DNA of 64,000 nucleotides from Actinoplanes octamycinicus. GTDB taxonomy: Bacteria > Actinomycetota > Actinomycetes > Mycobacteriales > Micromonosporaceae. Below the pieces are notes generated by a model. That model worked only from the letters and a program-made list of their open reading frames with translations, was not told where the DNA came from and did not search any database. Each line of letters opens with the position of its first letter. Positions within the stretch are counted from its first letter, which is position 1. Below are positions 1 to 64,000 of this stretch, one piece after another. The position numbers were made by a program, and so were the translations under genes. Where the stretch lies: contig NZ_JACHNB010000001.1 in NCBI RefSeq assembly GCF_014205225.1, forward strand, positions 10,025,501-10,089,500. The letters are read 5' to 3'.

Positions 1-60
1 GCTGACGGCGTACGCGAAAGGAGCGGTCGGGCGCACAGCGAGCCGTGAGCGAAGCGCGGG

Positions 61-168
61 GAGCGCAAGCACAGCGGACCGGGAGCGGACCGCGGGGAGC
101 GCAAGCACAGCGGACCGGGAGCGGACCGCGGGGAGCGGAAGCACAGCGGATCGGGAGCGGACCGCGGG
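61..168. repeat. Three tandem copies of a 36-bp unit
   Basis: Units begin at 61, 97 and 133, each opening with gagcgcaagcacagcgg (the third starts gagcggaagc and has small changes). The array lies beyond the 3' end of the helD-like gene and has no convincing gene on either strand. The unit length is a multiple of three, so artificial open frames run through it. Confidence 0.85.
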
Positions 169-174
169 GGAAGG

Positions 175-201
175 CCGGCCCCGCCGCAACGGCGGGGCCG
201 G
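175..201 (-). terminator. Terminator hairpin of the helD-like gene
   Basis: A perfect 12-bp GC stem (175-186 with 190-201) closes a 3-nt loop, 6 bases past the helD-like stop codon. There is no clear T-tract, which is common for actinobacterial terminators. Confidence 0.6.
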
Positions 202-207
202 GATCGG

Positions 208-2484
208 TCAGGACAGTGCGGCGAGGACCGGCGGGAGCGGCTCGGTGTGCAGGACGCCGAGGCGCTGGGTGGCGCGGGTGACGGCGACGTAGAGGTCGGA
301 CAGGCCGCGCGGGCTCTCCGCGATGATCTCGTCGGGGCAGACCACCAGGACCGAGTCGAACTCCAGGCCCTTGGCCTGGCGGACGGTCATCAGGACGACG
401 TGGTTGAGCAGGTCGGGCTGCTCCCCCACGGCGGCGCCGGGGACCGCGTCGACCAGGGCGGCGCCCAGCGACGGCTCCAGGCGGGCCGGGACCAGGACGC
501 CGACCCGGCCGGACTCGACCGCGGCGGCCTCCTTGCGGACGTCGGCGATCAGCTCCTCGGCCAGGGTGCCGGCCGGCACCCGGCGGGCCCACGGGGTGAC
601 GCCGGCCGAGCGGACCGAGCGGGGCGGGCGCAGCTGCGGGTCGACGGCGGCCAGCACGTCGGCCGCGACCGCCATCACCTCGGCCGGGGTGCGGTAGTTG
701 ACGCTCAGCTCGACCAGCCGCCAGCGCTGTCCGACGTAGGGCTCGAAAACCTGGTCCCAGGTGGTGCTGCCGGACAGCTCGGAGGTCTGCGCGACGTCGC
801 CGACCACGGTCATCGAGCGGCTCGGGCAGCGGCGCATCAGCAGCCGCCAGGCCATCGGCGACAGCTCCTGCGCCTCGTCCACGATCACGTGCCCGAAGAC
901 CCAGGTACGGTCGGCGGCGGCCCGCTCGGCCGCGGTTCGGGTGTCGATCACCTCGTGCCGCTCGACGAAGGCGCTCGCGTCGACCACGTCGATCGCCGAG
1001 AGGATCTCCTCCTCGACGTCCTCGAAGTCCAGCGAGCGGGAGCCCTCGACGATCTCCAGCACGCCCTCGGCGTACTCGATCGCGGCCTCCCGCTGCCGGG
1101 CCGCCTCCCGCTTCTTCAGCGTGTCGTCCACGCCGAGCAGCTCGGCCAGCTCGTCGAGCAGCGGCACGTCGGCCGGCGTCCAGCCGTGCTCCCGGTCGCG
1201 CAGGAACGACGCCGGCAGCCCGGCCGACTCCAGCCGGCCGGCGTCGGTGAGCAGGTCGCGCAGCACCTGGCGTGGGGTGAGCACCGGCCAGAACTCGAAC
1301 AGCGCCTGCTGCACGTCGACGTCCTCGCGCAGCTCCCGGCGGGTCTCCGCCAGGTCGGCCTCGGAGAGCAGGTTGTCGCCGCCCAGCGGGTCGGCGCCGA
1401 TCCGCTCGGCGATCTGCTGGGACAGCTGGTGGATCGCCTCGGTCACGAAGATCGCCCGGGCCACGTTGTGCGGGCGCTCCGACCTGCGGGCCGCGGCCCG
1501 GGCGTCCTCCAGGACGGCGCGGTCGATGCGCAGCGGGTAGCCGTCGTGGTCGACCTCGACGAAGTCGTCCGGCACGGTCTGCCGGTCGGCGACGGCGTTC
1601 TCCAGGGCCGGCAGCATCAGGTCGAGATCGCCCTTGAGCGCGGCGATCGCGGCCGGCTCGGCGGCTCGGGCGCGCACCCCGGGGAACATGTCGCCGAGCG
1701 TGGCCAGCAGCACGCCGGTCTCGGCGAGCGACGGCAGCACCTGGGAGATGTAGCGCAGGAACGTGGTGTTCGGCCCGAGGATCAGCACGCCGGACCGGGT
1801 CAGCTGCTGACGGTAGGTGTAGAGCAGGTAGGCCGCCCGGTGCAGGGCGACCGCGGTCTTGCCGGTGCCCGGCCCGCCCTGCACCACCAGGGCGCCGGCC
1901 AGCCCGGAGCGGATCACCTCGTCCTGCTCGGCCTGGATGGTCTCGACGATGTCGCGCATCCGGCCGGTCCGGTTCGCGGTGAGCGCGGAGAGCAGCGCCG
2001 CCTCGCCGGTCACGTCCTCCCGGCCGGTGCCGTCGCCGGCGGTGAGGTCGAGCACCTCGTCGTCGACGCCGGTCAGCACCCGGCCCCGGGTACGCAGGTG
2101 CCGCCGCCGGGTGACCCCGTCCGGGTTGACCGCGGTGGCCAGGTAGAACGGACGGGCCGCCGGGGCCCGCCAGTCGATCAGCAGCGGGTCCTGGTCGCGG
2201 TCCTCGGCGAACAGGCCGATCCGGCCGATGTAGCGCTCCCGCTCGGCGGCGAAGTCGAGCCGGCCGAAACACAGGCCGTTCTCGACGGAATTCATCTGAG
2301 CGAGTTGTTCCGCGTAGTGGGCGCGGGTGGCCTCGCGCTGGGTGCGGCCCTGCGGGGTGCCACCACCCTCCAGCAGGATCGCCTTGAGCCGGCTGTCAGC
2401 CTGCTCACGCAACTGGTCGAGCCGCTGGTAGAGCGCGGTCAAGTACGCCTGCTCGGAATCGATGTCGGCGTTCGAGCTTGACAA
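208..2484 (-). CDS. helD: HelD/HelR-type helicase acting on RNA polymerase
   Basis: The product is a superfamily 1 (UvrD/Rep-like) NTPase of about 758 aa. HelD proteins bind RNA polymerase and use ATP hydrolysis to release stalled polymerase from DNA; actinobacterial members (HelR) can protect against rifamycins. Visible marks are an N-terminal coiled-coil-like arm (residues 10-65), the LLIDWRAP segment typical of HelD near residue 101, Walker A GGPGTGKT at 203-210, a Walker B region with VIVDEAQELSP, and a C-terminal helicase end with VAVTRAT. I chose the TTG start at 2484 because AAAAGGGG sits 5 nt upstream (2490-2497) and the reading MSSSNADIDSEQAYL fits the family; an ATG at 2508 is the alternative. 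The length is normal. Family assignment is firm; a role in rifamycin resistance here is only a possibility. Confidence 0.9.
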   Translation of the reverse strand: MSSSNADIDSEQAYLTALYQRLDQLREQADSRLKAILLEGGGTPQGRTQREATRAHYAEQLAQMNSVENGLCFGRLDFAAERERYIGRIGLFAEDRDQDPLLIDWRAPAARPFYLATAVNPDGVTRRRHLRTRGRVLTGVDDEVLDLTAGDGTGREDVTGEAALLSALTANRTGRMRDIVETIQAEQDEVIRSGLAGALVVQGGPGTGKTAVALHRAAYLLYTYRQQLTRSGVLILGPNTTFLRYISQVLPSLAETGVLLATLGDMFPGVRARAAEPAAIAALKGDLDLMLPALENAVADRQTVPDDFVEVDHDGYPLRIDRAVLEDARAAARRSERPHNVARAIFVTEAIHQLSQQIAERIGADPLGGDNLLSEADLAETRRELREDVDVQQALFEFWPVLTPRQVLRDLLTDAGRLESAGLPASFLRDREHGWTPADVPLLDELAELLGVDDTLKKREAARQREAAIEYAEGVLEIVEGSRSLDFEDVEEEILSAIDVVDASAFVERHEVIDTRTAAERAAADRTWVFGHVIVDEAQELSPMAWRLLMRRCPSRSMTVVGDVAQTSELSGSTTWDQVFEPYVGQRWRLVELSVNYRTPAEVMAVAADVLAAVDPQLRPPRSVRSAGVTPWARRVPAGTLAEELIADVRKEAAAVESGRVGVLVPARLEPSLGAALVDAVPGAAVGEQPDLLNHVVLMTVRQAKGLEFDSVLVVCPDEIIAESPRGLSDLYVAVTRATQRLGVLHTEPLPPVLAALS

Positions 2485-2508
2485 AATCGCCCCTTTTCGT
2501 GCTATCAT
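2478..2508 (+). promoter_or_regulatory. Possible sigma-70-type promoter overlapping the helD start
   Basis: A perfect TTGACA (2478-2483) is followed by TATCAT (2503-2508) with a 19-bp spacer. It points toward the lipoprotein gene at 2673 and overlaps the helD start codon on the other strand. The spacer is longer than ideal, so activity is uncertain. Confidence 0.45.
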
Positions 2509-2518
2509 TCCGGCCGCT

Positions 2519-2545
2519 GGCAACCGCTATTAACGGTTGCCTTTT
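2519..2545 (+). terminator. Promoter-proximal hairpin with T-tract (attenuator-like)
   Basis: Perfect 8-bp arms GGCAACCG (2519-2526) and CGGTTGCC (2534-2541) close a 7-nt loop and are followed by TTTT. It begins about 10 nt after the predicted -10 box, so it would form at the very start of a rightward transcript. Read on the minus strand it lies in the leader or promoter region of the helD-like gene. Confidence 0.5.
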
Positions 2546-2672
2546 CTGTTTACGGCAAACGACCAGACTAGCTGAACGTCCGGAGGTTACGGGCGGGGCG
2601 GCAAGTGTCAGGAAGTCGTCAACGACACGCCGGGGCCGTTACGCGAGGCGGCGTGCCGGGATTAACCGGGAC

Positions 2673-3188
2673 ATGGACAACAACCACCCGTACCGTCTTG
2701 CCGTCCTGGCCCTCGCCGCTGTCGCCACCCTCGGCGTGACCGCCGGTTGCTCCGGCGACGATGACACCCCGGCCGGCAACGCCGCCGCCGCGGCCGCCGC
2801 CGGCGGACCCGAGCCGAAGACCCTGGACGGGGCGAAGAACGCCGCGCAGACCGTGTTCGACCGGTTCAGCGGCGGCGACTTCGCCGGCGCCTGGGAGATG
2901 TACACCAGCTCCGGCAAGCAGGCGATCAGCAAGGACGACTACGTCAAGCTCAACCAGGCGTGCTCCCGCAAGGGCCTGGCGATCACCCTGACCAGCGCCC
3001 GGCTGGAGGGCACCGACAAGGCCATCGTGATCGCGAAGCAGCTGGTGGCGGCGCAGTCGTACACCATGGTCTACGAGAAGGACGCCTGGAAGCTGGAGCC
3101 GGCCGCCGAGGGGCTGGCGCTCTACAAGCTCGGCGCGGCCAAGGCGATCGCCGCCCAGAAGAAGGCCGGCACCTGCGCCAACGCGTAA
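2673..3188 (+). CDS. Putative lipoprotein of unknown function
   Basis: This 171-aa product begins MDNNHPYRLAVLALAAVATL and carries a lipobox ending GVTAGC near residue 30, so it should be exported and lipid-anchored on the outer face of the membrane. An Asp/Ala-rich linker follows, then a compact domain from about residue 55 (DRFSGGDFAGAWEMYTSSG onward) that resembles small NTF2-like or DUF4878-type lipoprotein domains. The ATG at 2673 was chosen because the signal peptide starts there; no strong ribosome site precedes it. It converges on the sigma factor gene. No function can be assigned. Confidence 0.75.
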   Translation: MDNNHPYRLAVLALAAVATLGVTAGCSGDDDTPAGNAAAAAAAGGPEPKTLDGAKNAAQTVFDRFSGGDFAGAWEMYTSSGKQAISKDDYVKLNQACSRKGLAITLTSARLEGTDKAIVIAKQLVAAQSYTMVYEKDAWKLEPAAEGLALYKLGAAKAIAAQKKAGTCANA

Positions 3189-3197
3189 GACGGTTTT

Positions 3198-3226
3198 GGG
3201 GCCCGCCGCGAACCGCGACGGGCCCC
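3198..3226. terminator. Shared hairpin between convergent genes
   Basis: GGGGCCCG (3198-3205) pairs with CGGGCCCC (3219-3226), with further CGCG pairing inside. It lies between the lipoprotein and sigma factor stop codons and probably terminates both. Confidence 0.6.
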
Positions 3227-3243
3227 TGCCACCGGGGAGAGAT

Positions 3244-4095
3244 CTATGCCGCGACCGGGATGCCGTCCGGCCCGGTCAGCGCGAGCCGGGTACGCAGCGT
3301 GCCGCGGCTGGCGATCCGGTCGTAGTACGCCGCCCGGCGCCGGGCCACGCAGCCCTCCTTGGGCGGGTTCTCGGCGGCCAGCGCCGGGTCCAGGTGGGTG
3401 TTCAGCCCGTCCCGGAGCAGCACCAGCGCCTCGGCGCGCAGCTGCGACACCCGGGACTCGCTGACCCCGAGGTCGGCGGCGATCTCGGCCATCGGCCGCT
3501 CCTCGAAGAAGTAGCCCTGGACCACCACCCGCAACCGGTCCGGCAGCGCGTCCACCGCGTGCCGCAGGTAGCCGAGCCGCTCCCGGAGGATCAACATGTC
3601 CTCCGGCCCGGGTGTGCGTTCGGTCACCAGGTCGTCGGCGGTCGCGGTGGCGAAGCCCTGCAGGCTGAACACCGTGGCCCGGTGCACGTCGTCGGCGGCG
3701 TGCTCGATGTCCTCGACCGTGCAGCCCAGCCGCTCGGCCAGCTCCTGCACGCTCGGGGTGCGGCCCAGCTCGGCGGTCAGCTCCTCGCGCGCCGAGTCGG
3801 TCCGGCGGGCCCGCTGGCGGACCGAGCGGCTCGCCCAGTCCAGCCCGCGCAGCTCGTCCAGCAGGGCGCCGCGCACCCGGGCGGCGGCGAACCGGGGGAA
3901 CGGCACGCCCCGGTCCGGGTCGAAGCCACGGGCCGCGGCGACCAGGGCGGCGTACCCAGCGGACAGCAGGTCATCGCGGTTGACGTGGGCGGGGACCCGG
4001 GCCAGCATCTCGCGAACCAGGTGCCCGACGAGCGGCATGTTCGCTCGCACGATGTCCTCGCCACGCCGATCGACGGCAGGTGATTCACCGTTCAT
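3244..4095 (-). CDS. FliA/WhiG-family RNA polymerase sigma factor
   Basis: A 283-aa sigma-70 group 3 protein. Region 2 is seen in DLLSAGYAALVAAARGFDP and in the FPRFAAARVRGALLDELRG block (about residues 40-85). Region 3 includes LGRTPSVQELAERLG. Region 4 holds the helix-turn-helix MAEIAADLGVSESRVSQLR (about 205-225). Relatives control sporulation (WhiG in Streptomyces) or flagellar genes (FliA); in Actinoplanes, FliA-type factors drive zoospore genes, so a developmental role is a fair inference. The start is supported by GAGGAG 7 nt upstream. About 40 residues after region 4 form a C-terminal tail not typical of FliA. No anti-sigma gene is adjacent. Confidence 0.88.
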   Translation of the reverse strand: MNGESPAVDRRGEDIVRANMPLVGHLVREMLARVPAHVNRDDLLSAGYAALVAAARGFDPDRGVPFPRFAAARVRGALLDELRGLDWASRSVRQRARRTDSAREELTAELGRTPSVQELAERLGCTVEDIEHAADDVHRATVFSLQGFATATADDLVTERTPGPEDMLILRERLGYLRHAVDALPDRLRVVVQGYFFEERPMAEIAADLGVSESRVSQLRAEALVLLRDGLNTHLDPALAAENPPKEGCVARRRAAYYDRIASRGTLRTRLALTGPDGIPVAA

Positions 4096-4252
4096 CAGGG
4101 GTCTCCTCAGTACCGGCCGGGGAGGGGTGTCCGGCGCTGAGGAAAAAGATCTGCGAGGCTGAGTGCGGCACGGTTCGATACCGGGTGCAGAGTGGTTGCC
4201 ACGGATGACCGGTAGGATTGATCTCCAACTGACCTACGGAGAGTTACCCCTT

Positions 4253-5794
4253 TTGACATCGTTCATCGAGCTAGGCGTCCCCGCCGTTCTGTCCGGCGCC
4301 CTCGCCGAGCTCGGCATCACCACACCGTTCCCGATCCAGGCGGCCACGCTGCCGGACTCGCTCGCCGGGCGTGACCTGCTCGGCCGCGGGCGTACCGGAT
4401 CCGGGAAGACGTACGCGTTCGTGCTGCCGGTGGTCACCCGCCTGGCCGCGTCGAAGACGCGTCCGAAGGCGGGCCGCCCGCGTGCGCTGATCCTGGCGCC
4501 GACCCGGGAGCTGGCCACCCAGATCGAGGCAAGCCTGCGTCCCCTCGCCGCGGCGATGGGGCTGAGCACCCTGACCGTCTTCGGCGGGGTCGGGGCGAAC
4601 CCGCAGATCGCCGCGCTCCGCCGGGGCGTGGACGTGCTGGTCGCCTGCCCGGGCCGGCTCGACGACCACATCCGCAACGGGCACGCGTCGCTGGACGCGG
4701 TCGAGATCACCGTGCTGGACGAGGCCGACCACATGGCCGACCTGGGCTTCCTGCCGGTGGTCCGGCGGCTGCTCGGGCAGACCCCGGCCGGCGGGCAGCG
4801 GCTGCTGTTCTCGGCGACCCTGGACAACGGGATCGACGTCCTGGTCAAGCAGTTCCTCCGGAAACCGGTCACGCACCACGTGGACGCGGCCGCGCAGGCG
4901 CCCGTCGAGATGGACCACCACGTGCTGCACGTCCAGCCGGACGACCGCTTCCCGGTGCTGGTCGAGCTGCTCGCGGCGCCCGGCCGGTCGGTGGTCTTCA
5001 CCCGCACCAAGCGGCGGGCCAAGGTGCTGACCCGGCAGCTGATCGCGGCCGGGGTGCCGGCCGTCGAGCTGCACGGCAACCTGGCGCAGAACGCGCGGAA
5101 CCGCAACCTGTCCGCGTTCGCGGACGGGACCGCGGAGACCCTGGTGGCCACCGACATCGCGGCTCGCGGCATCCACGTCGACGACGTGACGCTGGTGGTG
5201 CACGCGGATCCGCCGGTGGAGCACAAGGCGTACCTGCACCGGTCCGGGCGCACCGCCCGCGCCGGGGCGCGCGGCACGGTGATCACCCTGATGACCGACG
5301 ACCAGCAGGCCGACGTCCGGGACCTGACCCGCAAGGCCGGGATCCGGCCGGTGACCCGGCGGGCGCGTCCCGGCGACGCGCTGCTGGCCGAGCTGGCGCC
5401 GGGCGAGCGGAGCTTCGTGGCCCCGGCCCCGGTGCAGCCGGCTCCGCAGTCGCGGCCGGCCTCCCCCGAGTCGGCCGGGTCGGCCGGGTCGACCGGCTCG
5501 TCCCGGCGGCGGCGCGGTGGGCGCGGCCGGGCCGGGGGTGGCGCCGCGCCGGAAGGCCGCGCCGCCGCTCCGACCGGTCGCGGGACACCGGAGAAGGCGG
5601 CGTCCGGCCGCCGGCGGGGGTCCGCCGGTGGGCAGGCTCCGGCCTCGCCGGCACCGCGGAACGGCGGGAACGCCGGCCGGTCCGGGCAGGCCACCACGAA
5701 TCGCTCGGGTACGCCGCAGCCTCGCCCCGCCACCGGCGGCGGCGGCGCAGCCGCGTTCTCCGCCCGCGCGGGTGGCCGTCGCTCCGGTCGCTGA
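4253..5794 (+). CDS. DEAD-box ATP-dependent RNA helicase
   Basis: About 513 aa from a TTG start (MTSFIELGVP), with GGAG 11 nt upstream. Upstream ATG (4205) and GTG (4163) are in frame but add residues foreign to the family. Motifs in order: Q motif with PFPIQ (26-30), Walker A GRTGSGKT (46-53), PTREL, DEAD at 156-159, SAT in LLFSATLD, and HRSGRTARAG. The last roughly 130 residues are a basic Gly/Arg/Pro/Ala-rich tail, as in CsdA/RhlE-like helicases, likely for non-specific RNA binding. Expected role: RNA remodelling in ribosome assembly or mRNA decay, often important in the cold. Confidence 0.92.
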   Translation: MTSFIELGVPAVLSGALAELGITTPFPIQAATLPDSLAGRDLLGRGRTGSGKTYAFVLPVVTRLAASKTRPKAGRPRALILAPTRELATQIEASLRPLAAAMGLSTLTVFGGVGANPQIAALRRGVDVLVACPGRLDDHIRNGHASLDAVEITVLDEADHMADLGFLPVVRRLLGQTPAGGQRLLFSATLDNGIDVLVKQFLRKPVTHHVDAAAQAPVEMDHHVLHVQPDDRFPVLVELLAAPGRSVVFTRTKRRAKVLTRQLIAAGVPAVELHGNLAQNARNRNLSAFADGTAETLVATDIAARGIHVDDVTLVVHADPPVEHKAYLHRSGRTARAGARGTVITLMTDDQQADVRDLTRKAGIRPVTRRARPGDALLAELAPGERSFVAPAPVQPAPQSRPASPESAGSAGSTGSSRRRRGGRGRAGGGAAPEGRAAAPTGRGTPEKAASGRRRGSAGGQAPASPAPRNGGNAGRSGQATTNRSGTPQPRPATGGGGAAAFSARAGGRRSGR

Positions 5795-5802
5795 CCTCGA
5801 CA

Positions 5803-5826
5803 CGCCCCGTCCCCCGGGACGGGGCG
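5803..5826. terminator. Shared hairpin between convergent genes
   Basis: GCCCCGTCCC (5804-5813) pairs with GGGACGGGGC (5816-5825) between the DEAD-box helicase stop and the YceI-like stop. It is a strong GC stem without a T-tract. Confidence 0.65.
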
Positions 5827-6345
5827 CTAGGCCGGCCGGACCACCACGTCCAGGACGATCTCCACGGTCCGCTGGATCAGCCCCCGGCCGGACCGGACCC
5901 CGGCCGCGACCCGGTCCACCACACACCGGGCGGTGAACCGGTACCCGTCCGCCACCGGCTCCCCCGAGTCGACCGCGAGAACCACCTCGCACGAGCCGCC
6001 CCGGACGCTGAGCACCCCGGCGACCTGCCACCCGTCCGGCCCGAGCAGGCACCGGGTGGACCGGAAGCCGATCTCCGGGTGCCGTTCGGTGTCCAGGAAA
6101 CGCGGCCCCCGCACGTCCCGGTCCCGGCGGGGATCGTCGGTGGTGAAACCGGCCGCGTCCAGCTCGGCCGAGGCGATCGACCGGGCCGGGTCGGCAGCCA
6201 CCGTGACCGTGCCGCCGAGCACCGGCATGGTGCCGTGCACCGGCTTGAGCCCGAAGGCGTGCCGGGCGGTGAACCGGCACCCGGAGCGGGCCGGATCGAT
6301 CGTGTACGTGCCGCTGCGAAGCTCATTGAGCGTGTTCGTCGTCAT
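5827..6345 (-). CDS. YceI-like lipid-binding-fold protein
   Basis: A 172-aa product starting MTTNTLNELRSGTYTIDPAR. The opening TYTIDPARSGCRFTARHAFG and later repeated beta-strand pattern match the YceI family, a lipocalin-like barrel that binds isoprenoid lipids or amphiphiles. There is no signal peptide, so it is probably cytoplasmic like many actinobacterial members. GGAGG stands 8 nt before the ATG. It ends 34 bp beyond the start side of the LuxR regulator's stop and could be read from that transcript, since both lie on the minus strand. Substrate unknown. Confidence 0.8.
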   Translation of the reverse strand: MTTNTLNELRSGTYTIDPARSGCRFTARHAFGLKPVHGTMPVLGGTVTVAADPARSIASAELDAAGFTTDDPRRDRDVRGPRFLDTERHPEIGFRSTRCLLGPDGWQVAGVLSVRGGSCEVVLAVDSGEPVADGYRFTARCVVDRVAAGVRSGRGLIQRTVEIVLDVVVRPA

Positions 6346-6379
6346 GCCCCGAGCCTCCGGCGAGCCGGGCCGCGGCACC

Positions 6380-9300
6380 TCAGTGCTGGTACTGATCGCC
6401 GGCACGTAACCGGGCGGCCAGCTGGGTGCGGTTGGCCGCGCCGAGCTTGGCCAGCGCGTGCCGGACGTGCGTCTCCACGGTCCGCTCCGAGATGAACAGC
6501 CGCTCGGCGATCGCCCGGTTCGCCAGGCCCTCGGCGGCCAGCGTGGCGATCTCCCGTTCCCGGGTGGTCAGCTCGTCCCGGGACAGGTCGGCGGCCTCGG
6601 CGAGCAGGCCGGCCAGGCCCAGCCGGCGGGCGATCGGGAGGGCTGCCGCGGCGTGCTCGCGGGCGCGGCGGCTGTCGACCGGACGGAGCGCCCGGGCGTA
6701 CGCGAGATGGGCCTGGGCCAGGAACGGCTCGACGCCGATCCGCCGCTCCATCGCGATCGCCGTCTCGAAATGCCGGGCCGCGGCCGCCCAGTCGCCGAGC
6801 GCCGCGGCCATCACTCCGAGAGGCCGGGCGGTCGAGCCGTGACAGGCGGTAGTCGAGTAGAGGTAACGCACCGGCAGCGGCTCGACCAGCGCGTAAGCCT
6901 CCGCGGTCAGCTCCCGGTCGCCGAGCCAGGCGCCGATCTCGCCGGCGGTGATCACCACGAAGGTCCGCCGGCTGTCCGGGCGCAGGCCAGGCAGCACGGC
7001 CCGCAGCCGGCCGGCGCAGACCCCGGCCACCGCCCGATCACCGCGGTACATCGCCAGCAGCCCGACCTCGGCCATCGCGATCGGCACCGCGGCGAACCGG
7101 GCGGCCACCGCCGCCAGGTCGTCCGGCCAGGCCGGCGGCTCGCCGGTGAGCGGCGCCAGCCCGGTCCGGAACGCCGAGTGCAGCATCCGGCCCGGCTCCT
7201 CCTCGATCGTGCCGGCCAGCGCGTACGCCTCGTCGGACAGCTCCAGCGCGGCCAGCACCCGGCCGGCCAGCGCCTGCTGGGTGGCCCGGGCACGCAGCAG
7301 ATGCCAGCGGATCACCGGCCAGCCCAGCCGGTCGGCCAATCCGGCCAGCCGGCCCAGCTCCGCGTCGAACCCGGCCAGGTCGCCGAGCAGCAGCAGGGCG
7401 TCCAGCCGCCAGATCCGGCCCCACAGCTCGGCGTCCGGCCGGCTGCCGGCCGCGGCCAGGTCGATGCTGCGGGTGGCCAGGTCGAGCACCTCCTCGGCGG
7501 CGGCCACCGGGTCCAGCACCTCGTGCCGGGCGTGCACCGCGGCGGCCAGCGCGTCCGGGTCGCCGGTCCGCTCGGCGAGCGCCATCGCCTCCCGGCTGAT
7601 CGCCTCGGCGCGCGCCGTCTCGCCGGTCTCCACCAGCAGATACGCCAGCTGCGCGAGCACCTGCGCCCGTCGCGCCGCGCCACCGCCCCCGTCTTCGTCG
7701 CCTTCCTTGCGGCCGCCTCCCTTGGGACCGCTTCCCTTGCCGCCGCCTTCCTCGGAGCCGCTTCCTTTGGGGCCGCCTTCCTTGGAGCCGCTTCCCTTGC
7801 CGCCGCCTTCCTTGGAGCCGCTTCCTTTGGGGCCGCTTTCCTTGTCGCCGTCGTCCAGCGCGAGGGCCCGCTCGCAGAGCCGGAGCAGGGCGGCGGCGAG
7901 CGGCCCGCCGAAACCGCGGACGACCAGCGCGGCCGAGGCCGCCAGATCCGGATCACGCGAGGCCTCGGCCTGGTCGAGGAGGGCGGCGCAGTCACTCAGG
8001 GCGACACTCAGATTCCCATTACGGTACGCAGCGACCGCACGCCCCAACCGCAACGCGGAGTCACCGGGGAAGCCGTCCAGGGCGTGGCCGTACCAGGTGA
8101 CCGCGGCCCCGTGATCGAGCTGCCGGCCGGCCGCCCGCGCCGCCGCCACGCAGGCGTCCCGGGCAGCGGCCCGGGAGCGGTCGTCGACGGCCGCGCGCAC
8201 CCGGTGCCGGGCGATCTCGTCCGGCCGCGCCCCGGACCCGGCGAGCACCTCGGCGATCCGGGCGTGCGCGGCGACCCGCTCCCCCCGGCTCAACTCGGCG
8301 TAGCGAGCCTCGCGGACCAGCTCGTGCGCGAACCGCAGCCGAGCCGGGGCCCACGGGTCCTCCACCAGCACCCCGGTCCGGATGGCGGTCTCCAGCAGCG
8401 CCTCCACCTGTGCCGCAGAGTCGGGCGCGAGGTCCGGGCGGGCGTTGTCCACATTCTCTGGTTGTCCACAAGCCGCGCCCGGCTCCCCGGCTCGCCGCGC
8501 GACAATGGCAGATGGGACCGCCCCCTTGGGGTGGGCGGGCACTGGTTGAGGACCTTCGGGTTCGGCTTGAGGACCGCCGGGTGCGGCTTGAGGGCCGCCG
8601 GGTGCGGCTTGAGGGCCGCCGGGTGCGGCTTGAGGGCCGCCGGGTGCGGGTTGAGGACCGCCGGGTGCGGCTTGAGGACCGCCGGGTGCGACCGGCGCGG
8701 CAACGACCGGGTCGCTCCGGATCGCCGCCACCCGGGTCAGCAACGGCACGTCGATCTCCGAGCCGAACGCGGCCGCCAGGCCCAGCAGCTCGCGGCAGTC
8801 CGGCCCGAGTTCCGCGAGGCGGCGGCCGACCAGGCGGAGCAGCCCGTCCGGTGGCTGCACGGCGCCGGCCGGACGGCGCAGCCGGTCCGCGTCGGCGAGC
8901 AGCCGGATCAGCTCCCGGGTGTAGAGCGGATTGCCGCCACCGAGCCGATGCACCGTCGCCGGCCAGGACGGGTGGACCGGGCCGCCGGCGTGCTGCGCGA
9001 GGCAGGCTTCGACGGCCGGGACGTCCCAGGCGGCCAGCGGCAGCACCTCGGCGCCGGGCAGATCGAGGTCGCGAGCGGTGGCCAGGACCAGCAGCGGCAG
9101 GTCCCGCACCTCCCGGACCAGCGCGGTGAGCAGGCCGAGCGAGGCCGGGTCGGCCCAGTGCAGGTCCTCCAGCACGAACAGCAGGCCACCCGGCAGCGCG
9201 TCAACGGCCGCCACCCGGACCGCGTCCAGCACGGCCCGGTTGATCCGGAAGCGGGTCGCGGCCGGCGGCTCCCCCGCCACCTCGTCGACGGTGAGCAGCC

Positions 9301-9628
9301 CCGGACCCAAGCCACCCGCCGCCGGCCGGGGACTCCCGCCACCCGGTGACGCCGTCACCGGCAAGCGGGAACGCACGCCGTCCGGCGAGGCCGTTGCCAG
9401 CAGGCGCTGCCAGGGCCAGTAGGCCGGGGCGCCCTCGTCCGGGTCGGCGCGGCCGGTGAGCACGGTGGCGCCGGTCGCGACGGCGCGGGCCACCGCCTCC
9501 TCGACCACGGTGGTCTTGCCGATCCCGGCCTCGCCGGTGAGCAGCACCACCGCACCGGACCCGGCCACCGCCCGTGCGCGCAGCCGGTCCAGTGCGACCA
9601 CCTCGGCGACCCGGGCGACCAGACTCAT
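6380..9628 (-). CDS. Large AAA/LuxR-family transcriptional regulator (LAL type)
   Basis: About 1,082 aa. The N-terminal AAA/NACHT-like domain has Walker A GEAGIGKTT near residue 30 and a Walker B region with LLFVLEDLHWADP. A middle region rich in helical, TPR-like repeats follows. The C-terminal LuxR helix-turn-helix is in LTTREREIATLAAEGLANRA and ISERTVETHVRHALAKLG. Such proteins act as ATP-dependent switches that activate metabolite or sugar genes; the effector is unknown. The ATG at 9628 (MSLVARVAEVVAL) was chosen because family homology starts there; the frame stays open upstream only through a non-coding repeat array. Two low-complexity insertions (seven-residue GGPQAAP units and ten-residue KEGGGKGSGS units) interrupt the protein. 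Confidence 0.88.
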   Translation of the reverse strand: MSLVARVAEVVALDRLRARAVAGSGAVVLLTGEAGIGKTTVVEEAVARAVATGATVLTGRADPDEGAPAYWPWQRLLATASPDGVRSRLPVTASPGGGSPRPAAGGLGPGLLTVDEVAGEPPAATRFRINRAVLDAVRVAAVDALPGGLLFVLEDLHWADPASLGLLTALVREVRDLPLLVLATARDLDLPGAEVLPLAAWDVPAVEACLAQHAGGPVHPSWPATVHRLGGGNPLYTRELIRLLADADRLRRPAGAVQPPDGLLRLVGRRLAELGPDCRELLGLAAAFGSEIDVPLLTRVAAIRSDPVVAAPVAPGGPQAAPGGPQPAPGGPQAAPGGPQAAPGGPQAAPGGPQAEPEGPQPVPAHPKGAVPSAIVARRAGEPGAACGQPENVDNARPDLAPDSAAQVEALLETAIRTGVLVEDPWAPARLRFAHELVREARYAELSRGERVAAHARIAEVLAGSGARPDEIARHRVRAAVDDRSRAAARDACVAAARAAGRQLDHGAAVTWYGHALDGFPGDSALRLGRAVAAYRNGNLSVALSDCAALLDQAEASRDPDLAASAALVVRGFGGPLAAALLRLCERALALDDGDKESGPKGSGSKEGGGKGSGSKEGGPKGSGSEEGGGKGSGPKGGGRKEGDEDGGGGAARRAQVLAQLAYLLVETGETARAEAISREAMALAERTGDPDALAAAVHARHEVLDPVAAAEEVLDLATRSIDLAAAGSRPDAELWGRIWRLDALLLLGDLAGFDAELGRLAGLADRLGWPVIRWHLLRARATQQALAGRVLAALELSDEAYALAGTIEEEPGRMLHSAFRTGLAPLTGEPPAWPDDLAAVAARFAAVPIAMAEVGLLAMYRGDRAVAGVCAGRLRAVLPGLRPDSRRTFVVITAGEIGAWLGDRELTAEAYALVEPLPVRYLYSTTACHGSTARPLGVMAAALGDWAAAARHFETAIAMERRIGVEPFLAQAHLAYARALRPVDSRRAREHAAAALPIARRLGLAGLLAEAADLSRDELTTREREIATLAAEGLANRAIAERLFISERTVETHVRHALAKLGAANRTQLAARLRAGDQYQH
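7706..7850 (-). repeat. 30-bp in-frame repeats in the LuxR regulator
   Basis: About four to five copies of a 30-bp unit with alternating variants (60-bp higher order) encode KEGGGKGSGS and KEGGPKGSGS decapeptides. They form a charged, probably disordered insert between TPR-like segments. Confidence 0.75.
8541..8695 (-). repeat. 21-bp in-frame repeats in the LuxR regulator
   Basis: About seven copies of a 21-bp unit encode GGPQAAP heptapeptides (variants GGPQPAP, GGPQAEP, EGPQPVP). They form a Pro/Gln/Ala linker after the AAA domain. Near-identity of the units at DNA level suggests recent expansion. Confidence 0.8.
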
Positions 9629-9653
9629 CCCGGCATTGTCCCGCCGCCCGAGC

Positions 9654-9950
9654 ACCGCTCGGACTCGGGCGCGCGGACCCTTTCGGTGCCGGCTGGCGCA
9701 CAGGGGTGCCTCCACACCCCCGAGACACCCGTAAGACCCAGCCCACCACCGCACCGCTCGGACTCCGGCGCGCAGACCCTCGCGGTGCCGGCTGGCGCAC
9801 AGAGGTGCCTCCACACCCCCGAGACACCCGTAAGACCCAGCCCCCCACCACACCGCTCGGACTCCGGCACGCAGACCCTCTCGGTGCCAGCTGGCGCACA
9901 GAGGTGCCTCCACACCCCCGAGACACCCGTAAGACCCAGCCCACCACCGC
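9654..9950. repeat. Three tandem copies of a 99-bp unit
   Basis: Units begin at 9654, 9753 and 9852, each opening accgctcggactc and ending in a shared gagacacccgtaagaccca stretch. Together with 9951-10176 this fills the 548-bp gap between the LuxR regulator and the next gene. After the array, ACGGGTGTCTC (about 10015-10025) is the reverse complement of part of the unit, so a long-range stem could form. I see no gene in the gap. Confidence 0.88.
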
Positions 9951-10176
9951 ACCCGCGAGGGCGGGCCCGGTTGAAGGGGTGCTGTGCGCTTCGGGAGACG
10001 CCCGGCTGGGGTGACGGGTGTCTCAGCGGGGCTGAGGGACCAGCCGGGGACCGTGGGGCGCTGCGGTCCGAGGGCGGAGTGGCCTGGCGCGACCGACGGG
10101 CACGGGACTGCGCTACCGGCGGGCACGGGACTCGCCGTCGTACCGGGGAATGGCGGTTTGGGGTGGGGACCGCCGG

Positions 10177-10827
10177 TCAGGCCTCGGGGACCCGGACCGA
10201 GATCTCGTCGCCGAGGGTGAAGCCGGCGTTGAGCTCCAGCTCGTCGCCGGACCAGAAGCGGCCCGGGTCGTACCAGTTCGCCTTGCGGGTGCGCGGCAGC
10301 AGGCCCATGTCCTCATAGGTCACCGCGACCACCTCGGCGCAGTAGGCCCGCTCCAGGGTCGCCGGGTCGTTGTCCGTAGGTTTCCACGGGGGCCGGATCT
10401 GCGGGACGCGGCCGCGGACCCAGCGCCAGGCCAGCTGCGAGGTGGACGGGAACGGGGTGCCGTCGAGGCGGGCCACCGTCTTGAGCGCCTTGTCCTCCAT
10501 CGCCCGGGTGACACCCGGCTCCAGCTGGCGCAGCCAGCCGCGCTGGCCGTAGCGGCGGGCCCAGACGGTGACCGCGTCGCGCAGGTCGTGCAGCTGGACG
10601 CCGCGCTGGAAGGTGCCGGACCACAGGTCGGGCAGGGACTTGCCCAGCTCGGCGTGCCACATCAACGGTGGCATGTCCTCGATCACCAGGGACATCCCGA
10701 CATGGTTCACCGGGCTGTTGGTGAGGGTCTGGATGGCACGGTCCGGGCCGGAGCGGCCCCGGAAGATCCAGATGTCACCCGTACGCGTCAGGTCGATGGC
10801 CTCGTCGAGGCTGATGTCGGCAACCAC
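10177..10827 (-). CDS. Permuted papain-like (YiiX/YebB, NlpC/P60-related) hydrolase
   Basis: A 216-aa cytosolic protein with no signal peptide. A GDIWIF strand precedes NSPVNHVGMSL (His42), and the likely nucleophile lies in AYCAEVVA (Cys163). A His before the Cys is the circularly permuted order of the YiiX-like NlpC/P60 group, whose members act as amidases or thioesterases on peptide or lipid-linked bonds. The spacing fits a full-length domain. It diverges from a 56-aa membrane protein gene with only 17 bp between starts, so the two share a control region. Substrate unknown. Confidence 0.7.
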   Translation of the reverse strand: MVADISLDEAIDLTRTGDIWIFRGRSGPDRAIQTLTNSPVNHVGMSLVIEDMPPLMWHAELGKSLPDLWSGTFQRGVQLHDLRDAVTVWARRYGQRGWLRQLEPGVTRAMEDKALKTVARLDGTPFPSTSQLAWRWVRGRVPQIRPPWKPTDNDPATLERAYCAEVVAVTYEDMGLLPRTRKANWYDPGRFWSGDELELNAGFTLGDEISVRVPEA

Positions 10828-10844
10828 GTGTCTATTCTCAGCAG

Positions 10845-11015
10845 ATGCGGTGGTGGAAGATAGCGGGACTGGCAGGGCTGGCGGGAGTCGCGGCGACCGG
10901 GGCGGTGATCGCCCGGGCCGAGCGCAAGCGCCGGGCGTACTCCCCGGACGAGATCCGCGACCGGCTGCACAAGCGGGTGGCCGAGGCCGCCCAGCCGGCC
11001 GAGGCGCCGGAGTGA
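10845..11015 (+). CDS. Small single-pass membrane protein (56 aa)
   Basis: Begins MRWWKIAGLAGLAGVAATGA, giving one hydrophobic helix at residues 5-23, followed by a highly charged tail (RAERKRRAYSPDEIRDRLHK). The pattern suggests a membrane anchor with a basic cytoplasmic helix. It starts 17 bp from the divergent hydrolase gene and ends just before the convergent App1-like gene. No strong ribosome site is seen, so the mRNA may be nearly leaderless. The composition and codon use look real, but no function is known. Confidence 0.65.
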   Translation: MRWWKIAGLAGLAGVAATGAVIARAERKRRAYSPDEIRDRLHKRVAEAAQPAEAPE

Positions 11016-11019
11016 CCGC

Positions 11020-12066
11020 TCACTGAGTCAGGTCCGTGTCGCGCAGCAGCGACCAGAGGCCGGCGCCGTCCGGGGCGGAGAACCAGGTCTTGCCGCCGGA
11101 CGGCACCGCCTCGGGCGTCTCGGACGGCCCGGGGATGGCGCCGGCCAGCACCGCCTGGGTGGGTGAGAGCCGGCGGATCGCCACGGCCGCCACGTTGTCC
11201 GGGTGCTCGCGGGCGAACTCCGAATAGATCTCCTGGTCGTGCTGGCCGTCGTCGCCGACCAGCAGCCACTTGATGTCCGGGAACTCCTGCGCGAGCCGGC
11301 GGAGCGTGGTGCGTTTGTGCTCCTGGCCGCTGCGGAACCAGCGGTCCGGGGTCGGGCCCCAGTCGGTGAGCAGGATCGGACCGGCCGGGTAGAGGTGCCG
11401 GCTGAGGAAGCGGGTCAGGGTGGGCGCCACGTTCCACGCGCCGGTGGAGAGGTAGATCACCGGGGTGCCCGAGTTGGCGTTCACCAGACGCTCGTAGAGG
11501 ACCGCCATGCCGGGCACGGCCATCCGGGCGTGCTCGTCGAGTACGAACGTGTTCCACGCGGCGAGCATCGGCCGCGGCAGCGCGGTGACCATCACGGTGT
11601 CGTCGATGTCGGAGATCAGGCCGAACCGGACGGCCGGATCGATCACCCGGATCGGGGCGTCGGCCGGGGCGGCGCCCTCGCAGTGCAGCCGGACGGTGGC
11701 CCAGCCCGGCTCGAGGTCGCCCTTGACCCGGCAGTCGACATAGCCGCTGCGGTCGGTGCGGGTCTCGGTGACGCTGCCGCCCACCTCGATGCGCACCACC
11801 GCGCCGCTCACCGGGGTGGTGGTGAAGCTGCGCCAGCCGCGCACCTTCTCCCTTTTCCGCCGGACCAGGCGGGGCCGGGAGAGCAGCACCCGGCCCATCA
11901 CCCGGGCCCAGCCGGGCGCGCCGTAACCGGTGTAGGCCGTGATGTACGGCTTCCAGCCGCGGTTACGCAGACCGCGCTCGATGATCTGGTGCACGGCGTC
12001 CTCGACCAGGGCCGCCCGGTGCATCCGAGCCACCTGCGCCGTCTCCGCCGGTGTTACCGCCACCAT
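11020..12066 (-). CDS. App1-like phosphatidate phosphatase domain protein (DUF2183)
   Basis: A 348-aa protein. An N-terminal beta-sandwich-like part (residues about 75-140, GAVVRIEVGGSVTETRTDRS) precedes the HAD-type App1 catalytic domain, marked by the nucleophile motif SDIDDTV near residue 160, the STGAWN segment (HAD motif II position) and LVGDDGQHDQEIY (motif IV acids). Yeast App1 dephosphorylates phosphatidate; bacterial members are less studied, so a role in lipid phosphate turnover is inferred. GAGGAG directly precedes the ATG at 12066; GTG 12063 is a close alternative. Confidence 0.82.
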   Translation of the reverse strand: MVAVTPAETAQVARMHRAALVEDAVHQIIERGLRNRGWKPYITAYTGYGAPGWARVMGRVLLSRPRLVRRKREKVRGWRSFTTTPVSGAVVRIEVGGSVTETRTDRSGYVDCRVKGDLEPGWATVRLHCEGAAPADAPIRVIDPAVRFGLISDIDDTVMVTALPRPMLAAWNTFVLDEHARMAVPGMAVLYERLVNANSGTPVIYLSTGAWNVAPTLTRFLSRHLYPAGPILLTDWGPTPDRWFRSGQEHKRTTLRRLAQEFPDIKWLLVGDDGQHDQEIYSEFAREHPDNVAAVAIRRLSPTQAVLAGAIPGPSETPEAVPSGGKTWFSAPDGAGLWSLLRDTDLTQ

Positions 12067-12161
12067 CTCCTCCTCGCCGTCCCGGTCACGCCGCCCGCCG
12101 GGGCAACGTTACCGGGCCGGTGTTACGGGCCGCTTGTGAACAAGGGGCTCCAGGATGGACG

Positions 12162-12857
12162 TCACGCCGCGGCGGGGAGTTCGGCGGCCGTCCATTGCTC
12201 GGCCCACCACTGCTGATCGACCGGTTCCGGGACATCCACCCGCATCGGGGCCTGGATCGCCTCGGCGCGCAGGGCCCGCAGCGTCTCGGCGGCCGCCTCG
12301 GCGCCGCGCCAGGCCGACCGTTCCCTCTCCACCGCGGCGTAGTAGTCGGCCAGCCGGTGCGCGCGGACCGCCTGGGCCAGCACCGACTCCTGCACCACCG
12401 GGTGCAGCCGGGGATTCCAGCCGCGGTGCGCGAGGACGTCGTTGAGCTGGTCCATCGACAGGTCGTGGGAGCGGCACCGGGCGGTGGCGGCGCGGTGCAG
12501 GTAACGCTGCCGGTCGACGTTCTCCCCCGGCTTGCGGCGGCGGCTCAGCAACGGGTAGGCGCCGGCGGCGGCGATCCGCTTGGCGTCCCGATCGGCTTTC
12601 TCGTACGCCGACCAGGCCTCGTCGACCGCCGACTGGGCGGCCTCCCACTCGGCACGCCGGCGCGCGGCGGTCCCGGCGGCCCGCCGGGCGGCGGTGGTGA
12701 CCTCCTCGGCGTACCGCTCGCGCTCGGTGGCGGCCGGGGTCGGTTCGGTGAAGATCCGCGGCACCGAGACGGTGGCCGCGGCGACGGCGAGAAGCAGCAC
12801 GATGATCAGCCAGATCCCGACGGCTTGCGGGATGGAACTCAGGAATGCGGAATCCAC
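12162..12857 (-). CDS. Membrane-anchored coiled-coil protein, function unknown
   Basis: A 231-aa product with one N-terminal transmembrane helix (residues 12-33, AVGIWLIIVLLLAVAAATVS) and a long Ala/Glu/Arg-rich helical body at about 45-95 that should form a coiled coil. A second helical segment covers about 150-195. A central stretch reads SMDQLNDVLAHRGWNPRLHP. There is no lipobox and no enzyme motif. It lies between App1-like and another membrane protein on the same strand with 90-95 bp gaps. Confidence 0.7.
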   Translation of the reverse strand: MDSAFLSSIPQAVGIWLIIVLLLAVAAATVSVPRIFTEPTPAATERERYAEEVTTAARRAAGTAARRRAEWEAAQSAVDEAWSAYEKADRDAKRIAAAGAYPLLSRRRKPGENVDRQRYLHRAATARCRSHDLSMDQLNDVLAHRGWNPRLHPVVQESVLAQAVRAHRLADYYAAVERERSAWRGAEAAAETLRALRAEAIQAPMRVDVPEPVDQQWWAEQWTAAELPAAA

Positions 12858-12950
12858 GGAACACCCCCAGAGAAGCGGAACTTGTGACAGGCCGGCTTAC
12901 ACGGTTGATCCAGGGACGGGCCGTAGTGGCTCGCCCGGCGGCGGAGAGTG

Positions 12951-13274
12951 TCAGCGGACCGGGGGCGCCCGCGGGTTGCCGGCAGCCGGGACGACGCCGG
13001 CCAGGTCAGCAGGAGAGAGTGCCGGAAGCTCGGCCGGGCCAGGTTCGTCGCACGGCGGCTCGGCCAGCTCTTGATCTTGAGTTGCGGAAGGCGGGGCAGC
13101 CGGCTCCGCGGCAGCGGCCGCGGACACCTGCTGGACCGGTTCAGCGACCGGGGCGGGTGCGGTGGCGGGCAGGCGCAGGGTGACGGCGAGGGCCAGCAGG
13201 GCGAGGCCGGTGAGGAACCGCAGCAACCGGCGACCATCCCACGGACGGTTCGCCTCCTGCGCCTCAGCGGTCAC
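12951..13274 (-). CDS. Small membrane protein with Pro/Ala-rich tail
   Basis: About 107 aa from GTG at 13274 (MTAEAQEANRPWDGRRLLRF). One transmembrane helix lies at about residues 18-36 (FLTGLALLALAVTLRL), followed by a tail rich in Pro, Ala and Glu. Orientation suggests a short inner segment and an outside tail. No recognised domain. It could be a chance open frame, but the charged-then-hydrophobic start supports a gene. Confidence 0.45.
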   Translation of the reverse strand: MTAEAQEANRPWDGRRLLRFLTGLALLALAVTLRLPATAPAPVAEPVQQVSAAAAAEPAAPPSATQDQELAEPPCDEPGPAELPALSPADLAGVVPAAGNPRAPPVR

Positions 13275-13379
13275 AAGATTCAACCTACCGGCGCGCACCG
13301 CAACGCGCACGGGTCGTTCCGGTCACGGCCACCGGATGGTGGTCCCCGCCGGTCACCCGGGCGAGGGACCATGGTGGTC

Positions 13380-14234
13380 ATGGACCTCGAGGTGGTGGAG
13401 CAGGTGGCCCGTCTGGACGACTGGCTGGCCGAGGGTGGCGTGGTGGTGCTCAGCGGGGCGGGCCTGTCCACCGACTCCGGCATCCCGGACTACCGGGGCC
13501 CGTCCGGCTCGGCCCGGCGCAACGCCCCGATGACGTACCAGGCGTTCACCGGCGATCCGCTGGCCCGCCGCCGGTACTGGGCACGCAGCCACCTGGGCTG
13601 GCGCACGATCGGGCTGGCCCGGCCGAACGAGGGGCACCGGGCGGTGGCCCGCTGGCAGCGGGCCGGCCTGCTGCACGGCGTGATCACGCAGAACGTGGAC
13701 GGCCTGCACCAGGCGGCCGGCGCCCGGGACGTGGTGGAGTTGCACGGCAACCTGGCCCGGGTGACCTGCCTGGGCTGCGGCGCGCTGACCCCGCGGGCCG
13801 ACCTGGAGACCCGGCTGACCGCGGCGAACCCGGCCTTCACCGCGGTCGCCGCGGCGGTGAACGCGGACGGCGACGTGGAACTGGCCGAGGCGGAGCTGGA
13901 CGGGTTCACCGTGGTCGACTGCGCGGCCTGCGGCGGCCTGCTCAAACCGGACGTGGTGTATTTCGGGGAGACCGTCCCGGCCGACCGGGTCTCCCGGGCG
14001 TTCGACCTGGTCGCTGGCGCGCGCACGCTGCTGGTGCTGGGCTCCTCGCTGACCGTGATGTCCGGGCGGCGGTTCGTGCTGCGCGCCGTCAAGCAGGGCG
14101 TCCGGGTGGCGATCGTGAACCGCGGCGTCACCCGCGGCGAGCCGTACGCGGATCTGATGATCGACGCGCCGCTGGGCGTGGTCCTCCCCAATCTGGCCGC
14201 CGAGACCGATGTGTACCGATTGTTGCCGCAGTAA
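13380..14234 (+). CDS. Sir2-family NAD-dependent protein deacylase (sirtuin)
   Basis: About 284 aa. The NAD-binding fold shows GAGLSTDSGIPDYRG (about 26-40) and the catalytic TQNVDGLH. The zinc module has CLGCG and CAACGGLLKPDVVYFGE, giving the four cysteines. GSSLTV closes the Rossmann part. It should remove acyl groups from lysines using NAD, for example on acetyl-CoA synthetase. ATG at 13380 lies 11 nt past GAGGG; an in-frame ATG at 13371 is too close to that site. The reading is on the strand opposite the small membrane protein, so they diverge. Confidence 0.9.
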   Translation: MDLEVVEQVARLDDWLAEGGVVVLSGAGLSTDSGIPDYRGPSGSARRNAPMTYQAFTGDPLARRRYWARSHLGWRTIGLARPNEGHRAVARWQRAGLLHGVITQNVDGLHQAAGARDVVELHGNLARVTCLGCGALTPRADLETRLTAANPAFTAVAAAVNADGDVELAEAELDGFTVVDCAACGGLLKPDVVYFGETVPADRVSRAFDLVAGARTLLVLGSSLTVMSGRRFVLRAVKQGVRVAIVNRGVTRGEPYADLMIDAPLGVVLPNLAAETDVYRLLPQ

Positions 14235-14235
14235 A

Positions 14236-14249
14236 CGAAACCGGTTCCG
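14236..14249. promoter_or_regulatory. LacI-type operator, distal copy
   Basis: CGAAACCGGTTCCG, an imperfect palindrome around GAAACCGGTTCC, lies just past the sirtuin stop. It matches the two copies next to the LacI gene. Confidence 0.6.
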
Positions 14250-14321
14250 CCTGGTTATCGGAACGAAACCTAAATAGATCTCGCGGGCATTGACGTGACC
14301 GCCCTCACTGGGGTTGACTGC

Positions 14322-14347
14322 CGAAACCGGTCCCGAAACCGGTTCCG
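14322..14347. promoter_or_regulatory. Paired LacI-type operators upstream of the regulator
   Basis: Two overlapping sites, CGAAACCGGTCCCG (14322-14335) and CGAAACCGGTTCCG (14334-14347), begin 3 bp after a TTGACT box (14314-14319). The central CCGG symmetry is typical of LacI-family operators. Their position suggests autoregulation and control of the downstream transport locus. Confidence 0.7.
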
Positions 14348-14389
14348 AACCCCGGCGTCACCGGCCGGACACAATACCTCGGAGGAGCT

Positions 14390-15394
14390 GTGCCGATCAC
14401 CATCGCCGACGTGGCGGCTCGGGCCAAGGTCAGCAAGACGACCGTGTCCCGGGTTCTCAACGGCAAGGGTGAGCTGGACGAGTCGACCGCGGCGCGGGTC
14501 CGCGCGGTGATCGACGAGCTCGGCTACGTCCCCAGCGCCCGCGCGGTCAACCTGGCCCGTGGCCGCACCCGGGTGGTCGGCATGCTGGTGCCCTCGCTGA
14601 CCTGGCCCTGGATGGGCGAGGTGCTGCAGGGCGCGGTGGACGTGCTGGAGGCCGAGGAGTACGGCCTGCTGCTGTTCACCTGCAACCGGGGCGACGACTC
14701 GATGCGGCAGTTCGCCGCGCAGGTCGCCGCCAAGTCGTTCGACGGCCTGCTGGTGATCGAGCCGGAGGGCACCCTCGACTACATCAAGACCCTGCACCAC
14801 CGGGGCCTGCCGATGGTCCTGATCGACGACCGGGACCAGCTCTCCGGCGAGCAGATCCCGACCGTCGGCACCACCAACCACAGCGGTGCGGCCGACGCGG
14901 CCCGGCACCTGCTGGAGATCGGGCGCCACAAGCCGCTCGTGATCACCGGGCCGTCCCGGTTCGGCTGCACCGTTCAGCGCACCGACGGCTTCGTCTCGGC
15001 CTTCGCCGAGGCCGGTCACCCCATTCCGGCCGAGCACGTGCTGCTCGGCGACTTCACCCGCGCCGCCGGCGTCGAGGGCGTCCGGGAGGCGATCGCCGCC
15101 GGACGCGACTTCGACGCCGTCTTCTGCCACAACGACCTCTGCGCCTTCGGCGCCGTGCAGGCCATCCTGGACAGCGGCCGGCGGGTGCCGGAGGACGTCG
15201 CGGTGGTCGGCTTCGACGACATCCCGATGGCGGCACACCACCAGCCGCCGCTGTCCACGGTGCACCAGCCGATGCGCGAGATGGGCGAGGCCGCGGCCCG
15301 CTCGCTGCTCGCGCACTTCGAGGGCACCCCGCTTCCGAACCGGCCGACGGTGATCCCGGCGACCTTCACCGTGCGCGCCTCCACCCAGCCCTAA
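14390..15394 (+). CDS. LacI-family transcriptional repressor
   Basis: 334 aa from GTG, with GGAGGA 3 nt before. The helix-turn-helix is [20 protein letters not shown] (residues 4-23) with the hinge near 50-60. The periplasmic-binding-protein-like sensor domain follows ([42 protein letters not shown]). Such repressors release DNA on binding a sugar. The neighbours (transporter and beta-glucosidase) point to a beta-linked oligosaccharide such as cellobiose as inducer, which is inference. It resembles CebR-type regulators in arrangement but its operator differs from the Streptomyces CebR box. Confidence 0.9.
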
Positions 15395-15544
15395 CTCCGA
15401 ACCGACAGACGACCGTTCGACCGGCCACCGGGCCGGCCGGACACCCTCGCGCACCTCGGGGCCGGCAGTCGCCGGTCACGCGATGCCGCACGCCCTCCGG
15501 GCACCCCTCTCACCCGACAATTCGCTATCCGAGGAGATTCTCCG

Positions 15545-17230
15545 ATGCAGAGAAGGAAGCTGTTCGCGGCCGCCCTGGCAGGCGTGCTCGTTACGGGCGG
15601 CCTGGCCGCGTGCGGTGACTCGCCGAACGACAACAAGAACAGCGCCAACAGCAAGGGCGCCGACTTCCTCGCGATCGGCATGCCGAACGGCACCGTGACC
15701 GAGAGCAACAACCCGTTCCTCGGCACCGCGGCCGCCTCCTCGCTGGGCTACCGCTGGGTCATGTACGAGCCCCTCGGCATGTGGAACAACGTCAAGCCGG
15801 CCGAGCCCGCGAAGCCGTGGCTGGCCAAGGAGATCACCTGGGCGACCGACTACAAGGCGCTCGACGTGACCATCCGGGACAACGCCACCTGGTCCGACGG
15901 ACAGAAGCTGACCGCCGAGGACGTGGCCTACACCTTCAACCTGATCAAGGAGAAGGAGGCGCTGAACATCTTCGCCCTCCCGATCGATCAGGTCACCGTG
16001 AACGGCGACAAGGTGAAGATCACCTTTAAGTCGTCCCAGTTCACCGCGTGGCACAAGATCATCAGCCAGATCCCGATCGTGCCGAAGCACGTCTGGGAGA
16101 AGATCGCCGACCCGGCGACCGACCCGATCAAGCAGCCGGTCGGCAGCGGGCCGTACACCCTGAAGTCGTTCAGCCAGCAGGGCATCGTGCTCGAGCGCCG
16201 GGAGAGCGGTTACTGGCAGGACAAGCCGGCCATCAAGGAACTTCGGTACACCTCGTACGCCGACAACAACGCGCAGACCACCGCGCTGGCCACCGGCGCG
16301 TCCGAGTGGAGCTTCGTCTTCATCCCGGACTACCAGCAGGTCTTCGTCTCCAAGGACCCGCAGAACAACAAGGTCTGGGCGCCGGGCGTGCTGGGCATCC
16401 ACGGCCTCTACATCAACACCACCCGCAAGCCGTTCGACGACCCGAAGCTGCGCCAGGCGATGAACATGGTCATCAACCGGGCGGACATCTTCAACCAGGC
16501 CGAGGCCGGCTACTTCCACCCGGAGCTGAAGAGCGTCACGGGTCTGCCGGAGGGCGCGGGTGACGCGTACATCACCGACGCGTACAAGGGCAAGAAGTTC
16601 TCGGTCGACGTGCCCGGCGCCAAGGCGCTGCTGCAGGAGGCCGGCTACAAGCTGGACGGCACCACGCTGAAGGACAAGACCGGCAAGCCGGTCACCATCG
16701 AGCTGAGCGACCCGGCGCCGTGGTCGGACTACCAGACCACGCTGGAGATCATCAAGAGCAACCTGGCCGAGATCGGCATCGCCGCCACGGTCGCCAAGCC
16801 GAACCAGAACGTCTGGGACCAGAACGTCCAGAAGGGCGACTTCGGCGCCGTCATGCGCTGGACCAACGGTGGCTCGACGCCGTTCGACATCTACCAGACG
16901 GTGATGGACGGCGACCTCTACAAGCCGCTGGGCACGCTGGCCCAGCAGGGCAACTTCGGCCGCTTCCAGAGCCCCGAGGCGACCGCCGCGCTGAAGGCCT
17001 ACGCCAACGCGACCGACGACGCCGCCCGCACCACCGCCCTGGCCACGCTGCAGAAGATCTTCGTGGAGCAGGCCCCGATGCTGCCGATCGGCTCGGACAA
17101 CGTCGGTGGCGCGTACAGCACCAAGAACTGGATCGGCTGGCCCACGGACGCGGACCCGTACGCCCCGATGCAGCCCACCCAGTCCGGCGCGCTCGACGTC
17201 ATCATGCACCTCAAGCCCGCCGGCTCCTGA
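15545..17230 (+). CDS. Family-5 solute-binding lipoprotein of an ABC transporter
   Basis: 561 aa. A signal peptide [20 protein letters not shown] ends in lipobox LAAC, so the mature protein is lipid-anchored outside. The body has the family-5 (oligopeptide/oligosaccharide) pattern: [43 protein letters not shown], and [19 protein letters not shown]. Family-5 binding proteins usually carry peptides, but several carry cello- or xylo-oligosaccharides. Context with LacI and GH1 favours a sugar. GAGGAG lies 8 nt before the ATG. A strong hairpin after the stop may raise its mRNA level over the rest of the operon. Confidence 0.9.
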
Positions 17231-17240
17231 TCGCCTGACC

Positions 17241-17270
17241 GCGGGCGCCCCGGACCTCCGGGGCGCCCGC
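17241..17270 (+). terminator. Intercistronic hairpin after the binding-protein gene
   Basis: GCGGGCGCCCCGG (17241-17253) pairs perfectly with CCGGGGCGCCCGC (17258-17270). No T-tract. Such hairpins often partly stop transcription or stabilise the upstream binding-protein mRNA. Confidence 0.65.
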
Positions 17271-17304
17271 CCCTCCCTGCTCGCTGCTCTAAAAGGACAC
17301 CGGC

Positions 17305-18356
17305 ATGACGTCGATTCCCGACGCGAAAGCGCCGGCCGGCGAGGTGGTGCTTGAGGCGATCGGCCTGACCAAGCACTTCCCCGTCCGCCGGAAGCTGCGC
17401 GACCTGTTCTCGAATCGGAAAGACGCGGTCCACGCCGTCGATGACGTGAACCTCACTCTCCGCCGCGGCAAAGTGGTGGCCCTGGTCGGCGAGTCCGGCT
17501 CGGGCAAGTCCACCATCGCCCGGTTGCTCGCCCAGCTCTACCCCCGCACCGGCGGGGACATCCGGCTGCACGGCGAGACGACCAAGGTCAAGGGAGGAGC
17601 GGCGTTCCGCCGATACTGCTCCCAGGTTCAGATGATCTTCCAGGACCCGTTCGCGTCGCTGAACCCGACGCACACCATCCGGTACCACCTGACCCGGTCG
17701 TTGAAGATCCACGACAACGCCGGCAAGACCGAGCAGGACCTGGAGCGGGCGCTCACCGATCTGCTGGAGCGGGTGCAGCTGACCCCGCCGGAACGGTACC
17801 TGGACAAGTTCCCGCACGAGCTCTCCGGTGGCCAGCGTCAGCGCGTGGCGATCGCCCGGGCACTCGGCGCGCAGCCCGAGGCGCTGCTCGCCGACGAGCC
17901 GGTGTCCATGCTGGACGTGTCGATCCGGCTCGGGGTGCTGAACCTGCTGCGGGACCTGCGGGACCGGCTGAACCTGGCGATCCTCTACATCACCCATGAC
18001 ATCGCGTCGGCCCGGTACTTCGCCGACGAGACGATGGTCATGTACGCCGGCCGGATGGTCGAGGGTGGCGACAGCGAGACGGTGACACAGTCGCCGGCTC
18101 ACCCGTACACCAGACTGCTGATCGAATCCGCGCCGGACCCGGACCGGCTCGCCGGGTTGTCCGACGCCGAAGGCAAGGACGCCGGCAACGGCGAACCGCC
18201 GAGCCTGATCCGCCCGCCGGCCGGCTGCCGGTTCCACCCGCGCTGCCCGGCCGCGATGGAGCGCTGCCGCACCGACCTGCCGGTCCCCCTGCAGATCGGC
18301 GACGCGCCCGGCCACTGGGCCGCCTGCTGGCTGTACGACCGTGACGAGGTGGCCAA

Positions 18357-18360
<4 letters not shown>
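17305..18360 (+). CDS. ABC transporter ATP-binding protein (DppF/OppF type)
   Basis: 351 aa. Walker [15 protein letters not shown], signature [15 protein letters not shown], Walker B followed by [11 protein letters not shown], and H-loop ITHD are all present. The C-terminal extension has [15 protein letters not shown], the cysteine pattern of oligopeptide/oligosaccharide ATPases that can hold an iron-sulphur cluster. It powers uptake together with the second ATPase at 20376. Its stop overlaps the next start by 4 bp (ATGA), implying coupled translation. Confidence 0.93.
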
Positions 18361-19337
<977 letters not shown>

Positions 19338-19341
19338 GACG

Positions 19342-21353
<2,012 letters not shown>

Positions 21354-21356
21354 GCA

Positions 21357-21398
21357 GAGGGCCGGTCCCCTGCCGTCGGGACCGGCCCTCACTATTTC
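21357..21398 (+). terminator. Strong terminator after the ABC operon
   Basis: A perfect 13-bp stem, GAGGGCCGGTCCC (21357-21369) with GGGACCGGCCCTC (21378-21390), is followed by actatttcc. The beta-glucosidase just beyond would need readthrough or its own promoter. Confidence 0.8.
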
Positions 21399-21414
21399 CG
21401 TTGAGGGGTATCTG

Positions 21415-22718
<1,304 letters not shown>

Positions 22719-22722
<4 letters not shown>

Positions 22723-23549
22723 GCGACTACCTGACTGTCAACCGCGCCAACTGGGACGAGCGGGCCGGGGCACACGCCGCCTCGGCCGACTACGGCTTCC
22801 GCCGGTTCGCCGAGGACCCGGCACACCTGAGCGACGTGGTCCGCTTCGACCTGCCGCTGCTCGGCGACGTGGCCGGGCGGCGAGCCGTGCACCTGCAGTG
22901 CCACATCGGCACCGACACGCTCTCGCTGTCCCGGCTCGGCGCCCGGATGACCGGCCTGGACTTCTCCGGCGAGTCGCTGAAGCAGGCCCGGCGGCTGGCC
23001 GAGCTGGCCGGCGCCGACATCGAGTACGTGCAGAGCGACGTCTACGCCGCCCGGGACGTGCTGGACGGCGACTTCGACCTGGTCTTCACCGGGATCGGGG
23101 CGCTCGGCTGGCTGCCCGACATCAAGCGCTGGGCGCGCACCGTGGCGTCGCTGCTCGCGCCCGGCGGCCGGCTGTTCCTCCGGGAGGGGCACCCGGTGCT
23201 GTGGGCGTGCGACTACGACCGGACGGACGGGGTGATCGCGCTCGGCGAGCCGTACTTCGAGCAGGCCGAGCCGCAGATCTACGACGAGCCGGGCACCTAC
23301 GTCGACACCGATCACCAGTTCGTCCACACCGTCACGCACGAGTGGAACCACGGGCTGGGCGAGATCGTGACGGCCGTACTGGAAGCGGGTCTGACCTTGA
23401 CCGGTCTGGTGGAACACCAGAGCGTGCCGTGGAACGCGCTGCCCGGCCGGATGCGGCAGCTGGACAACGGGGAATGGCAGCTGGCCGAGCGCCCGGAGCG
23501 GCTGCCGCACACCTACACGCTGCAGGCGGTCCGTTTACCGAGCGCCTGA
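22719..23549 (+). CDS. Class I SAM-dependent methyltransferase
   Basis: 276 aa from GTG, overlapping the beta-glucosidase stop by 4 bp, so translation is probably coupled. The SAM site is seen in VHLQCHIGTDTLSLSRLGA (motif I variant HLQCHIGTD) and acidic LDFSGESL. Motif IV reads DLVFTGIGALGWLPDI and the post-motif LLAPGGRLFLREGHP is typical. The usual GxGxG is changed to QCHIGTD, as in one known methyltransferase clade. The substrate is unknown; the operon position alone does not prove a role in sugar use. Confidence 0.85.
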
Positions 23550-23595
23550 AACCGGGTACCTGCCGCGCATCCGAAGGATCTGCGGGAGGCTCTCG

Positions 23596-23796
23596 ATGCG
23601 CATCGGCAGCGCACTAATCGTCATCTGGCTTCTGATCGGCTTGTTCGCCGCGTTCCAGCGCGGCTACTTCAAGGACACCGGCGACGCGAGCTGCGCCAAG
23701 GCCGGCACCGTCATCATCACCACGATCGCCGGGCCGCTCAACTACCTGGGCCTCAACCCGAAGATCAAGTGCGAGGTCCCGCAGCCCAGCAAATAG
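23596..23796 (+). CDS. Small membrane protein of 66 aa
   Basis: Starts MRIGSALIVIWLLIGLFAAF with GGGAGG 6 nt upstream. Its hydrophobic helix covers residues 4-21, and a second mildly hydrophobic stretch (GTVIITTIAGPLNYLGL) lies at about 37-53. Two cysteines (C33 and C59) could form a disulphide if the tail is outside. Similar small proteins occur in many actinobacteria. Function unknown. Confidence 0.7.
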   Translation: MRIGSALIVIWLLIGLFAAFQRGYFKDTGDASCAKAGTVIITTIAGPLNYLGLNPKIKCEVPQPSK

Positions 23797-23799
23797 GTC

Positions 23800-23830
23800 T
23801 TGAGCTGGAGTGCACTCCAGGTCCTAGCGT
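23800..23830 (+). promoter_or_regulatory. MerR-type promoter with palindromic operator
   Basis: A -35 box TTGAGC (23800-23805) and -10 box TAGCGT (23825-23830) are separated by 19 bp. The spacer holds a perfect 16-bp palindrome, CTGGAGTGCACTCCAG (23805-23820). Long spacers with a central palindrome are the hallmark of promoters twisted into register by MerR-family activators. The ATG of the aldo/keto reductase begins 7 nt after the -10, so the mRNA is likely leaderless. Confidence 0.85.
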
Positions 23831-23837
23831 CGTCCGC

Positions 23838-24791
23838 ATGCAGATGAGGAACTTCGGACGACTCGGCCGGATCAGCGCACTCACCCTGGGCGGCGGCGGC
23901 ATCGGCGCCGTCTGGGGCTCGACCGACCGGCGTGAGGCGGTCGCCACCGTCCACGCCGCGCTGGACGCCGGCATCACCATGCTGGACCTGGCGCCCTCCT
24001 ACGGCGACGACTTCGAGTCGGAGCGGGCGGCCGGCGAGGCCCTCCGCTCCCGGCCCGGCGCCGACCTGCTGATCACCTCGAAGGTGCAGCTGGTCGACGA
24101 CACCGAGCGCGACTTCGCGGCCCGCATCCGGCGCAGCCTGGACGGCAGCCTGAGCCGGATCGGCCGCGACCACCTCGATCTCCTGCTGCTGCACACCCAG
24201 ATCCGCACCGACGCGCCGCACCCCGGCTCGATCGGGCTGGACGGGTACCGCGAGGCGGTCGAGGAGTTCGAGCGGCTGCGCGACGCCGGCCGGATCCGGG
24301 CCTGGGGCATCACCGCGGTCGGCCACCCGGACAGCGTGCTCGCCGCCTTCGCCGGCAGCCCGGCGCCGGACGCCGCGCAGATCGTGGTCAACCCGCTCGA
24401 CATGAACGGTGACCTGTGGTTCTTCCCCGAGGCACGGCCACGCACCGACGAGCTGATCCGCTCCGCCACCACCCAGGGGGTGCAGGTGGTCGGCATCCGC
24501 GCGGTCGCGGCCGGGTCACTGACCGCGAGCCTTGACCGTACGGTGCCGGCCGGCCACCCGGCGGCCGTCGACTTCGCCCGGGCCGAGCCGTTCCGCAAGC
24601 TCGCCGCGGAGCTGGGCACCACGCCGGCGGCGCTGGCCCATCGGTACGCGCTCACCGTGCCCGGGGTGTCGACCGTGGTGCTCGGCGTGAAGAACCGCGC
24701 CGAGCTGGACGAGTGTCTCGCGGCGGAGGCGGCAGGGCCGCTGCCGGAGTCCGAGATGGACGCGCTCTGGGCCCTGCGCTCCGCTCTTTGA
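23838..24791 (+). CDS. Aldo/keto reductase family oxidoreductase
   Basis: 317 aa. The NAD(P)H-dependent TIM-barrel tetrad is visible: Asp and Tyr in LDLAPSYGDDFESE, Lys in LLITSKVQ, and His in LDLLLLHTQ. The C-terminal cofactor segment STVVLGVKNRAELDECL is typical. It probably reduces carbonyl compounds in the cytoplasm. A MerR-type promoter controls it, suggesting induction by a reactive chemical, yet no merR gene is adjacent. A second in-frame ATG lies at 23844. Confidence 0.9.
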   Translation: MQMRNFGRLGRISALTLGGGGIGAVWGSTDRREAVATVHAALDAGITMLDLAPSYGDDFESERAAGEALRSRPGADLLITSKVQLVDDTERDFAARIRRSLDGSLSRIGRDHLDLLLLHTQIRTDAPHPGSIGLDGYREAVEEFERLRDAGRIRAWGITAVGHPDSVLAAFAGSPAPDAAQIVVNPLDMNGDLWFFPEARPRTDELIRSATTQGVQVVGIRAVAAGSLTASLDRTVPAGHPAAVDFARAEPFRKLAAELGTTPAALAHRYALTVPGVSTVVLGVKNRAELDECLAAEAAGPLPESEMDALWALRSAL

Positions 24792-24793
24792 CC

Positions 24794-24846
24794 CTTTCCG
24801 GCCCGCGCCGTCTGGTCACCTTTCGGCCCGCGCCGTCTGATCGCCT
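24794..24846. repeat. Two copies of a 26-bp unit
   Basis: ctttccggcccgcgccgtct and ctttcggcccgcgccgtctg repeat after 26 bp in the short gap between the aldo/keto reductase and cupin genes. This gap also serves as the shared 3' region of the convergent pair. Confidence 0.6.
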
Positions 24847-24884
24847 TTTCGGCGCGGCTTTTTCGGGTCGCGGCCGGTCGGTGG

Positions 24885-25259
24885 TCAGTTCACCCAGGGT
24901 GGGCTGATCACCGAGCCGTCCGGCAGGGTGGCCTTGAGGCCGACGCTGGTGGTCACCCAGACCTCGGCCGGATCCGGCCCCGGGTTGTCCAAGCCGAACT
25001 CGGCGCCGACCGGCACCCGCAGCACATCCCCGGCGGCGATCTCCTCGACCACGCCGTCCAGGAACACCCGGACCCGGCCGGCGAGCATCAGGAACACCTC
25101 CTCCCGGTCCAGCCGGTGCCGGACTCCCTCGGTCCCGCCGGCGATCTCCAGCCGCCACGCGCAGAGCTGCTCGCTGCCGGCGGACGGAGAAACGTACGAA
25201 TGGAAGACCGAACCGTGCAGGCGGTGCGTGACCGCCTCGCTCTGGCGATGGATCGCCAT
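24885..25259 (-). CDS. Cupin-domain protein
   Basis: A 124-aa single cupin barrel. Core motif 1 is degenerate: TEGVRHRLDREEVFLMLAG keeps one His and one Glu. Motif 2 region reads GDVLRVPVGAEFGLDNPG, without the usual His. Metal binding is therefore uncertain, and it may be a sensor or isomerase-like cupin. GGGGAGG lies 4 nt before the ATG. It diverges from a MarR regulator across shared operators, so it is the probable target. Confidence 0.8.
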   Translation of the reverse strand: MAIHRQSEAVTHRLHGSVFHSYVSPSAGSEQLCAWRLEIAGGTEGVRHRLDREEVFLMLAGRVRVFLDGVVEEIAAGDVLRVPVGAEFGLDNPGPDPAEVWVTTSVGLKATLPDGSVISPPWVN

Positions 25260-25274
25260 GTTTCCTCCCCGATA

Positions 25275-25314
25275 TTTGGTCAAGCTGCTTGACCAAACAG
25301 TCAAGCAACTTGAC
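25275..25314. promoter_or_regulatory. Two adjacent MarR-type operators
   Basis: TTTGGTCAAG (25275-25284) and CTTGACCAAA (25288-25297) form a perfect 10-bp inverted repeat with a 3-bp centre. A half-size second copy, GTCAAG-CAA-CTTGAC, covers 25300-25314. Both lie in the 75-bp divergent region between the cupin and MarR genes and fit a MarR dimer site. The second nearly abuts the MarR start codon. Confidence 0.8.
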
Positions 25315-25334
25315 CGCCGTGTCAAACTGTTTCC

Positions 25335-25778
25335 GTGCGACGTGATCTTCTGGACCTGCCGGTGCTGCTGCTCGGCGCCGCTTCCGCCCTGGTCGACGCG
25401 ATCGACGCGGGGGTCCGGGCCCGCGGATTCGCCGACCTGCGCCCGGCCCACGGCTTCGCCTTCGTCCGGCTGGCTCCGGACGGCGCGACCGTCGTCGACC
25501 TCGCCGAGCACCTCGGCGTCACCAAGCAGGCGGCCAGTCAGATGGCCGACGAGCTGGTCCGCAAGGGGTACGTCGCGCGCCGCCCGCACCCGGTCGACGC
25601 CCGCGCCCGGCTGCTCACCCTGACCGAGCGGGGATGGGCCTGCACCCGCGCCGCCGACGCGGCCGCCGAGGAGGCGCTACGCCCGTGGGCCGACGCCATC
25701 GGCCCGGAACAGCTCGCCACCATCCGGGCCGCCCTGTCCCGGCTCACCGTCCCCGGCCGCATCCGCCCCACCTGGTAA
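25335..25778 (+). CDS. MarR-family transcriptional regulator
   Basis: 147 aa from GTG. The winged helix-turn-helix reads VVDLAEHLGVTKQAASQMAD with wing DARARLLTLTERGW. It probably represses itself and the divergent cupin gene by binding the TTGACCAA-type palindromes between them. Family members usually respond to phenolic or oxidising ligands; the ligand here is unknown. Confidence 0.88.
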   Translation: MRRDLLDLPVLLLGAASALVDAIDAGVRARGFADLRPAHGFAFVRLAPDGATVVDLAEHLGVTKQAASQMADELVRKGYVARRPHPVDARARLLTLTERGWACTRAADAAAEEALRPWADAIGPEQLATIRAALSRLTVPGRIRPTW

Positions 25779-25806
25779 GCGCATGCCGCCCGCCACTTCC
25801 ACCACG

Positions 25807-25905
25807 CCGAGCCCTGAGCCGACCGCCAGCTTCACCACACCGAGCTCTGAGCCGACCGCCACCTTCACCACACCGAGCTCTGAGCCGACCGCCACCTTCA
25901 CCACG
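25807..25905. repeat. Three tandem copies of a 33-bp unit
   Basis: Units begin at 25807, 25840 and 25873 (ccgagctctgagccgaccgc in each, with small changes). The frame of the next gene stays open through them, encoding Ser/Pro/Thr repeats, but the conserved domain starts only at 25954. Confidence 0.8.
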
Positions 25906-25953
25906 CTGCGCCCGGACCCGGCCGCCGCCTCGCCCTCCGCCACGACGGCACGG

Positions 25954-26448
25954 ATGCGGCCCGTCTGGCTGCTCGACGTCGACGGGGTGCTCAACGCGAA
26001 CCGGCCCGGCTGGGGCGCCGCACCACGCCGCGCCATGGCCTACGCCGCCGGCACCGGGTTCCTGATGCGCTGGGCGCCGGCCCTGCTCGACCGGATCCGG
26101 GCGATCCATCGCTCCGGCGCCGTGGAGATCCGCTGGTGCACCACCTGGTGCCCGCAGTCCGAGCAGTTGGAGCGTCTCTTCGCCCTGCCCCGCCTGGAGC
26201 CGTGCTGGACCGACGAGTTGCACCAGCCGGAGGCCGCCGCCGCCAAGCTGGCCGCCGCCCGTCGGGTGCTGGCCGCCGGGCGCCCGCTGATCTGGACCGA
26301 CGACGCCGACATCCCGCCGGCCGCGCACGAGGAGCTGCCCCGGCTGGGCCGCACGTTGCTGATCACGCCCCGCCCGAACCGCGGCCTGCAACCCGAACAC
26401 CTCGACGCCGTCGAGCAGTTCCTGGTCACCTCGCGGCCACACCCTTGA
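25954..26448 (+). CDS. HAD-like hydrolase domain protein
   Basis: About 164 aa starting MRPVWLLDVDGVLNANRPGW, which holds the HAD nucleophile motif DVDGVLN. EIRWCTTWC carries the motif II region, and PLIWTDDADI supplies motif IV acids. A phosphatase role is likely but the substrate is unknown. The frame is open to an ATG at 25783, but the added 57 residues are encoded by the 33-bp repeats and look non-native. If used, that start would give a Thr/Pro/Ser-rich disordered N-terminus. Confidence 0.72.
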   Translation: MRPVWLLDVDGVLNANRPGWGAAPRRAMAYAAGTGFLMRWAPALLDRIRAIHRSGAVEIRWCTTWCPQSEQLERLFALPRLEPCWTDELHQPEAAAAKLAAARRVLAAGRPLIWTDDADIPPAAHEELPRLGRTLLITPRPNRGLQPEHLDAVEQFLVTSRPHP

Positions 26449-26556
26449 TTGCCGGCCACCTCCGGACCGGCCTCAGTTCCCGGCCACCTCTCGACCAGAC
26501 CCTTCAAGATCGGTAGCATCCCCCGCTGACCAGGCAGAACCCCGGCGGGAGATCCG

Positions 26557-27003
26557 ATGAACCTGAAGCTGCAAGCCCGAGCGTTCGAGCTGATCGCGCC
26601 GTTCCTGATGCCCGGCGAGCAGCCGGTCACCGGCACCCGCGCGCAGGTCGGCAGCTTCACCTCGGGCCGGTTCGGCGCGATCGCCAAGCAGGCACTGATC
26701 GCCGAGGGGGCCGGTTCGCTGGGCGCCGCCCTCTCCTCCAGCAGCAAGCAGTTCGTGGTGCTGACCACCCACCGGATGATCTTCCTGACCCAGACCTGGT
26801 TCCTCGGCGGCCCGGGCAAGAAGATCCTCGCCGAGGTGCCGCGTCACCAGCTGGCGCTGGCCGAGGTCAAGTGGGGCGTGGTCAGCCTGGTCCGGATCGC
26901 GTTCGGCACCGCCGGCGACGGGGTCGCCCTGACCTTCCCCCGCGTCGACAAGAAGAACGCCGAGGCGCTCGCCGGCGTCCTGCACCAGGCACCGGTCGCC
27001 TAG
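26557..27003 (+). CDS. PH-like (YokE-type) domain protein
   Basis: A 148-aa cytoplasmic protein. It opens with a helix (LKLQARAFELIAPFLMPGEQ) and then an alternating beta pattern with FVVLTTHRMIFLTQTWFLGG, the signature of bacterial pleckstrin-homology-like domains. GGGAGA is 4 nt before the ATG. Role unknown, possibly in lipid- or protein-binding. A Ser-rich loop at 54-63 is exposed. Confidence 0.65.
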   Translation: MNLKLQARAFELIAPFLMPGEQPVTGTRAQVGSFTSGRFGAIAKQALIAEGAGSLGAALSSSSKQFVVLTTHRMIFLTQTWFLGGPGKKILAEVPRHQLALAEVKWGVVSLVRIAFGTAGDGVALTFPRVDKKNAEALAGVLHQAPVA

Positions 27004-27014
27004 GGTCTGTCCTG

Positions 27015-27160
27015 CCGGACCCCTGACATCTGGTCTTTCCGAAGGCCCCTCTCCGGGCCCCTGGCATCTGGTCTTTCCGTCGGCCCCATCCGGACCCCTG
27101 ACATCTGGCCTTTCCTCGGCCCCATCCGGACCCCTGACATCTGGCCTTTCCGCCGGCCGC
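27015..27160. repeat. Four imperfect copies of a 36-38-bp unit
   Basis: Units open with ccggacccctgacatctgg at 27015, 27090 and 27126 and a variant at 27053. Each contains ctttcc. The array fills most of the 216-bp gap between the PH-like gene and the parC terminator. Unit length drifts (38, 37, 36), so it is not coding. Confidence 0.8.
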
Positions 27161-27189
27161 CTGACGCTGATGCCGGGCGCCAGCCGGGG

Positions 27190-27215
27190 GACGGCCCGCC
27201 TCGCGGCGGGCCGTC
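27190..27215. terminator. Shared terminator hairpin before parC end
   Basis: GACGGCCCGCC (27190-27200) pairs with GGCGGGCCGTC (27205-27215) around a TCGC loop, 5 bp from the parC stop. It also lies downstream of the PH-like gene. Confidence 0.75.
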
Positions 27216-27219
27216 TCTG

Positions 27220-29739
27220 TCAGTCGCGCTCGATGTGGTGGCCGATGAGCTGCGGGCCCATGATCACCGCCGCGCCGGAGCCGTCCCGCCGCGCGTCCGG
27301 CTCGGGCAGCTCGACCGGGTCGCCGGTGTTGCTGGCGCCCACCGGCCGCGGCCCGACCCAGGCCACCACCAGCTCCGTCTCGCCCTTGAGGAACCGCTGC
27401 ACCCGGACCCCGCCGGTGGCCCGGCCTTTCGCCGGGTAGGACGCGAACGGCGACACCTTCACCTGGGTGCCGGTCGAGGTGACCACCATCGGCTCGCCGT
27501 GCGTGGTGTCCGACGTGACCACCGCCTGGAACGAGATCACCGTGGCCCCGGGCGCCAGGTTGACCCCGGCCATGCCACCGCCCTTGAGGCCCTGCGGCCG
27601 GACCAGCTTGGCCGGGAACCGCAGCAGGTTCGCGTCCGAGGTGATGAAGACCAGCGACTCCGCCCCGTCGGTGAGCCAGGTCGCCTGCAGCAACTCGTCA
27701 CCCTCCTTGAGGGTGATCACCTCGAACTCGTCGGAGCGCACCGGCCACTCCGGCGCGCACACCTTCACCACGCCCTGCCGGGTGCCCAGCGCGATGCCGG
27801 GCGAGTCGCCGGCGGTCAGCGGCGCCAGGCCGACGACCTTCTCGCCTTTCTCCAGCGGAACCAGCTCGGAGGCGGACATGCCGCCGCGCAGCGACACCGT
27901 GCCGGACTGCTCGGGCAGCACCGGCAGCGGCAGCACGTCGGTCTTGAACGCCCGGCCCCGGTTGGTGATCAGCAGGATCCGGCCACGGGCGGTGGCGTGG
28001 ATGATCGCGCGGACCGTGTCGTGCTTGACCCGGCCGCTGCGCTTACGCGCCTCGGTCGACTCCTCGCTCTCCGCGGCCGTCCGGGCGATCAGGCCGGTGG
28101 CGGACAGGATGATCTGGCACGGGTCGTCGGCCACCTCGAGCGGCCCGGCCGGCACCGAGGCGGCGAGCACCTCCTTGAGGTCGCCGTCGATCAGCGTGGT
28201 GTGCCGCGGCCGGCCGAACTCGGTGGCCACCTCGGCCAGCTCGTCCGAGACGACCTGCTTGAGCACGTCCTCGTTGTCCAGGATCCGGCTCAGCTCGGCG
28301 ATCTCGGCGCGCAGCCGCTCCTGCTCGGTCTCCAGCTCGATCCGGTCGAACCGGGTGAGCCGGCGCAGCGGGGTGTCCAGGATGTAGGTCGCCTGGATGT
28401 CGCTGAGCCCGAACTCGCTCATCAGCGACGCCTTGGCCGCGGCCGCGTCGTCGCTGGCCCGGATGATGGCGACCACCCGGTCGATGTCGATCAGGGCGAT
28501 CAGCAGGCCGTCGACCAGGTGCAGCCGGTCCTCGCGCTTGGTCCGCCGGTACGTCGTCCGGCGGGTCACCACGTCGTAGCGGTGCTGGACGAACACCTCG
28601 AGCAGCGCCTTGAGCCCGAGCGTGCGCGGCTGCCCGTCGACCAGCACGAGGTTGTTGATACCGAACGAGCTCTCCAGCGGGGTGAGCCGGTAGAGGTCGG
28701 CGAGCAGCGCCTGCGGGTTGACGCCGACCTTGCACTCGATCACCAGCCGGGTGCCGTGCTCCCGGTCGGTGAGGTCCTTGACGTCGGCGATGCCCTGCAG
28801 CCGGGCCGCCTGCCGCTGCCCGCGCCGCGGCCCCGAGGTGATCATCTTGCCCTTCACCTCGTCGGTGATCGCCTCGATGATCTTCTCGGCGCCGATCCCG
28901 TAGGGCAGCTCGGTGACCGTGATCGCCTGCCGCCCGCGACCGCCCTCGAGCAGGCCGGTCTGCGCCCGGGCCCGGATCCGGACCACGCCGCGACCGGTCT
29001 CGTACGCCCGGCGCACCTCGTCGAGCCCGAGCAGCTGACCGCCGGTGGGCAGGTCGGGGCCGGGCACGAAGCGCATCAGCTGGTCGAGGTCGGCCTCCGG
29101 GTGGGTGATCAGGTGCTGGGCGGCCGCCACCACCTCGCCCAGGTTGTGCGGGATCATGTTGGTCGCCATCCCGACCGCGATCCCGGACGTGCCGTTGACC
29201 AGCAGGTTCGGGAAGGCCGCCGGGAGCACCTTGGGCTCGGAGTCGGAGCCGTCATAGGTCGGCTTGAAGTCGACGGTGCCCTCGCCGAGCTCGCCGACCA
29301 GCAGCATCGCCTCACGCGACATCCGCGCCTCGGTGTACCGCGCGGCGGCCGGGCCGTCGTCCGGTGAGCCGAAGTTGCCGTGGCCGTCGATCAGCGGCGT
29401 GTTCAGCGAGAAGTCCTGGGCGAGCCGGACCAGCGCGTCGTAGATCGCCACGTCGCCGTGCGGGTGGTACTTACCCATCACGTCACCGACGACGCGGGCC
29501 GACTTCACATACGCCCGATCGGGGCGGTGACCCTGCTCGGACATCGACCAGAGGATCCGCCGGTGCACCGGTTTCAGGCCGTCCCGGGCGTCCGGCAGGG
29601 CCCGGGAGTGGATCACCGAGTACGCGTACTCCAGATAGGAGTCCTCGACCTCGGTGGTGAGCGGGTTGTCGATGACCCGGGCGCCGGCCTGATCGAACGC
29701 GGACAGGTCGACGCGGTTCTCGGATTTGCGGCGTGCCAT
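27220..29739 (-). CDS. parC: DNA topoisomerase IV subunit A (ParC type)
   Basis: 839 aa of the GyrA/ParC family. The catalytic Tyr is Y135 in AARYTEARMS. The quinolone-pocket segment MGKYHPHGDVAIYDAL has Val97 where E. coli GyrA has Ser83, with Asp101 at the Asp87 position. The C-terminal beta-pinwheel lacks the GyrA-box (QRRGGKG), which argues for topoisomerase IV-like decatenation rather than gyrase. It follows parE by 14 bp on the same strand, a typical actinobacterial second type II pair. The main gyrase genes are not in the window. Confidence 0.88.
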   Translation of the reverse strand: MARRKSENRVDLSAFDQAGARVIDNPLTTEVEDSYLEYAYSVIHSRALPDARDGLKPVHRRILWSMSEQGHRPDRAYVKSARVVGDVMGKYHPHGDVAIYDALVRLAQDFSLNTPLIDGHGNFGSPDDGPAAARYTEARMSREAMLLVGELGEGTVDFKPTYDGSDSEPKVLPAAFPNLLVNGTSGIAVGMATNMIPHNLGEVVAAAQHLITHPEADLDQLMRFVPGPDLPTGGQLLGLDEVRRAYETGRGVVRIRARAQTGLLEGGRGRQAITVTELPYGIGAEKIIEAITDEVKGKMITSGPRRGQRQAARLQGIADVKDLTDREHGTRLVIECKVGVNPQALLADLYRLTPLESSFGINNLVLVDGQPRTLGLKALLEVFVQHRYDVVTRRTTYRRTKREDRLHLVDGLLIALIDIDRVVAIIRASDDAAAAKASLMSEFGLSDIQATYILDTPLRRLTRFDRIELETEQERLRAEIAELSRILDNEDVLKQVVSDELAEVATEFGRPRHTTLIDGDLKEVLAASVPAGPLEVADDPCQIILSATGLIARTAAESEESTEARKRSGRVKHDTVRAIIHATARGRILLITNRGRAFKTDVLPLPVLPEQSGTVSLRGGMSASELVPLEKGEKVVGLAPLTAGDSPGIALGTRQGVVKVCAPEWPVRSDEFEVITLKEGDELLQATWLTDGAESLVFITSDANLLRFPAKLVRPQGLKGGGMAGVNLAPGATVISFQAVVTSDTTHGEPMVVTSTGTQVKVSPFASYPAKGRATGGVRVQRFLKGETELVVAWVGPRPVGASNTGDPVELPEPDARRDGSGAAVIMGPQLIGHHIERD

Positions 29740-29753
29740 GGCTTGCGGACCTC

Positions 29754-31811
29754 TCAGGCGTCGATCGTCTCTTGGTCGATCCGGCCGGCAGCCTCGATCA
29801 ACCAGTTCTTCCGGGGTTCGACCCGCTCACCCATCAGCAGCTCCAGGGTGGCCTCGGCCCGCTCGGCGTCCTCGATGGTGATCCGCCGGACGGTGCGGGC
29901 GGCCGGGTTCATCGTGGTGTCCCACAGCTCGTCGGCGTCCATCTCGCCGAGGCCCTTGAACCGGGGCACCGGTTTCTGGACCTGCTTGCCGGAGCGCTCC
30001 AGCCGGCTGACGGTGCTCTCCATCTCCTGCTGGGTGTATGTGTAGAGGGTCTCCGAGCTGCGGCCCTTGGTGACCACCTTGTGCAGCGGCGGCATCGCGG
30101 CGAACAGCCGGCCGTGCTCGATCACCGGGCGCATGTATTTCGCGAACAGGGTGATCAGCAGGGTCCGGATGTGCGAGCCGTCGACGTCGGCGTCCGCCAT
30201 GATCATGACGCGGCCGTAGCGCATCGCGCCGATCTCGAAGGTGCGGCCCGAGCCGGCCCCGAGCACCTGCACGATCGCCGAGCACTCGGCGTTGTCCAGG
30301 ACCTGCTGGAGGCTGGCTTTCTGGACGTTGAGGATCTTGCCGCGGATCGGCAGCAGCGCCTGATATTCCGAGGAGCGGGCCATCCGGGCGGTGCCCAGCG
30401 CCGAGTCACCCTCGACGATGAACAGCTCGGAGCGGTCGATCCCGATCGCCCGGCAGTCCACCAGCTTGGCCGGCATCGACGCGCCCTCCAGGGCGGTCTT
30501 GCGCCGGGCCGCGTCCTTCTGCTGTTTCTGGGTGAGCCGGACGCGGGCCGCGTCGACCACTTTCTGCAGGACCGTGCGGGCCTCGGCCTTGGTGCGCCGG
30601 CCGTCGATCCACTCCTTCAGGTACGCCTCGACCAGCGTCTGCATCACCCGGGTGATGCCGGCCGTGGACAGCTCGTCCTTGGTCTGCGAGGTGAACTGCG
30701 GCTCCGGCACCCGCACGTGGATGACCGCGGTCATGCCCTCCAGGAAGTCGTCCAGGACGGGCGGCTCCTCCTTGGGCTTGAGCAGACCCCGCGCGTTGCG
30801 GATGGCGTCGGTGAGCGCCCGGGTGAGCGCCCGCTCGAAGCCCTTGCGGTGGGTGCCGCCGTGCACGTTGCGGATCGTGTTGGTGAAGCACTCGACGGTG
30901 CGCTCGTAACCGGTCCCCCAGCGGAAGGCGACCTCCACCTGGGCCTCGCGGACCACGTTCGACTGCATGACGCCGTTGGCGTCGGCCGCGTTCTCCTTGT
31001 AGGTGCCGGCGCCGGTCACCATCAGGATCCCGGAGACCGGCTTGTCGGCGGCCGGGGTGAGGAACTCCACCATGTCGGTGAGCCCGTTGGGGTAGTGGAA
31101 CGTCTCGGTGGCCGGCTCCTCGGCGGTCGCGTCGAAGAGCGTGAACTGCACCCCGGCGACCAGGAACGCGGTGTTGCGCAGCTTGGACCGGACCGCCTCG
31201 ACGTCGAGGCGGGCGCCGCTCTCGAAGTACCGCGCGTCGTACCAGTACCGGGTCGAGGTGCCGGTGGGCTCGCCGCGTTTCATCCGGCGGACGACCCGCA
31301 GGCCGGGCGCCGGGGTGAACGGCGCGTCCGGCCCGGGGCCGGCGAAGACGCCGGGCACGCCGCGCTGGAACGAGATCTCGTGCACCTTGCCGTCGCGCTT
31401 GACGGTGACGTCGTAGCGCAGCGAGAGCGCGTTGACCGCGGAGGCGCCGACGCCGTGCAGGCCGCCGGACGCCTTGTAACCGGAGCCGCCGAACTTGCCG
31501 CCGGCGTGCAGCCGGGTGAGCACCAGCTCGACGCCGCTCAGGCCGCTCTTGGCGTGCACATCGGTCGGGATGCCCCGGCCGTCGTCGTCGACCTGGACCG
31601 AGCCGTCGCTGTGCAGCGTGACGGCGATCTTGGTGGCGTGGCCACCGACGCCCTCGTCGGTGCAGTTGTCGATGATCTCGTTCGCCAGGTGGTTGATGCC
31701 CCGGCTGTCGGTGGACCCGATGTACATCCCTGGGCGTTTCCGGACAGCGTCCAGCCCTTCCAGGTGCGTGAGGTCGTCAGCCCCGTACAAGGTCTCTGGC
31801 TGTGCGGTCAC
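29754..31811 (-). CDS. parE: DNA topoisomerase IV subunit B (ParE type)
   Basis: About 685 aa from GTG (MTAQPETLYGADDLTHLEGL), with GGGAG 9 nt upstream. The GHKL ATPase site is intact: ANEIIDNCTDEG, DDGRGIPTDVH, and the lid ASGGLHGVGASAVNALS. The TOPRIM part has EGDSALGTARMARSSEYQ and the PIRGKILNVQKA segment, with acids in MADADVDGSHI. It provides ATP-driven strand passage with ParC. The frame remains open upstream for 268 codons, but that stretch is antisense to a cyclase gene region and not part of the protein. Confidence 0.9.
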   Translation of the reverse strand: MTAQPETLYGADDLTHLEGLDAVRKRPGMYIGSTDSRGINHLANEIIDNCTDEGVGGHATKIAVTLHSDGSVQVDDDGRGIPTDVHAKSGLSGVELVLTRLHAGGKFGGSGYKASGGLHGVGASAVNALSLRYDVTVKRDGKVHEISFQRGVPGVFAGPGPDAPFTPAPGLRVVRRMKRGEPTGTSTRYWYDARYFESGARLDVEAVRSKLRNTAFLVAGVQFTLFDATAEEPATETFHYPNGLTDMVEFLTPAADKPVSGILMVTGAGTYKENAADANGVMQSNVVREAQVEVAFRWGTGYERTVECFTNTIRNVHGGTHRKGFERALTRALTDAIRNARGLLKPKEEPPVLDDFLEGMTAVIHVRVPEPQFTSQTKDELSTAGITRVMQTLVEAYLKEWIDGRRTKAEARTVLQKVVDAARVRLTQKQQKDAARRKTALEGASMPAKLVDCRAIGIDRSELFIVEGDSALGTARMARSSEYQALLPIRGKILNVQKASLQQVLDNAECSAIVQVLGAGSGRTFEIGAMRYGRVMIMADADVDGSHIRTLLITLFAKYMRPVIEHGRLFAAMPPLHKVVTKGRSSETLYTYTQQEMESTVSRLERSGKQVQKPVPRFKGLGEMDADELWDTTMNPAARTVRRITIEDAERAEATLELLMGERVEPRKNWLIEAAGRIDQETIDA

Positions 31812-31945
31812 GAGGCGGCACTCCCGGTCGGCCAAGGTGGTCAAGGACGGCGCGAGCCTACCCGGAGCCTCCGACACTTCTGCCCCAGGCGAGCCAGGTC
31901 TTGACCAGCTAGGCCGAAAATTCGGGAAAAAGGTTACAAAAAACG

Positions 31946-32554
31946 CTAGCGGACCCCCACCAACCGGGCAGACTGGGGCTGTAGCGCGCGCCACAGGTCC
32001 AGCGGGTACGACTTGCCCGGCACCGACACCGGTGGCAGCTCCTGATAGGCGATCAGCGCGTCGGTGACCTCCCGGGTGGCCGAGCAGACCACCACCGTGT
32101 CGTGCGGGGCGTAAGCCTGCAGCCGGGCCGCGGTGCTCACCACGCTGCCGCTGATCATCCCGTACCCCCCGTCGAAGGCCATCAGCGGATCGACGATCAC
32201 CTCGCCGGTGGCCAGCCCCACCCGGGTCCGCACACGGTGCCTGCCGGCCAGGAGACGCCCCCTCAACGTCTCCTGGACCGACAGGCCCGCGCGCACCGCC
32301 GAGGCGGCCGCCTCCGGCTCGAAGCCGTCCTCGCCGGCGCCGAACACCGCCATCACCGCGTCCCCCACGTACTTCTCGACGATGCCGCCACAGTCCCGGA
32401 CCACGTCGGCCACCGCCGAGAAGTAGTCCCGTTGCAGCGCCCGCACCTCCGCGCAGTCCAGCCGGTCCACCAGTGCGGTGAAGCCGACTATGTCGATGAA
32501 CAGCACGGTCACGGTCTGGCGCCGCTCCTGAACGGCGACGGTGATGGTGGTCAT
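31946..32554 (-). CDS. Class III nucleotide cyclase homologue, altered active site
   Basis: 202 aa, a stand-alone cyclase homology domain. Metal-binding Asp21 (FIDIVGFT) and Asp65 (KYVGDAVMAVFG) are kept, as is Arg144 in STAARL. The transition-state Asn is Ser140 (SVVSTAARL instead of VVNTAARL), and the usual substrate-defining Asp position is Met133. The enzyme may be weak, inactive, or use a different nucleotide. GGGGGAG lies before the ATG. It diverges from a large AAA/LuxR regulator; in related proteins cyclase, AAA and TPR parts are fused, so the pair may be functionally linked. Confidence 0.82.
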   Translation of the reverse strand: MTTITVAVQERRQTVTVLFIDIVGFTALVDRLDCAEVRALQRDYFSAVADVVRDCGGIVEKYVGDAVMAVFGAGEDGFEPEAAASAVRAGLSVQETLRGRLLAGRHRVRTRVGLATGEVIVDPLMAFDGGYGMISGSVVSTAARLQAYAPHDTVVVCSATREVTDALIAYQELPPVSVPGKSYPLDLWRALQPQSARLVGVR

Positions 32555-32729
32555 GTCTCACGCTCCCCCAGATCACTGCGTTGACCGGGAGTACGGTGCC
32601 AGCCCGGCTCCACATGCGGATCCGCAGAACGACGTATCTGTGACAGCATCAACACTCGTCATTTTTGTGACGCAGAACAGTCCGAACCGACGACAACGTG
32701 CTAGTCGCTTTCGCATTAGGCTGCCGGTC

Positions 32730-35537
32730 ATGGCCAGCCAGGGGGACGACGGGCCGCTTGTCGGACGCACCGGCACGCTGGCCGATATCCAGTCCTGCCT
32801 GCGCAGTGTCGGTCCTGGTGGGACCGCCGCGGTGTTCCTCACCGGGGAGAGCGGCGTCGGCAAGAGCCGGCTGCTGCGGGAGACCGCCGACGCGCTGCGC
32901 GGCGGGGAGTTCGCGGTGCTCGTCGGCACCTGTCTGGACATCGGCGACGCGTCCCCGCTGCACCCGGTGCTGCAGGCGCTGCGCCGGCACGACGGCGGCG
33001 GACCGGCCACCGTGGCCGACGACCCCGGTGCGCTGCTCGACCGGGTCTCCCGCGACCTGCGGGCGATCGCCGGCGACCAGCGGCTGCTGCTGGTCCTCGA
33101 CGATCTGCAGTGGGCCGATCGGAGCACCCGCCAGCTGCTGCTCTACCTGCTCGCCGGTCTGGGCGACGTGCGGGTGTCGGTGCTGGCCGCGATCCGCGCC
33201 GAGGCCCTGCACGGCACCCACCCGCTGCGCCGGGTGCTGGCCGAGCTGCGCCGGTTGCGCTCGGTCCGGGTGGTCGACCTGGCCCCGCTGAACCAGGAGC
33301 AGACCCAGGAGCTGGTCAGCGCGATCGCCGGGGACGTGGCGGGCGAGGACGCCGACCGGGTCTACAAGCGCAGCGGCGGCAACCCGTTCGTGGTCGAGGA
33401 GCTCGCCCGCGACCTGCGCGACGGCCGGGTCGAGCTGTCCGACACGCTGCGCGAGATCTTCCTGGCCCGGGTCGACGAGCTGCCGGTCAACGCGCACGCC
33501 GTGGTGCACGCGGTGGCCGCCGGCGTCGAGCCGGTCGAGCACGACGTGCTGGCCCGGGTGGTCCGGCTGCCCGAGGACGAGCTGCTGGAGGCGATCCGCG
33601 CCGCGGTCGCCCACCGGTTCGTGGTCGGCGACACCGAGGGCTACCGGTTGCGGCACCGGCTGGTCGCCGAGGTGCTGGAGCAGGAGGTGCTGCCGGCCGA
33701 GGCGGCCGCTCTGCACCGGCGCTACGCGGAGGCCCTGGAGACACCGGACGGCGAGGCGGACCATGCCCGCCTGGCCCATCACTGGCAGCGCGCCGGTGTG
33801 CCGTCCCGGGCGCTGCCGTCGGTGATCGCCGCGGCCCGCTCGGCCGAGAGCCTGTACGGCTTCGCCGAGGCGCACCGGCACTGGACCATCGCGCTGCGGC
33901 TGACCGCCGAGGACGCGCCCGAGCGCACCGAGCTGCTCGGGCACGCCGCCGAGTCGGCCCACCAGTGCGGTGAGCACCTGCTGGCGCTGGCCCGGCTGGA
34001 GGAGCTGGCCGGCCGCACGGACGCGCCCGGCGAGTGCGAGCTGCACCTGCGCCGGGCCCGCTACCTGGCCGCCACCGGCCGCTCGGAGACCGCCGAGCGG
34101 GAGTACGAGCTGGCCTTGCGGGCCCCGGACTGCACGCCCGCGCAGCGCGCCTCGGCCGCCTCCTTCCTCGCCGAGTTGCTGCTGCACCTGGGGCGTTATG
34201 CCGACGCCAACCAGCGCGCCCGGGACGCCCTGGAGCTGGCCGCGGTCAACGGGTCGACCGCGGACCTGGTCCGGGCGAGCGCCGCGCTGGGCTTCAGCGA
34301 GGCATTCCGCGAGGACCCGGACAACGGCCTCGCGGTGATCCGGCACGCCGTGGAGATCGCCGAGCGGTCCGGCCACCCGGACGATCTCGGCTGCGCCTAC
34401 CTGCACCTCGCCGAGCTGCTCACCGGCCCGCTGCACAACATCGAGGAGGGCGTGCTGGTCGCCCGCCGGGGCGCCGAGCAGCTGGCCGCGCGCGGGGTGG
34501 GCCGCACCTATCAGACCCGCCTGCTCGCGATCGCCGGCAACGGGCTGTTCCGGATCGGCCAGTGGGCCGAGGCGGACACCATGCTGGAGGCCGCGATGCG
34601 GCACCGCCCGTCCGGCGCCGACGCGGTCGAGCTGCTGCTGGCCCGCTGCCGGCTCTGGGTGAACTTCGGCGAGGTGGACAACGCCCGCCGGGACCTGGAC
34701 GCGGCCGCCACGCTGCTGGCCGGCGGCGGCGCCCGGCACGTGCTGCCGATGCTCACCCTGCGGGCCGGCCTGGCGATCTGGCAGAAGGAGCACGCCACCG
34801 CGCGCGCCGCGGTGCAGCGCGCGCTGACCGAGACCCGCTCCGACGACCTGGTCCTGCTCGGCGTCCTGGCCTGGCACGGCCTGCGCGCCGAGGCGGAGGC
34901 GCACGCGGACGGCGCCCCGGTCGACCCGGGCGCGCTGCGCCGGCTCAAGACCGTGGTCAGCCGGGTGGAGTCCAGCGCGGCGAACGCCGCACCCGAGGTC
35001 CGCAGCGTGCTCGACGGTTACCTGGCGCTGTCCGCCGCCGAGCTGAGCCGGGTCGAGGACCGGCCGGACCCGGAGCTGTGGGCGCGGACGGCGACCATCT
35101 GGGACCGCCACCAGCCGTACCCGGCGGCCTACTCCCGCCTGCGGCACGCCGAGGTGGCGCTGCAGCGCAAGGGCCGGCGGGCCGCCGCGATCGCGGGGCT
35201 GCGCCAGGCGTACGCGACGGTGATCGCGATGGGCGCTCGCCCCATGGCGAACGAGATCAAGGGGATCGCCCAGCGGTTCCGGGTCTCGCTGACCGACGAC
35301 GCGGACACCGTGGCGATGGTGCCGCCGGACCCGGATGCCGGCGACGAGCTCGCCGTTCTCACCCAGCGGGAGCGCGAGGTGCTGGCCGCGGTCGCCGAGG
35401 GCTTGACGAACAGGGAGATCGGTGAGTTGCTCTTCATCAGCGAGCGCACCGTCGGCGTGCACCTCGGCCACATCTTCGACAAACTCCAGGTACGTACCCG
35501 CGTGCAAGCCAGCAGGGTCTATCTAACAGCTGCCTGA
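32730..35537 (+). CDS. Large AAA/LuxR-family transcriptional regulator
   Basis: About 935 aa from ATG (MASQGDDGPLVGRTGTLADI). The AAA domain has Walker A GESGVGKSRLL (about 37-47) and Walker B LLLVLDDLQWADRST. A TPR-like helical body follows. The LuxR helix-turn-helix is LTQREREVLAAVAEGLTNRE with ISERTVGVHLGHIFDKLQ at the end. It should be an ATP-gated activator. A divergent cyclase homologue lies 175 bp away. The first ATG with family similarity was used; upstream reading adds unlike sequence. Confidence 0.88.
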   Translation: MASQGDDGPLVGRTGTLADIQSCLRSVGPGGTAAVFLTGESGVGKSRLLRETADALRGGEFAVLVGTCLDIGDASPLHPVLQALRRHDGGGPATVADDPGALLDRVSRDLRAIAGDQRLLLVLDDLQWADRSTRQLLLYLLAGLGDVRVSVLAAIRAEALHGTHPLRRVLAELRRLRSVRVVDLAPLNQEQTQELVSAIAGDVAGEDADRVYKRSGGNPFVVEELARDLRDGRVELSDTLREIFLARVDELPVNAHAVVHAVAAGVEPVEHDVLARVVRLPEDELLEAIRAAVAHRFVVGDTEGYRLRHRLVAEVLEQEVLPAEAAALHRRYAEALETPDGEADHARLAHHWQRAGVPSRALPSVIAAARSAESLYGFAEAHRHWTIALRLTAEDAPERTELLGHAAESAHQCGEHLLALARLEELAGRTDAPGECELHLRRARYLAATGRSETAEREYELALRAPDCTPAQRASAASFLAELLLHLGRYADANQRARDALELAAVNGSTADLVRASAALGFSEAFREDPDNGLAVIRHAVEIAERSGHPDDLGCAYLHLAELLTGPLHNIEEGVLVARRGAEQLAARGVGRTYQTRLLAIAGNGLFRIGQWAEADTMLEAAMRHRPSGADAVELLLARCRLWVNFGEVDNARRDLDAAATLLAGGGARHVLPMLTLRAGLAIWQKEHATARAAVQRALTETRSDDLVLLGVLAWHGLRAEAEAHADGAPVDPGALRRLKTVVSRVESSAANAAPEVRSVLDGYLALSAAELSRVEDRPDPELWARTATIWDRHQPYPAAYSRLRHAEVALQRKGRRAAAIAGLRQAYATVIAMGARPMANEIKGIAQRFRVSLTDDADTVAMVPPDPDAGDELAVLTQREREVLAAVAEGLTNREIGELLFISERTVGVHLGHIFDKLQVRTRVQASRVYLTAA

Positions 35538-35634
35538 CCAGGCGATCGTTATCCCGCCGTGACTTACGTACGCGGAATACGTCGTTCTACCGATCCCCCC
35601 GTACGCCGCCTTTGAAAGGCTGTGGTCACGGGGG

Positions 35635-35670
35635 AGCACCGCCCGGTGGTTCACACCACCGGGCGGTGCT
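35635..35670 (+). terminator. Strong terminator after the LuxR regulator
   Basis: A perfect 16-bp stem, AGCACCGCCCGGTGGT (35635-35650) with ACCACCGGGCGGTGCT (35655-35670), closes a TCAC loop about 100 bp past the regulator stop and 40 bp before the next gene. Confidence 0.85.
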
Positions 35671-35710
35671 GGGGGCCCTCCGCTATTTCGCAAGTCCCGT
35701 GGAGGATCCG

Positions 35711-36481
35711 ATGACCCAGCCGATCTGGGGGCCAGTGCAGCTCCAGATGTCCACGATCCTGCAGGAGCACCCGGACGACGTGCCCGCCGTCGTCGACCAG
35801 CTCACCAAACTGCAGGACGTTCTCTGTCAGGTGCCACCGTTGCTGAACGGCAACCCGCTGGCCGATTTCAACAAGCTGTACCTCACGATCACCGAGAACG
35901 TGCTGGACCGGCTCTACGCGGGCAAGTTCAAGGATCCGGCGTTCCTGTCCCGGCTGGACGTCGAGTTCGCCGCGCGTTACTTCGACGCGCTGCGCTACTG
36001 GACCGAGGGCAGCCCGGCCTGTCCCGGCGTCTGGGCCGGCCTGTTCAGCCGGATCCCCGGGCCGGACGCGCGCCCGCTGCCGTCCGCGGTCGCCGGGGTC
36101 AACGCGCACATCAACTTCGACCTGCCGTTCGCGCTGGTCACCACGTTCGACCACCTGGGCACCGACCCGATCGACGGCAGCGACCAGCACCACGACTACC
36201 TGCAGGTCAACGACATCTTCGCGGAGGAGATCCCGGGTCTGCGCCGCGGCTATCTGGACCGCTGGCAGCTGCTCATCGACACGATGAACGGCGACCTGGA
36301 CGACTGGTGGCAGGGCGAGATGGTGGAGTACACCCGCAACGTCGCCTGGCGCAACGCGCAGAAGATCTGGGCCATCCGGTACGACCTGGGCGCCCTCGAC
36401 TCGGAGCGCCGGCGGCTCGACCGAACCGCCACCGGCCTGGGCAAACTCCTGCTCTCGCCGTTCGCCGACTTCCTCCAGTGA
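35711..36481 (+). CDS. DUF5995 family protein
   Basis: 256 aa with GGAGG 5 nt before the ATG. The helical, His/Asp-rich pattern (NKLYLTITENVLDRL; AGVNAHINFDLPFALVTTFD; SDQHHDYLQVNDIFAEEIPG) matches DUF5995. The clustered His, Asp and Glu residues at about 140-180 could bind a metal, as in some all-helical oxygenase-like folds, but no reaction is known. There is no signal peptide. It is convergent with a lipoprotein gene and the stops are adjacent. Confidence 0.7.
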   Translation: MTQPIWGPVQLQMSTILQEHPDDVPAVVDQLTKLQDVLCQVPPLLNGNPLADFNKLYLTITENVLDRLYAGKFKDPAFLSRLDVEFAARYFDALRYWTEGSPACPGVWAGLFSRIPGPDARPLPSAVAGVNAHINFDLPFALVTTFDHLGTDPIDGSDQHHDYLQVNDIFAEEIPGLRRGYLDRWQLLIDTMNGDLDDWWQGEMVEYTRNVAWRNAQKIWAIRYDLGALDSERRRLDRTATGLGKLLLSPFADFLQ

Positions 36482-36964
36482 CTACTTCTTGAGGACGATC
36501 AGCCGGGCTGCGGTGTCCACGCCACCGACCGCGACCTCCGCGCCGGTCCGCAGCGCCGCCCGGTCGACCGCCTCGCGCTCCTGCACGATCCGCAGCGGAT
36601 CGCCGTAGGTCCAGGTCAGCTTGAACCCGTCGGTGGAGACCACGGTCAGGCCCTTGTCGTCCACCGCGGTGATCTTGCCGCGCTGCACCACGATCGTCTT
36701 CGTCGCGTCCTTGACCTGCACGGTCACCTCGCCGTGCAGGGCGTTCCTGCGCAGCAGCTTGCGGACCACCCGGGGCCGGACCTGGTCACCCTTGCCGGTC
36801 GCGGCCGGCGCCGGGTCGTCCTCGGTGCTGAACCCCACCTCCTGAAGCGCGACCGCTTCGGAAGCCACATCGGTCTCCGTCTGCTCCGGCGCGGCTGCGC
36901 CGCATCCGGCCAGGGCGAGGGTCAGGGTCGCGGCGACGATCAGGGCTTTCCCGCTTCGATTCAT
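36482..36964 (-). CDS. Putative lipoprotein in a two-component operon
   Basis: 160 aa. A signal peptide (MNRSGKALIVAATLTLALAG) ends in lipobox LAGC, so it should be anchored outside. The body has a beta-rich, possibly OB-like domain (GEVTVQVKDATKTIVVQRGK). It follows the histidine kinase by 35 bp on the same strand and is probably co-transcribed. A sensor-accessory role is possible but unproven. Confidence 0.75.
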   Translation of the reverse strand: MNRSGKALIVAATLTLALAGCGAAAPEQTETDVASEAVALQEVGFSTEDDPAPAATGKGDQVRPRVVRKLLRRNALHGEVTVQVKDATKTIVVQRGKITAVDDKGLTVVSTDGFKLTWTYGDPLRIVQEREAVDRAALRTGAEVAVGGVDTAARLIVLKK

Positions 36965-36999
36965 GGGTACGAGGTTCCGCCCGCCCCGATCGGCCCACG

Positions 37000-38355
37000 T
37001 CAGCCGATTGTTCGGGTTCGGTAAGGCAGCTCCACCGTGAACCGCGCCCCGCCCTCCGCGGCGTGCCCGGCCTCGATCCGCCCGCCCAGCCGCCCGACCA
37101 GCCGGGCCGCCAGCGCCAGCCCGAGCCCGCTGCCCACCTTGCGGATCCCCCGGTACCGCCGGTTCAGCGCGCCCCGGTCGAAGGCCACCGCCAGGTCGTC
37201 GTCGGTGAAGCCGGGCCCGCCGTCGCGCACCTCGACCACCCCGCCCCGGTCGCCGGCGCGCACCGCCAGCACCAGCGGCGCACCGGACGGGACCACCCGC
37301 AGCGCGTTCTCGCACAGCCCGTCGAGCACCTGCCGGATCCGCCCGGGGTCGGTCGCCACCGTGACCGGGCGGTCCGGCAACTCGACCGCGAGCGCGGGGC
37401 CGTCCGTCCCGCAGCGCGCCGACCAGGCGACGCCCGCCTCCCGGACCAGCTCCACCAGGTCCACCTCGACCACGTCGAGCGGCAGGTCGGCGGCCTCCAG
37501 CCGGGAGAGCACCAGCAGGTCGGAGATCAGCCGGTCGAGCCGGTCGGCCTCGGCGAGCATGGTCGCGCCGGCCTGCGCCACGCCGTCCGCGTCGACCACG
37601 CCGTCGGCGAGCGCTTCGGCATAGCCGCGAATCGTGGACAGCGGCGTACGCAACTCGTGGGAGACCGACAACAGGAAGTCGCGCTCCCGGCCCTCACTCG
37701 TCTGCAACGCCGCGGCCAGCTGATTCACCGCCTCGGCGAGGCGGTGCGCCTCGGCCGGGCCGTGCCGGGCGATCCGCACCGACCGGTCGCCGGCGGCGAG
37801 CCGCCCGGCCGCCGCCGCGGCCAGCTCGATCGGCCGGGTCAGGAAGCGGGCCAGCAGCGCGCCGGCCAGGACCCCGCCGAGCAGGCCGGCCAGCAGCGCC
37901 CACCAGACGCCGCCGAGCACCTGCCACGCGACGCCGGAGTCGGCCGGCCGGGTGAGCACCACGCCGGCGTCCACCCCGGGCAGCGGGCTGCCGGCCACGA
38001 ACGACTCCCGGCCGCCGACCCGGGCCCGCACGTTCACCAGGGCGCCGCCGGTCACCCGGGCGATCACCCGGGGCGGCAGGCCGGGGCGGTCGGCCACGCC
38101 GCGCCGGATCACGTAGATCTCGATGTCGTCCTGGCGCAGCCGCTCGGCGATGTTCTCCCGGACCACCGGGCGCCGGTCGGTGAGCAGCTGCACCGCGATC
38201 GCCGACTTCTCCACCAGCTCGGCGCGGACCTGGGTGTTCACCGACCGCACCGCGACCGGGACGGCGACCAGCGCGGTGATGATCACGGCGACCACCGCGG
38301 TGGCGACGGTGACCAGGACGGCGCGGCCGGTCAGCGTACCGAAGAAGTCACGCAT
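37000..38355 (-). CDS. Membrane sensor histidine kinase
   Basis: 451 aa. Two transmembrane helices (about 13-35 and 145-170) flank an extracytoplasmic sensor domain. A HAMP linker follows (FLTRPIELAAAAAGRLAAGD). The phospho-acceptor His233 lies in SVSHELRTPL, and the ATPase domain has a weakly conserved N box (LCENALRVV), G1 (VRDGGPGF) and G2 (GSGLGLALA). It overlaps the response regulator by 8 bp, so they form one signalling unit. The signal is unknown. Confidence 0.92.
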   Translation of the reverse strand: MRDFFGTLTGRAVLVTVATAVVAVIITALVAVPVAVRSVNTQVRAELVEKSAIAVQLLTDRRPVVRENIAERLRQDDIEIYVIRRGVADRPGLPPRVIARVTGGALVNVRARVGGRESFVAGSPLPGVDAGVVLTRPADSGVAWQVLGGVWWALLAGLLGGVLAGALLARFLTRPIELAAAAAGRLAAGDRSVRIARHGPAEAHRLAEAVNQLAAALQTSEGRERDFLLSVSHELRTPLSTIRGYAEALADGVVDADGVAQAGATMLAEADRLDRLISDLLVLSRLEAADLPLDVVEVDLVELVREAGVAWSARCGTDGPALAVELPDRPVTVATDPGRIRQVLDGLCENALRVVPSGAPLVLAVRAGDRGGVVEVRDGGPGFTDDDLAVAFDRGALNRRYRGIRKVGSGLGLALAARLVGRLGGRIEAGHAAEGGARFTVELPYRTRTIG

Positions 38356-39040
38356 CGGCGGTGTACCCGACGCCGCGCACGGTGCGGATCAGGCTCGCCG
38401 CCCCGCCCAGCTTGGCCCGCACCTGCGCCACGTGCACGTCGACGGTGCGGGTGCCGGCGTGCGACGCGTAGCCCCAGACCGCGGCCAGCAGCTCCTCCCG
38501 GGTGAACACCCGGCCGGGCCGGCCGAGCAGGTGGGCGAGCAGATCGAATTCGGTCGCGGTCAGGGTGAGCGGCGCGTCGTCCAGCCGCGCGGTCCGGCGG
38601 CCCTGGTCGAGCGTCAGGGGGCCGAGTGTGCGCACCCGGTCGGTCTCCGGCGGACCAGCCGCCCGGCGCAGCAGCGCCTTGACCCGGGTGACCAGCTCGC
38701 GCGGGCTGAACGGTTTCGTCACGTAGTCGTCGCCGCCCAGCTCGAGGCCGAGGATCCGGTCCACCTCGTCGTCCCGCGCGGTCAGGAAGATGACCGGGGT
38801 CCAGTCGCCGTCGGCGCGCATCCGCCGGCAGATCTCGGTGCCGTCCAGGCCGGGCAGCGCGATGTCCAGGATGCAGGCGACCGGGCGCAGCCGGCGGGCC
38901 GCGGCCAGGCCGGCCGGGCCGTCGTGCTCGACCTGCACGCCGAAGCCCTCCCGGCTCAGGTAGAGCCGGACCAGGTCGGCGATCGGGCGCTCGTCCTCGA
39001 CCACGAGGACCAGCCCTTTGGCGGCGTCAGTCACGGACAC
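38348..39040 (-). CDS. OmpR-family response regulator
   Basis: 230 aa. The receiver domain has the acidic pocket VVEDE (14-18), phospho-acceptor Asp59 in CILDIALPG, Thr in LTARDD and Lys in VTKPF. The winged helix-turn-helix output has LTATEFDLLAHLLGRPGRV and RTVRGVGYTAD. It is first in the operon with the kinase and lipoprotein. A 403-bp upstream region separates it from the repeat-protein gene. Confidence 0.93.
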   Translation of the reverse strand: MSVTDAAKGLVLVVEDERPIADLVRLYLSREGFGVQVEHDGPAGLAAARRLRPVACILDIALPGLDGTEICRRMRADGDWTPVIFLTARDDEVDRILGLELGGDDYVTKPFSPRELVTRVKALLRRAAGPPETDRVRTLGPLTLDQGRRTARLDDAPLTLTATEFDLLAHLLGRPGRVFTREELLAAVWGYASHAGTRTVDVHVAQVRAKLGGAASLIRTVRGVGYTADA

Positions 39041-39186
39041 ATCATGCCGCTGCCCGGCCCCAGCGTTTGTTCGGGCAACGTAAGGGACACACGCGATCTT
39101 TTCCGAGCAGTCGTTACCTATGATCCTGTTAATCTCCCGGAAATGATCTGAATGCTATTCGATCAGCGCTTTCGTGATCGTTGATT

Positions 39187-39215
39187 TTGATGCAATCATC
39201 CGTACGGACGATACT
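39187..39215 (+). promoter_or_regulatory. Candidate promoter of the repeat-protein cassette
   Basis: TTGATG (39187-39192) and GATACT (39210-39215) stand 17 bp apart in a locally AT-richer stretch (about 39,100-39,330) of the 403-bp gap before 39444. Transcripts would carry a leader of about 220 nt, with a hairpin ATCCCGT/ACGGGAT at 39268-39290. The gap holds no convincing gene. Confidence 0.45.
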
Positions 39216-39443
39216 GACCTCAAATAGATGGTGGAACCCTGAGGTGGACGTCCAGACACTCCTCGTGATCCCGTTTCTGCAGGACGGGATGCACACCGGA
39301 AACCGATCAACCAACTATTAGGGGCCTTGCCGATTATCGGCTGACGAGCCGCAGCGACCGCGACATTCCCATTCGGAGTGCCCGCATGATGCGTCGCGCG
39401 CAGCGGCCGGTGACGGCTGCCTTTGAAGGGGACGACGGGACTT

Positions 39444-40961
39444 ATGTACGGACAGCAGATGTATCCTCAGGGCGCACAGTTCGCACCGCAGGGAGCGTTC
39501 GGCCAGCAGCTGGGCGGCATTCTCGGCGGGATCGGTGGCGGCTACCTCGGACAGCAGGGCCTCGGCCAGCAACTCGGTTCGGCGCTCGGCAACCTCTTAC
39601 CGTTCCAGGCGGGCCCGCAGCAGCAGCAGTTCGCCCCGCAGGGCGCGATCGGCCAGCAGCTCGGCGGCGTCCTCGGCGGCATCGGCGGCGGCTACCTCGG
39701 ACAGCAGGGCCTCGGCCAGCAGCTCGGCTCCTACCTCGGCAACCTCCTGCCCTTCCAGGCCGGACCCCAGCAACAGCAGCAGTTCGCCCCGCAGGGCGCG
39801 ATCGGCCAGCAACTCGGCGGCGTCCTCGGCGGCATCGGCGGCGGCTACCTCGGACAGCAGGGCCTCGGCCAGCAGCTCGGCTCCTACCTCGGCAACCTCC
39901 TGCCCTTCCAGGCCGGGCCCCAGCAACAGCAACAGCAGCAGTTCGCCCCGCAGGGGGCCTTCGGCTCGTTCCTCGGCAGCACCCTCGGCGGCATCGGCGG
40001 CGACTACCTCGGCCAGAAAGGCCTCGGCCAGCAGATCGGCGCCCGCCTCGGCGACCTCCTGCCCTTCCAGGCCGGCCCGCAGCAGCAGTTCGCCCCGCAG
40101 GGCGCGATCGGCCAGCAACTCGGCGGCGTCCTCGGCGGCATCGGCGGCGGCTACCTCGGACAGCAGGGCCTCGGCCAGCAGCTCGGCTCCTACCTCGGCA
40201 ACCTCCTGCCCTTCCAGGCCGGACCCCAGCAACAGCAACAGCAGCAGTTCGCCCCGCAGGGCGCCCTCGGCTCGTTCCTCGGCAGCACCCTCGGCGGGAT
40301 CGGCGGCGGCTACCTCGGACAGCAGGGCCTCGGCCAGCAGATCGGCGCCCGCCTCGGCGACCTCCTGCCCTTCCAGGCCGGCCCGCAGCAGTTCGCCCCG
40401 CAAGGCGCGATCGGCCAGCAACTCGGCAGCGTCCTCGGCGGCATCGGCGGCGGCTACCTCGGACAGCAGGGCCTCGGCCAGCAACTCGGCTCCTACCTGG
40501 GCGACCTCCTGCCGTTCCAGGCCGGACCCCAGCAACAGCAGCAGATGACCCCGCAGAGCATTTTCGGTCCGCGGCTCAGCGACATGATCAGCGACTACCC
40601 CGGCTTCGGCTCGCCGAGGATCGGCAGCCCGGGCATCGGCAACCCGATCACCAGCATGCTGCCGTTCCAGGCCGGGCCGCAGCAGCAACAGCAGTTCGCC
40701 CCGCAGGGCATCTTCGGCGGCGCACTGGGCACCATCGCCGGCAACGCGCTCGGCGGCTACTTCGGCAACAGCGGCCTGGGCAGCACGATCGGCGGCATCG
40801 CCGGTGGCCTGCTGCCGTTCCAGGCCGGCCCGCAGCAGTCCCCGCCGTTCGTCCCGCCCTACTACCCGGGCGTCTACGGCGGCCAGGGCGCTTACGGATA
40901 CGGCCAGGCACCCACCGGCCAGCAACAGCAGATGCCCCAGATGGCGGGCGCGGTCAACTGA
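39444..40961 (+). CDS. Gln/Gly-rich repeat protein with glycine-zipper-like units
   Basis: 505 aa and almost wholly repetitive. Seven near-identical units of about 48-53 residues each run FAPQGAIGQQLGGVLGGIGG, GYLGQQGLGQQLGSYLGNLL, PFQAGP and a poly-Gln run of 2-7 residues. Two degenerate units follow, then a Pro/Tyr/Gly/Gln tail. GxxxG-type spacing (GGVLGGIGGG) resembles glycine zippers that pack into membranes or amyloids. There is no signal peptide, charge is very low, and the units resemble each other at DNA level. I do not recognise the family. It precedes a propeptide-like protein and a subtilisin on the same strand. ATG 39444 was preferred over a TTG at 39423. Confidence 0.75.
   Translation: MYGQQMYPQGAQFAPQGAFGQQLGGILGGIGGGYLGQQGLGQQLGSALGNLLPFQAGPQQQQFAPQGAIGQQLGGVLGGIGGGYLGQQGLGQQLGSYLGNLLPFQAGPQQQQQFAPQGAIGQQLGGVLGGIGGGYLGQQGLGQQLGSYLGNLLPFQAGPQQQQQQQFAPQGAFGSFLGSTLGGIGGDYLGQKGLGQQIGARLGDLLPFQAGPQQQFAPQGAIGQQLGGVLGGIGGGYLGQQGLGQQLGSYLGNLLPFQAGPQQQQQQQFAPQGALGSFLGSTLGGIGGGYLGQQGLGQQIGARLGDLLPFQAGPQQFAPQGAIGQQLGSVLGGIGGGYLGQQGLGQQLGSYLGDLLPFQAGPQQQQQMTPQSIFGPRLSDMISDYPGFGSPRIGSPGIGNPITSMLPFQAGPQQQQQFAPQGIFGGALGTIAGNALGGYFGNSGLGSTIGGIAGGLLPFQAGPQQSPPFVPPYYPGVYGGQGAYGYGQAPTGQQQQMPQMAGAVN
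39480..40850 (+). repeat. In-frame repeats of about 150 bp in the Gln/Gly protein
   Basis: The coding array has seven well-conserved units and two decayed ones. Length varies by multiples of three through expansion or loss of CAG/CAA glutamine codons at the unit joints. Two unit subtypes alternate (GQQLGG...GSYLG and GSFLGS...GARLG), suggesting duplication of unit pairs. Confidence 0.85.
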
Positions 40962-41042
40962 CGAGTCCGCGCGGAAACGCCGGATAAGGTCGTGGCGCCG
41001 GGGACTCCCCCGGCACCACGGCCCGGCCCCGGGAGAGACTCC

Positions 41043-41252
41043 ATGGACCTCCAGGAATACATCGCCACCGGCACCGAATTCAGTGAACTACTCGCTGCCG
41101 TCGATACGCTTCCCGACGTCACCGTCACGAAGAAAGCATCCCGGTACGTCGTATTCCAGGCGTACGAAAATGATGTCGCATCATTGCGGGAACAACTCGG
41201 CGACAGATACACGATCGCGCCCAACGCGAATTTGAGACCACTTGACGAATAG
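41043..41252 (+). CDS. Small protein resembling an I9-type subtilisin propeptide
   Basis: 69 aa starting MDLQEYIATGTEFSELLAAV with GGGAGA upstream. The second half (SRYVVFQAYENDV, then LREQLGDRYTIAPNANLRPL) has the beta-alpha-beta pattern and final P-N-x-x-L strand of inhibitor I9 propeptides. The same pattern recurs near the N-terminus of the downstream protease (APQLVVGHNSALTYG). It lacks a signal peptide. I infer a stand-alone inhibitor or chaperone of the neighbouring protease; an unrelated small protein is the alternative. Confidence 0.6.
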   Translation: MDLQEYIATGTEFSELLAAVDTLPDVTVTKKASRYVVFQAYENDVASLREQLGDRYTIAPNANLRPLDE

Positions 41253-41312
41253 CGCTGGTGGCCCTCTCCCGAGGCGCCACCAGCGACGCACGCCTCATGC
41301 TGGGAGGAACGG

Positions 41313-43286
41313 ATGCCCGACTCCGAAGGCCGCCGCGGATCGACAGCCCGCAGCCACTCGACCGCCGCGTCCACCACCGCGTCCACCGCAATACCGGAAT
41401 CTCACGAAATTCCCGTCGGCGTCCAACCGACCGCCCAATACCTGATCGCGCCCCGGTCCCGGGCCAACGCCCACCAGCTGGGGGTGCAGCCGCTGTCGGC
41501 CGGCATGCTGAACGCCGCGGTGCAGGGCCTCGACGTGGTCCGCCGGATCCAGCGCCCGCACGCCACCCTCGCCACCCTCGGCGTGGGGCAGGGCGACGCC
41601 ACCGACATCCTGGTGGCCAACATGGAGCCGGAGCACGCGCAGCTGATCGCGGCCACCGCACCGCAGCTCGTGGTCGGGCACAACAGCGCGCTGACCTACG
41701 GCGGCGGCCCCGCCCTGATGCAGGACGCCTCGGTGTTCGGCATGTTCCCGGCGGCCGCCGTGAAACCCAAGGAGATCCGCTTCAAGGTGCTCGGCGAGAA
41801 CGACCGGCCGCTCGACGGCGCCGTCGTCACCCTGACCGGCGACACCGTGCCCAGCCAGGGCACCACGAACTCCAAGGGCGAGGTCAGCCTGGACCTGTAC
41901 ACGCTGCACGACCGGCCGGCCCGGTCGCTGTTCGTGATGCGCCCGGGCGGTTACTGGGACCTCTACCTGACCGAGCCGGTCGTCTCCGACGCCGCGGTCA
42001 ACGTGGTGCGGCTGCGCGGCTACGCCGAGACGATCAGCGGGTTCCCGCGCGGCTTCCAGCACGGCTGGGGGCAGCGGCTGATGGGCCTCGACCGGCTCGG
42101 GCCGAACCTGCGCGGCGAAGGCGTCAAGGTGGCCATCATCGACTCCGGCGCGGACAACACCCACCCGCTGCTCAGCCACCTGAAGATCGGTCGCGACTTC
42201 ACCGACGGCAACACCACGGCCTGGAGCAACGACCTGGTCGGGCACGGCTCGCACTGCGCCGGGGTGATCGGCGCCCGGTCCGAGGACCAGCTGCGCGGCT
42301 TCGTCCCGGAGGCCGAGATCCACGTGCTGAAGGTGTTCCCGGGCGGCCGGTACGACAGCCTGATCGACGCGCTGGACTACTGCATCGACCACCACATCGA
42401 CGTGGTCAACATGAGCCTCGGCGGCGACACCGAGATCAACGCGGTGGTCGAGGAGACGCTGACCGCCGCGGTCAACGCCGGGGTGGCCTGCATCGTCGCC
42501 GCCGGCAACTCCGGTGACGCGGTCAAATACCCGGCCCGCTCGCCGTACTCGTTCGCCGTCTCCGCGGTCGGCAGCATCGGCGAGGTGCAACCGAACAGCT
42601 GGGACCGGTCGAACCTGCGCCCGCAGTTCCTGGCCGCGGACGGGATCTTCTCGCCGGCGTTCACCTGCTTCGGCCCGGAGGTCGCGGTCTGCGCCCCCGG
42701 CGTGGCGATCATCTCCACCGTCCCGGGCGGCAACTTCGAGTCCCAGTCCGGCACGTCGATGGCAGCGCCGCACGTCACCGGCCTGGCCGCGCTGCTGCTC
42801 GCGCACCACCCGGTCTTCCGCCAGACCTTCGCGGCCCGCGGCCCGGCCCGCGTCGCCGGCCTGTTCAGCATGATCCGCTCGCTGTGCGCGCCGTACGGAT
42901 TCGGCCCCACCCGGGTCGGCGCCGGCATGCCCACCCTGGCGCCGGTGGCGAACATGCTGATCCCCGCCGGCCAGCAGGACCAGCCGGGCTCGTCCGGCGC
43001 CGCGGCCACACCGGGCACGGCGGGCACTTCCGGCGTCGCCGGCGCACCCGGCATCGTCGGCACCCCCGGCCTGCCCGGCTTCGCTCCCGGCCTGACCCCG
43101 GTCCCGGCCTCCGCCGTGGGCGGCATCATGGCCCCGCAGGCGGCCGGCCCGATGGCCGCGGGCTTCATGCCGTTCGCGGCCGTCCCCGGCCTGGTCCCGG
43201 TCCCGGTCGCCCCCGGCGCCTGGCCGTATCCGCACCAGCAGCCCCCGGTCAACTGGATCCTGGCCCAGGCCGGAATCCACTACTGA
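41313..43286 (+). CDS. Subtilisin-like (S8) serine protease without signal peptide
   Basis: 657 aa with GGGAGG 5 nt before the ATG. The triad is complete: Asp277 (VAIIDSGAD), His311 (GHGSHCAG), Ser482 (SGTSMAAPH), plus oxyanion Asn399 (AAGNSGD). An N-terminal I9-like prodomain (about 35-140) and a small Ig-like domain (about 150-235, GENDRPLDGAVVTLTGD) precede the protease. A Gly/Pro/Ala/Met-rich tail (about 555-657) follows. Because there is no signal peptide, it is predicted to act inside the cell, which is unusual for this size and design. It ends a cassette with the repeat protein and the propeptide-like protein. Confidence 0.88.
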   Translation: MPDSEGRRGSTARSHSTAASTTASTAIPESHEIPVGVQPTAQYLIAPRSRANAHQLGVQPLSAGMLNAAVQGLDVVRRIQRPHATLATLGVGQGDATDILVANMEPEHAQLIAATAPQLVVGHNSALTYGGGPALMQDASVFGMFPAAAVKPKEIRFKVLGENDRPLDGAVVTLTGDTVPSQGTTNSKGEVSLDLYTLHDRPARSLFVMRPGGYWDLYLTEPVVSDAAVNVVRLRGYAETISGFPRGFQHGWGQRLMGLDRLGPNLRGEGVKVAIIDSGADNTHPLLSHLKIGRDFTDGNTTAWSNDLVGHGSHCAGVIGARSEDQLRGFVPEAEIHVLKVFPGGRYDSLIDALDYCIDHHIDVVNMSLGGDTEINAVVEETLTAAVNAGVACIVAAGNSGDAVKYPARSPYSFAVSAVGSIGEVQPNSWDRSNLRPQFLAADGIFSPAFTCFGPEVAVCAPGVAIISTVPGGNFESQSGTSMAAPHVTGLAALLLAHHPVFRQTFAARGPARVAGLFSMIRSLCAPYGFGPTRVGAGMPTLAPVANMLIPAGQQDQPGSSGAAATPGTAGTSGVAGAPGIVGTPGLPGFAPGLTPVPASAVGGIMAPQAAGPMAAGFMPFAAVPGLVPVPVAPGAWPYPHQQPPVNWILAQAGIHY

Positions 43287-43349
43287 CCGCCCCACCACTG
43301 ACCGCCCCACCACTGACCGCTACTCCCTACTGACTGCTTCGCACTCCCG

Positions 43350-43374
43350 GGCGCGGGCCCTCACGGCCCGCGCC
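43350..43374 (+). terminator. Terminator after the S8 protease
   Basis: GCGCGGGCC (43351-43359) pairs with GGCCCGCGC (43365-43373) around CTCAC, followed by a short pyrimidine run with TTT. It lies 64 bp past the protease stop. Confidence 0.65.
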
Positions 43375-43706
43375 CACCCCTTTCCGGTACGTCCTCCGCC
43401 CGCCCTTCGCCACCTCACCGCTCACCGCTTCCCACGCCGCTCGACAACTCACCGCGCGGCGCCCTCGCCGCGGCACCGGCCACATCTCGCCGCACGCGGC
43501 CCCTTCCCCAAGCCTCACCGCGCGCGATTTTCTCCCCGGTTGCACCTGACCTGGAGCGGTTGGTATCTCTCGGCTTTCCGTGTCGCTGAGATGGGTGAAC
43601 CCCGATGGGACGACTTGATCACCCAGCCTTCGCTCAGCTATGGCCCAGTCGGCTGGGAACGCTCCCATTCTGTGCCGGGGATCTCGGAAAGCGCTCTCCG
43701 CCGTGC

Positions 43707-43895
43707 TATAAAGGCGGCGGCCCCAACGCGCGCGGCTCCGGTCCAGCAGCGGGCCCCGGTCGCAGGTCCGCGCGGGCCTTCCGGCCGCGCGGCATTGCCC
43801 GGCTCCCAGGCCGGGCGAGGCATCGCACACGGGGGGATGCCTCGCCCACCGAACCGGATCCGATGGCCGCCCGTCTCCGCGGGCGGCCATCACAC
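43707..43895 (+). ncRNA. Candidate structured small RNA with its own promoter and terminator
   Basis: An extended -10 box TGCTATAAA (43704-43712) begins the element. A transcript from about 43,719 would fold into a near-perfect GC stem (43768-43778 with 43783-43792), a 7-bp hairpin (43797-43803 with 43810-43816), a perfect 12-bp hairpin (43813-43824 with 43836-43847) that overlaps and so competes with the previous one, and a perfect 12-bp terminator (43862-43873 with 43880-43891). The 673-bp gap from 43,287 holds no credible gene. I do not recognise a known family. The final hairpin could also serve the convergent exonuclease-like gene. Confidence 0.5.
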
Positions 43896-43959
43896 TCTTC
43901 GCGGCTCCGGATGGGCGGATGGGGACGGCTCGGGCCGGTGGCGGCGTCTGGTGGGACCG

Positions 43960-45180
43960 TCAGTGGCGGACGGCGTTGAGCAGGGCCTCCAGCATCGCCT
44001 TGTAGGCGGCCGGGGTGACGATCGGGATGCCGTACTGGCGGGCCAGTTTCGCGGTGCCGGACATCGAGTCGGGGTCGGCGGCGACCAGCAGGCGGGTCTG
44101 CTTGGTGACCTTGCGGGCGGTCCGCAGGCCGTGGGTCAGGGCGTCGACCTCCAGGTGCTCGCGGGGCGGGTGCAGGTTGCCGGTGAAGACCACCTGGTCG
44201 CCCGGGCTCAGCTGCCACCGGGTGACCTTCCCGGCCGGTCGCTCGGCCGCCTCGGTGAGGGCGCGGTCCACGTCGGCGCTGGTCAGCCCGAGGAGCTCGG
44301 CGACACCGTCCAGATCCAGGCGTTCCGCGCGGGTCAGCACCTGGTCGGCCAGCGCCACCACGGCCAGCCCGGAGAGGTACCGGTGGTGCAGCGCCTCGAC
44401 GTCGGCCCGGGACAGGCCGAGCCGCCCGGCGGCGTCGACCAGCTGGTCCGCCTCGCTGGCGGAGATGTGCCGGTCCAGCAGCACGCCGTCGAGCAGGGCC
44501 GAATAGGCGTCCGCCGCCGGGTTCAGCTGGCGGGGCAGCCGATCGACGAGACGGGTGAGGAAATGCGGTTCCCGTTCCGGGGAGCGGCCCCGGGTGACCG
44601 GGGCGACGCCGGTCTCCGGCAGGTCCGGCCAGCTCGCCCGCCGGGCCTGGTCGACCAGCTCGGCCCAGGGCGGCGGGTCACCGGCCCGCTCCAGGTAATA
44701 GGTGAGCAGCTCGGCGGCGGCCCGGGCGCCGTGCAGCGCGGAGTACTCCCGGTGCGGGGCCAGGCCGGCGGCGGCGCGGCAGGCGGAGAGGCTGCGCGAG
44801 GCGGTCGGCAGGAAGTGGCCGGCCAGGCGCATCGTGCACAGGCCACGGTCGTCGCCGACCGGCACGGTCGCGCCCAGCTTGCCGAACTCGGCGGTGAGGA
44901 AGCCGGCGTCGAAGAGGAGGTTGTGCGCGACCAGGACCTGGCCGGCCAGCCGGGCGGCGACCTGGCCGGCCAGGTCGGCGAAGAGCGGGGCGCGGCGGGC
45001 CTCGGCGCCGCTGATGCCGTGCAGCTCCTGCGGACCGAGGTCGCGGTCCGGGTTGACCAGGGTGCACCACTCGTCCAGCACCTTGCCGGACCGGTCCAGC
45101 CGGACGATCGCGATCTCCACGATGCGGTCGTGCCAGGTGGTCTTGGTGCCGGTGGTCTGCAGGTCGACGACGGCGTACAT
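43960..45180 (-). CDS. DEDDh exonuclease-like domain with BRCT; catalytic residues apparently lost
   Basis: 406 aa. The N-terminal DnaQ-type fold reads MYAVVDLQTTGTKTTWHDRI. Asp6 is kept, but the partner Glu is Gln8 (DLQ instead of DLE). Asp91 remains in HNLLFD. The last motif, normally HxALxDA, is YSALHGA (Tyr146 and Gly151 at the His and Asp positions). Nuclease activity is therefore doubtful. The C-terminal BRCT domain (GDQVVFTGNL, VTKQTRLLVAAD, PIVTPAAYKAML) suggests binding to a DNA-repair complex. It may act as a scaffold. The ATG is the natural family start. Confidence 0.83.
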   Translation of the reverse strand: MYAVVDLQTTGTKTTWHDRIVEIAIVRLDRSGKVLDEWCTLVNPDRDLGPQELHGISGAEARRAPLFADLAGQVAARLAGQVLVAHNLLFDAGFLTAEFGKLGATVPVGDDRGLCTMRLAGHFLPTASRSLSACRAAAGLAPHREYSALHGARAAAELLTYYLERAGDPPPWAELVDQARRASWPDLPETGVAPVTRGRSPEREPHFLTRLVDRLPRQLNPAADAYSALLDGVLLDRHISASEADQLVDAAGRLGLSRADVEALHHRYLSGLAVVALADQVLTRAERLDLDGVAELLGLTSADVDRALTEAAERPAGKVTRWQLSPGDQVVFTGNLHPPREHLEVDALTHGLRTARKVTKQTRLLVAADPDSMSGTAKLARQYGIPIVTPAAYKAMLEALLNAVRH

Positions 45181-45384
45181 GGGAACGAAAGTAGGCGACC
45201 GCTCCGCCGCGCCGCCAGCCGGTCCGGGCGGGAGCCTGCCGGCGCCACGGCCGGGACGTCCCGCCGTGCGGCCCCCGGTGGCACGGGACGGGACCGGTCG
45301 GGGCCGGGGCGGGACGGAGGCGTACCGGAAAATGGTCTTGATTTTCGCGGTGAGCGGGCGGCGAATCGTGGGCAGGATGCAGCT

Positions 45385-46383
45385 ATGGCTTCTGGGGAGT
45401 TCACGCGCGACCAGCGCTACATCGCGACCCGCATCACGGCGGACGGGCGGGACGGCTATCCGGTCGAGCCGGGGCGATATCGGCTGGTGGTGAGCCGGGC
45501 GTGCCCGTGGGCGAACCGGGCGATCATCGTGCGCCGGCTGCTCGGGCTGGAGGACGTGCTGTCGATGGGCGTCGCCGGGCCGACCCACGACGAGCGGAGC
45601 TGGACCTTCGATCTGGACCCGGGCGGGCGCGATCCGGTGCTCGGGATCGAGCGGCTGCAGGAGGCGTTCTTCCGGCGGTTCCCCGGCTACCAGCGGGGGA
45701 TCACGGTGCCGGCGATCGTGGACGTGCCGTCCGGTGCCGTGGTCACCAACGACTTCGCGCAGATCACCATCGATCTGTCGACCGAGTGGACGAGACATCA
45801 CCGGCCGGGGGCGCCGCGGCTCTACCCGGCGGAGCTGCGGGCCGAGATCGACGAGGTCAACTCGGTGGTCTACGCGGACGTGAACAACGGGGTCTACCGG
45901 GCCGGGTTCGCGACCTCGCAGGAAGCCTACGAGAAGGCCTACCACCGGCTGTTCGAGCGGCTGGACTGGCTGTCGGCGCGGCTGGCGGGGCAGCGCTATC
46001 TGGTCGGCGAGACGATCACCGAGGCGGACGTGCGGCTGTTCACCACGCTGGCCCGGTTCGACGCGGTCTATCACGGACACTTCAAGTGCAACCGGTCGAA
46101 GCTGAGCGAGATGCCGGTGTTGTGGGCCTACGCGCGGGACCTGTTCCAGACGCCGGGCTTCGGGGACACGATCGATTTCGTGCACATCAAGCGGCACTAC
46201 TACGAGGTGCACCGGATGATCAACCCGACCGGGGTAGTGCCGGCCGGGCCGGATCCGCGGGGCTGGCTGACGCCGCACGGGCGGGAGGCGCTGGGCGGGC
46301 GGCCGTTCGGGGACGGCACTCCCCCGCCGCCGCCCAGCCCCGCGGAGACGGTGCTGCCCGGCCACGGAGCGGCCGGGAGCTGA
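45385..46383 (+). CDS. Glutathionyl-hydroquinone reductase-like GST (ECM4/YqjG family)
   Basis: 332 aa. The thioredoxin-like half has the catalytic-cysteine motif RACPWANRAIIVRRLLGL (Cys about 54). TVPAIVD marks the cis-Pro region. The helical C-terminal half includes NNGVYRAGFATSQEAYEKAY and RYLVGETITEADVRLF, typical of the ECM4 group. These enzymes reduce thiol-conjugated quinones. Because this group of bacteria mostly uses mycothiol rather than glutathione, a mycothiol-linked role is inferred. A Pro-rich tail ends the protein. Confidence 0.88.
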   Translation: MASGEFTRDQRYIATRITADGRDGYPVEPGRYRLVVSRACPWANRAIIVRRLLGLEDVLSMGVAGPTHDERSWTFDLDPGGRDPVLGIERLQEAFFRRFPGYQRGITVPAIVDVPSGAVVTNDFAQITIDLSTEWTRHHRPGAPRLYPAELRAEIDEVNSVVYADVNNGVYRAGFATSQEAYEKAYHRLFERLDWLSARLAGQRYLVGETITEADVRLFTTLARFDAVYHGHFKCNRSKLSEMPVLWAYARDLFQTPGFGDTIDFVHIKRHYYEVHRMINPTGVVPAGPDPRGWLTPHGREALGGRPFGDGTPPPPPSPAETVLPGHGAAGS

Positions 46384-46953
46384 TCAGCGGGCCCGAGCGC
46401 GCTCCAGCCAGCGGCGCGGGACGCCGATGTCGAAGTGGTCGGCTTTGAGCAGGGACATCTTCATCGCCCGGTCGCGGATCAGGGCGTCGAAGGCGGACAC
46501 CGTCTCGGCGGTGAACGACCCGGCGGTGTGCCGGCGGAGCGAGCCCTCGGCGATCTCCACCCGCCACCGGGTGACGCCGTCGAGGACGATGTGGACCTTG
46601 CCGTCGGTCGAGGCGCCCGCGCAGAGCAGGGACCGGACGCGCTGATCGAACTCCTGGTCGCGGAAGTCACGGAACTCGTCGCGGCCCTGCTCCGCCTCCT
46701 CGCGGCTCTGGCCCAGCGACATCCGGAGGATCTCCTGGCGCTGCCGGGTCCAGGCCACCCAGGTGGTGGTGCCCAGCGCGGACAGCTGCTGGGCCAGGCC
46801 GTGCTCGTCGTACCACTCGAAGCGGCGCGGCTGGAAGCTCAGGTCCAGCCGGTTCTCCCCGGTGACGGTGGCGCGGACGGCGCCATCGGGTGACGTGCCG
46901 GTCACCGTCATGGTGCGCAGCTGCTCGCCCAGATCCGCCTCGCCGTACCACAT
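46384..46953 (-). CDS. YbaB/EbfC-like protein near type VII substrates
   Basis: 189 aa beginning MWYGEADLGEQLRTMTVTGT. The N-terminal beta pattern (GAVRATVTGENRLDLSFQPR) followed by helical LAQQLSALGTTTWVAWTRQR resembles the YbaB/EbfC fold found beside WXG100 genes in actinobacteria. The C-terminal part (about 115-189) is unassigned. ATG 46953 was chosen; GTG 46962 is possible. It diverges from a secreted NHL protein with 86 bp between. Its stop abuts the stop of the convergent GST-like gene. Confidence 0.6.
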   Translation of the reverse strand: MWYGEADLGEQLRTMTVTGTSPDGAVRATVTGENRLDLSFQPRRFEWYDEHGLAQQLSALGTTTWVAWTRQRQEILRMSLGQSREEAEQGRDEFRDFRDQEFDQRVRSLLCAGASTDGKVHIVLDGVTRWRVEIAEGSLRRHTAGSFTAETVSAFDALIRDRAMKMSLLKADHFDIGVPRRWLERARAR

Positions 46954-47042
46954 GATGGGCACCCCGTTCCCGCTGTCCGAAAGGCCGACGCATAGACGCA
47001 GGACAACGTACCGTAGCCGGTTGTGGTAGACACTCCGTCGTG

Positions 47043-48152
47043 ATGAAGACGTGCGTCGCCGCCGTCGTGGCCCTGGCGGTGCCGGTGGTCGCGGCGCCGG
47101 CGCCGGCGCTCGCGGAGACCGCCGGCGCGGCGCCGGCCCTGGTCGCCGGCCAGGGGGCGCCCGGGTTCGCCGGCGACGGCGGACCGGCCGTGCGGGCGAA
47201 GCTGAACAAGCCGATGACCGCGGCCCTCGCCGCCGACGGCACGCTCTACGTGACCGACACGCTGAACCACCGGGTGCGCGCGGTGGCACCGGACGGCACC
47301 ATCCGCACGGTCGCCGGCAACGGCGGGCAGACCGCCCCGGCGGGCCCGATCCCGGCCGGCACCCGGGGCACCGGCATCGCCCTGGGCTTCCCGGGCGGCG
47401 TCGCGACCGGCCCCGGCGGCACCGTCTTCATCAGCGACAGCACGGTCTCCCGGGTCTACGCGCTGGCCGCCGACGGCAGCATCACGGTGCGGGCCGACGC
47501 CACCACGCTGGGCGGCCCGATCGCCACCATCAACGCGCTCACGGTGACCGGCGACGGCACGCTCTACCTGGCCGACCGGGAGAACAACCGGGTCGTCGAG
47601 CTGCCCGCCGCGGCCGGCAGCCGGCCGGTCTCCACCCCGGTCCCGCTGCCCACCGGTCTGGCCGCGGACGGCGCCGGCGACGTGTGGATCTCCAGTGCCG
47701 GGTTCCGGCTGAGCCGGTTGCACGACGGGAAGGTGGCGTCGATCGTCAGCCCGTCCGGCGACACCTGGACCGCCGACGAGGCCCGCCCGGACACCCAGCT
47801 GTTCGCGGTCACCACGGTCAGCGCCGGCCAGGACGGCGTCTACGTCGTCGACGACCAGGAGCGCGCGGTGCGCCGGCTGGGCACGGACGGCACGGTGGCC
47901 GTGGTGGCCGACCTGCCGGTGGAGCCGTTCGGCGCCCGCGACCCGGTGACCCTGGCGGCCGCGGCGGCCCCGGGCAAGCCGCTCTACCTGGTCGACATGG
48001 TGGGCAGCCGGGTCTTCGCCACGCCGGTCACCGTGGCCGGGGCGGACGGCGGGGACGACGCGACCACCAGGTGGCTGCTGGTCTTCGGCGGGGCGGCGCT
48101 GGTCGTACTCCTAGGGGTTGTCGTCTGGGTTGTCCGCCGCCGGCGGATCTGA
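47043..48152 (+). CDS. Secreted NHL beta-propeller with C-terminal membrane anchor
   Basis: About 369 aa. A signal peptide (MKTCVAAVVALAVPVVAAPA) precedes NHL-type blades with LYVTDTLNHRVRAVAPDG, FISDSTVSRVYALAADG, LYLADRENNRVVELP and VYVVDDQERAVRRLG. A final helix (LLVFGGAALVVLLGVVVWV) and RRRR anchor keep it in the membrane with the propeller outside. It leads an operon with two WXG/LXG-like genes, as membrane-bound propellers often do next to type VII cassettes. A GTG three bases upstream is also possible. Confidence 0.82.
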   Translation: MKTCVAAVVALAVPVVAAPAPALAETAGAAPALVAGQGAPGFAGDGGPAVRAKLNKPMTAALAADGTLYVTDTLNHRVRAVAPDGTIRTVAGNGGQTAPAGPIPAGTRGTGIALGFPGGVATGPGGTVFISDSTVSRVYALAADGSITVRADATTLGGPIATINALTVTGDGTLYLADRENNRVVELPAAAGSRPVSTPVPLPTGLAADGAGDVWISSAGFRLSRLHDGKVASIVSPSGDTWTADEARPDTQLFAVTTVSAGQDGVYVVDDQERAVRRLGTDGTVAVVADLPVEPFGARDPVTLAAAAAPGKPLYLVDMVGSRVFATPVTVAGADGGDDATTRWLLVFGGAALVVLLGVVVWVVRRRRI

Positions 48153-48167
48153 GGAAACGGGGGACCG

Positions 48168-48602
48168 ATGGCAAACGAGGTGACCGGTGGCGACCTGTTC
48201 GCGCTGTGGCGGACCTCCGAGGTGAACCTGCCCCGGGTCGCGGACGTCTTCTACGACGCGAACCGGCTGCTCGGCGGCTCGCAGGGCGGCGCCGGCTCGT
48301 TCCGGGTGAACGGACCGGCCTATCCCGGCGCCAGCGTGATGGCCAGCGGCATCGGCGGCGCCTGGGAGACCCTGCGCACCGAGCTGCAGTCGATGATGGA
48401 GCAGGTCGGCACCGCCGTGCTGGACGCGGCGCAGGGGGTCCGCACCGCGACCCAGGCCTACCTCGACGTGGACGCCGCGAACGCCGCGCTGCTCCAGCAG
48501 TACCTGGACGATCCGATCAACCACGACAAGACGGACCCGGCCTCCAACCCGCCGATTCCCGGCTCGAACGAGGATCCCGGCCGGCCCTACCCGGCCGCCT
48601 GA
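48168..48602 (+). CDS. WXG100-like (ESAT-6-type) protein
   Basis: 144 aa, mostly two long helices (LWRTSEVNLPRVADVFYDAN and TLRTELQSMMEQVGTAVLDA) with a central GIGGAWETL turn (Trp66), as in type VII secretion partners. A disordered tail (PASNPPIPGSNEDPGRPYPAA) follows. It lacks a signal peptide, typical for this route. It starts 15 bp after the NHL gene. The identity is structural; no secretion ATPase is in the window. Confidence 0.7.
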   Translation: MANEVTGGDLFALWRTSEVNLPRVADVFYDANRLLGGSQGGAGSFRVNGPAYPGASVMASGIGGAWETLRTELQSMMEQVGTAVLDAAQGVRTATQAYLDVDAANAALLQQYLDDPINHDKTDPASNPPIPGSNEDPGRPYPAA

Positions 48603-48630
48603 CCCCGGAACCGGCGAAGAAGGAGGCAAG

Positions 48631-49680
48631 GTGGCAGAGGTCGACCTGACGACGCCGGCCGACGTGGCCGGCGAGGCCTACGCGACGGCGGTGCGCACCA
48701 AGTCGCTGAAACTCAAGCAGGAGCTGATCCGGCAGACGCTGGAGGACTCCGCGTCGTGGACCCGGGCGGTCAACGACAAGTGGGCCAACGACCACCCCGG
48801 CGAGTGGGACGGCCTGCCGATTCCGCCGGAGGAGATCCAGCAGTACCGGCAGCGGGTGCAGACCGAGGACTACGAGTGGGTGGTGCCGTCCTTCGAGCGC
48901 TACCTGGAGCCGGACCCGGACAAGCTCACCCCGATCATCGACGCGCTGGCCAAGGTCGAGGCGATGCTGCAGGGCCGGGCCGACCAGGAGGGCGGCTGGA
49001 CCGGCTCGTCACCGGCGCTGCAGCGGATCAACGACGTGCGCGCCGACATGACGCTGTGGGAGGGCGCGTTCAAGGAGAACTTCGTCGACCGGTTCCTCAC
49101 CCCGCTCGGGAACGTGGTGCCCAACCAGCGTGAGGTCATCGCCCTGTCCCGGGAGCAGCTGGAGGGCGCGAAGATCATCCACATCCGGTTCCGCAAGTCG
49201 GTGCTGTCCATGCTGGACAACGGGATCAAGGCGGTCCAGCAGCTCAGCAACAGCGCCTGCAAGGGCTCCGACGTGCTGAAATGGGGCAGCATCGCGCTCT
49301 GCGTGGTGGGCACCATCGGCGGCGGGATGACCCTCGGCGTCGGGGCGGCGGCGGCCGCGGTGGCGATCGACGTGCTCGGCACGGTGGCCGGCGGCCTGGT
49401 GCCCAGCGACAAGGAGGCCACCAAGCTGGACCTCGCCGCGAACACCGCGACCGAGGTGGCCGGCAAGATCCTGTCGGCGCAGAGCGCGCTGGACAACGAC
49501 ACGTACTCCCAGGAGGAGATCGTGACGACGGCGCTGCGCAGCCTTTACTCGATCGTGTCGACGGAGCGGCAGCCGACGCGGACGTCGAACCGGTCGACGG
49601 CTTTCGGCGTGGCGACGCCGGCCCTGGCCGACGCGACGCCGGGGCAGATCACCGGAGGCTCCTTCCGGCCGCGGCATTGA
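48631..49680 (+). CDS. LXG-like protein with hydrophobic centre
   Basis: 349 aa. A long helical N-terminal part (LTTPADVAGEAYATAVRTKS, LIRQTLEDSASWTRAVNDKW) resembles the LXG/WXG delivery region of polymorphic toxins. A Gly/Ala-rich hydrophobic segment at about 225-265 (GSIALCVVGTIGGGMTLGVG) could insert in a membrane. The C-terminal end has no recognised toxin fold, and no immunity gene follows. It is 28 bp downstream of the WXG-like gene, with GAAGGAGG before the start. Confidence 0.62.
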   Translation: MAEVDLTTPADVAGEAYATAVRTKSLKLKQELIRQTLEDSASWTRAVNDKWANDHPGEWDGLPIPPEEIQQYRQRVQTEDYEWVVPSFERYLEPDPDKLTPIIDALAKVEAMLQGRADQEGGWTGSSPALQRINDVRADMTLWEGAFKENFVDRFLTPLGNVVPNQREVIALSREQLEGAKIIHIRFRKSVLSMLDNGIKAVQQLSNSACKGSDVLKWGSIALCVVGTIGGGMTLGVGAAAAAVAIDVLGTVAGGLVPSDKEATKLDLAANTATEVAGKILSAQSALDNDTYSQEEIVTTALRSLYSIVSTERQPTRTSNRSTAFGVATPALADATPGQITGGSFRPRH

Positions 49681-49684
49681 TCCT

Positions 49685-49704
49685 CCACCGCAGGTCCGCG
49701 GTGG
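49685..49704 (+). terminator. Short hairpin after the LXG-like gene
   Basis: CCACCGC pairs with GCGGTGG around a 6-nt loop, just past the stop codon and 71 bp before the SWIM gene. Modest stem, no T-tract. Confidence 0.4.
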
Positions 49705-49774
49705 TCACCACGCGGCGCGGGCCTTGACCCGTCGGGACCGCGGTTTTGTCGTACCTCCGGCCTAGGGTCGTCAC

Positions 49775-52582
49775 GTGCCCATGGAACGCTGGTCCGTCGC
49801 CCAGGCCGAGTCGCTCGCCCCCGACCCGGCCGCGCTGAAACGCGCCCGAAGTGTGTCCGGGCAGTTCGCCGCCACCGGCACCGTCGACGACGTCGTCTGG
49901 GGCCTGGTCCGCGGCTATCAGGTGGCCGCCGACCTGGCCGGTCCCGCGTTCAAGTGCTCCTGCCCGAGCTTCCGGGCACCCTGCAAACACGCCGTCGGCC
50001 TGGTGCTGCGCTGGGCCGAGGCGGGCACCGGCGACGCCCCGCCGCCGGACTGGGTGACCGCCTGGCAGACCGCCCGCGCCGCCCGGGCCAAGGCGCGGAG
50101 TTCGCCGCCCGATCCGGTCGCCGCGGCGAAACGCGCCCGGGAGCGCGCCGAGCGGGTCGCCGGCGGTCTCACCGAGCTGCGCCGCTGGCTCGACGACCAG
50201 GTCGAGCAGGGCCTGGCCGGGTTGGGCCGGCGCGGTCACCAGGCCTTCGAGCCGATGGCCGCGCGACTGGTCGACGCGCAGGCGCCCGGCGCGGCCGGCG
50301 CGGTCCGCCGGCTCGGCGGGATCGCCGGCATCGGCCCGCAGTGGGCCGACCGGCTGCTCGGCGAGCTGGCCATGCTGCACCTGCTGGTCGCCGGCCACGA
50401 CCGGCTCGGCACGCTCGACCCGGCGACCGCGGCCACCGTCCGCTCCCGGATCGGGTTCCCCACCCCGGCCGAGGAGGTGCTGGCCGGGCCCCGGGTCACC
50501 GACCGCTGGCAGGTGCTCGGCCGGTTCGACACCGACGACGGCGCGCTGACCACCCGGCGCACCTGGCTGCACGGGTCCGCGACGGCGCGGTTCGCCCTGG
50601 TGCTGTCGTTCGCCGCGCCCGGCCAGTCGCTCGCCGCCGACCTGGTCCCGGGCACCGAGTTCCGCGGCGACCTGTGCTTCTACCCGGGCGCCGCGCCGCT
50701 GCGCGCGCTGGTTGCCGACCGCGCGAGCGCGGCCGAGCCGTTCGGCTCGCCGGAGGGCGGCGGGTCGGTGCGCGCCGCTCTCTCCCGCTTCGCCGAGCTG
50801 CTGGCCGACGACCCTTTCCGGTACGACGGTCCGGTGCTCCTCGCCGACGTCGTCCCGACCGGCGACGGCTGGCTGGTGGACCCGGCCGGCGACGCGTTGC
50901 CGCTGGCCGCCGGGCACCGCGAGCCGTGGTGGCTGCTCGCCGCCGCGGGTGGCCGGCCGGCCGCGGTGGCCGCCGAGTGGTCCCCGGCCGGGCTGCGCCC
51001 GCTGGCCGCCTGGGTGGACGGGGCGTTCGTGCCGGCCGGGCCACCGGTCCCCGATCCGGGCGCCCCGCGGGCCACCGAGCTGCCTCCGGAGATGCTGGCC
51101 GCCGCCCTGGTCGGCACCGCCCGGCGGCCCTGGCAGGCCGAGTCGGTGCGGGTCGGCACGGCGGTCGCCGAGCTGGGCCCGTCCGCGCTGCTCGACGCGG
51201 CCGCGGTCGCCCTGACCACCCGGCGGGCCGGCGCCACCCCGGACGTGACCCGGGTGCCGGTCGAGCCGGCCCCGGCCGAGACCGACCCGCCGCTGCCGGC
51301 CGCCGCCGGCGCGCGGCTGGCCCGCATCCTGCGCGGTGGCGCCCCCGGCGGCGCGCACCTGGAGCAGGAGCTGCTGGCCCAGTGGCTGGCCGCCGCGGTG
51401 GCCCGGGGCGGCGTGGTGCCGCCCGCGCTGCTCCCGGCGCTGCTCGACGCGGCCCGGCGCACCACCACGGTGCGCTCCGACGTGGCCCGGGTCGCCGGGC
51501 GGCGTGGCGCCTGGCTGGCCTGGCAGCGCCCGGACTGGGGCTGGCTGCTCGACGAGGCCACCCCGGTCACCGTCGCCGACTGGACCACCGCCACCGGCAC
51601 CGAGCGCCTCGGTCACCTGATCACCCTGCGGCGCACCGATCCGGCCCAGGCCCGCCGGCTGGTGGCGAGCACCTGGGGCGCCGACTCCTCGGAGAACCGC
51701 GCCCGGTTCCTGGCCACCTTCGCCGACGGCCTCTCCCCGGACGACGAGGAGCTGCTGGAGCACGCGCTGGACGACCGCCGCAAGGAGGTCCGGCAGACCG
51801 CCGTCGACCTGCTGCGCCGGCTGCCGGTCTCGGCGCTCGGCGCCCGGATGCGGGAGCGGGCGCACGCCGCCGTCCGGCTGGCGCCCGGCGAGCCGGCCCG
51901 GCTGATCGTCCAGCCGCCCGACCGGCTCGACGACGACCTGCGCCGGGACGGCGTCGGCGCCACCCCGGCACACGGCGCCGGGGCCGGCGCCTGGCTGCTG
52001 GAGGAGGTGCTGGCCGGCGCCCCGCTGGCCTCGTGGACCGATCTCGAGCCGGCCGGCTACCTGGCGCTGGCCAGGGCGAACGACTGGGCCACCGCGCTGC
52101 TGCACGGCTGGGCCAAAGCGGCCGTCGCGCAGAGCGACGCCCGCTGGGCGGCCGCGCTGCTGGCCACCGACGCCGGCGTGCTGCGCGAGGCGGTCCGCTG
52201 GGACCTGCACCTGGTGCTGCCCCCGGACACGCTGGCCCGGCTGGCCGCCGAGGCGCTGCGCACCGAGGACGGCTCGGCGCACCGGCTGCTCGGACTGCAC
52301 CCCGGGCCGTGGCCGGAGCGGCTGAGCGTGACCGTGCTGGAGACGATCGCCACCCGGGCGCGGACCGACCGGCACACCTGGCAGCTCGGCGAGCTGTGCC
52401 GGACCGCCGCCCTGGCGATGCCCCCGGAGTACGCGGATCTCACCGGCCGGCTCGCCGCGCAGCTGGAGCCGGAGGTCGACGCCGGCCGGGTCCGCCCGAT
52501 CGCCGACCTGGCCCGCACCCTGGCCTTCCGAGCCGAGATGCGGGCCGAGCTGGCGCCGGAAAATGTCACACCCAGGCAGTAG
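49775..52582 (+). CDS. SWIM zinc-finger protein of a MoxR-VWA module
   Basis: 935 aa from GTG (ATG 49781 is close). The SWIM zinc site is CSCPSFRAPCKH (Cys61, Cys63, Cys70, His72). The middle and C-terminal parts are helical, Ala/Leu/Arg-rich and resemble the DUF5691-type scaffold (for example TVLETIATRARTDRHTWQLG). SWIM domains bind nucleic acids or proteins. It is the first gene of a tightly packed operon with MoxR, DUF5682 and VWA, 47 bp before MoxR. The overall module recurs in actinobacteria, but its biochemical task is not settled. Confidence 0.8.
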   Translation: MPMERWSVAQAESLAPDPAALKRARSVSGQFAATGTVDDVVWGLVRGYQVAADLAGPAFKCSCPSFRAPCKHAVGLVLRWAEAGTGDAPPPDWVTAWQTARAARAKARSSPPDPVAAAKRARERAERVAGGLTELRRWLDDQVEQGLAGLGRRGHQAFEPMAARLVDAQAPGAAGAVRRLGGIAGIGPQWADRLLGELAMLHLLVAGHDRLGTLDPATAATVRSRIGFPTPAEEVLAGPRVTDRWQVLGRFDTDDGALTTRRTWLHGSATARFALVLSFAAPGQSLAADLVPGTEFRGDLCFYPGAAPLRALVADRASAAEPFGSPEGGGSVRAALSRFAELLADDPFRYDGPVLLADVVPTGDGWLVDPAGDALPLAAGHREPWWLLAAAGGRPAAVAAEWSPAGLRPLAAWVDGAFVPAGPPVPDPGAPRATELPPEMLAAALVGTARRPWQAESVRVGTAVAELGPSALLDAAAVALTTRRAGATPDVTRVPVEPAPAETDPPLPAAAGARLARILRGGAPGGAHLEQELLAQWLAAAVARGGVVPPALLPALLDAARRTTTVRSDVARVAGRRGAWLAWQRPDWGWLLDEATPVTVADWTTATGTERLGHLITLRRTDPAQARRLVASTWGADSSENRARFLATFADGLSPDDEELLEHALDDRRKEVRQTAVDLLRRLPVSALGARMRERAHAAVRLAPGEPARLIVQPPDRLDDDLRRDGVGATPAHGAGAGAWLLEEVLAGAPLASWTDLEPAGYLALARANDWATALLHGWAKAAVAQSDARWAAALLATDAGVLREAVRWDLHLVLPPDTLARLAAEALRTEDGSAHRLLGLHPGPWPERLSVTVLETIATRARTDRHTWQLGELCRTAALAMPPEYADLTGRLAAQLEPEVDAGRVRPIADLARTLAFRAEMRAELAPENVTPRQ

Positions 52583-52629
52583 CTTGCCTAGACGAGCCAC
52601 CTTCCGGACTGACGACTCAGGAGTTCCGC

Positions 52630-53691
52630 GTGACCGTTCTGCGACCGCACGCCGAGGATCAGTACGCCGACGAGCTGGCTCAGCTGGCCGCCGCCGACGA
52701 GCGGCCCCGCCCGCCCGGCTGGCGGCTGTCCCCGCAGGCCGTGGTGACCTATCTGCTCGGTGACGGCGCCAAGATCACCCCGAAGTACGTGGGGCCGCGC
52801 CGGCTGATCGAGGTGGCCGTCTCCACCCTGGCCACCGACCGCGCGCTGCTGCTGCTCGGGGTGCCCGGCACCGCCAAGACCTGGGTCTCCGAGCACCTGG
52901 CCGCGGCCATCTCGGGCGACTCCACGCTGCTGGTGCAGGGCACCGCCGGCACCGCCGAGGAGGCGATCCGGTACGGGTGGAACTATGCCCGCCTGCTCGC
53001 CGAGGGCCCGACCGAGGCGGCCCTGGTGCCCAGCCCGATCATGCGGGCCATGCAGGCCGGGTCGATCGCCCGGCTGGAGGAGCTCACCCGGGTCCCGTCC
53101 GACGTGCAGGACGCGCTGATCACCATCCTCTCGGAGAAGACGCTGCCCGTCCCCGAGCTGGGCACCGAGGCGCAGGCGCAGCGCGGGTTCAACCTGATCG
53201 CCACCGCCAACGACCGCGACCGCGGGGTCAACGAGCTGTCCAGCGCGCTCCGGCGGCGGTTCAACACGGTGGTGCTGCCGGTCCCGGCCAACGCCGACGA
53301 CGAGGTGGAGATCGTCGCCCGGCGGGTCGCCCAGCTCGGCAAGTCGCTCGACCTGCCCGAGGTGCCGGCCGCGCTGGACGAGATCCGGCGGGTGGTCACC
53401 GTCTTCCGCGAGCTGCGCACCGGGCTCACCGAGGACGGGCGGACCAAGCTGAAGTCGCCGACCGGCACGCTCTCCACCGCCGAGGCGATCTCGGTGATCA
53501 CCAACGGGATGGCGCTGGCCGCGCACTTCGGCGACGGCACGCTGCACCCGGGTGACGTGGCGGCCGGCATCGTCGGCGCGGTGATCAAGGACCCGGTGTC
53601 CGACGCGGTCGTCTGGCGGGAGTACCTGGAGACGGTGGTCCGGGAGCGCCCCGACTGGCTCGACTTCTATCGGGCCGCCCGCGATGCCTGA
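52630..53691 (+). CDS. MoxR-family AAA+ ATPase
   Basis: 353 aa from GTG with AGGAG 6 nt upstream. Walker A is GVPGTAKT (77-84). The Walker B position reads ARLEELTR, with Glu where the usual LDE motif has Asp. Sensor 1 is LIATANDRDRG, and the arginine finger region is SSALRRRFNTVVLP. MoxR ATPases act with VWA proteins as chaperones that remodel or load metal into targets. It overlaps the DUF5682 start by 8 bp. Confidence 0.9.
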   Translation: MTVLRPHAEDQYADELAQLAAADERPRPPGWRLSPQAVVTYLLGDGAKITPKYVGPRRLIEVAVSTLATDRALLLLGVPGTAKTWVSEHLAAAISGDSTLLVQGTAGTAEEAIRYGWNYARLLAEGPTEAALVPSPIMRAMQAGSIARLEELTRVPSDVQDALITILSEKTLPVPELGTEAQAQRGFNLIATANDRDRGVNELSSALRRRFNTVVLPVPANADDEVEIVARRVAQLGKSLDLPEVPAALDEIRRVVTVFRELRTGLTEDGRTKLKSPTGTLSTAEAISVITNGMALAAHFGDGTLHPGDVAAGIVGAVIKDPVSDAVVWREYLETVVRERPDWLDFYRAARDA

Positions 53692-55924
53692 GCGGTTCTA
53701 CGGGGTCCGGCATCACGGGCCCGGGTCGGCCCGGGCGGTGGTGCGCGAGCTGGCGGCGCAGCAGCCGGAGATCCTGCTGGTGGAGGGGCCACCGGAGGCG
53801 GACGAGCTGGTGCGGTGGGTGGCCGACGGCGGGTTGGAGCCGCCGGTCGCGCTGCTGGGTTACGCGGTCGACGATCCGGGGCGGGCGGCGTTCTGGCCGT
53901 TCGCGGTCTTCTCGCCGGAGTGGCAGGCGATCCGGTGGGCGGTGGCTCGCGGGGTGCCGGTGCGGTTCTTCGACCTGCCCTATGCGTTCCGGGTGGCGCC
54001 GCCCGCGCCGCGCGACCCCGCCGGCCAGCCGGATGCGGAAGTGCTGCCGGACCCGGGCGGTGACCCGGAGGTGCGGGCCGGGCGGCCGGTGGATCCGATC
54101 GGGGAGCTGGCGGCGGCGGCCGGCTATGACGATCCGGAGCGCTGGTGGGAGGACGTGGTCGAGCACCGCGGGGCGCCGGTGTTCGAGGCGATCGCGGAGG
54201 CGATGACGGCGATCCGGGAGGGCGCGCCGGAGGATCCCGACGATCTGCTGCGGGAGGCCCACATGCGGACCGTGCTGCGGGAGGTGCGCCGCAAGCACGA
54301 GAACATCGCGGTGGTCTGCGGCGCCTGGCACGTGCCGGCGCTCACCCGGAGAGTCGCGGTCAAGGACGACGCCGCGCTGCTCAAGGGGCGGCGCAAGGGG
54401 AAGGTCGCGTTCACCTGGGTGCCCTGGACCTACGGGCGGCTCGCCTCCTGGTCCGGTTACGGCGCGGGCGTGCGCTCCCCCGGGTGGTACCACCATCTGT
54501 TCACCAGCGCCGACTCGGTGGTGCCGCGGTGGCTGGTGGATGCGGCCGGGGTGCTGCGCGCGGAGGGCGTGCCCACCTCGTCGGCGCACCTCATCGAGGC
54601 GACCCGGCTGGCCGAGGCGCTCGCCGCGCTGCGCGGCCGGCCGCTCGCCGGGCTGGCCGAGGTGACCGAGGCCGCCGAGGCGGTGCTGTGCGACGGGGAG
54701 CCGCTGCGCACCGAGCTGATCGCCCGCAAGCTGGTGGTCGGCGAGCGGCTCGGCGCGGTGCCGGACGAGATGCCCGCCGTGCCGCTCGCCAAGGACCTGG
54801 CCGCCCAGCAGCGCACGCTGCGGCTCAAGCCGGAGGCCACCGAGCGCACCCTGGAGCTCGACCTGCGCAAGGACATCGACCTGCGGCGCAGCCGCCTGCT
54901 GCACCGGCTGCGCACGCTGGACGTGCCGTGGGGGCAGCCGGCCGCCGGGCGGCGCGGGACCGGGACGTTCCGCGAGGAGTGGACGCTGCGCTGGCAGCCG
55001 GAGTTCGCGGTGCGGCTGGTCGAGGGCGGCATGTGGGGCACCACGGTGCTGGCCGCGGCGACCGCCCGGGTGGTCCGGCGGGCCCGGGCGGCGGAGAGCC
55101 TCGCCGAGGTGACCGCGCTGCTGGAGACATGCCTGCTGGCCGAGCTCGGGGAGGCGTACCCGGCGGTGCTGGCCGCCCTGGACACCCGGGCCGCGCTGGA
55201 CGCCGACGTGCACCACCTGATGGCGGCGCTGCCCGCGCTGGCCCGGACCATGCGGTACGGCGACGTCCGGCGCACCGACGTGGCCGGGCTGGCCACGGTC
55301 ACCGGGAGCCTGCTGAAACGGATCTGCGCCGGGCTGCCGTCGGCGGCCGGGTCGCTCTCCGACGACGCGGCCAAGCAGCTGCGCGACGGGATGGACGGCG
55401 TGCACCAGGCGGTCAGTCTGCTCGCCGATCCCGATCTGCGAGAATTGTGGCTGGCCACCGTCGGGTCGCTGGCCCAGCGGCCGGATCTGCACGGGTTGCC
55501 GGCCGGGCGGCTGACCCGGCTGCTGCTCGACGCGGGACGGTGGGACGCGGCGGAGGTGCGCCGCCGGCTGCGTCTGCAACTGACCGTGGGGACGCCGCCG
55601 GCGCACGCGGCCGCCTGGGTGGAGGGGTTCCTGGCCGGCGGCGGGCTGCTGCTGGTGCACGACGACGCGTTGCTGGGGCTGGTCGACGACTGGCTGGCCG
55701 ACGTGCCGGCGGAGGCGTTCGACGACGTGTTGCCGCTGTTGCGGCGGACGTTCGGGACCTTCGAGGCCGGGGAGCGCCGGGCCATCGGGGAACGGGTGGC
55801 CGGGCCACGCGCGGGAGCCGCGGCGGCCGCGGACACGACGCTTGACGAGAGACGGGCGCTGGCGGTTCTGCCAGTGCTTGGTGCCCTGCTGGGGCATGAC
55901 ATCCGGGTCCGGGAGGACGCATGA
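53684..55924 (+). CDS. DUF5682 protein, TraB/EreA-like N-terminal pattern
   Basis: 746 aa. The opening FYGVRHHGPGSARAVVRELA, then ILLVEGPPEAD and, later, VVCGAWHVPALT, resembles the His/Glu arrangement of the TraB/EreA/ChaN hydrolase superfamily, hinting at a metallopeptidase or esterase core. The long C-terminal part is helical. It overlaps MoxR by 8 bp and the next gene by 4 bp (ATGA), so it is translated together with them. The similarity is by pattern only. Confidence 0.78.
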   Translation: MPERFYGVRHHGPGSARAVVRELAAQQPEILLVEGPPEADELVRWVADGGLEPPVALLGYAVDDPGRAAFWPFAVFSPEWQAIRWAVARGVPVRFFDLPYAFRVAPPAPRDPAGQPDAEVLPDPGGDPEVRAGRPVDPIGELAAAAGYDDPERWWEDVVEHRGAPVFEAIAEAMTAIREGAPEDPDDLLREAHMRTVLREVRRKHENIAVVCGAWHVPALTRRVAVKDDAALLKGRRKGKVAFTWVPWTYGRLASWSGYGAGVRSPGWYHHLFTSADSVVPRWLVDAAGVLRAEGVPTSSAHLIEATRLAEALAALRGRPLAGLAEVTEAAEAVLCDGEPLRTELIARKLVVGERLGAVPDEMPAVPLAKDLAAQQRTLRLKPEATERTLELDLRKDIDLRRSRLLHRLRTLDVPWGQPAAGRRGTGTFREEWTLRWQPEFAVRLVEGGMWGTTVLAAATARVVRRARAAESLAEVTALLETCLLAELGEAYPAVLAALDTRAALDADVHHLMAALPALARTMRYGDVRRTDVAGLATVTGSLLKRICAGLPSAAGSLSDDAAKQLRDGMDGVHQAVSLLADPDLRELWLATVGSLAQRPDLHGLPAGRLTRLLLDAGRWDAAEVRRRLRLQLTVGTPPAHAAAWVEGFLAGGGLLLVHDDALLGLVDDWLADVPAEAFDDVLPLLRRTFGTFEAGERRAIGERVAGPRAGAAAAADTTLDERRALAVLPVLGALLGHDIRVREDA

Positions 55925-56397
55925 ACGGGGACGATTCGAAGCTCTTCTCGCACACCGCGGAGGAGCTCGCGACGGGAGAGGCCGGGGCCACGCCGGCGGT
56001 GATGCGGTTCTCGCATCCGGCGCCGGAGACGGCGGGCGGGACGGTGGCGCATTCGGCGGCGGCGGTGTTCTCGCATCCGCGGCCGGACGGGGCTGAGGAG
56101 CGTGGCGGGGCCTCCGGGCAGGCTCGTGGCGGGGCTTCCGGGCAGTCGCGCGGTGGGGCTTCCGGGGAGGCGCGTGGCGGGGCCTCCGGGCAGGCGCGTG
56201 GCGGGGCTTCCGGGGAGGCGCGCGGTGCGGCTTCCGGCCGGTCGCGTGACTCGGGGGCGGCCGGGGGACGGCGCGGTGAGCAGCCGAGAGGAGGACAGGC
56301 TGGCCGGGCGGATGTCGATGGTCAAGGGGCGGCTGCTGATGATCGCGGCGGAGCCAGGCGCCGGACGGGCGGGCGCTCAGGGCGGCGCGATGGCTGA
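55921..56397 (+). CDS. Low-complexity Gly/Ser/Arg-repeat protein in the module
   Basis: 158 aa starting MNGDDSKLFSHTAEELATGE, overlapping the DUF5682 stop by ATGA. The first 60 residues have two FSHP segments; then six octapeptide units of RGGASGQA type follow, and a Gly/Arg-rich end. Its stop overlaps the VWA ATG by 8 bp. Either it is a genuine small linker protein or the remains of an extended VWA N-terminus moved out of frame by repeat growth. I cannot decide between these. Confidence 0.5.
   Translation: MNGDDSKLFSHTAEELATGEAGATPAVMRFSHPAPETAGGTVAHSAAAVFSHPRPDGAEERGGASGQARGGASGQSRGGASGEARGGASGQARGGASGEARGAASGRSRDSGAAGGRRGEQPRGGQAGRADVDGQGAAADDRGGARRRTGGRSGRRDG
56101..56244 (+). repeat. 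Six tandem copies of a 24-bp unit
   Basis: Units begin at 56101, 56125, 56149, 56173, 56197 and 56221 (cgtggcggggcctccgggca and variants). They encode the RGGASGQA octapeptides and leave other frames open too. Confidence 0.85.
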
Positions 56398-57718
56398 CGA
56401 GGACGTCGGGGGCGGGGCTTCGCGGGAGCAGGAGCCGCAGGCCACGGCCTTGCGGGGCGAGGCTTCGGGGGCCGAGTCCGCGCAGGCCGCGGCCTTGCGG
56501 GACGGGGTTTCTCGGGACGGGGCTTCGCGGGGCGAGGCTTCGCGGGACGGGGCTTCGCGGGAGCGGCTTCGGCGGTGGCGGCTTGTGCTCGGTGGGCCCG
56601 CCGAGGAGTCGCTGGGCAAGGCTGAGGGGCGGGACGGGCAGATGGACGCGGCGCTGGCCGCGCTCTACGACGCGGGTGGGGACGGGACCGGGACCCCGGC
56701 CAAGCGGTCGGCCGGGCTGGGCGGGTCGGCGCCGAAGGTGGCGCGGTGGCTGGGCGACATCCGGGAGTATTTTCCGAGCACGGTCGTGCAGGTCATGCAG
56801 GCCGACGCGATCGAGCGGCTGGACCTGACCCGGCTGCTGCTGGAGCCCGAGATGCTGGCCGCGGTCGAGCCGGACGTGCACCTGGTCGGCACGCTGCTCT
56901 CACTGAACCGGGTGATGCCGGAGGCCACCAAGGACGCCGCGCGGCAGGTCGTGCGCACGGTGGTCGAGCAGTTGGAGCGCCGGATCGCGCAGCAGACCCG
57001 GGCCGCCGTGTCCGGGGCGCTGAACCGGGCCGCCCGGATCAACCGGCCCCGGCAGGCCGACATCGACTGGGACCGGACGATCCGCGCCAACCTCAAGCAC
57101 TACCAGGCCGAGCACCGCACGGTGATCCCGGAGCGGCTGATCGGGTACGGGCGGCGCACCACCGCGGTGCAGCGCGACGTGATCCTCTGCGTGGACCAGT
57201 CCGGCTCGATGGCCGCGTCGGTGGTGTTCTCCGGGGTGTTCGCGGCGGTGCTGGCGTCGATGCGGTCGCTGCGCACGTCGCTGGTCGTCTTCGACACCGC
57301 GGTGGTGGACCTGACCGAGCAGCTCAGCGATCCGGTCGAGGTGCTGTTCGGGACGCAGCTCGGCGGCGGGACGGACATCAACCGGGCGATCGGCTACAGC
57401 CAGCAGTTGATCACCCGGCCGCGGGACAGCATCTTCGTGCTGATCAGTGACCTCTACGAGGGTGGGGTGCGGGCCGACATGCTGCGCCGGGTCGCCGAGA
57501 TGACGGCGGCCGGGGTGCAGGTGGTGGTGCTGCTGGCGCTCTCCGACGAGGGGGCTCCGGCGTACGACCACGAGAACGCGGCGGCGCTGGCGGCGCTCGG
57601 GGTGCCGGCGTTCGCGTGCACCCCGGACGCGTTCCCGGAGCTGATGGCGGCGGCGATCGAGCGGCGGGATCTGACGGCGTTCGCCGCCCGGTTCGCCGAT
57701 CAGAAGGCGTCGGGCTGA
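56390..57718 (+). CDS. VWA-domain protein (MIDAS type)
   Basis: About 442 aa. The first 60 residues are low-complexity (four 15-bp repeats encode DGASR-like pentapeptides). The conserved part starts at LRRWRLVLGG. The VWA fold has a complete metal-ion site: Asp269-x-Ser-x-Ser in CVDQSGSMAAS, Thr in GGGTDINR and Asp in LISDLYEGG. With MoxR it should form a chaperone-like pair. It is the last gene of the operon. In-frame ATG 56312 would give a longer product. Confidence 0.85.
   Translation: MADEDVGGGASREQEPQATALRGEASGAESAQAAALRDGVSRDGASRGEASRDGASRERLRRWRLVLGGPAEESLGKAEGRDGQMDAALAALYDAGGDGTGTPAKRSAGLGGSAPKVARWLGDIREYFPSTVVQVMQADAIERLDLTRLLLEPEMLAAVEPDVHLVGTLLSLNRVMPEATKDAARQVVRTVVEQLERRIAQQTRAAVSGALNRAARINRPRQADIDWDRTIRANLKHYQAEHRTVIPERLIGYGRRTTAVQRDVILCVDQSGSMAASVVFSGVFAAVLASMRSLRTSLVVFDTAVVDLTEQLSDPVEVLFGTQLGGGTDINRAIGYSQQLITRPRDSIFVLISDLYEGGVRADMLRRVAEMTAAGVQVVVLLALSDEGAPAYDHENAAALAALGVPAFACTPDAFPELMAAAIERRDLTAFAARFADQKASG
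56498..56557 (+). repeat. Four copies of a 15-bp unit in the VWA leader
   Basis: cgggacggggcttcg-type units at 56498, 56513, 56528 and 56543 encode pentapeptides such as DGASR and GEASR in the disordered N-terminus of the VWA protein. Confidence 0.75.
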
Positions 57719-57780
57719 GGCGGGGGCGGGATCAGCGGGAGCGGTTTCCGCCGGATGACGGGCGCGGGCTGCCCGCTGGG

Positions 57781-58180
57781 CAGTGCCCGGGGCCATGCGG
57801 CGACGTGCCGGGCGGGAGCTGCTCGCTGGGCAGCGCCCGAGACCATGCGGCGACGTGCCGGGCGGGAGCTGCTCGCTGGGCAGCGCCCGAGACCATGCGG
57901 CGACGTGCCGGGCGGGAGCTGCTCGCTGGGCAGCGCCCGAGACCATGCGGCGACGTGCCGGGCGGGAGCTGCTCGCTGGGCAGCGCCCGAGACCATGCGG
58001 CGACGTGCCGGGCGGGAGCTGCTCGCTGGGCAGCGCCCGAGACCATGCGGCGACGTGCCGGGCGGGAGCTGCTCGCTGGGCAGCGCCCGAGACCATGCGG
58101 CGACGTGCCGGGCGGGAACTGCTCGCCGGGCAGTGCCCGAGGCCATGTGGCGGCTTGCCGGGCGGGTTGCCTGGACGGCG
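57781..58180. repeat. 50-bp tandem repeat array, eight copies
   Basis: Units start at 57781, 57831, 57881, 57931, 57981, 58031, 58081 and 58131. The middle ones are identical (cagcgcccgagaccatgcgg, then cgacgtgccgggcgggagct and gctcgctggg); the outer ones have diverged. They are joined head to tail with no spacers, so this is not CRISPR. The array fills the 530-bp gap between the VWA and TM2 genes. A 50-bp period is not a multiple of three, so it is not coding. Confidence 0.92.
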
Positions 58181-58248
58181 GGGTCCGGGCGTACCGAAAA
58201 TGGGCCGGGCCCGGAATGGTTGTTCCGGGCCCGGTGGGAGCGGCGGCG

Positions 58249-58488
58249 TCAGGCGACGACGATGCCGTTCTTGGCGTTGACCTCGCGCACCTGGCTGGGC
58301 AGGGTGAACAGGTCGATCAGGCAGCCGATGCCGAAGAAGCCGCCGAGGGTGAAGATGTACAGCACGCCGCGGCCGGTCTTGCCGAGGTAGAACTGGTGGA
58401 CGCCGATGACGCCGAAGAAGAACCAGAGCACGTAGGCGAGGCCCACCTGCTTCGGGGTGGCCGTGACCACCTGCGCGGGCTGGGACAT
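58249..58488 (-). CDS. TM2-domain membrane protein
   Basis: 79 aa with GAGGAG 6 nt before the ATG. The TM2 pattern is clear: two helices (VGLAYVLWFFFGVIGVHQFY and VLYIFTLGGFFGIGCLIDLF) joined by LGKTGRG, with the family's G-x-H-x-F-Y-L-G motif in GVHQFYLG. The N-terminal tail MSQPAQVVTATPKQ is short. TM2 proteins are small inner-membrane proteins of unclear role. Confidence 0.9.
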   Translation of the reverse strand: MSQPAQVVTATPKQVGLAYVLWFFFGVIGVHQFYLGKTGRGVLYIFTLGGFFGIGCLIDLFTLPSQVREVNAKNGIVVA

Positions 58489-58726
58489 GTATGTCTCCTC
58501 AGGAGAAGTCGTTCCGGGGGACGTGTGACCTTTCAAGATCAACACGGCCCCTGAGGATACGGGCTCCGCTGATGCCGCGGTAGATCGATAAAGCGGGCAG
58601 TCGATGGACTATCGGTAACCACCACACAACGCGGGCGCGCCTTCTGCCACGATCGCCGGTCGGGCCATGCCGGCAGCCTTCGGCACCGGCCGCGGAGGGC
58701 GGCGCCGGGGTGAATCGTCGGTGGCC

Positions 58727-58816
58727 GGACGGCGCGGCGGGCGGTCACCCGCGGCCGGACGGCACGGCGGGCGGTCACCCGCGGCCGGACGGCACGGCGG
58801 GCGGTCATCGGTGGCC
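58727..58816. repeat. Three copies of a 30-bp unit
   Basis: ggacggcacggcgggcggtc units begin at 58727, 58757 and 58787. They lie at the 3' end of the kinase gene and extend into the 316-bp gap. The gap otherwise holds only the upstream region of the TM2 gene. Confidence 0.75.
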
Positions 58817-59389
58817 GGTGGCGCAGCGGGGGCAGCGGTCCGGGCATGAGGTGCGGGCCGGTGCGGCGGCCAGGCCGCTCGTGCGCAGGATCAGGTCGAC
58901 GGCGGACTCCAGGTCGGACTGCTCCGGGATGACCTGTTCGCCGGGGACGCCCAGCAGGTCCCAAGGGTGGTACCAGTCGCGCATCTCCTCGGCGGTCACC
59001 GGGATCGGCTCGGGGCGGCGCCGGTGGCGGCGGACGGTCTCGTCGAAGGAGACGTCGAGGAAGTAGGCGGCGGACGGCCCCGGATGGCCGGCGATCAGGT
59101 CGCGGACGGCGTCGCCGTAGCGGCCGGTCCACAGGATGCCCTCGAGGACCACGTGATATCCGCCGTCCAGCGCGGCGCGGGCCGTCGTGGCGATGAAGCG
59201 CGGCGCCACCGGATCCGGGCCGGTGTCGTGTTCGCGCAGGATGATCCGGCGCAGGTGGTCCTGCTCGATCAGGGCGCAGCCGCGGCCGTACCGGCGGCGG
59301 ACCTCGCGGGCGGTCGTGGTCTTGCCGCTGCCCGAGTTGCCGCGGATCACGACCAGCGTCGGGTAAGGACTCAGCATATCGGCAGACAT
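58805..59389 (-). CDS. P-loop kinase-like ATPase
   Basis: 194 aa. Walker A is GNSGSGKTT near residue 18, and an Asp follows in EQDHLRRIILRE. DGGYHVVLEGILW and YFLDVSFDETVRRHRRRP fit the small-molecule kinase (AAA_33/zeta-toxin-like) pattern. The end has a CPDRCPRC cluster that may bind zinc. Possible substrates include a nucleoside, antibiotic or sugar. It diverges from a methyltransferase 59 bp away. Confidence 0.8.
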   Translation of the reverse strand: MSADMLSPYPTLVVIRGNSGSGKTTTAREVRRRYGRGCALIEQDHLRRIILREHDTGPDPVAPRFIATTARAALDGGYHVVLEGILWTGRYGDAVRDLIAGHPGPSAAYFLDVSFDETVRRHRRRPEPIPVTAEEMRDWYHPWDLLGVPGEQVIPEQSDLESAVDLILRTSGLAAAPARTSCPDRCPRCATGHR

Positions 59390-59412
59390 TACTAAAAACT
59401 GGTCGGCAGGTC

Positions 59413-59441
59413 GTGACAGGCGCGCGGGTGGTAACTAGCGT
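59413..59441 (+). promoter_or_regulatory. Promoter of the methyltransferase, likely leaderless
   Basis: GTGACA (59413-59418) and TAGCGT (59436-59441) are 17 bp apart. The ATG at 59449 follows the -10 by 7 bp, so the mRNA would begin at or near its start codon. Confidence 0.6.
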
Positions 59442-59448
59442 AGTGCCT

Positions 59449-60189
59449 ATGAATCCTTACTGGCAGGAGTCGTGGGATCGTCAGCAGGAAGCGTTCATGC
59501 CGGACCGGGAGCACCGGTTCGACACCATGCTGACCGCCGTCGCGGCGGTCACCGGAGGTGCGCCGCCGCGGCTGCTCGACCTGGCCGGCGGCACCGGGTC
59601 GATCAGCCTGCGGACGCTGGCCCGCTTCCCGGGCGCACGGGTCACCGTCCTTGACCAGGACCCGGTGCTGCTGGCCATTGCGGAGGGTTCGCTGAGCGGC
59701 CGGGCCACCGTCATCGACGCCGATCTGGGCGATGCGGGCTGGCGGGCCAAGTTGCCGCACGACGGGTTCGACGCGGTGCTGACCGCGACCGCGTTGCACT
59801 GGCTGCCCGCCGAGCGGACCAGCGCGCTGTATGCCGAGATCCGGGAGGTGCTGCGGCCGGACGGGATCTTCGTGAACGCCGACTACATGCCGGACGAGGA
59901 GCTGCCGGACTTCTCCCGCCGTCTGGCCGACCAGGCGCGGGCCGAGCGGAACGCGCGGTATGCGGCCGGCGCGGCGCTGTCGTGGACGGACTGGTGGGCG
60001 CGGGCGGCGGCCGACGAGGCGCTGGCCGGCAAGGTCGCGGAGCGGGAGCGGATCTATCCGGCCGGGCACGCGGCGGAGTGGAATCCGCCGGCGGCCTGGC
60101 ACCTGGACGCGCTGCGGGCGGCCGGATATCGGGAATGCGGCCTGCTCTGGCGCGGCGGAACCGACGCCGCGGTCCTCGGCGTCCGCTGA
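59449..60189 (+). CDS. Class I SAM-dependent methyltransferase
   Basis: 246 aa. SAM motif I is LLDLAGGTGSISLRTLARFP, the acidic residue is in VTVLDQDPVLL, and motif IV reads FDAVLTATALHWLPAERTSA. A post-motif VLRPDGIFVNADYM follows. The substrate is not indicated. Its stop lies inside the first unit of a 26-bp repeat array. Confidence 0.88.
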   Translation: MNPYWQESWDRQQEAFMPDREHRFDTMLTAVAAVTGGAPPRLLDLAGGTGSISLRTLARFPGARVTVLDQDPVLLAIAEGSLSGRATVIDADLGDAGWRAKLPHDGFDAVLTATALHWLPAERTSALYAEIREVLRPDGIFVNADYMPDEELPDFSRRLADQARAERNARYAAGAALSWTDWWARAAADEALAGKVAERERIYPAGHAAEWNPPAAWHLDALRAAGYRECGLLWRGGTDAAVLGVR

Positions 60190-60419
60190 TCAAGCAGGCC
60201 GAGCGGATCGGCTGACCAAGCGAGCCGAGCGGATCCGCTGACCAAGCGAGCCGAGCCGGTCCACTGACCAAACTGGCCAAGCCGGCCCGCTGACCGAACG
60301 AGCCGAGCGGGTCCGCTGACCAAGCGAGCCGAGCCGGTCCACTGACCAAACTGGCCGAGCCGGCCCGCTGACCGAACGAGCCGAGCGGCTCCGCTGACCG
60401 AGCGAGCGGACCCGGCCGG
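60186..60419. repeat. Nine copies of a 26-bp unit with 78-bp higher order
   Basis: Units of the type ctgaccaagcgagccgagcg begin every 26 bp from 60186 to 60394. Three unit subtypes follow in fixed order and the trio repeats (60238-60315 and 60316-60393), giving a 78-bp higher-order period. The array begins within the last codons of the methyltransferase gene and runs to 30 bp from the DUF4142 stop. Confidence 0.88.
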
Positions 60420-60449
60420 GATGACGGCCCGGCCGGATCCGCCGCGGCA

Positions 60450-61001
60450 TCAGTGCGTGCGCCCGCCGGCGTCCACATATCCGGCCATGCCCTCGGCCGC
60501 CGCGGCGGCCCGCAGCTCCTGCTGGTGCCGAGTGATGACCGGCACGGCTTTCTCGGCGAGGTCCTGCACCGCCTCCACCGACCCGTTCGCCACCTGGTCG
60601 GCCGCCATCTCGTGCACCTCGCGGTGACCGGCCAGCTGGGTGGAGATGAAGTACTCGTCGAAGGTGTCCGCCCCGGCGATCTGGTACCGCCGGGCCAGCG
60701 CCTGCTGCTCCTCGGTCGGCGCGTCGGGCAGCGAGATCCGCATGCTGCGCGCGATCGCGGTGAGGTCGGCGTCCATGTAGATGTGATCGCGCATCAGGTT
60801 CCCGGCGATCTTCTTGACCGCCGGGTCGGTGGTCTTCTGGAAGGCGATCCGCCCGGCGGCGATCTCGGCGAGGTTCGACTGGTGTGCCGCGCGGAGGAAC
60901 TCGACGTCCTGGTCGGACGGTCCGTCGGCGCGGGCCGCGGTGGCGGGCAGGAGCAGCAGACCGGCAGCACCCAGCGCCGCCGCCATACGACGAATAATCA
61001 T
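60450..61001 (-). CDS. Secreted DUF4142 protein (ferritin-like fold)
   Basis: 183 aa. A signal peptide (MIIRRMAAALGAAGLLLLPA, cleavage after ATAARA) leads to the helical DUF4142 body: DQDVEFLRAAHQSNLAEIAA, KIAGNLMRDHIYMDADL, and a closing helix with VITRHQQELRAAA. His/Glu/Asp positions resemble a four-helix ferritin-like bundle, but a metal site is not certain. GAGGAG lies upstream. The exported protein probably works outside the membrane, perhaps in stress. Confidence 0.85.
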   Translation of the reverse strand: MIIRRMAAALGAAGLLLLPATAARADGPSDQDVEFLRAAHQSNLAEIAAGRIAFQKTTDPAVKKIAGNLMRDHIYMDADLTAIARSMRISLPDAPTEEQQALARRYQIAGADTFDEYFISTQLAGHREVHEMAADQVANGSVEAVQDLAEKAVPVITRHQQELRAAAAAEGMAGYVDAGGRTH

Positions 61002-61111
61002 ACTTTTCTCCTCGAATAGGTAATTTGCACCCTAACGAGGACAAGCGGCGGGCATCACCGTTTCCGCACAACTGGGATCACCGGCATCGGCGGGATCAAA
61101 CCCGCGAGGAT

Positions 61112-61330
61112 TCACTGCGTCCAGCGCAGGAAGCGCTCGAACAGGTCCGAGGCCGGGGTGTGCGGCATGTCGCGGGCCGCCTCCTCGAGGAAGTCCCACA
61201 TCAGCACGGCCAGCTTCACCTGCCCGTGCTCCCGGGTCAGCCGGGCCCGGGCCGGTTCGCAGGGCCATGGATCACCGCAGGCGCGGCAGTCCCAGGACGG
61301 CCGGGCCGGGAGGTGCTCCACCTCGGTCAT
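61112..61330 (-). CDS. Conserved small protein with CxxC motif
   Basis: 72 aa starting MTEVEHLPARPSWDCRACGD. Cys15, Cys18 and Cys24 in DCRACGDPWPC suggest a metal or disulphide site. A helical second half (ARLTREHGQVKLAVLMWDFL) follows. Proteins with this opening are common in actinobacteria, and I recall no proven role. The start is set by family pattern. Confidence 0.62.
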   Translation of the reverse strand: MTEVEHLPARPSWDCRACGDPWPCEPARARLTREHGQVKLAVLMWDFLEEAARDMPHTPASDLFERFLRWTQ

Positions 61331-61612
61331 CGCCGCACCACGCTGTGCCACACATGGCCTCCCTCCGGGCCCCGGGCACGCGGGACGGCCCCCGGATCCG
61401 CCCGCCAACGCACCCGTGCACCACACGATCCGCGTACCGATATCCGGGGTCAACCGGCAGCGGGCGACCCTCCCTCTCCGGGTGACGGCAGCGACCGGAA
61501 GCCGACAGAACCGAGCCATTCGCGATTCACCCATTTCCACCCTTCATGTCCTGATATTTGCGAGGATGAAGCTTCATATCCGGAGCGGCCCGCAGACACG
61601 GAGGACGGTGAC

Positions 61613-62296
61613 ATGGCTGGTGAGGACCAGGACGGCCCGGCACCGCAGGGCAGTCTCTACGCCTCCGCCGCAGCCGTCGCCCCGTCCCGCCGCTCCCTGC
61701 GCCGCCGCCAGGCGATCGTCGCGCTCGCCGGGGCGGCCGCCATCCTGGCCGGTGGCGCCTTCCTCGGCACGCAGCTGATCGACGGGCGGCAACCGACGCT
61801 CCCGCAGCCGGCCGCCCTGGCCCCGCAACCCCCGCCGTCCCCCTCGGCGCCACCCACCGAGGAACCGCCGCCGCAGCTCGGCGCCAAACCGACCCTGGGT
61901 GCCGCCCGCGCCAAGCTGAGCCCGGTGCCGAGTCCGACCCTGGACGAGGAGCTGCTCGCCGGCGCCAGCCTGGCCGCGCTGGATCGGCAAGTCACCGAGC
62001 GGACCGAGACCACCCGGGACGGCAGCATCCGGATCACCACGGCCCGGTACGACCTGACCGGGCAGGGCCGGCTGGCCCTGGTCGCCGATCAGGGCACGAT
62101 GGCCGGTTCCGCGCACTGCACCAACCGGGTCCGGCCGGCCGCCGGCGCGACCGCCACCGAGCGCCCGAACCTGCTGCTCTGCTGGCGCACCTCGCCCACC
62201 CGCAGCGTGGTGACGCTGGCGGTGAACCGGAGCGGCCGCCCGGCGGCGAGCGGAAGTGTCGCGGTGATCGAGCGCGAGTGGGCCGCACTCGACTGA
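61613..62296 (+). CDS. Membrane-anchored protein, paralogue of the next gene
   Basis: 227 aa with GGAGG before the ATG. A basic cytoplasmic segment (APSRRSLRRRQ) and helix (AIVALAGAAAILAGGAFLGT) give an N-in anchor. A Pro/Ala-rich linker then leads to an outer domain with ARYDLTGQGRLAL, CTNRV, LLLCWRTSPTRSVVTLAV and EREWAAL. Two Cys in the domain may pair. The same domain recurs in the gene at 62407. Function unknown. The upstream 282-bp region holds a perfect palindrome ATGAAGCTTCAT at 61566-61577. Confidence 0.75.
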   Translation: MAGEDQDGPAPQGSLYASAAAVAPSRRSLRRRQAIVALAGAAAILAGGAFLGTQLIDGRQPTLPQPAALAPQPPPSPSAPPTEEPPPQLGAKPTLGAARAKLSPVPSPTLDEELLAGASLAALDRQVTERTETTRDGSIRITTARYDLTGQGRLALVADQGTMAGSAHCTNRVRPAAGATATERPNLLLCWRTSPTRSVVTLAVNRSGRPAASGSVAVIEREWAALD

Positions 62297-62406
62297 CAAT
62301 TGGCTGAATATTGCCCGATCTTGCCCCGATATGAACCTTTCTCCGAAACCATAGGTCCGCGACGACGCAAGGAAGACGCGACGACATGACCCGCGAAGGA
62401 AACGAC

Positions 62407-63150
62407 ATGGCCAACGTTGACGAGAACCAGCCGGCTACGGACGGTCCCCAGCAGCCCCGGCGCCGGCGCGGTCTGATCATCGCCACCGGCGCCGCGGCGC
62501 TCGCGGTCGGCGGGCTGGTGGCGCTGCAGATCGCGCCGGACCGGCAGACGGACCTCGCCCAGCCCAACACGCTGAACGGCCTGGTGCCCCCGTCGGTGAG
62601 CGCGGCTCCGGCCGAGGCGAGCCCGTCGGCCGGGACCGGCTCGGCGGCACCGGACGCCGGCACCACCGCGCGCGGGAACGCGCTGGGCGTGGAGACCGGG
62701 ACCGCCACGCCGAAGGCGACCACGAGCATGAGCGTCCAGGAGGAGATCGAGGCCGCCCGGGACGCCGCGGCCAAGGCCGGCTACCCGCTCAAGCGCCCCC
62801 TCCAGCCGAAGCCGAAGACGAACGCGAGCGGCCCGGTCGAGGTCACCAACAAGGGGACGCTCAAGGAGGACGGCGCCACCCTGCGGACGGTCTCCGCCCG
62901 GTACGACCTGACCGGTCAGCGCGAGCTGCTCTGGACGGCCGGCGAGTCGAAGAAGGTCGGCAAGGCCGAGTGCACCCAGACGTTCCGGTTCGACAACGAC
63001 AGCAAGCCGAAGGAGCGCTCCACCATGCTGCTCTGCTGGCGCACCTCGGACGCCAAGAGCGTGCTGACCGTGGCGGTCACGATGAAGGGCCGGCCGTCGG
63101 CCAAGAAGACGGTCGCCGCCCTGGAGAAGAAGTGGAAGCAGATGGGCTGA
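62407..63150 (+). CDS. Membrane-anchored protein, paralogue of the previous gene
   Basis: 247 aa from ATG 62407, with GAAGGA 6 nt upstream; ATG 62386 is in frame. It has a basic start (PRRRRG), a helix (LIIATGAAALAVGGLVALQI) and a long Pro/Ala/Thr linker. The outer domain has ARYDLTGQRELLW, CTQTF, MLLCWRTSDAKSVLTVAV and LEKKWKQM, closely matching the paralogue. The pair arose by duplication. Function unknown. Confidence 0.78.
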   Translation: MANVDENQPATDGPQQPRRRRGLIIATGAAALAVGGLVALQIAPDRQTDLAQPNTLNGLVPPSVSAAPAEASPSAGTGSAAPDAGTTARGNALGVETGTATPKATTSMSVQEEIEAARDAAAKAGYPLKRPLQPKPKTNASGPVEVTNKGTLKEDGATLRTVSARYDLTGQRELLWTAGESKKVGKAECTQTFRFDNDSKPKERSTMLLCWRTSDAKSVLTVAVTMKGRPSAKKTVAALEKKWKQMG

Positions 63151-63166
63151 CCGGGGGAAACGACGA

Positions 63167-63195
63167 GGTCCGGGGTGGCGGCGCCACCCCGGACC
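63167..63195. terminator. Shared terminator between convergent genes
   Basis: GGTCCGGGGTGGC (63167-63179) pairs with GCCACCCCGGACC (63183-63195) around a 3-nt loop. It lies between the paralogue stop and the partial protease stop. Confidence 0.75.
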
Positions 63196-63220
63196 TGGTC
63201 TGTCGTTCCGGCGGGAGATG

Positions 63221-64000
63221 TCAGGCGGCGACGGCCGCGCTGGTCACCCCGAGGATCCCGGTGCTGTCCGGCACCACGACCCGGTACTTGCGGCCGCTCA
63301 CCGCGCCGCTGACCGTCACCTTCGCGGCGGCCGGGTACGTGATCGCCTGCACCCACTGGTTGTTCACCAGCTGCTCGACCACCACGGTCTGCCCGTTGAC
63401 CCCGCCGAGCTGGACGCTGAGCGTGCCCTTAGCGGTACGGGTGACCGTCGCCGTGGCCCGCACCGTGTAGCTCGACACCGGCGAGACCGCGACCAGGTTG
63501 GTCGCCGAGGCGGCCACCTTGACCTGGACCTGGAAGCCCTTGGTCGCGGACCGGGTGACCGGCACCGTGCCACTGGTCGTGGTCACCACGTCGCCGCACT
63601 TCTCGGTGCCGCCGGTCTCGGTCACGCAGACCGACACCGTCTTGCGCGCCCACGCCTTGCCCGCCGCGGTCACCGTGAACGTGGTGGCGGTCGAGGTGCC
63701 GTACTTGACCTCGCGCGTCGTCACGTTCGACTTGATGGCCAGGGTGGCCGGCGCCGCGGTGGTGCTGGGCGTCGGGGAGGCCGACTTCGACGGAGACGGG
63801 GCGGACGAGGACGGGGCCGGAGCCGGCGACGACGAGGTGGACGACGGGGACGGCGCCACCGACAGCGACGGCGCGGCGGTCGGAGCGGCGGTCGGAGCGG
63901 CGGTGGGCGCCGAGGTCGGGGCGGTCACGGCCGCCAAGGCCGCCACGGCGTTCACCCGGCCGTACCCGAAATCGTTGTCCTTGCCGGCGGTCCCGAGGTC
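63221..64000 (-). CDS. Secreted subtilisin-like protease, 3' part only
   Basis: The frame runs off the right edge. The first visible residues, DLGTAGKDNDFGYGRVNAVA, are the end of an S8 catalytic domain (the GxGRVNA pattern). A Thr/Ser/Pro/Ala-rich linker of about 75 residues follows, then a beta-sandwich domain with TREVKYGTSTATTFTVTAAG and a terminal VVVPDSTGILGVTSAAVAA. The linker and outer domain suggest secretion with a cell-wall or substrate-binding module. The signal peptide and triad are outside the window. Confidence 0.72.
   Translation of the reverse strand, partial: DLGTAGKDNDFGYGRVNAVAALAAVTAPTSAPTAAPTAAPTAAPSLSVAPSPSSTSSSPAPAPSSSAPSPSKSASPTPSTTAAPATLAIKSNVTTREVKYGTSTATTFTVTAAGKAWARKTVSVCVTETGGTEKCGDVVTTTSGTVPVTRSATKGFQVQVKVAASATNLVAVSPVSSYTVRATATVTRTAKGTLSVQLGGVNGQTVVVEQLVNNQWVQAITYPAAAKVTVSGAVSGRKYRVVVPDSTGILGVTSAAVAA

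What the first reader, a model, noticed from the sequence alone, without database searches (positions are those of the whole stretch)
39444..43286. Candidate protease, inhibitor and repeat-substrate cassette
Three same-strand genes lie together: a 505-aa Gln/Gly protein with glycine-zipper-like repeats, a 69-aa protein resembling an I9 subtilisin propeptide, and a 657-aa subtilisin with its own I9-like domain but no signal peptide. Seen directly: repeat structure, intact S8 triad, missing signal peptides. Inferred: the small protein restrains the protease, and cleavage within or between units of the repeat protein could release membrane-active or aggregating glycine-zipper pieces, a layout similar in logic to other protease-activated bacterial defence or death systems. 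The LPFQAGP segment recurs at every unit end and could be a recognition site.
Basis: partly seen in the sequence, partly recalled or inferred. Interest (0 to 1): 0.82.

Follow-up and report, generated by a model that had tools for sequence, protein, structure and literature searches.

The report
Subtilisin, inhibitor and zipper-repeat cassette
A rare set of neighbouring bacterial genes, found in several phyla, encodes a protein-cutting enzyme that seems to stay inside the cell, a small protein built like that enzyme's own safety catch, and a long repeat protein whose units end in a sequence that looks made to fit the enzyme's active site; what the set does for the cell is not known.

Summary
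Three same-strand genes (39444-43286) encode a glycine-zipper repeat protein, a 69-aa protein and an S8 zymogen. Members of this protease clade have an LPF-repeat or Gln-rich ORF upstream in 34 of 40 loci and a standalone 69-aa-type protein in 20 of 40; among 70 other S8 loci the counts are 4 and 0. All three parts occur together in 12 of 40, in Actinomycetota, Bacillota and Pseudomonadota. The small protein is homologous to the protease's own N-terminal domain (hhalign E 5.8e-8; four control regions null), which superposes with the propeptide of pro-subtilisins. Small-protein tails end in [LIVMF]xx[FLYMW] in 15 of 21 (18% expected), resembling the repeat motif LLPF|xAGP. Some proteases carry zipper units fused at their C-terminus. 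So the small protein is probably an I9-type trans inhibitor and LLPF a cognate active-site ligand. Whether LLPF is cut, or blocks the enzyme like LIPY/F in intracellular subtilisins, is open. Membrane-active, defence or death roles are unsupported: units are mostly neutral and moderately hydrophobic, the neighbours scanned share nothing, and some lineages keep a triad-less protease.

The parts
39444..40961 (+). Gln/Gly repeat protein, 505 aa: ~50-aa units 'FAPQG - glycine zipper - LLPF - QAGPQ(Q)n', nine PFQAGP copies
   Evidence: homologues
39477..40556 (+). tandem-repeat core of the gene (periods 147-159 and 306 bp reported)
41043..41252 (+). 69-aa standalone I9-type (propeptide-like) protein; predicted b-a-b-b-a-b fold
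41232..41249 (+). its C-terminal tail LRPL-DE, product-like (P4 Leu, P2 Pro, P1 Leu; inferred register)
41313..43286 (+). 657-aa S8 zymogen without visible signal peptide
41427..41681 (+). protease N-terminal I9-like prodomain (residues 39-123)
41697..41702 (+). Tyr129-Gly130, conserved end of the prodomain at the start of a low-confidence linker; candidate self-processing site (inferred)
41760..42032 (+). Ig-like / CarboxypepD_reg-like inserted domain (residues 150-240), Pfam matches below cut-off
42060..42956 (+). S8 catalytic domain (residues 250-548), triad D277 H311 S482
42978..43283 (+). low-confidence Gly/Pro-rich tail with 'MAPQ...MPFAAVPG', which looks like a decayed zipper unit (inferred); full units sit here in P0012, P0145 and P0185

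Best explanation
It is a self-contained cytosolic proteolysis module. The protease is a zymogen: its N-terminal I9-type domain docks on the catalytic domain and probably self-cleaves after Tyr129. The 69-aa protein is a detached copy of that domain whose gene ends about where self-cleavage would occur, so its tail (LRPL-DE here; LEPF-DE, LSPF, VQPL-G, IHPL-S in relatives) can sit in S4-S1 as a trans inhibitor and perhaps folding helper. The repeat protein is the dedicated active-site ligand: each zipper unit ends in LLPF|xAGP, a very good subtilisin site on paper (P4 Leu, P2 Pro, P1 Phe). When the inhibitor is outnumbered or lost, the protease cuts the array into ~47-aa, mostly neutral glycine-zipper units, or unlocks their assembly; the array could itself compete with the inhibitor. 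Shown here: co-occurrence, homology of the small protein to the prodomain, predicted propeptide-like placement of that domain, motif conservation, tail preference, fusions. Inferred: inhibition, self-cleavage, cleavage at LLPF, trigger, fate of the units, biological role.
Confidence: 0.55

Rival explanations
1. The repeat protein is a multivalent pseudo-substrate. Each LLPF/LIPF binds and blocks the active site as the LIPY/F motif of intracellular subtilisins does, so the zipper assembly stores or concentrates inactive protease instead of being cut. (This and the next reading overlap with each other and partly with the best explanation; the odds need not sum to 1.)
For: The ISP motif [LVI]-[IFLV]-P-[YFH] is inhibitory in a cytoplasmic subtilisin (PMC6220982, passages). 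The same pattern occurs 204 times in 74 of 86 repeat proteins vs 9.6 in shuffles, and 155 of 373 LPFxAxP-type motifs fit it. Intracellular proteases 7xr8 and 7y6m are among the PDB relatives. Triad loss with partner retention suggests binding matters.
Against: In the ISP register P1 would be Leu/Ile and the conserved xAGP is unexplained. Small-protein tails mostly have polar residues at that position (such as Arg, Glu, Asn, Gln, His, Thr, Ser) and 0 of 21 fit the ISP pattern in their last 8 residues, favouring Phe/Leu/Tyr as P1.
Confidence: 0.25
2. The repeat protein is a structural, gel- or condensate-forming protein and the protease (or pseudoprotease) is a client incorporated into it, as GerG affects Csp levels in C. 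difficile spores.
For: Gln-rich partner in active and triad-less lineages alike. Zipper units on protease C-termini could co-assemble. Copy number is 9, 8 and 7 among close relatives. GerG forms gels through Asn-rich repeats and controls Csp protease/pseudoprotease levels in spores (PMC5241399, passages).
Against: GerG's repeats are dispensable for its role; nothing here shows assembly; LLPF conservation is unexplained.
Confidence: 0.25
3. One reading: protease-released units are membrane-active killers in defence, suicide or as bacteriocins.
For: Patchy distribution (16 of 67 genus genomes at E <= 1e-55, 1 of 396 phylum genomes at E <= 1e-70, the window's own); zipper units; zymogen plus inhibitor fits a dangerous product.
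Against: Units are mostly neutral (144 of 309 exactly 0) and 12 of 309 reach KD 1.6 over 19 residues. No exporter, sensor or defence gene among the few neighbours scanned. No PADLOC match for the repeat or small protein; the S8 matches only generic subtilase and weak IetS models. One true viral and one plasmid hit.
Confidence: 0.12
4. The neighbours are unrelated and their adjacency is chance or a low-complexity artefact.
For: The repeat protein is low-complexity and GC-rich; other frames are open too.
Against: Controls 0 of 70 for LPF repeats and 0 of 70 for the small protein; purifying selection; gene fusions.
Confidence: 0.02

Closest known systems
Standalone I9 inhibitors (Pleurotus POIA1, yeast proteinase B inhibitor, Arabidopsis subtilisin propeptide-like inhibitor 1, Toxoplasma MIC5, Plasmodium SUB1-ProM; named in PMC6993865, abstract and passages seen)
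   Same: Small propeptide-like fold; tail reaching the active site; SUB1-ProM is encoded beside subtilase genes.
   Different: Those named there are eukaryotic. Here the small protein is a bacterial gene neighbour, measurably homologous to the same protease's prodomain, with a repeat protein as third part. Inhibition is not shown.
Bacillus-type intracellular subtilisins (ISP) with LIPY/F pro-peptide (PMC6220982, abstract and passages); IPI inhibitor (PMC3901451, search listing only)
   Same: S8 protease without signal peptide; LIPY/F resembles the repeat motif; a separate inhibitor protein is reported.
   Different: ISPs have a 16-20-residue pro-peptide, not an I9 domain; IPI has an Ig-like fold; no repeat protein is mentioned in what was seen.
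C. difficile Csp proteases/pseudoproteases with GerG (PMC5241399, passages seen)
   Same: S8 protease and pseudoprotease relatives together with a repeat-rich, gel-forming protein.
   Different: Asn-rich repeats of another sequence, spore-specific; no inhibitor gene of this kind in the passages seen.
T7SS mycosin; PatA/PatG cyanobactin protease; IetS anti-phage S8 (NCBIfam, PADLOC)
   Same: S8 fold.
   Different: Far below the curated cut-offs; partner genes not seen among the few neighbours scanned.
Bacterial gasdermins (recalled)
   Same: Protease-released effector logic.
   Different: No gasdermin match in the Pfam scan of the three proteins; release and pore formation unproven here.

Membership tests
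S8 subtilase | Peptidase_S8 domain with D-H-S triad and oxyanion Asn | tested here: met
   135 bits vs cut-off 21.8; D277, H311, S482, N399
I9 propeptide / inhibitor | match to a curated I9 sequence model | tested here: inconclusive
   No Inhibitor_I9 hit for the three window proteins or 21 small proteins; PMC6993865 says known standalone I9 proteins lack significant sequence similarity to propeptides
I9 propeptide / inhibitor | b-a-b-b-a-b fold | tested here: met
   Predicted only: small protein pLDDT 80, prodomain same order of elements; the fold is common
I9 propeptide / inhibitor | prodomain placed on the catalytic domain as in pro-subtilisin | tested here: met
   Predicted only, for the protease's own N-domain: 332 residues aligned with 3whi_B and 2zwo_C; the small protein's own docking was not modelled
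I9 propeptide / inhibitor | inhibits a subtilase through its C-terminal tail | not testable with these tools
   Tail preference only: 15 of 21
Intracellular subtilisin (ISP) | short LIPY/F N-terminal pro-peptide | tested here: not met
   0 of 120 listed homologues have the pattern in the first 60 residues; a folded N-domain is there instead
T7SS mycosin | equivalog score >= 278.75 | tested here: not met
   107.3 bits
PatA/PatG cyanobactin protease | score >= 421.05 | tested here: not met
   34.2 bits
IetAS anti-phage system | IetS-specific model match | tested here: not met
   14.3 bits vs cut-off 900; best PADLOC IetS model 25.2 bits
IetAS anti-phage system | partner ATPase IetA | not tested
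   no dedicated search; not among the few neighbours scanned
Glycine-zipper (PF13436) | Pfam gathering score | tested here: not met
   23.5 vs 27 bits; GxxxG enrichment is real
Protease-activated pore former (gasdermin-like logic) | released fragment permeabilises membranes | not testable with these tools
   only charge and hydrophobicity computed

The most novel reading that the evidence does not exclude
A cross-phylum class of cytoplasmic proteolytic switch in which a bacterial subtilisin, a detached copy of its own propeptide, and an array of 'zipper-LLPF' units form one circuit. The inhibitor tail and the array compete for the same active site, and escape from inhibition turns a silent polyprotein into many near-identical ~47-aa zipper peptides (a signal, an assembly or a lethal agent). 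In a sister lineage the enzyme became a triad-less scaffold on a Gln-rich partner.
Probability: 0.3. Interest if true: 0.92.

Novelty: categorically new. Interest (0 to 1): 0.76.

Why it matters
Each fold is known, but no described system that I know of or found joins them. The repeat and small proteins have no match above cut-off in Pfam or NCBIfam and none in PADLOC at E <= 0.1 (PHROGs not searched), and nine literature searches (open-access PMC only) showed no description in their listings. If the LLPF/inhibitor-tail reading is right, it gives a bacterial case where substrate, inhibitor and self-cleavage site evolve on one active site, testable with three purified proteins, and possibly a source of short self-assembling peptides made by an intracellular subtilisin.
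Full report
What is there. The three ORFs are at the stated coordinates. The first is a tandem array of ~50-residue units 'FAPQG - glycine zipper - LLPF - QAGPQQ', with nine PFQAGP copies. Its Pfam glycine-zipper match is under the cut-off. The 69-aa ORF has no Pfam match. The 657-aa ORF is an S8 protease with intact triad. The window lies in a 10.28-Mb single-contig genome. The closest relatives (G571 and G563; 89 and 93% protease identity) have contigs of the same lengths as those listed for proteins named A. oblitus and A. ianthinogenes, so the host is inferred to be Actinoplanes.

The protease family. A database search gave 1955 homologues at E <= 1e-30 among the 7993 candidates scored (a capped list; the best 120 were listed). 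Named examples come from Geodermatophilus, Priestia, Bacillus, Paenibacillus, Gammaproteobacteria and Polyangia. The 20 aligned with the window protein are 46-89% identical to it, with the N-terminal domain conserved. In genomes the family is rare and patchy: 5 of 150 in the family at E <= 1e-60, 16 of 67 in the genus at 1e-55, 1 of 396 in the phylum at 1e-70, the window's own genome being counted each time. The capped scan of named genomes kept 80 loci; I took 22 (L019-L040) as true members and the other 58 as generic S8. A tree of 38 family rows with three generic S8 controls keeps the family apart and groups the window with Geodermatophilus and then two Bacillota rows and a viral contig (support 92/87), far from most Actinoplanes copies. 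This suggests horizontal spread.

Co-occurrence. I scored 40 family loci and 70 generic S8 loci with the same script. An upstream ORF with two or more LPFxAxP motifs occurs in 15 of 40 vs 0 of 70; an LPF or Gln-rich ORF in 34 of 40 vs 4 of 70; a standalone small protein in 20 of 40 vs 0 of 70. Ten of those 20 were seeds of the small-protein model; of the ten others, L122 and L123 are close to the window's and L026 is marginal (E 0.0071). All three parts occur in 12 of 40 (window, L015, L019-L022, L026, L029-L031, L122, L123), in Actinomycetota, Bacillota and Pseudomonadota; 3 more (L023, L025, L027; Burkholderiales) have LPF repeats and no standalone small protein. Six have neither repeat type by the script (L024, L028, L035, L099, L124, L130); of these L024 shows repeats by eye, and L028, L099 and L124 sit at contig ends. 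In the two close relatives the cassette is syntenic, with 9, 8 and 7 PFQAGP units (window, L122, L123) and dN/dS 0.14-0.29 for every gene.

Tails and motif. Small proteins end close to that position: 15 of 21 have a hydrophobic P4 and a Phe/Leu/Tyr/Met/Trp P1 within three residues of the C-terminus, against 18% for truncations at internal positions of the same proteins (11 of 17 without the four rows P0122, P0124-P0126, and 9 of 15 if L029 and L099, whose hits lie beyond the aligned core, are also left out). Rows are related, so no probability is claimed. Pro is at P2 in eight. The first version of this test (16 of 21) used a cut-short L032, which runs on 15 residues past its HPF. The repeat motif across 86 homologues (374 sites; two of the 86 are S8 fusions) is P4 hydrophobic (360), P3 Leu (328), P2 Pro, P1 Phe (321), P1' mostly Gln/Ser/Gly/Glu/Ala, P2' Ala/Val, P3' Gly/Asp (the pattern itself fixes P2 and P4' and limits P1, P2' and P3). 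That P1 Phe/P2 Pro suits subtilisins (AAPF-pNA) is recalled, not from a call. SUB1-ProM, a standalone propeptide-like inhibitor encoded beside subtilase genes, is modelled with its tail in the cleft (PMC6993865, abstract and passages).

Fusion evidence. P0012 (Geodermatophilus) carries one full zipper unit ending LLPFSAGP at its C-terminus. P0145 carries three and P0185 one. 14 of 120 listed homologues have a PFxAxP-type motif in the last 150 residues, the A. oblitus protein included (LPFAAVP).

Against the reading. The same motif fits the inhibitory LIPY/F pattern of intracellular subtilisins (PMC6220982, passages): 204 matches in 74 of 86 repeat proteins vs 9.6 in shuffles. So LLPF may block rather than be cut. 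Several active proteases have Gln-rich partners without LPF (L016, L032, L033, L036-L039). L017 and L018 have Gly, Arg and Gly/Pro at the triad positions. L131 shows the same kind of change, and L132/L133 at the Asp and His sites; the Ser site was not picked up there. All five have a Gln-rich upstream ORF and form one clade, with the plasmid copy L109 apart. In one search, 25 of 29 loci have D-H-S; the others are L017, L018, L040 (apparently frameshifted MAG) and L109 (Thr for Ser).

Function. Units (309 from 82 of 86 proteins) have median length 47, net charge 0 in 144, and only 12 reach KD 1.6 over 19 residues. This does not look like cationic antimicrobial peptides or clear transmembrane helices. 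Neighbours scanned (IclR, 5'-3' exonuclease, aldehyde dehydrogenase, polysaccharide export, cysteine dioxygenase, flavodoxin, PALP, HMGL; in the window a two-component pair, an exonuclease and DUF5995) share nothing. I therefore keep the proteolytic switch as best explanation, LIPY/F-like blocking and structural assembly as close and overlapping rivals, and the death/defence story as possible but unsupported.

Literature. Nine searches of open-access PMC listed no description of the cassette; three papers were opened (PMC5241399 passages; PMC6993865 abstract and passages; PMC6220982 abstract and passages). Other papers were seen as listings only. Most subscription papers and bioRxiv preprints were not searchable.

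Noticed in passing
   Followed up: partly
L009/L015, L010/L016, L032-L035, L037-L039, L126, L128, L129: An extra ~84-120-aa helical-looking protein (IQRCYRWLEA... / LQRLYGWLQASLPQAPQ...LYRAGRYDACL and more distant likes) between the Gln-rich protein and the protease in actinobacterial loci; no Pfam match above cut-off in the three scanned.
   Followed up: partly
L024:4115-5197: Three consecutive small ORFs (99, 99, 138 aa) upstream of a Thermoactinomycetaceae cassette, not matched by the I9-like model; possible divergent or unrelated inhibitors.
   Followed up: no
L109 (NZ_CP020041.1, Streptomyces sp. 3211 linear plasmid p3211-2): Plasmid-borne family member with Thr for the catalytic Ser and Asp for the oxyanion Asn, within 5 kb of an IS5-family transposase gene.
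   Followed up: partly
L045 (Rhodopseudomonas sp. AAP120): A more distant S8 (query residues 181-544 matched) with a Gln-rich upstream ORF; perhaps an unrecognised family member counted among the controls.
   Followed up: no
window 63773-64000 and beyond (G000:C1:10089273-10090220, minus): A second S8 match (912-aa open frame) begins at the window's right edge and another (604-aa frame) lies at C1:10105173; both are generic S8 by score.
   Followed up: no
window 57759-58166: 50-bp tandem repeat, 8.2 copies, 96% matches.
   Followed up: no
window 37000-39040, minus strand: Histidine kinase and response regulator divergent from the cassette; a possible regulator, untested.
   Followed up: no
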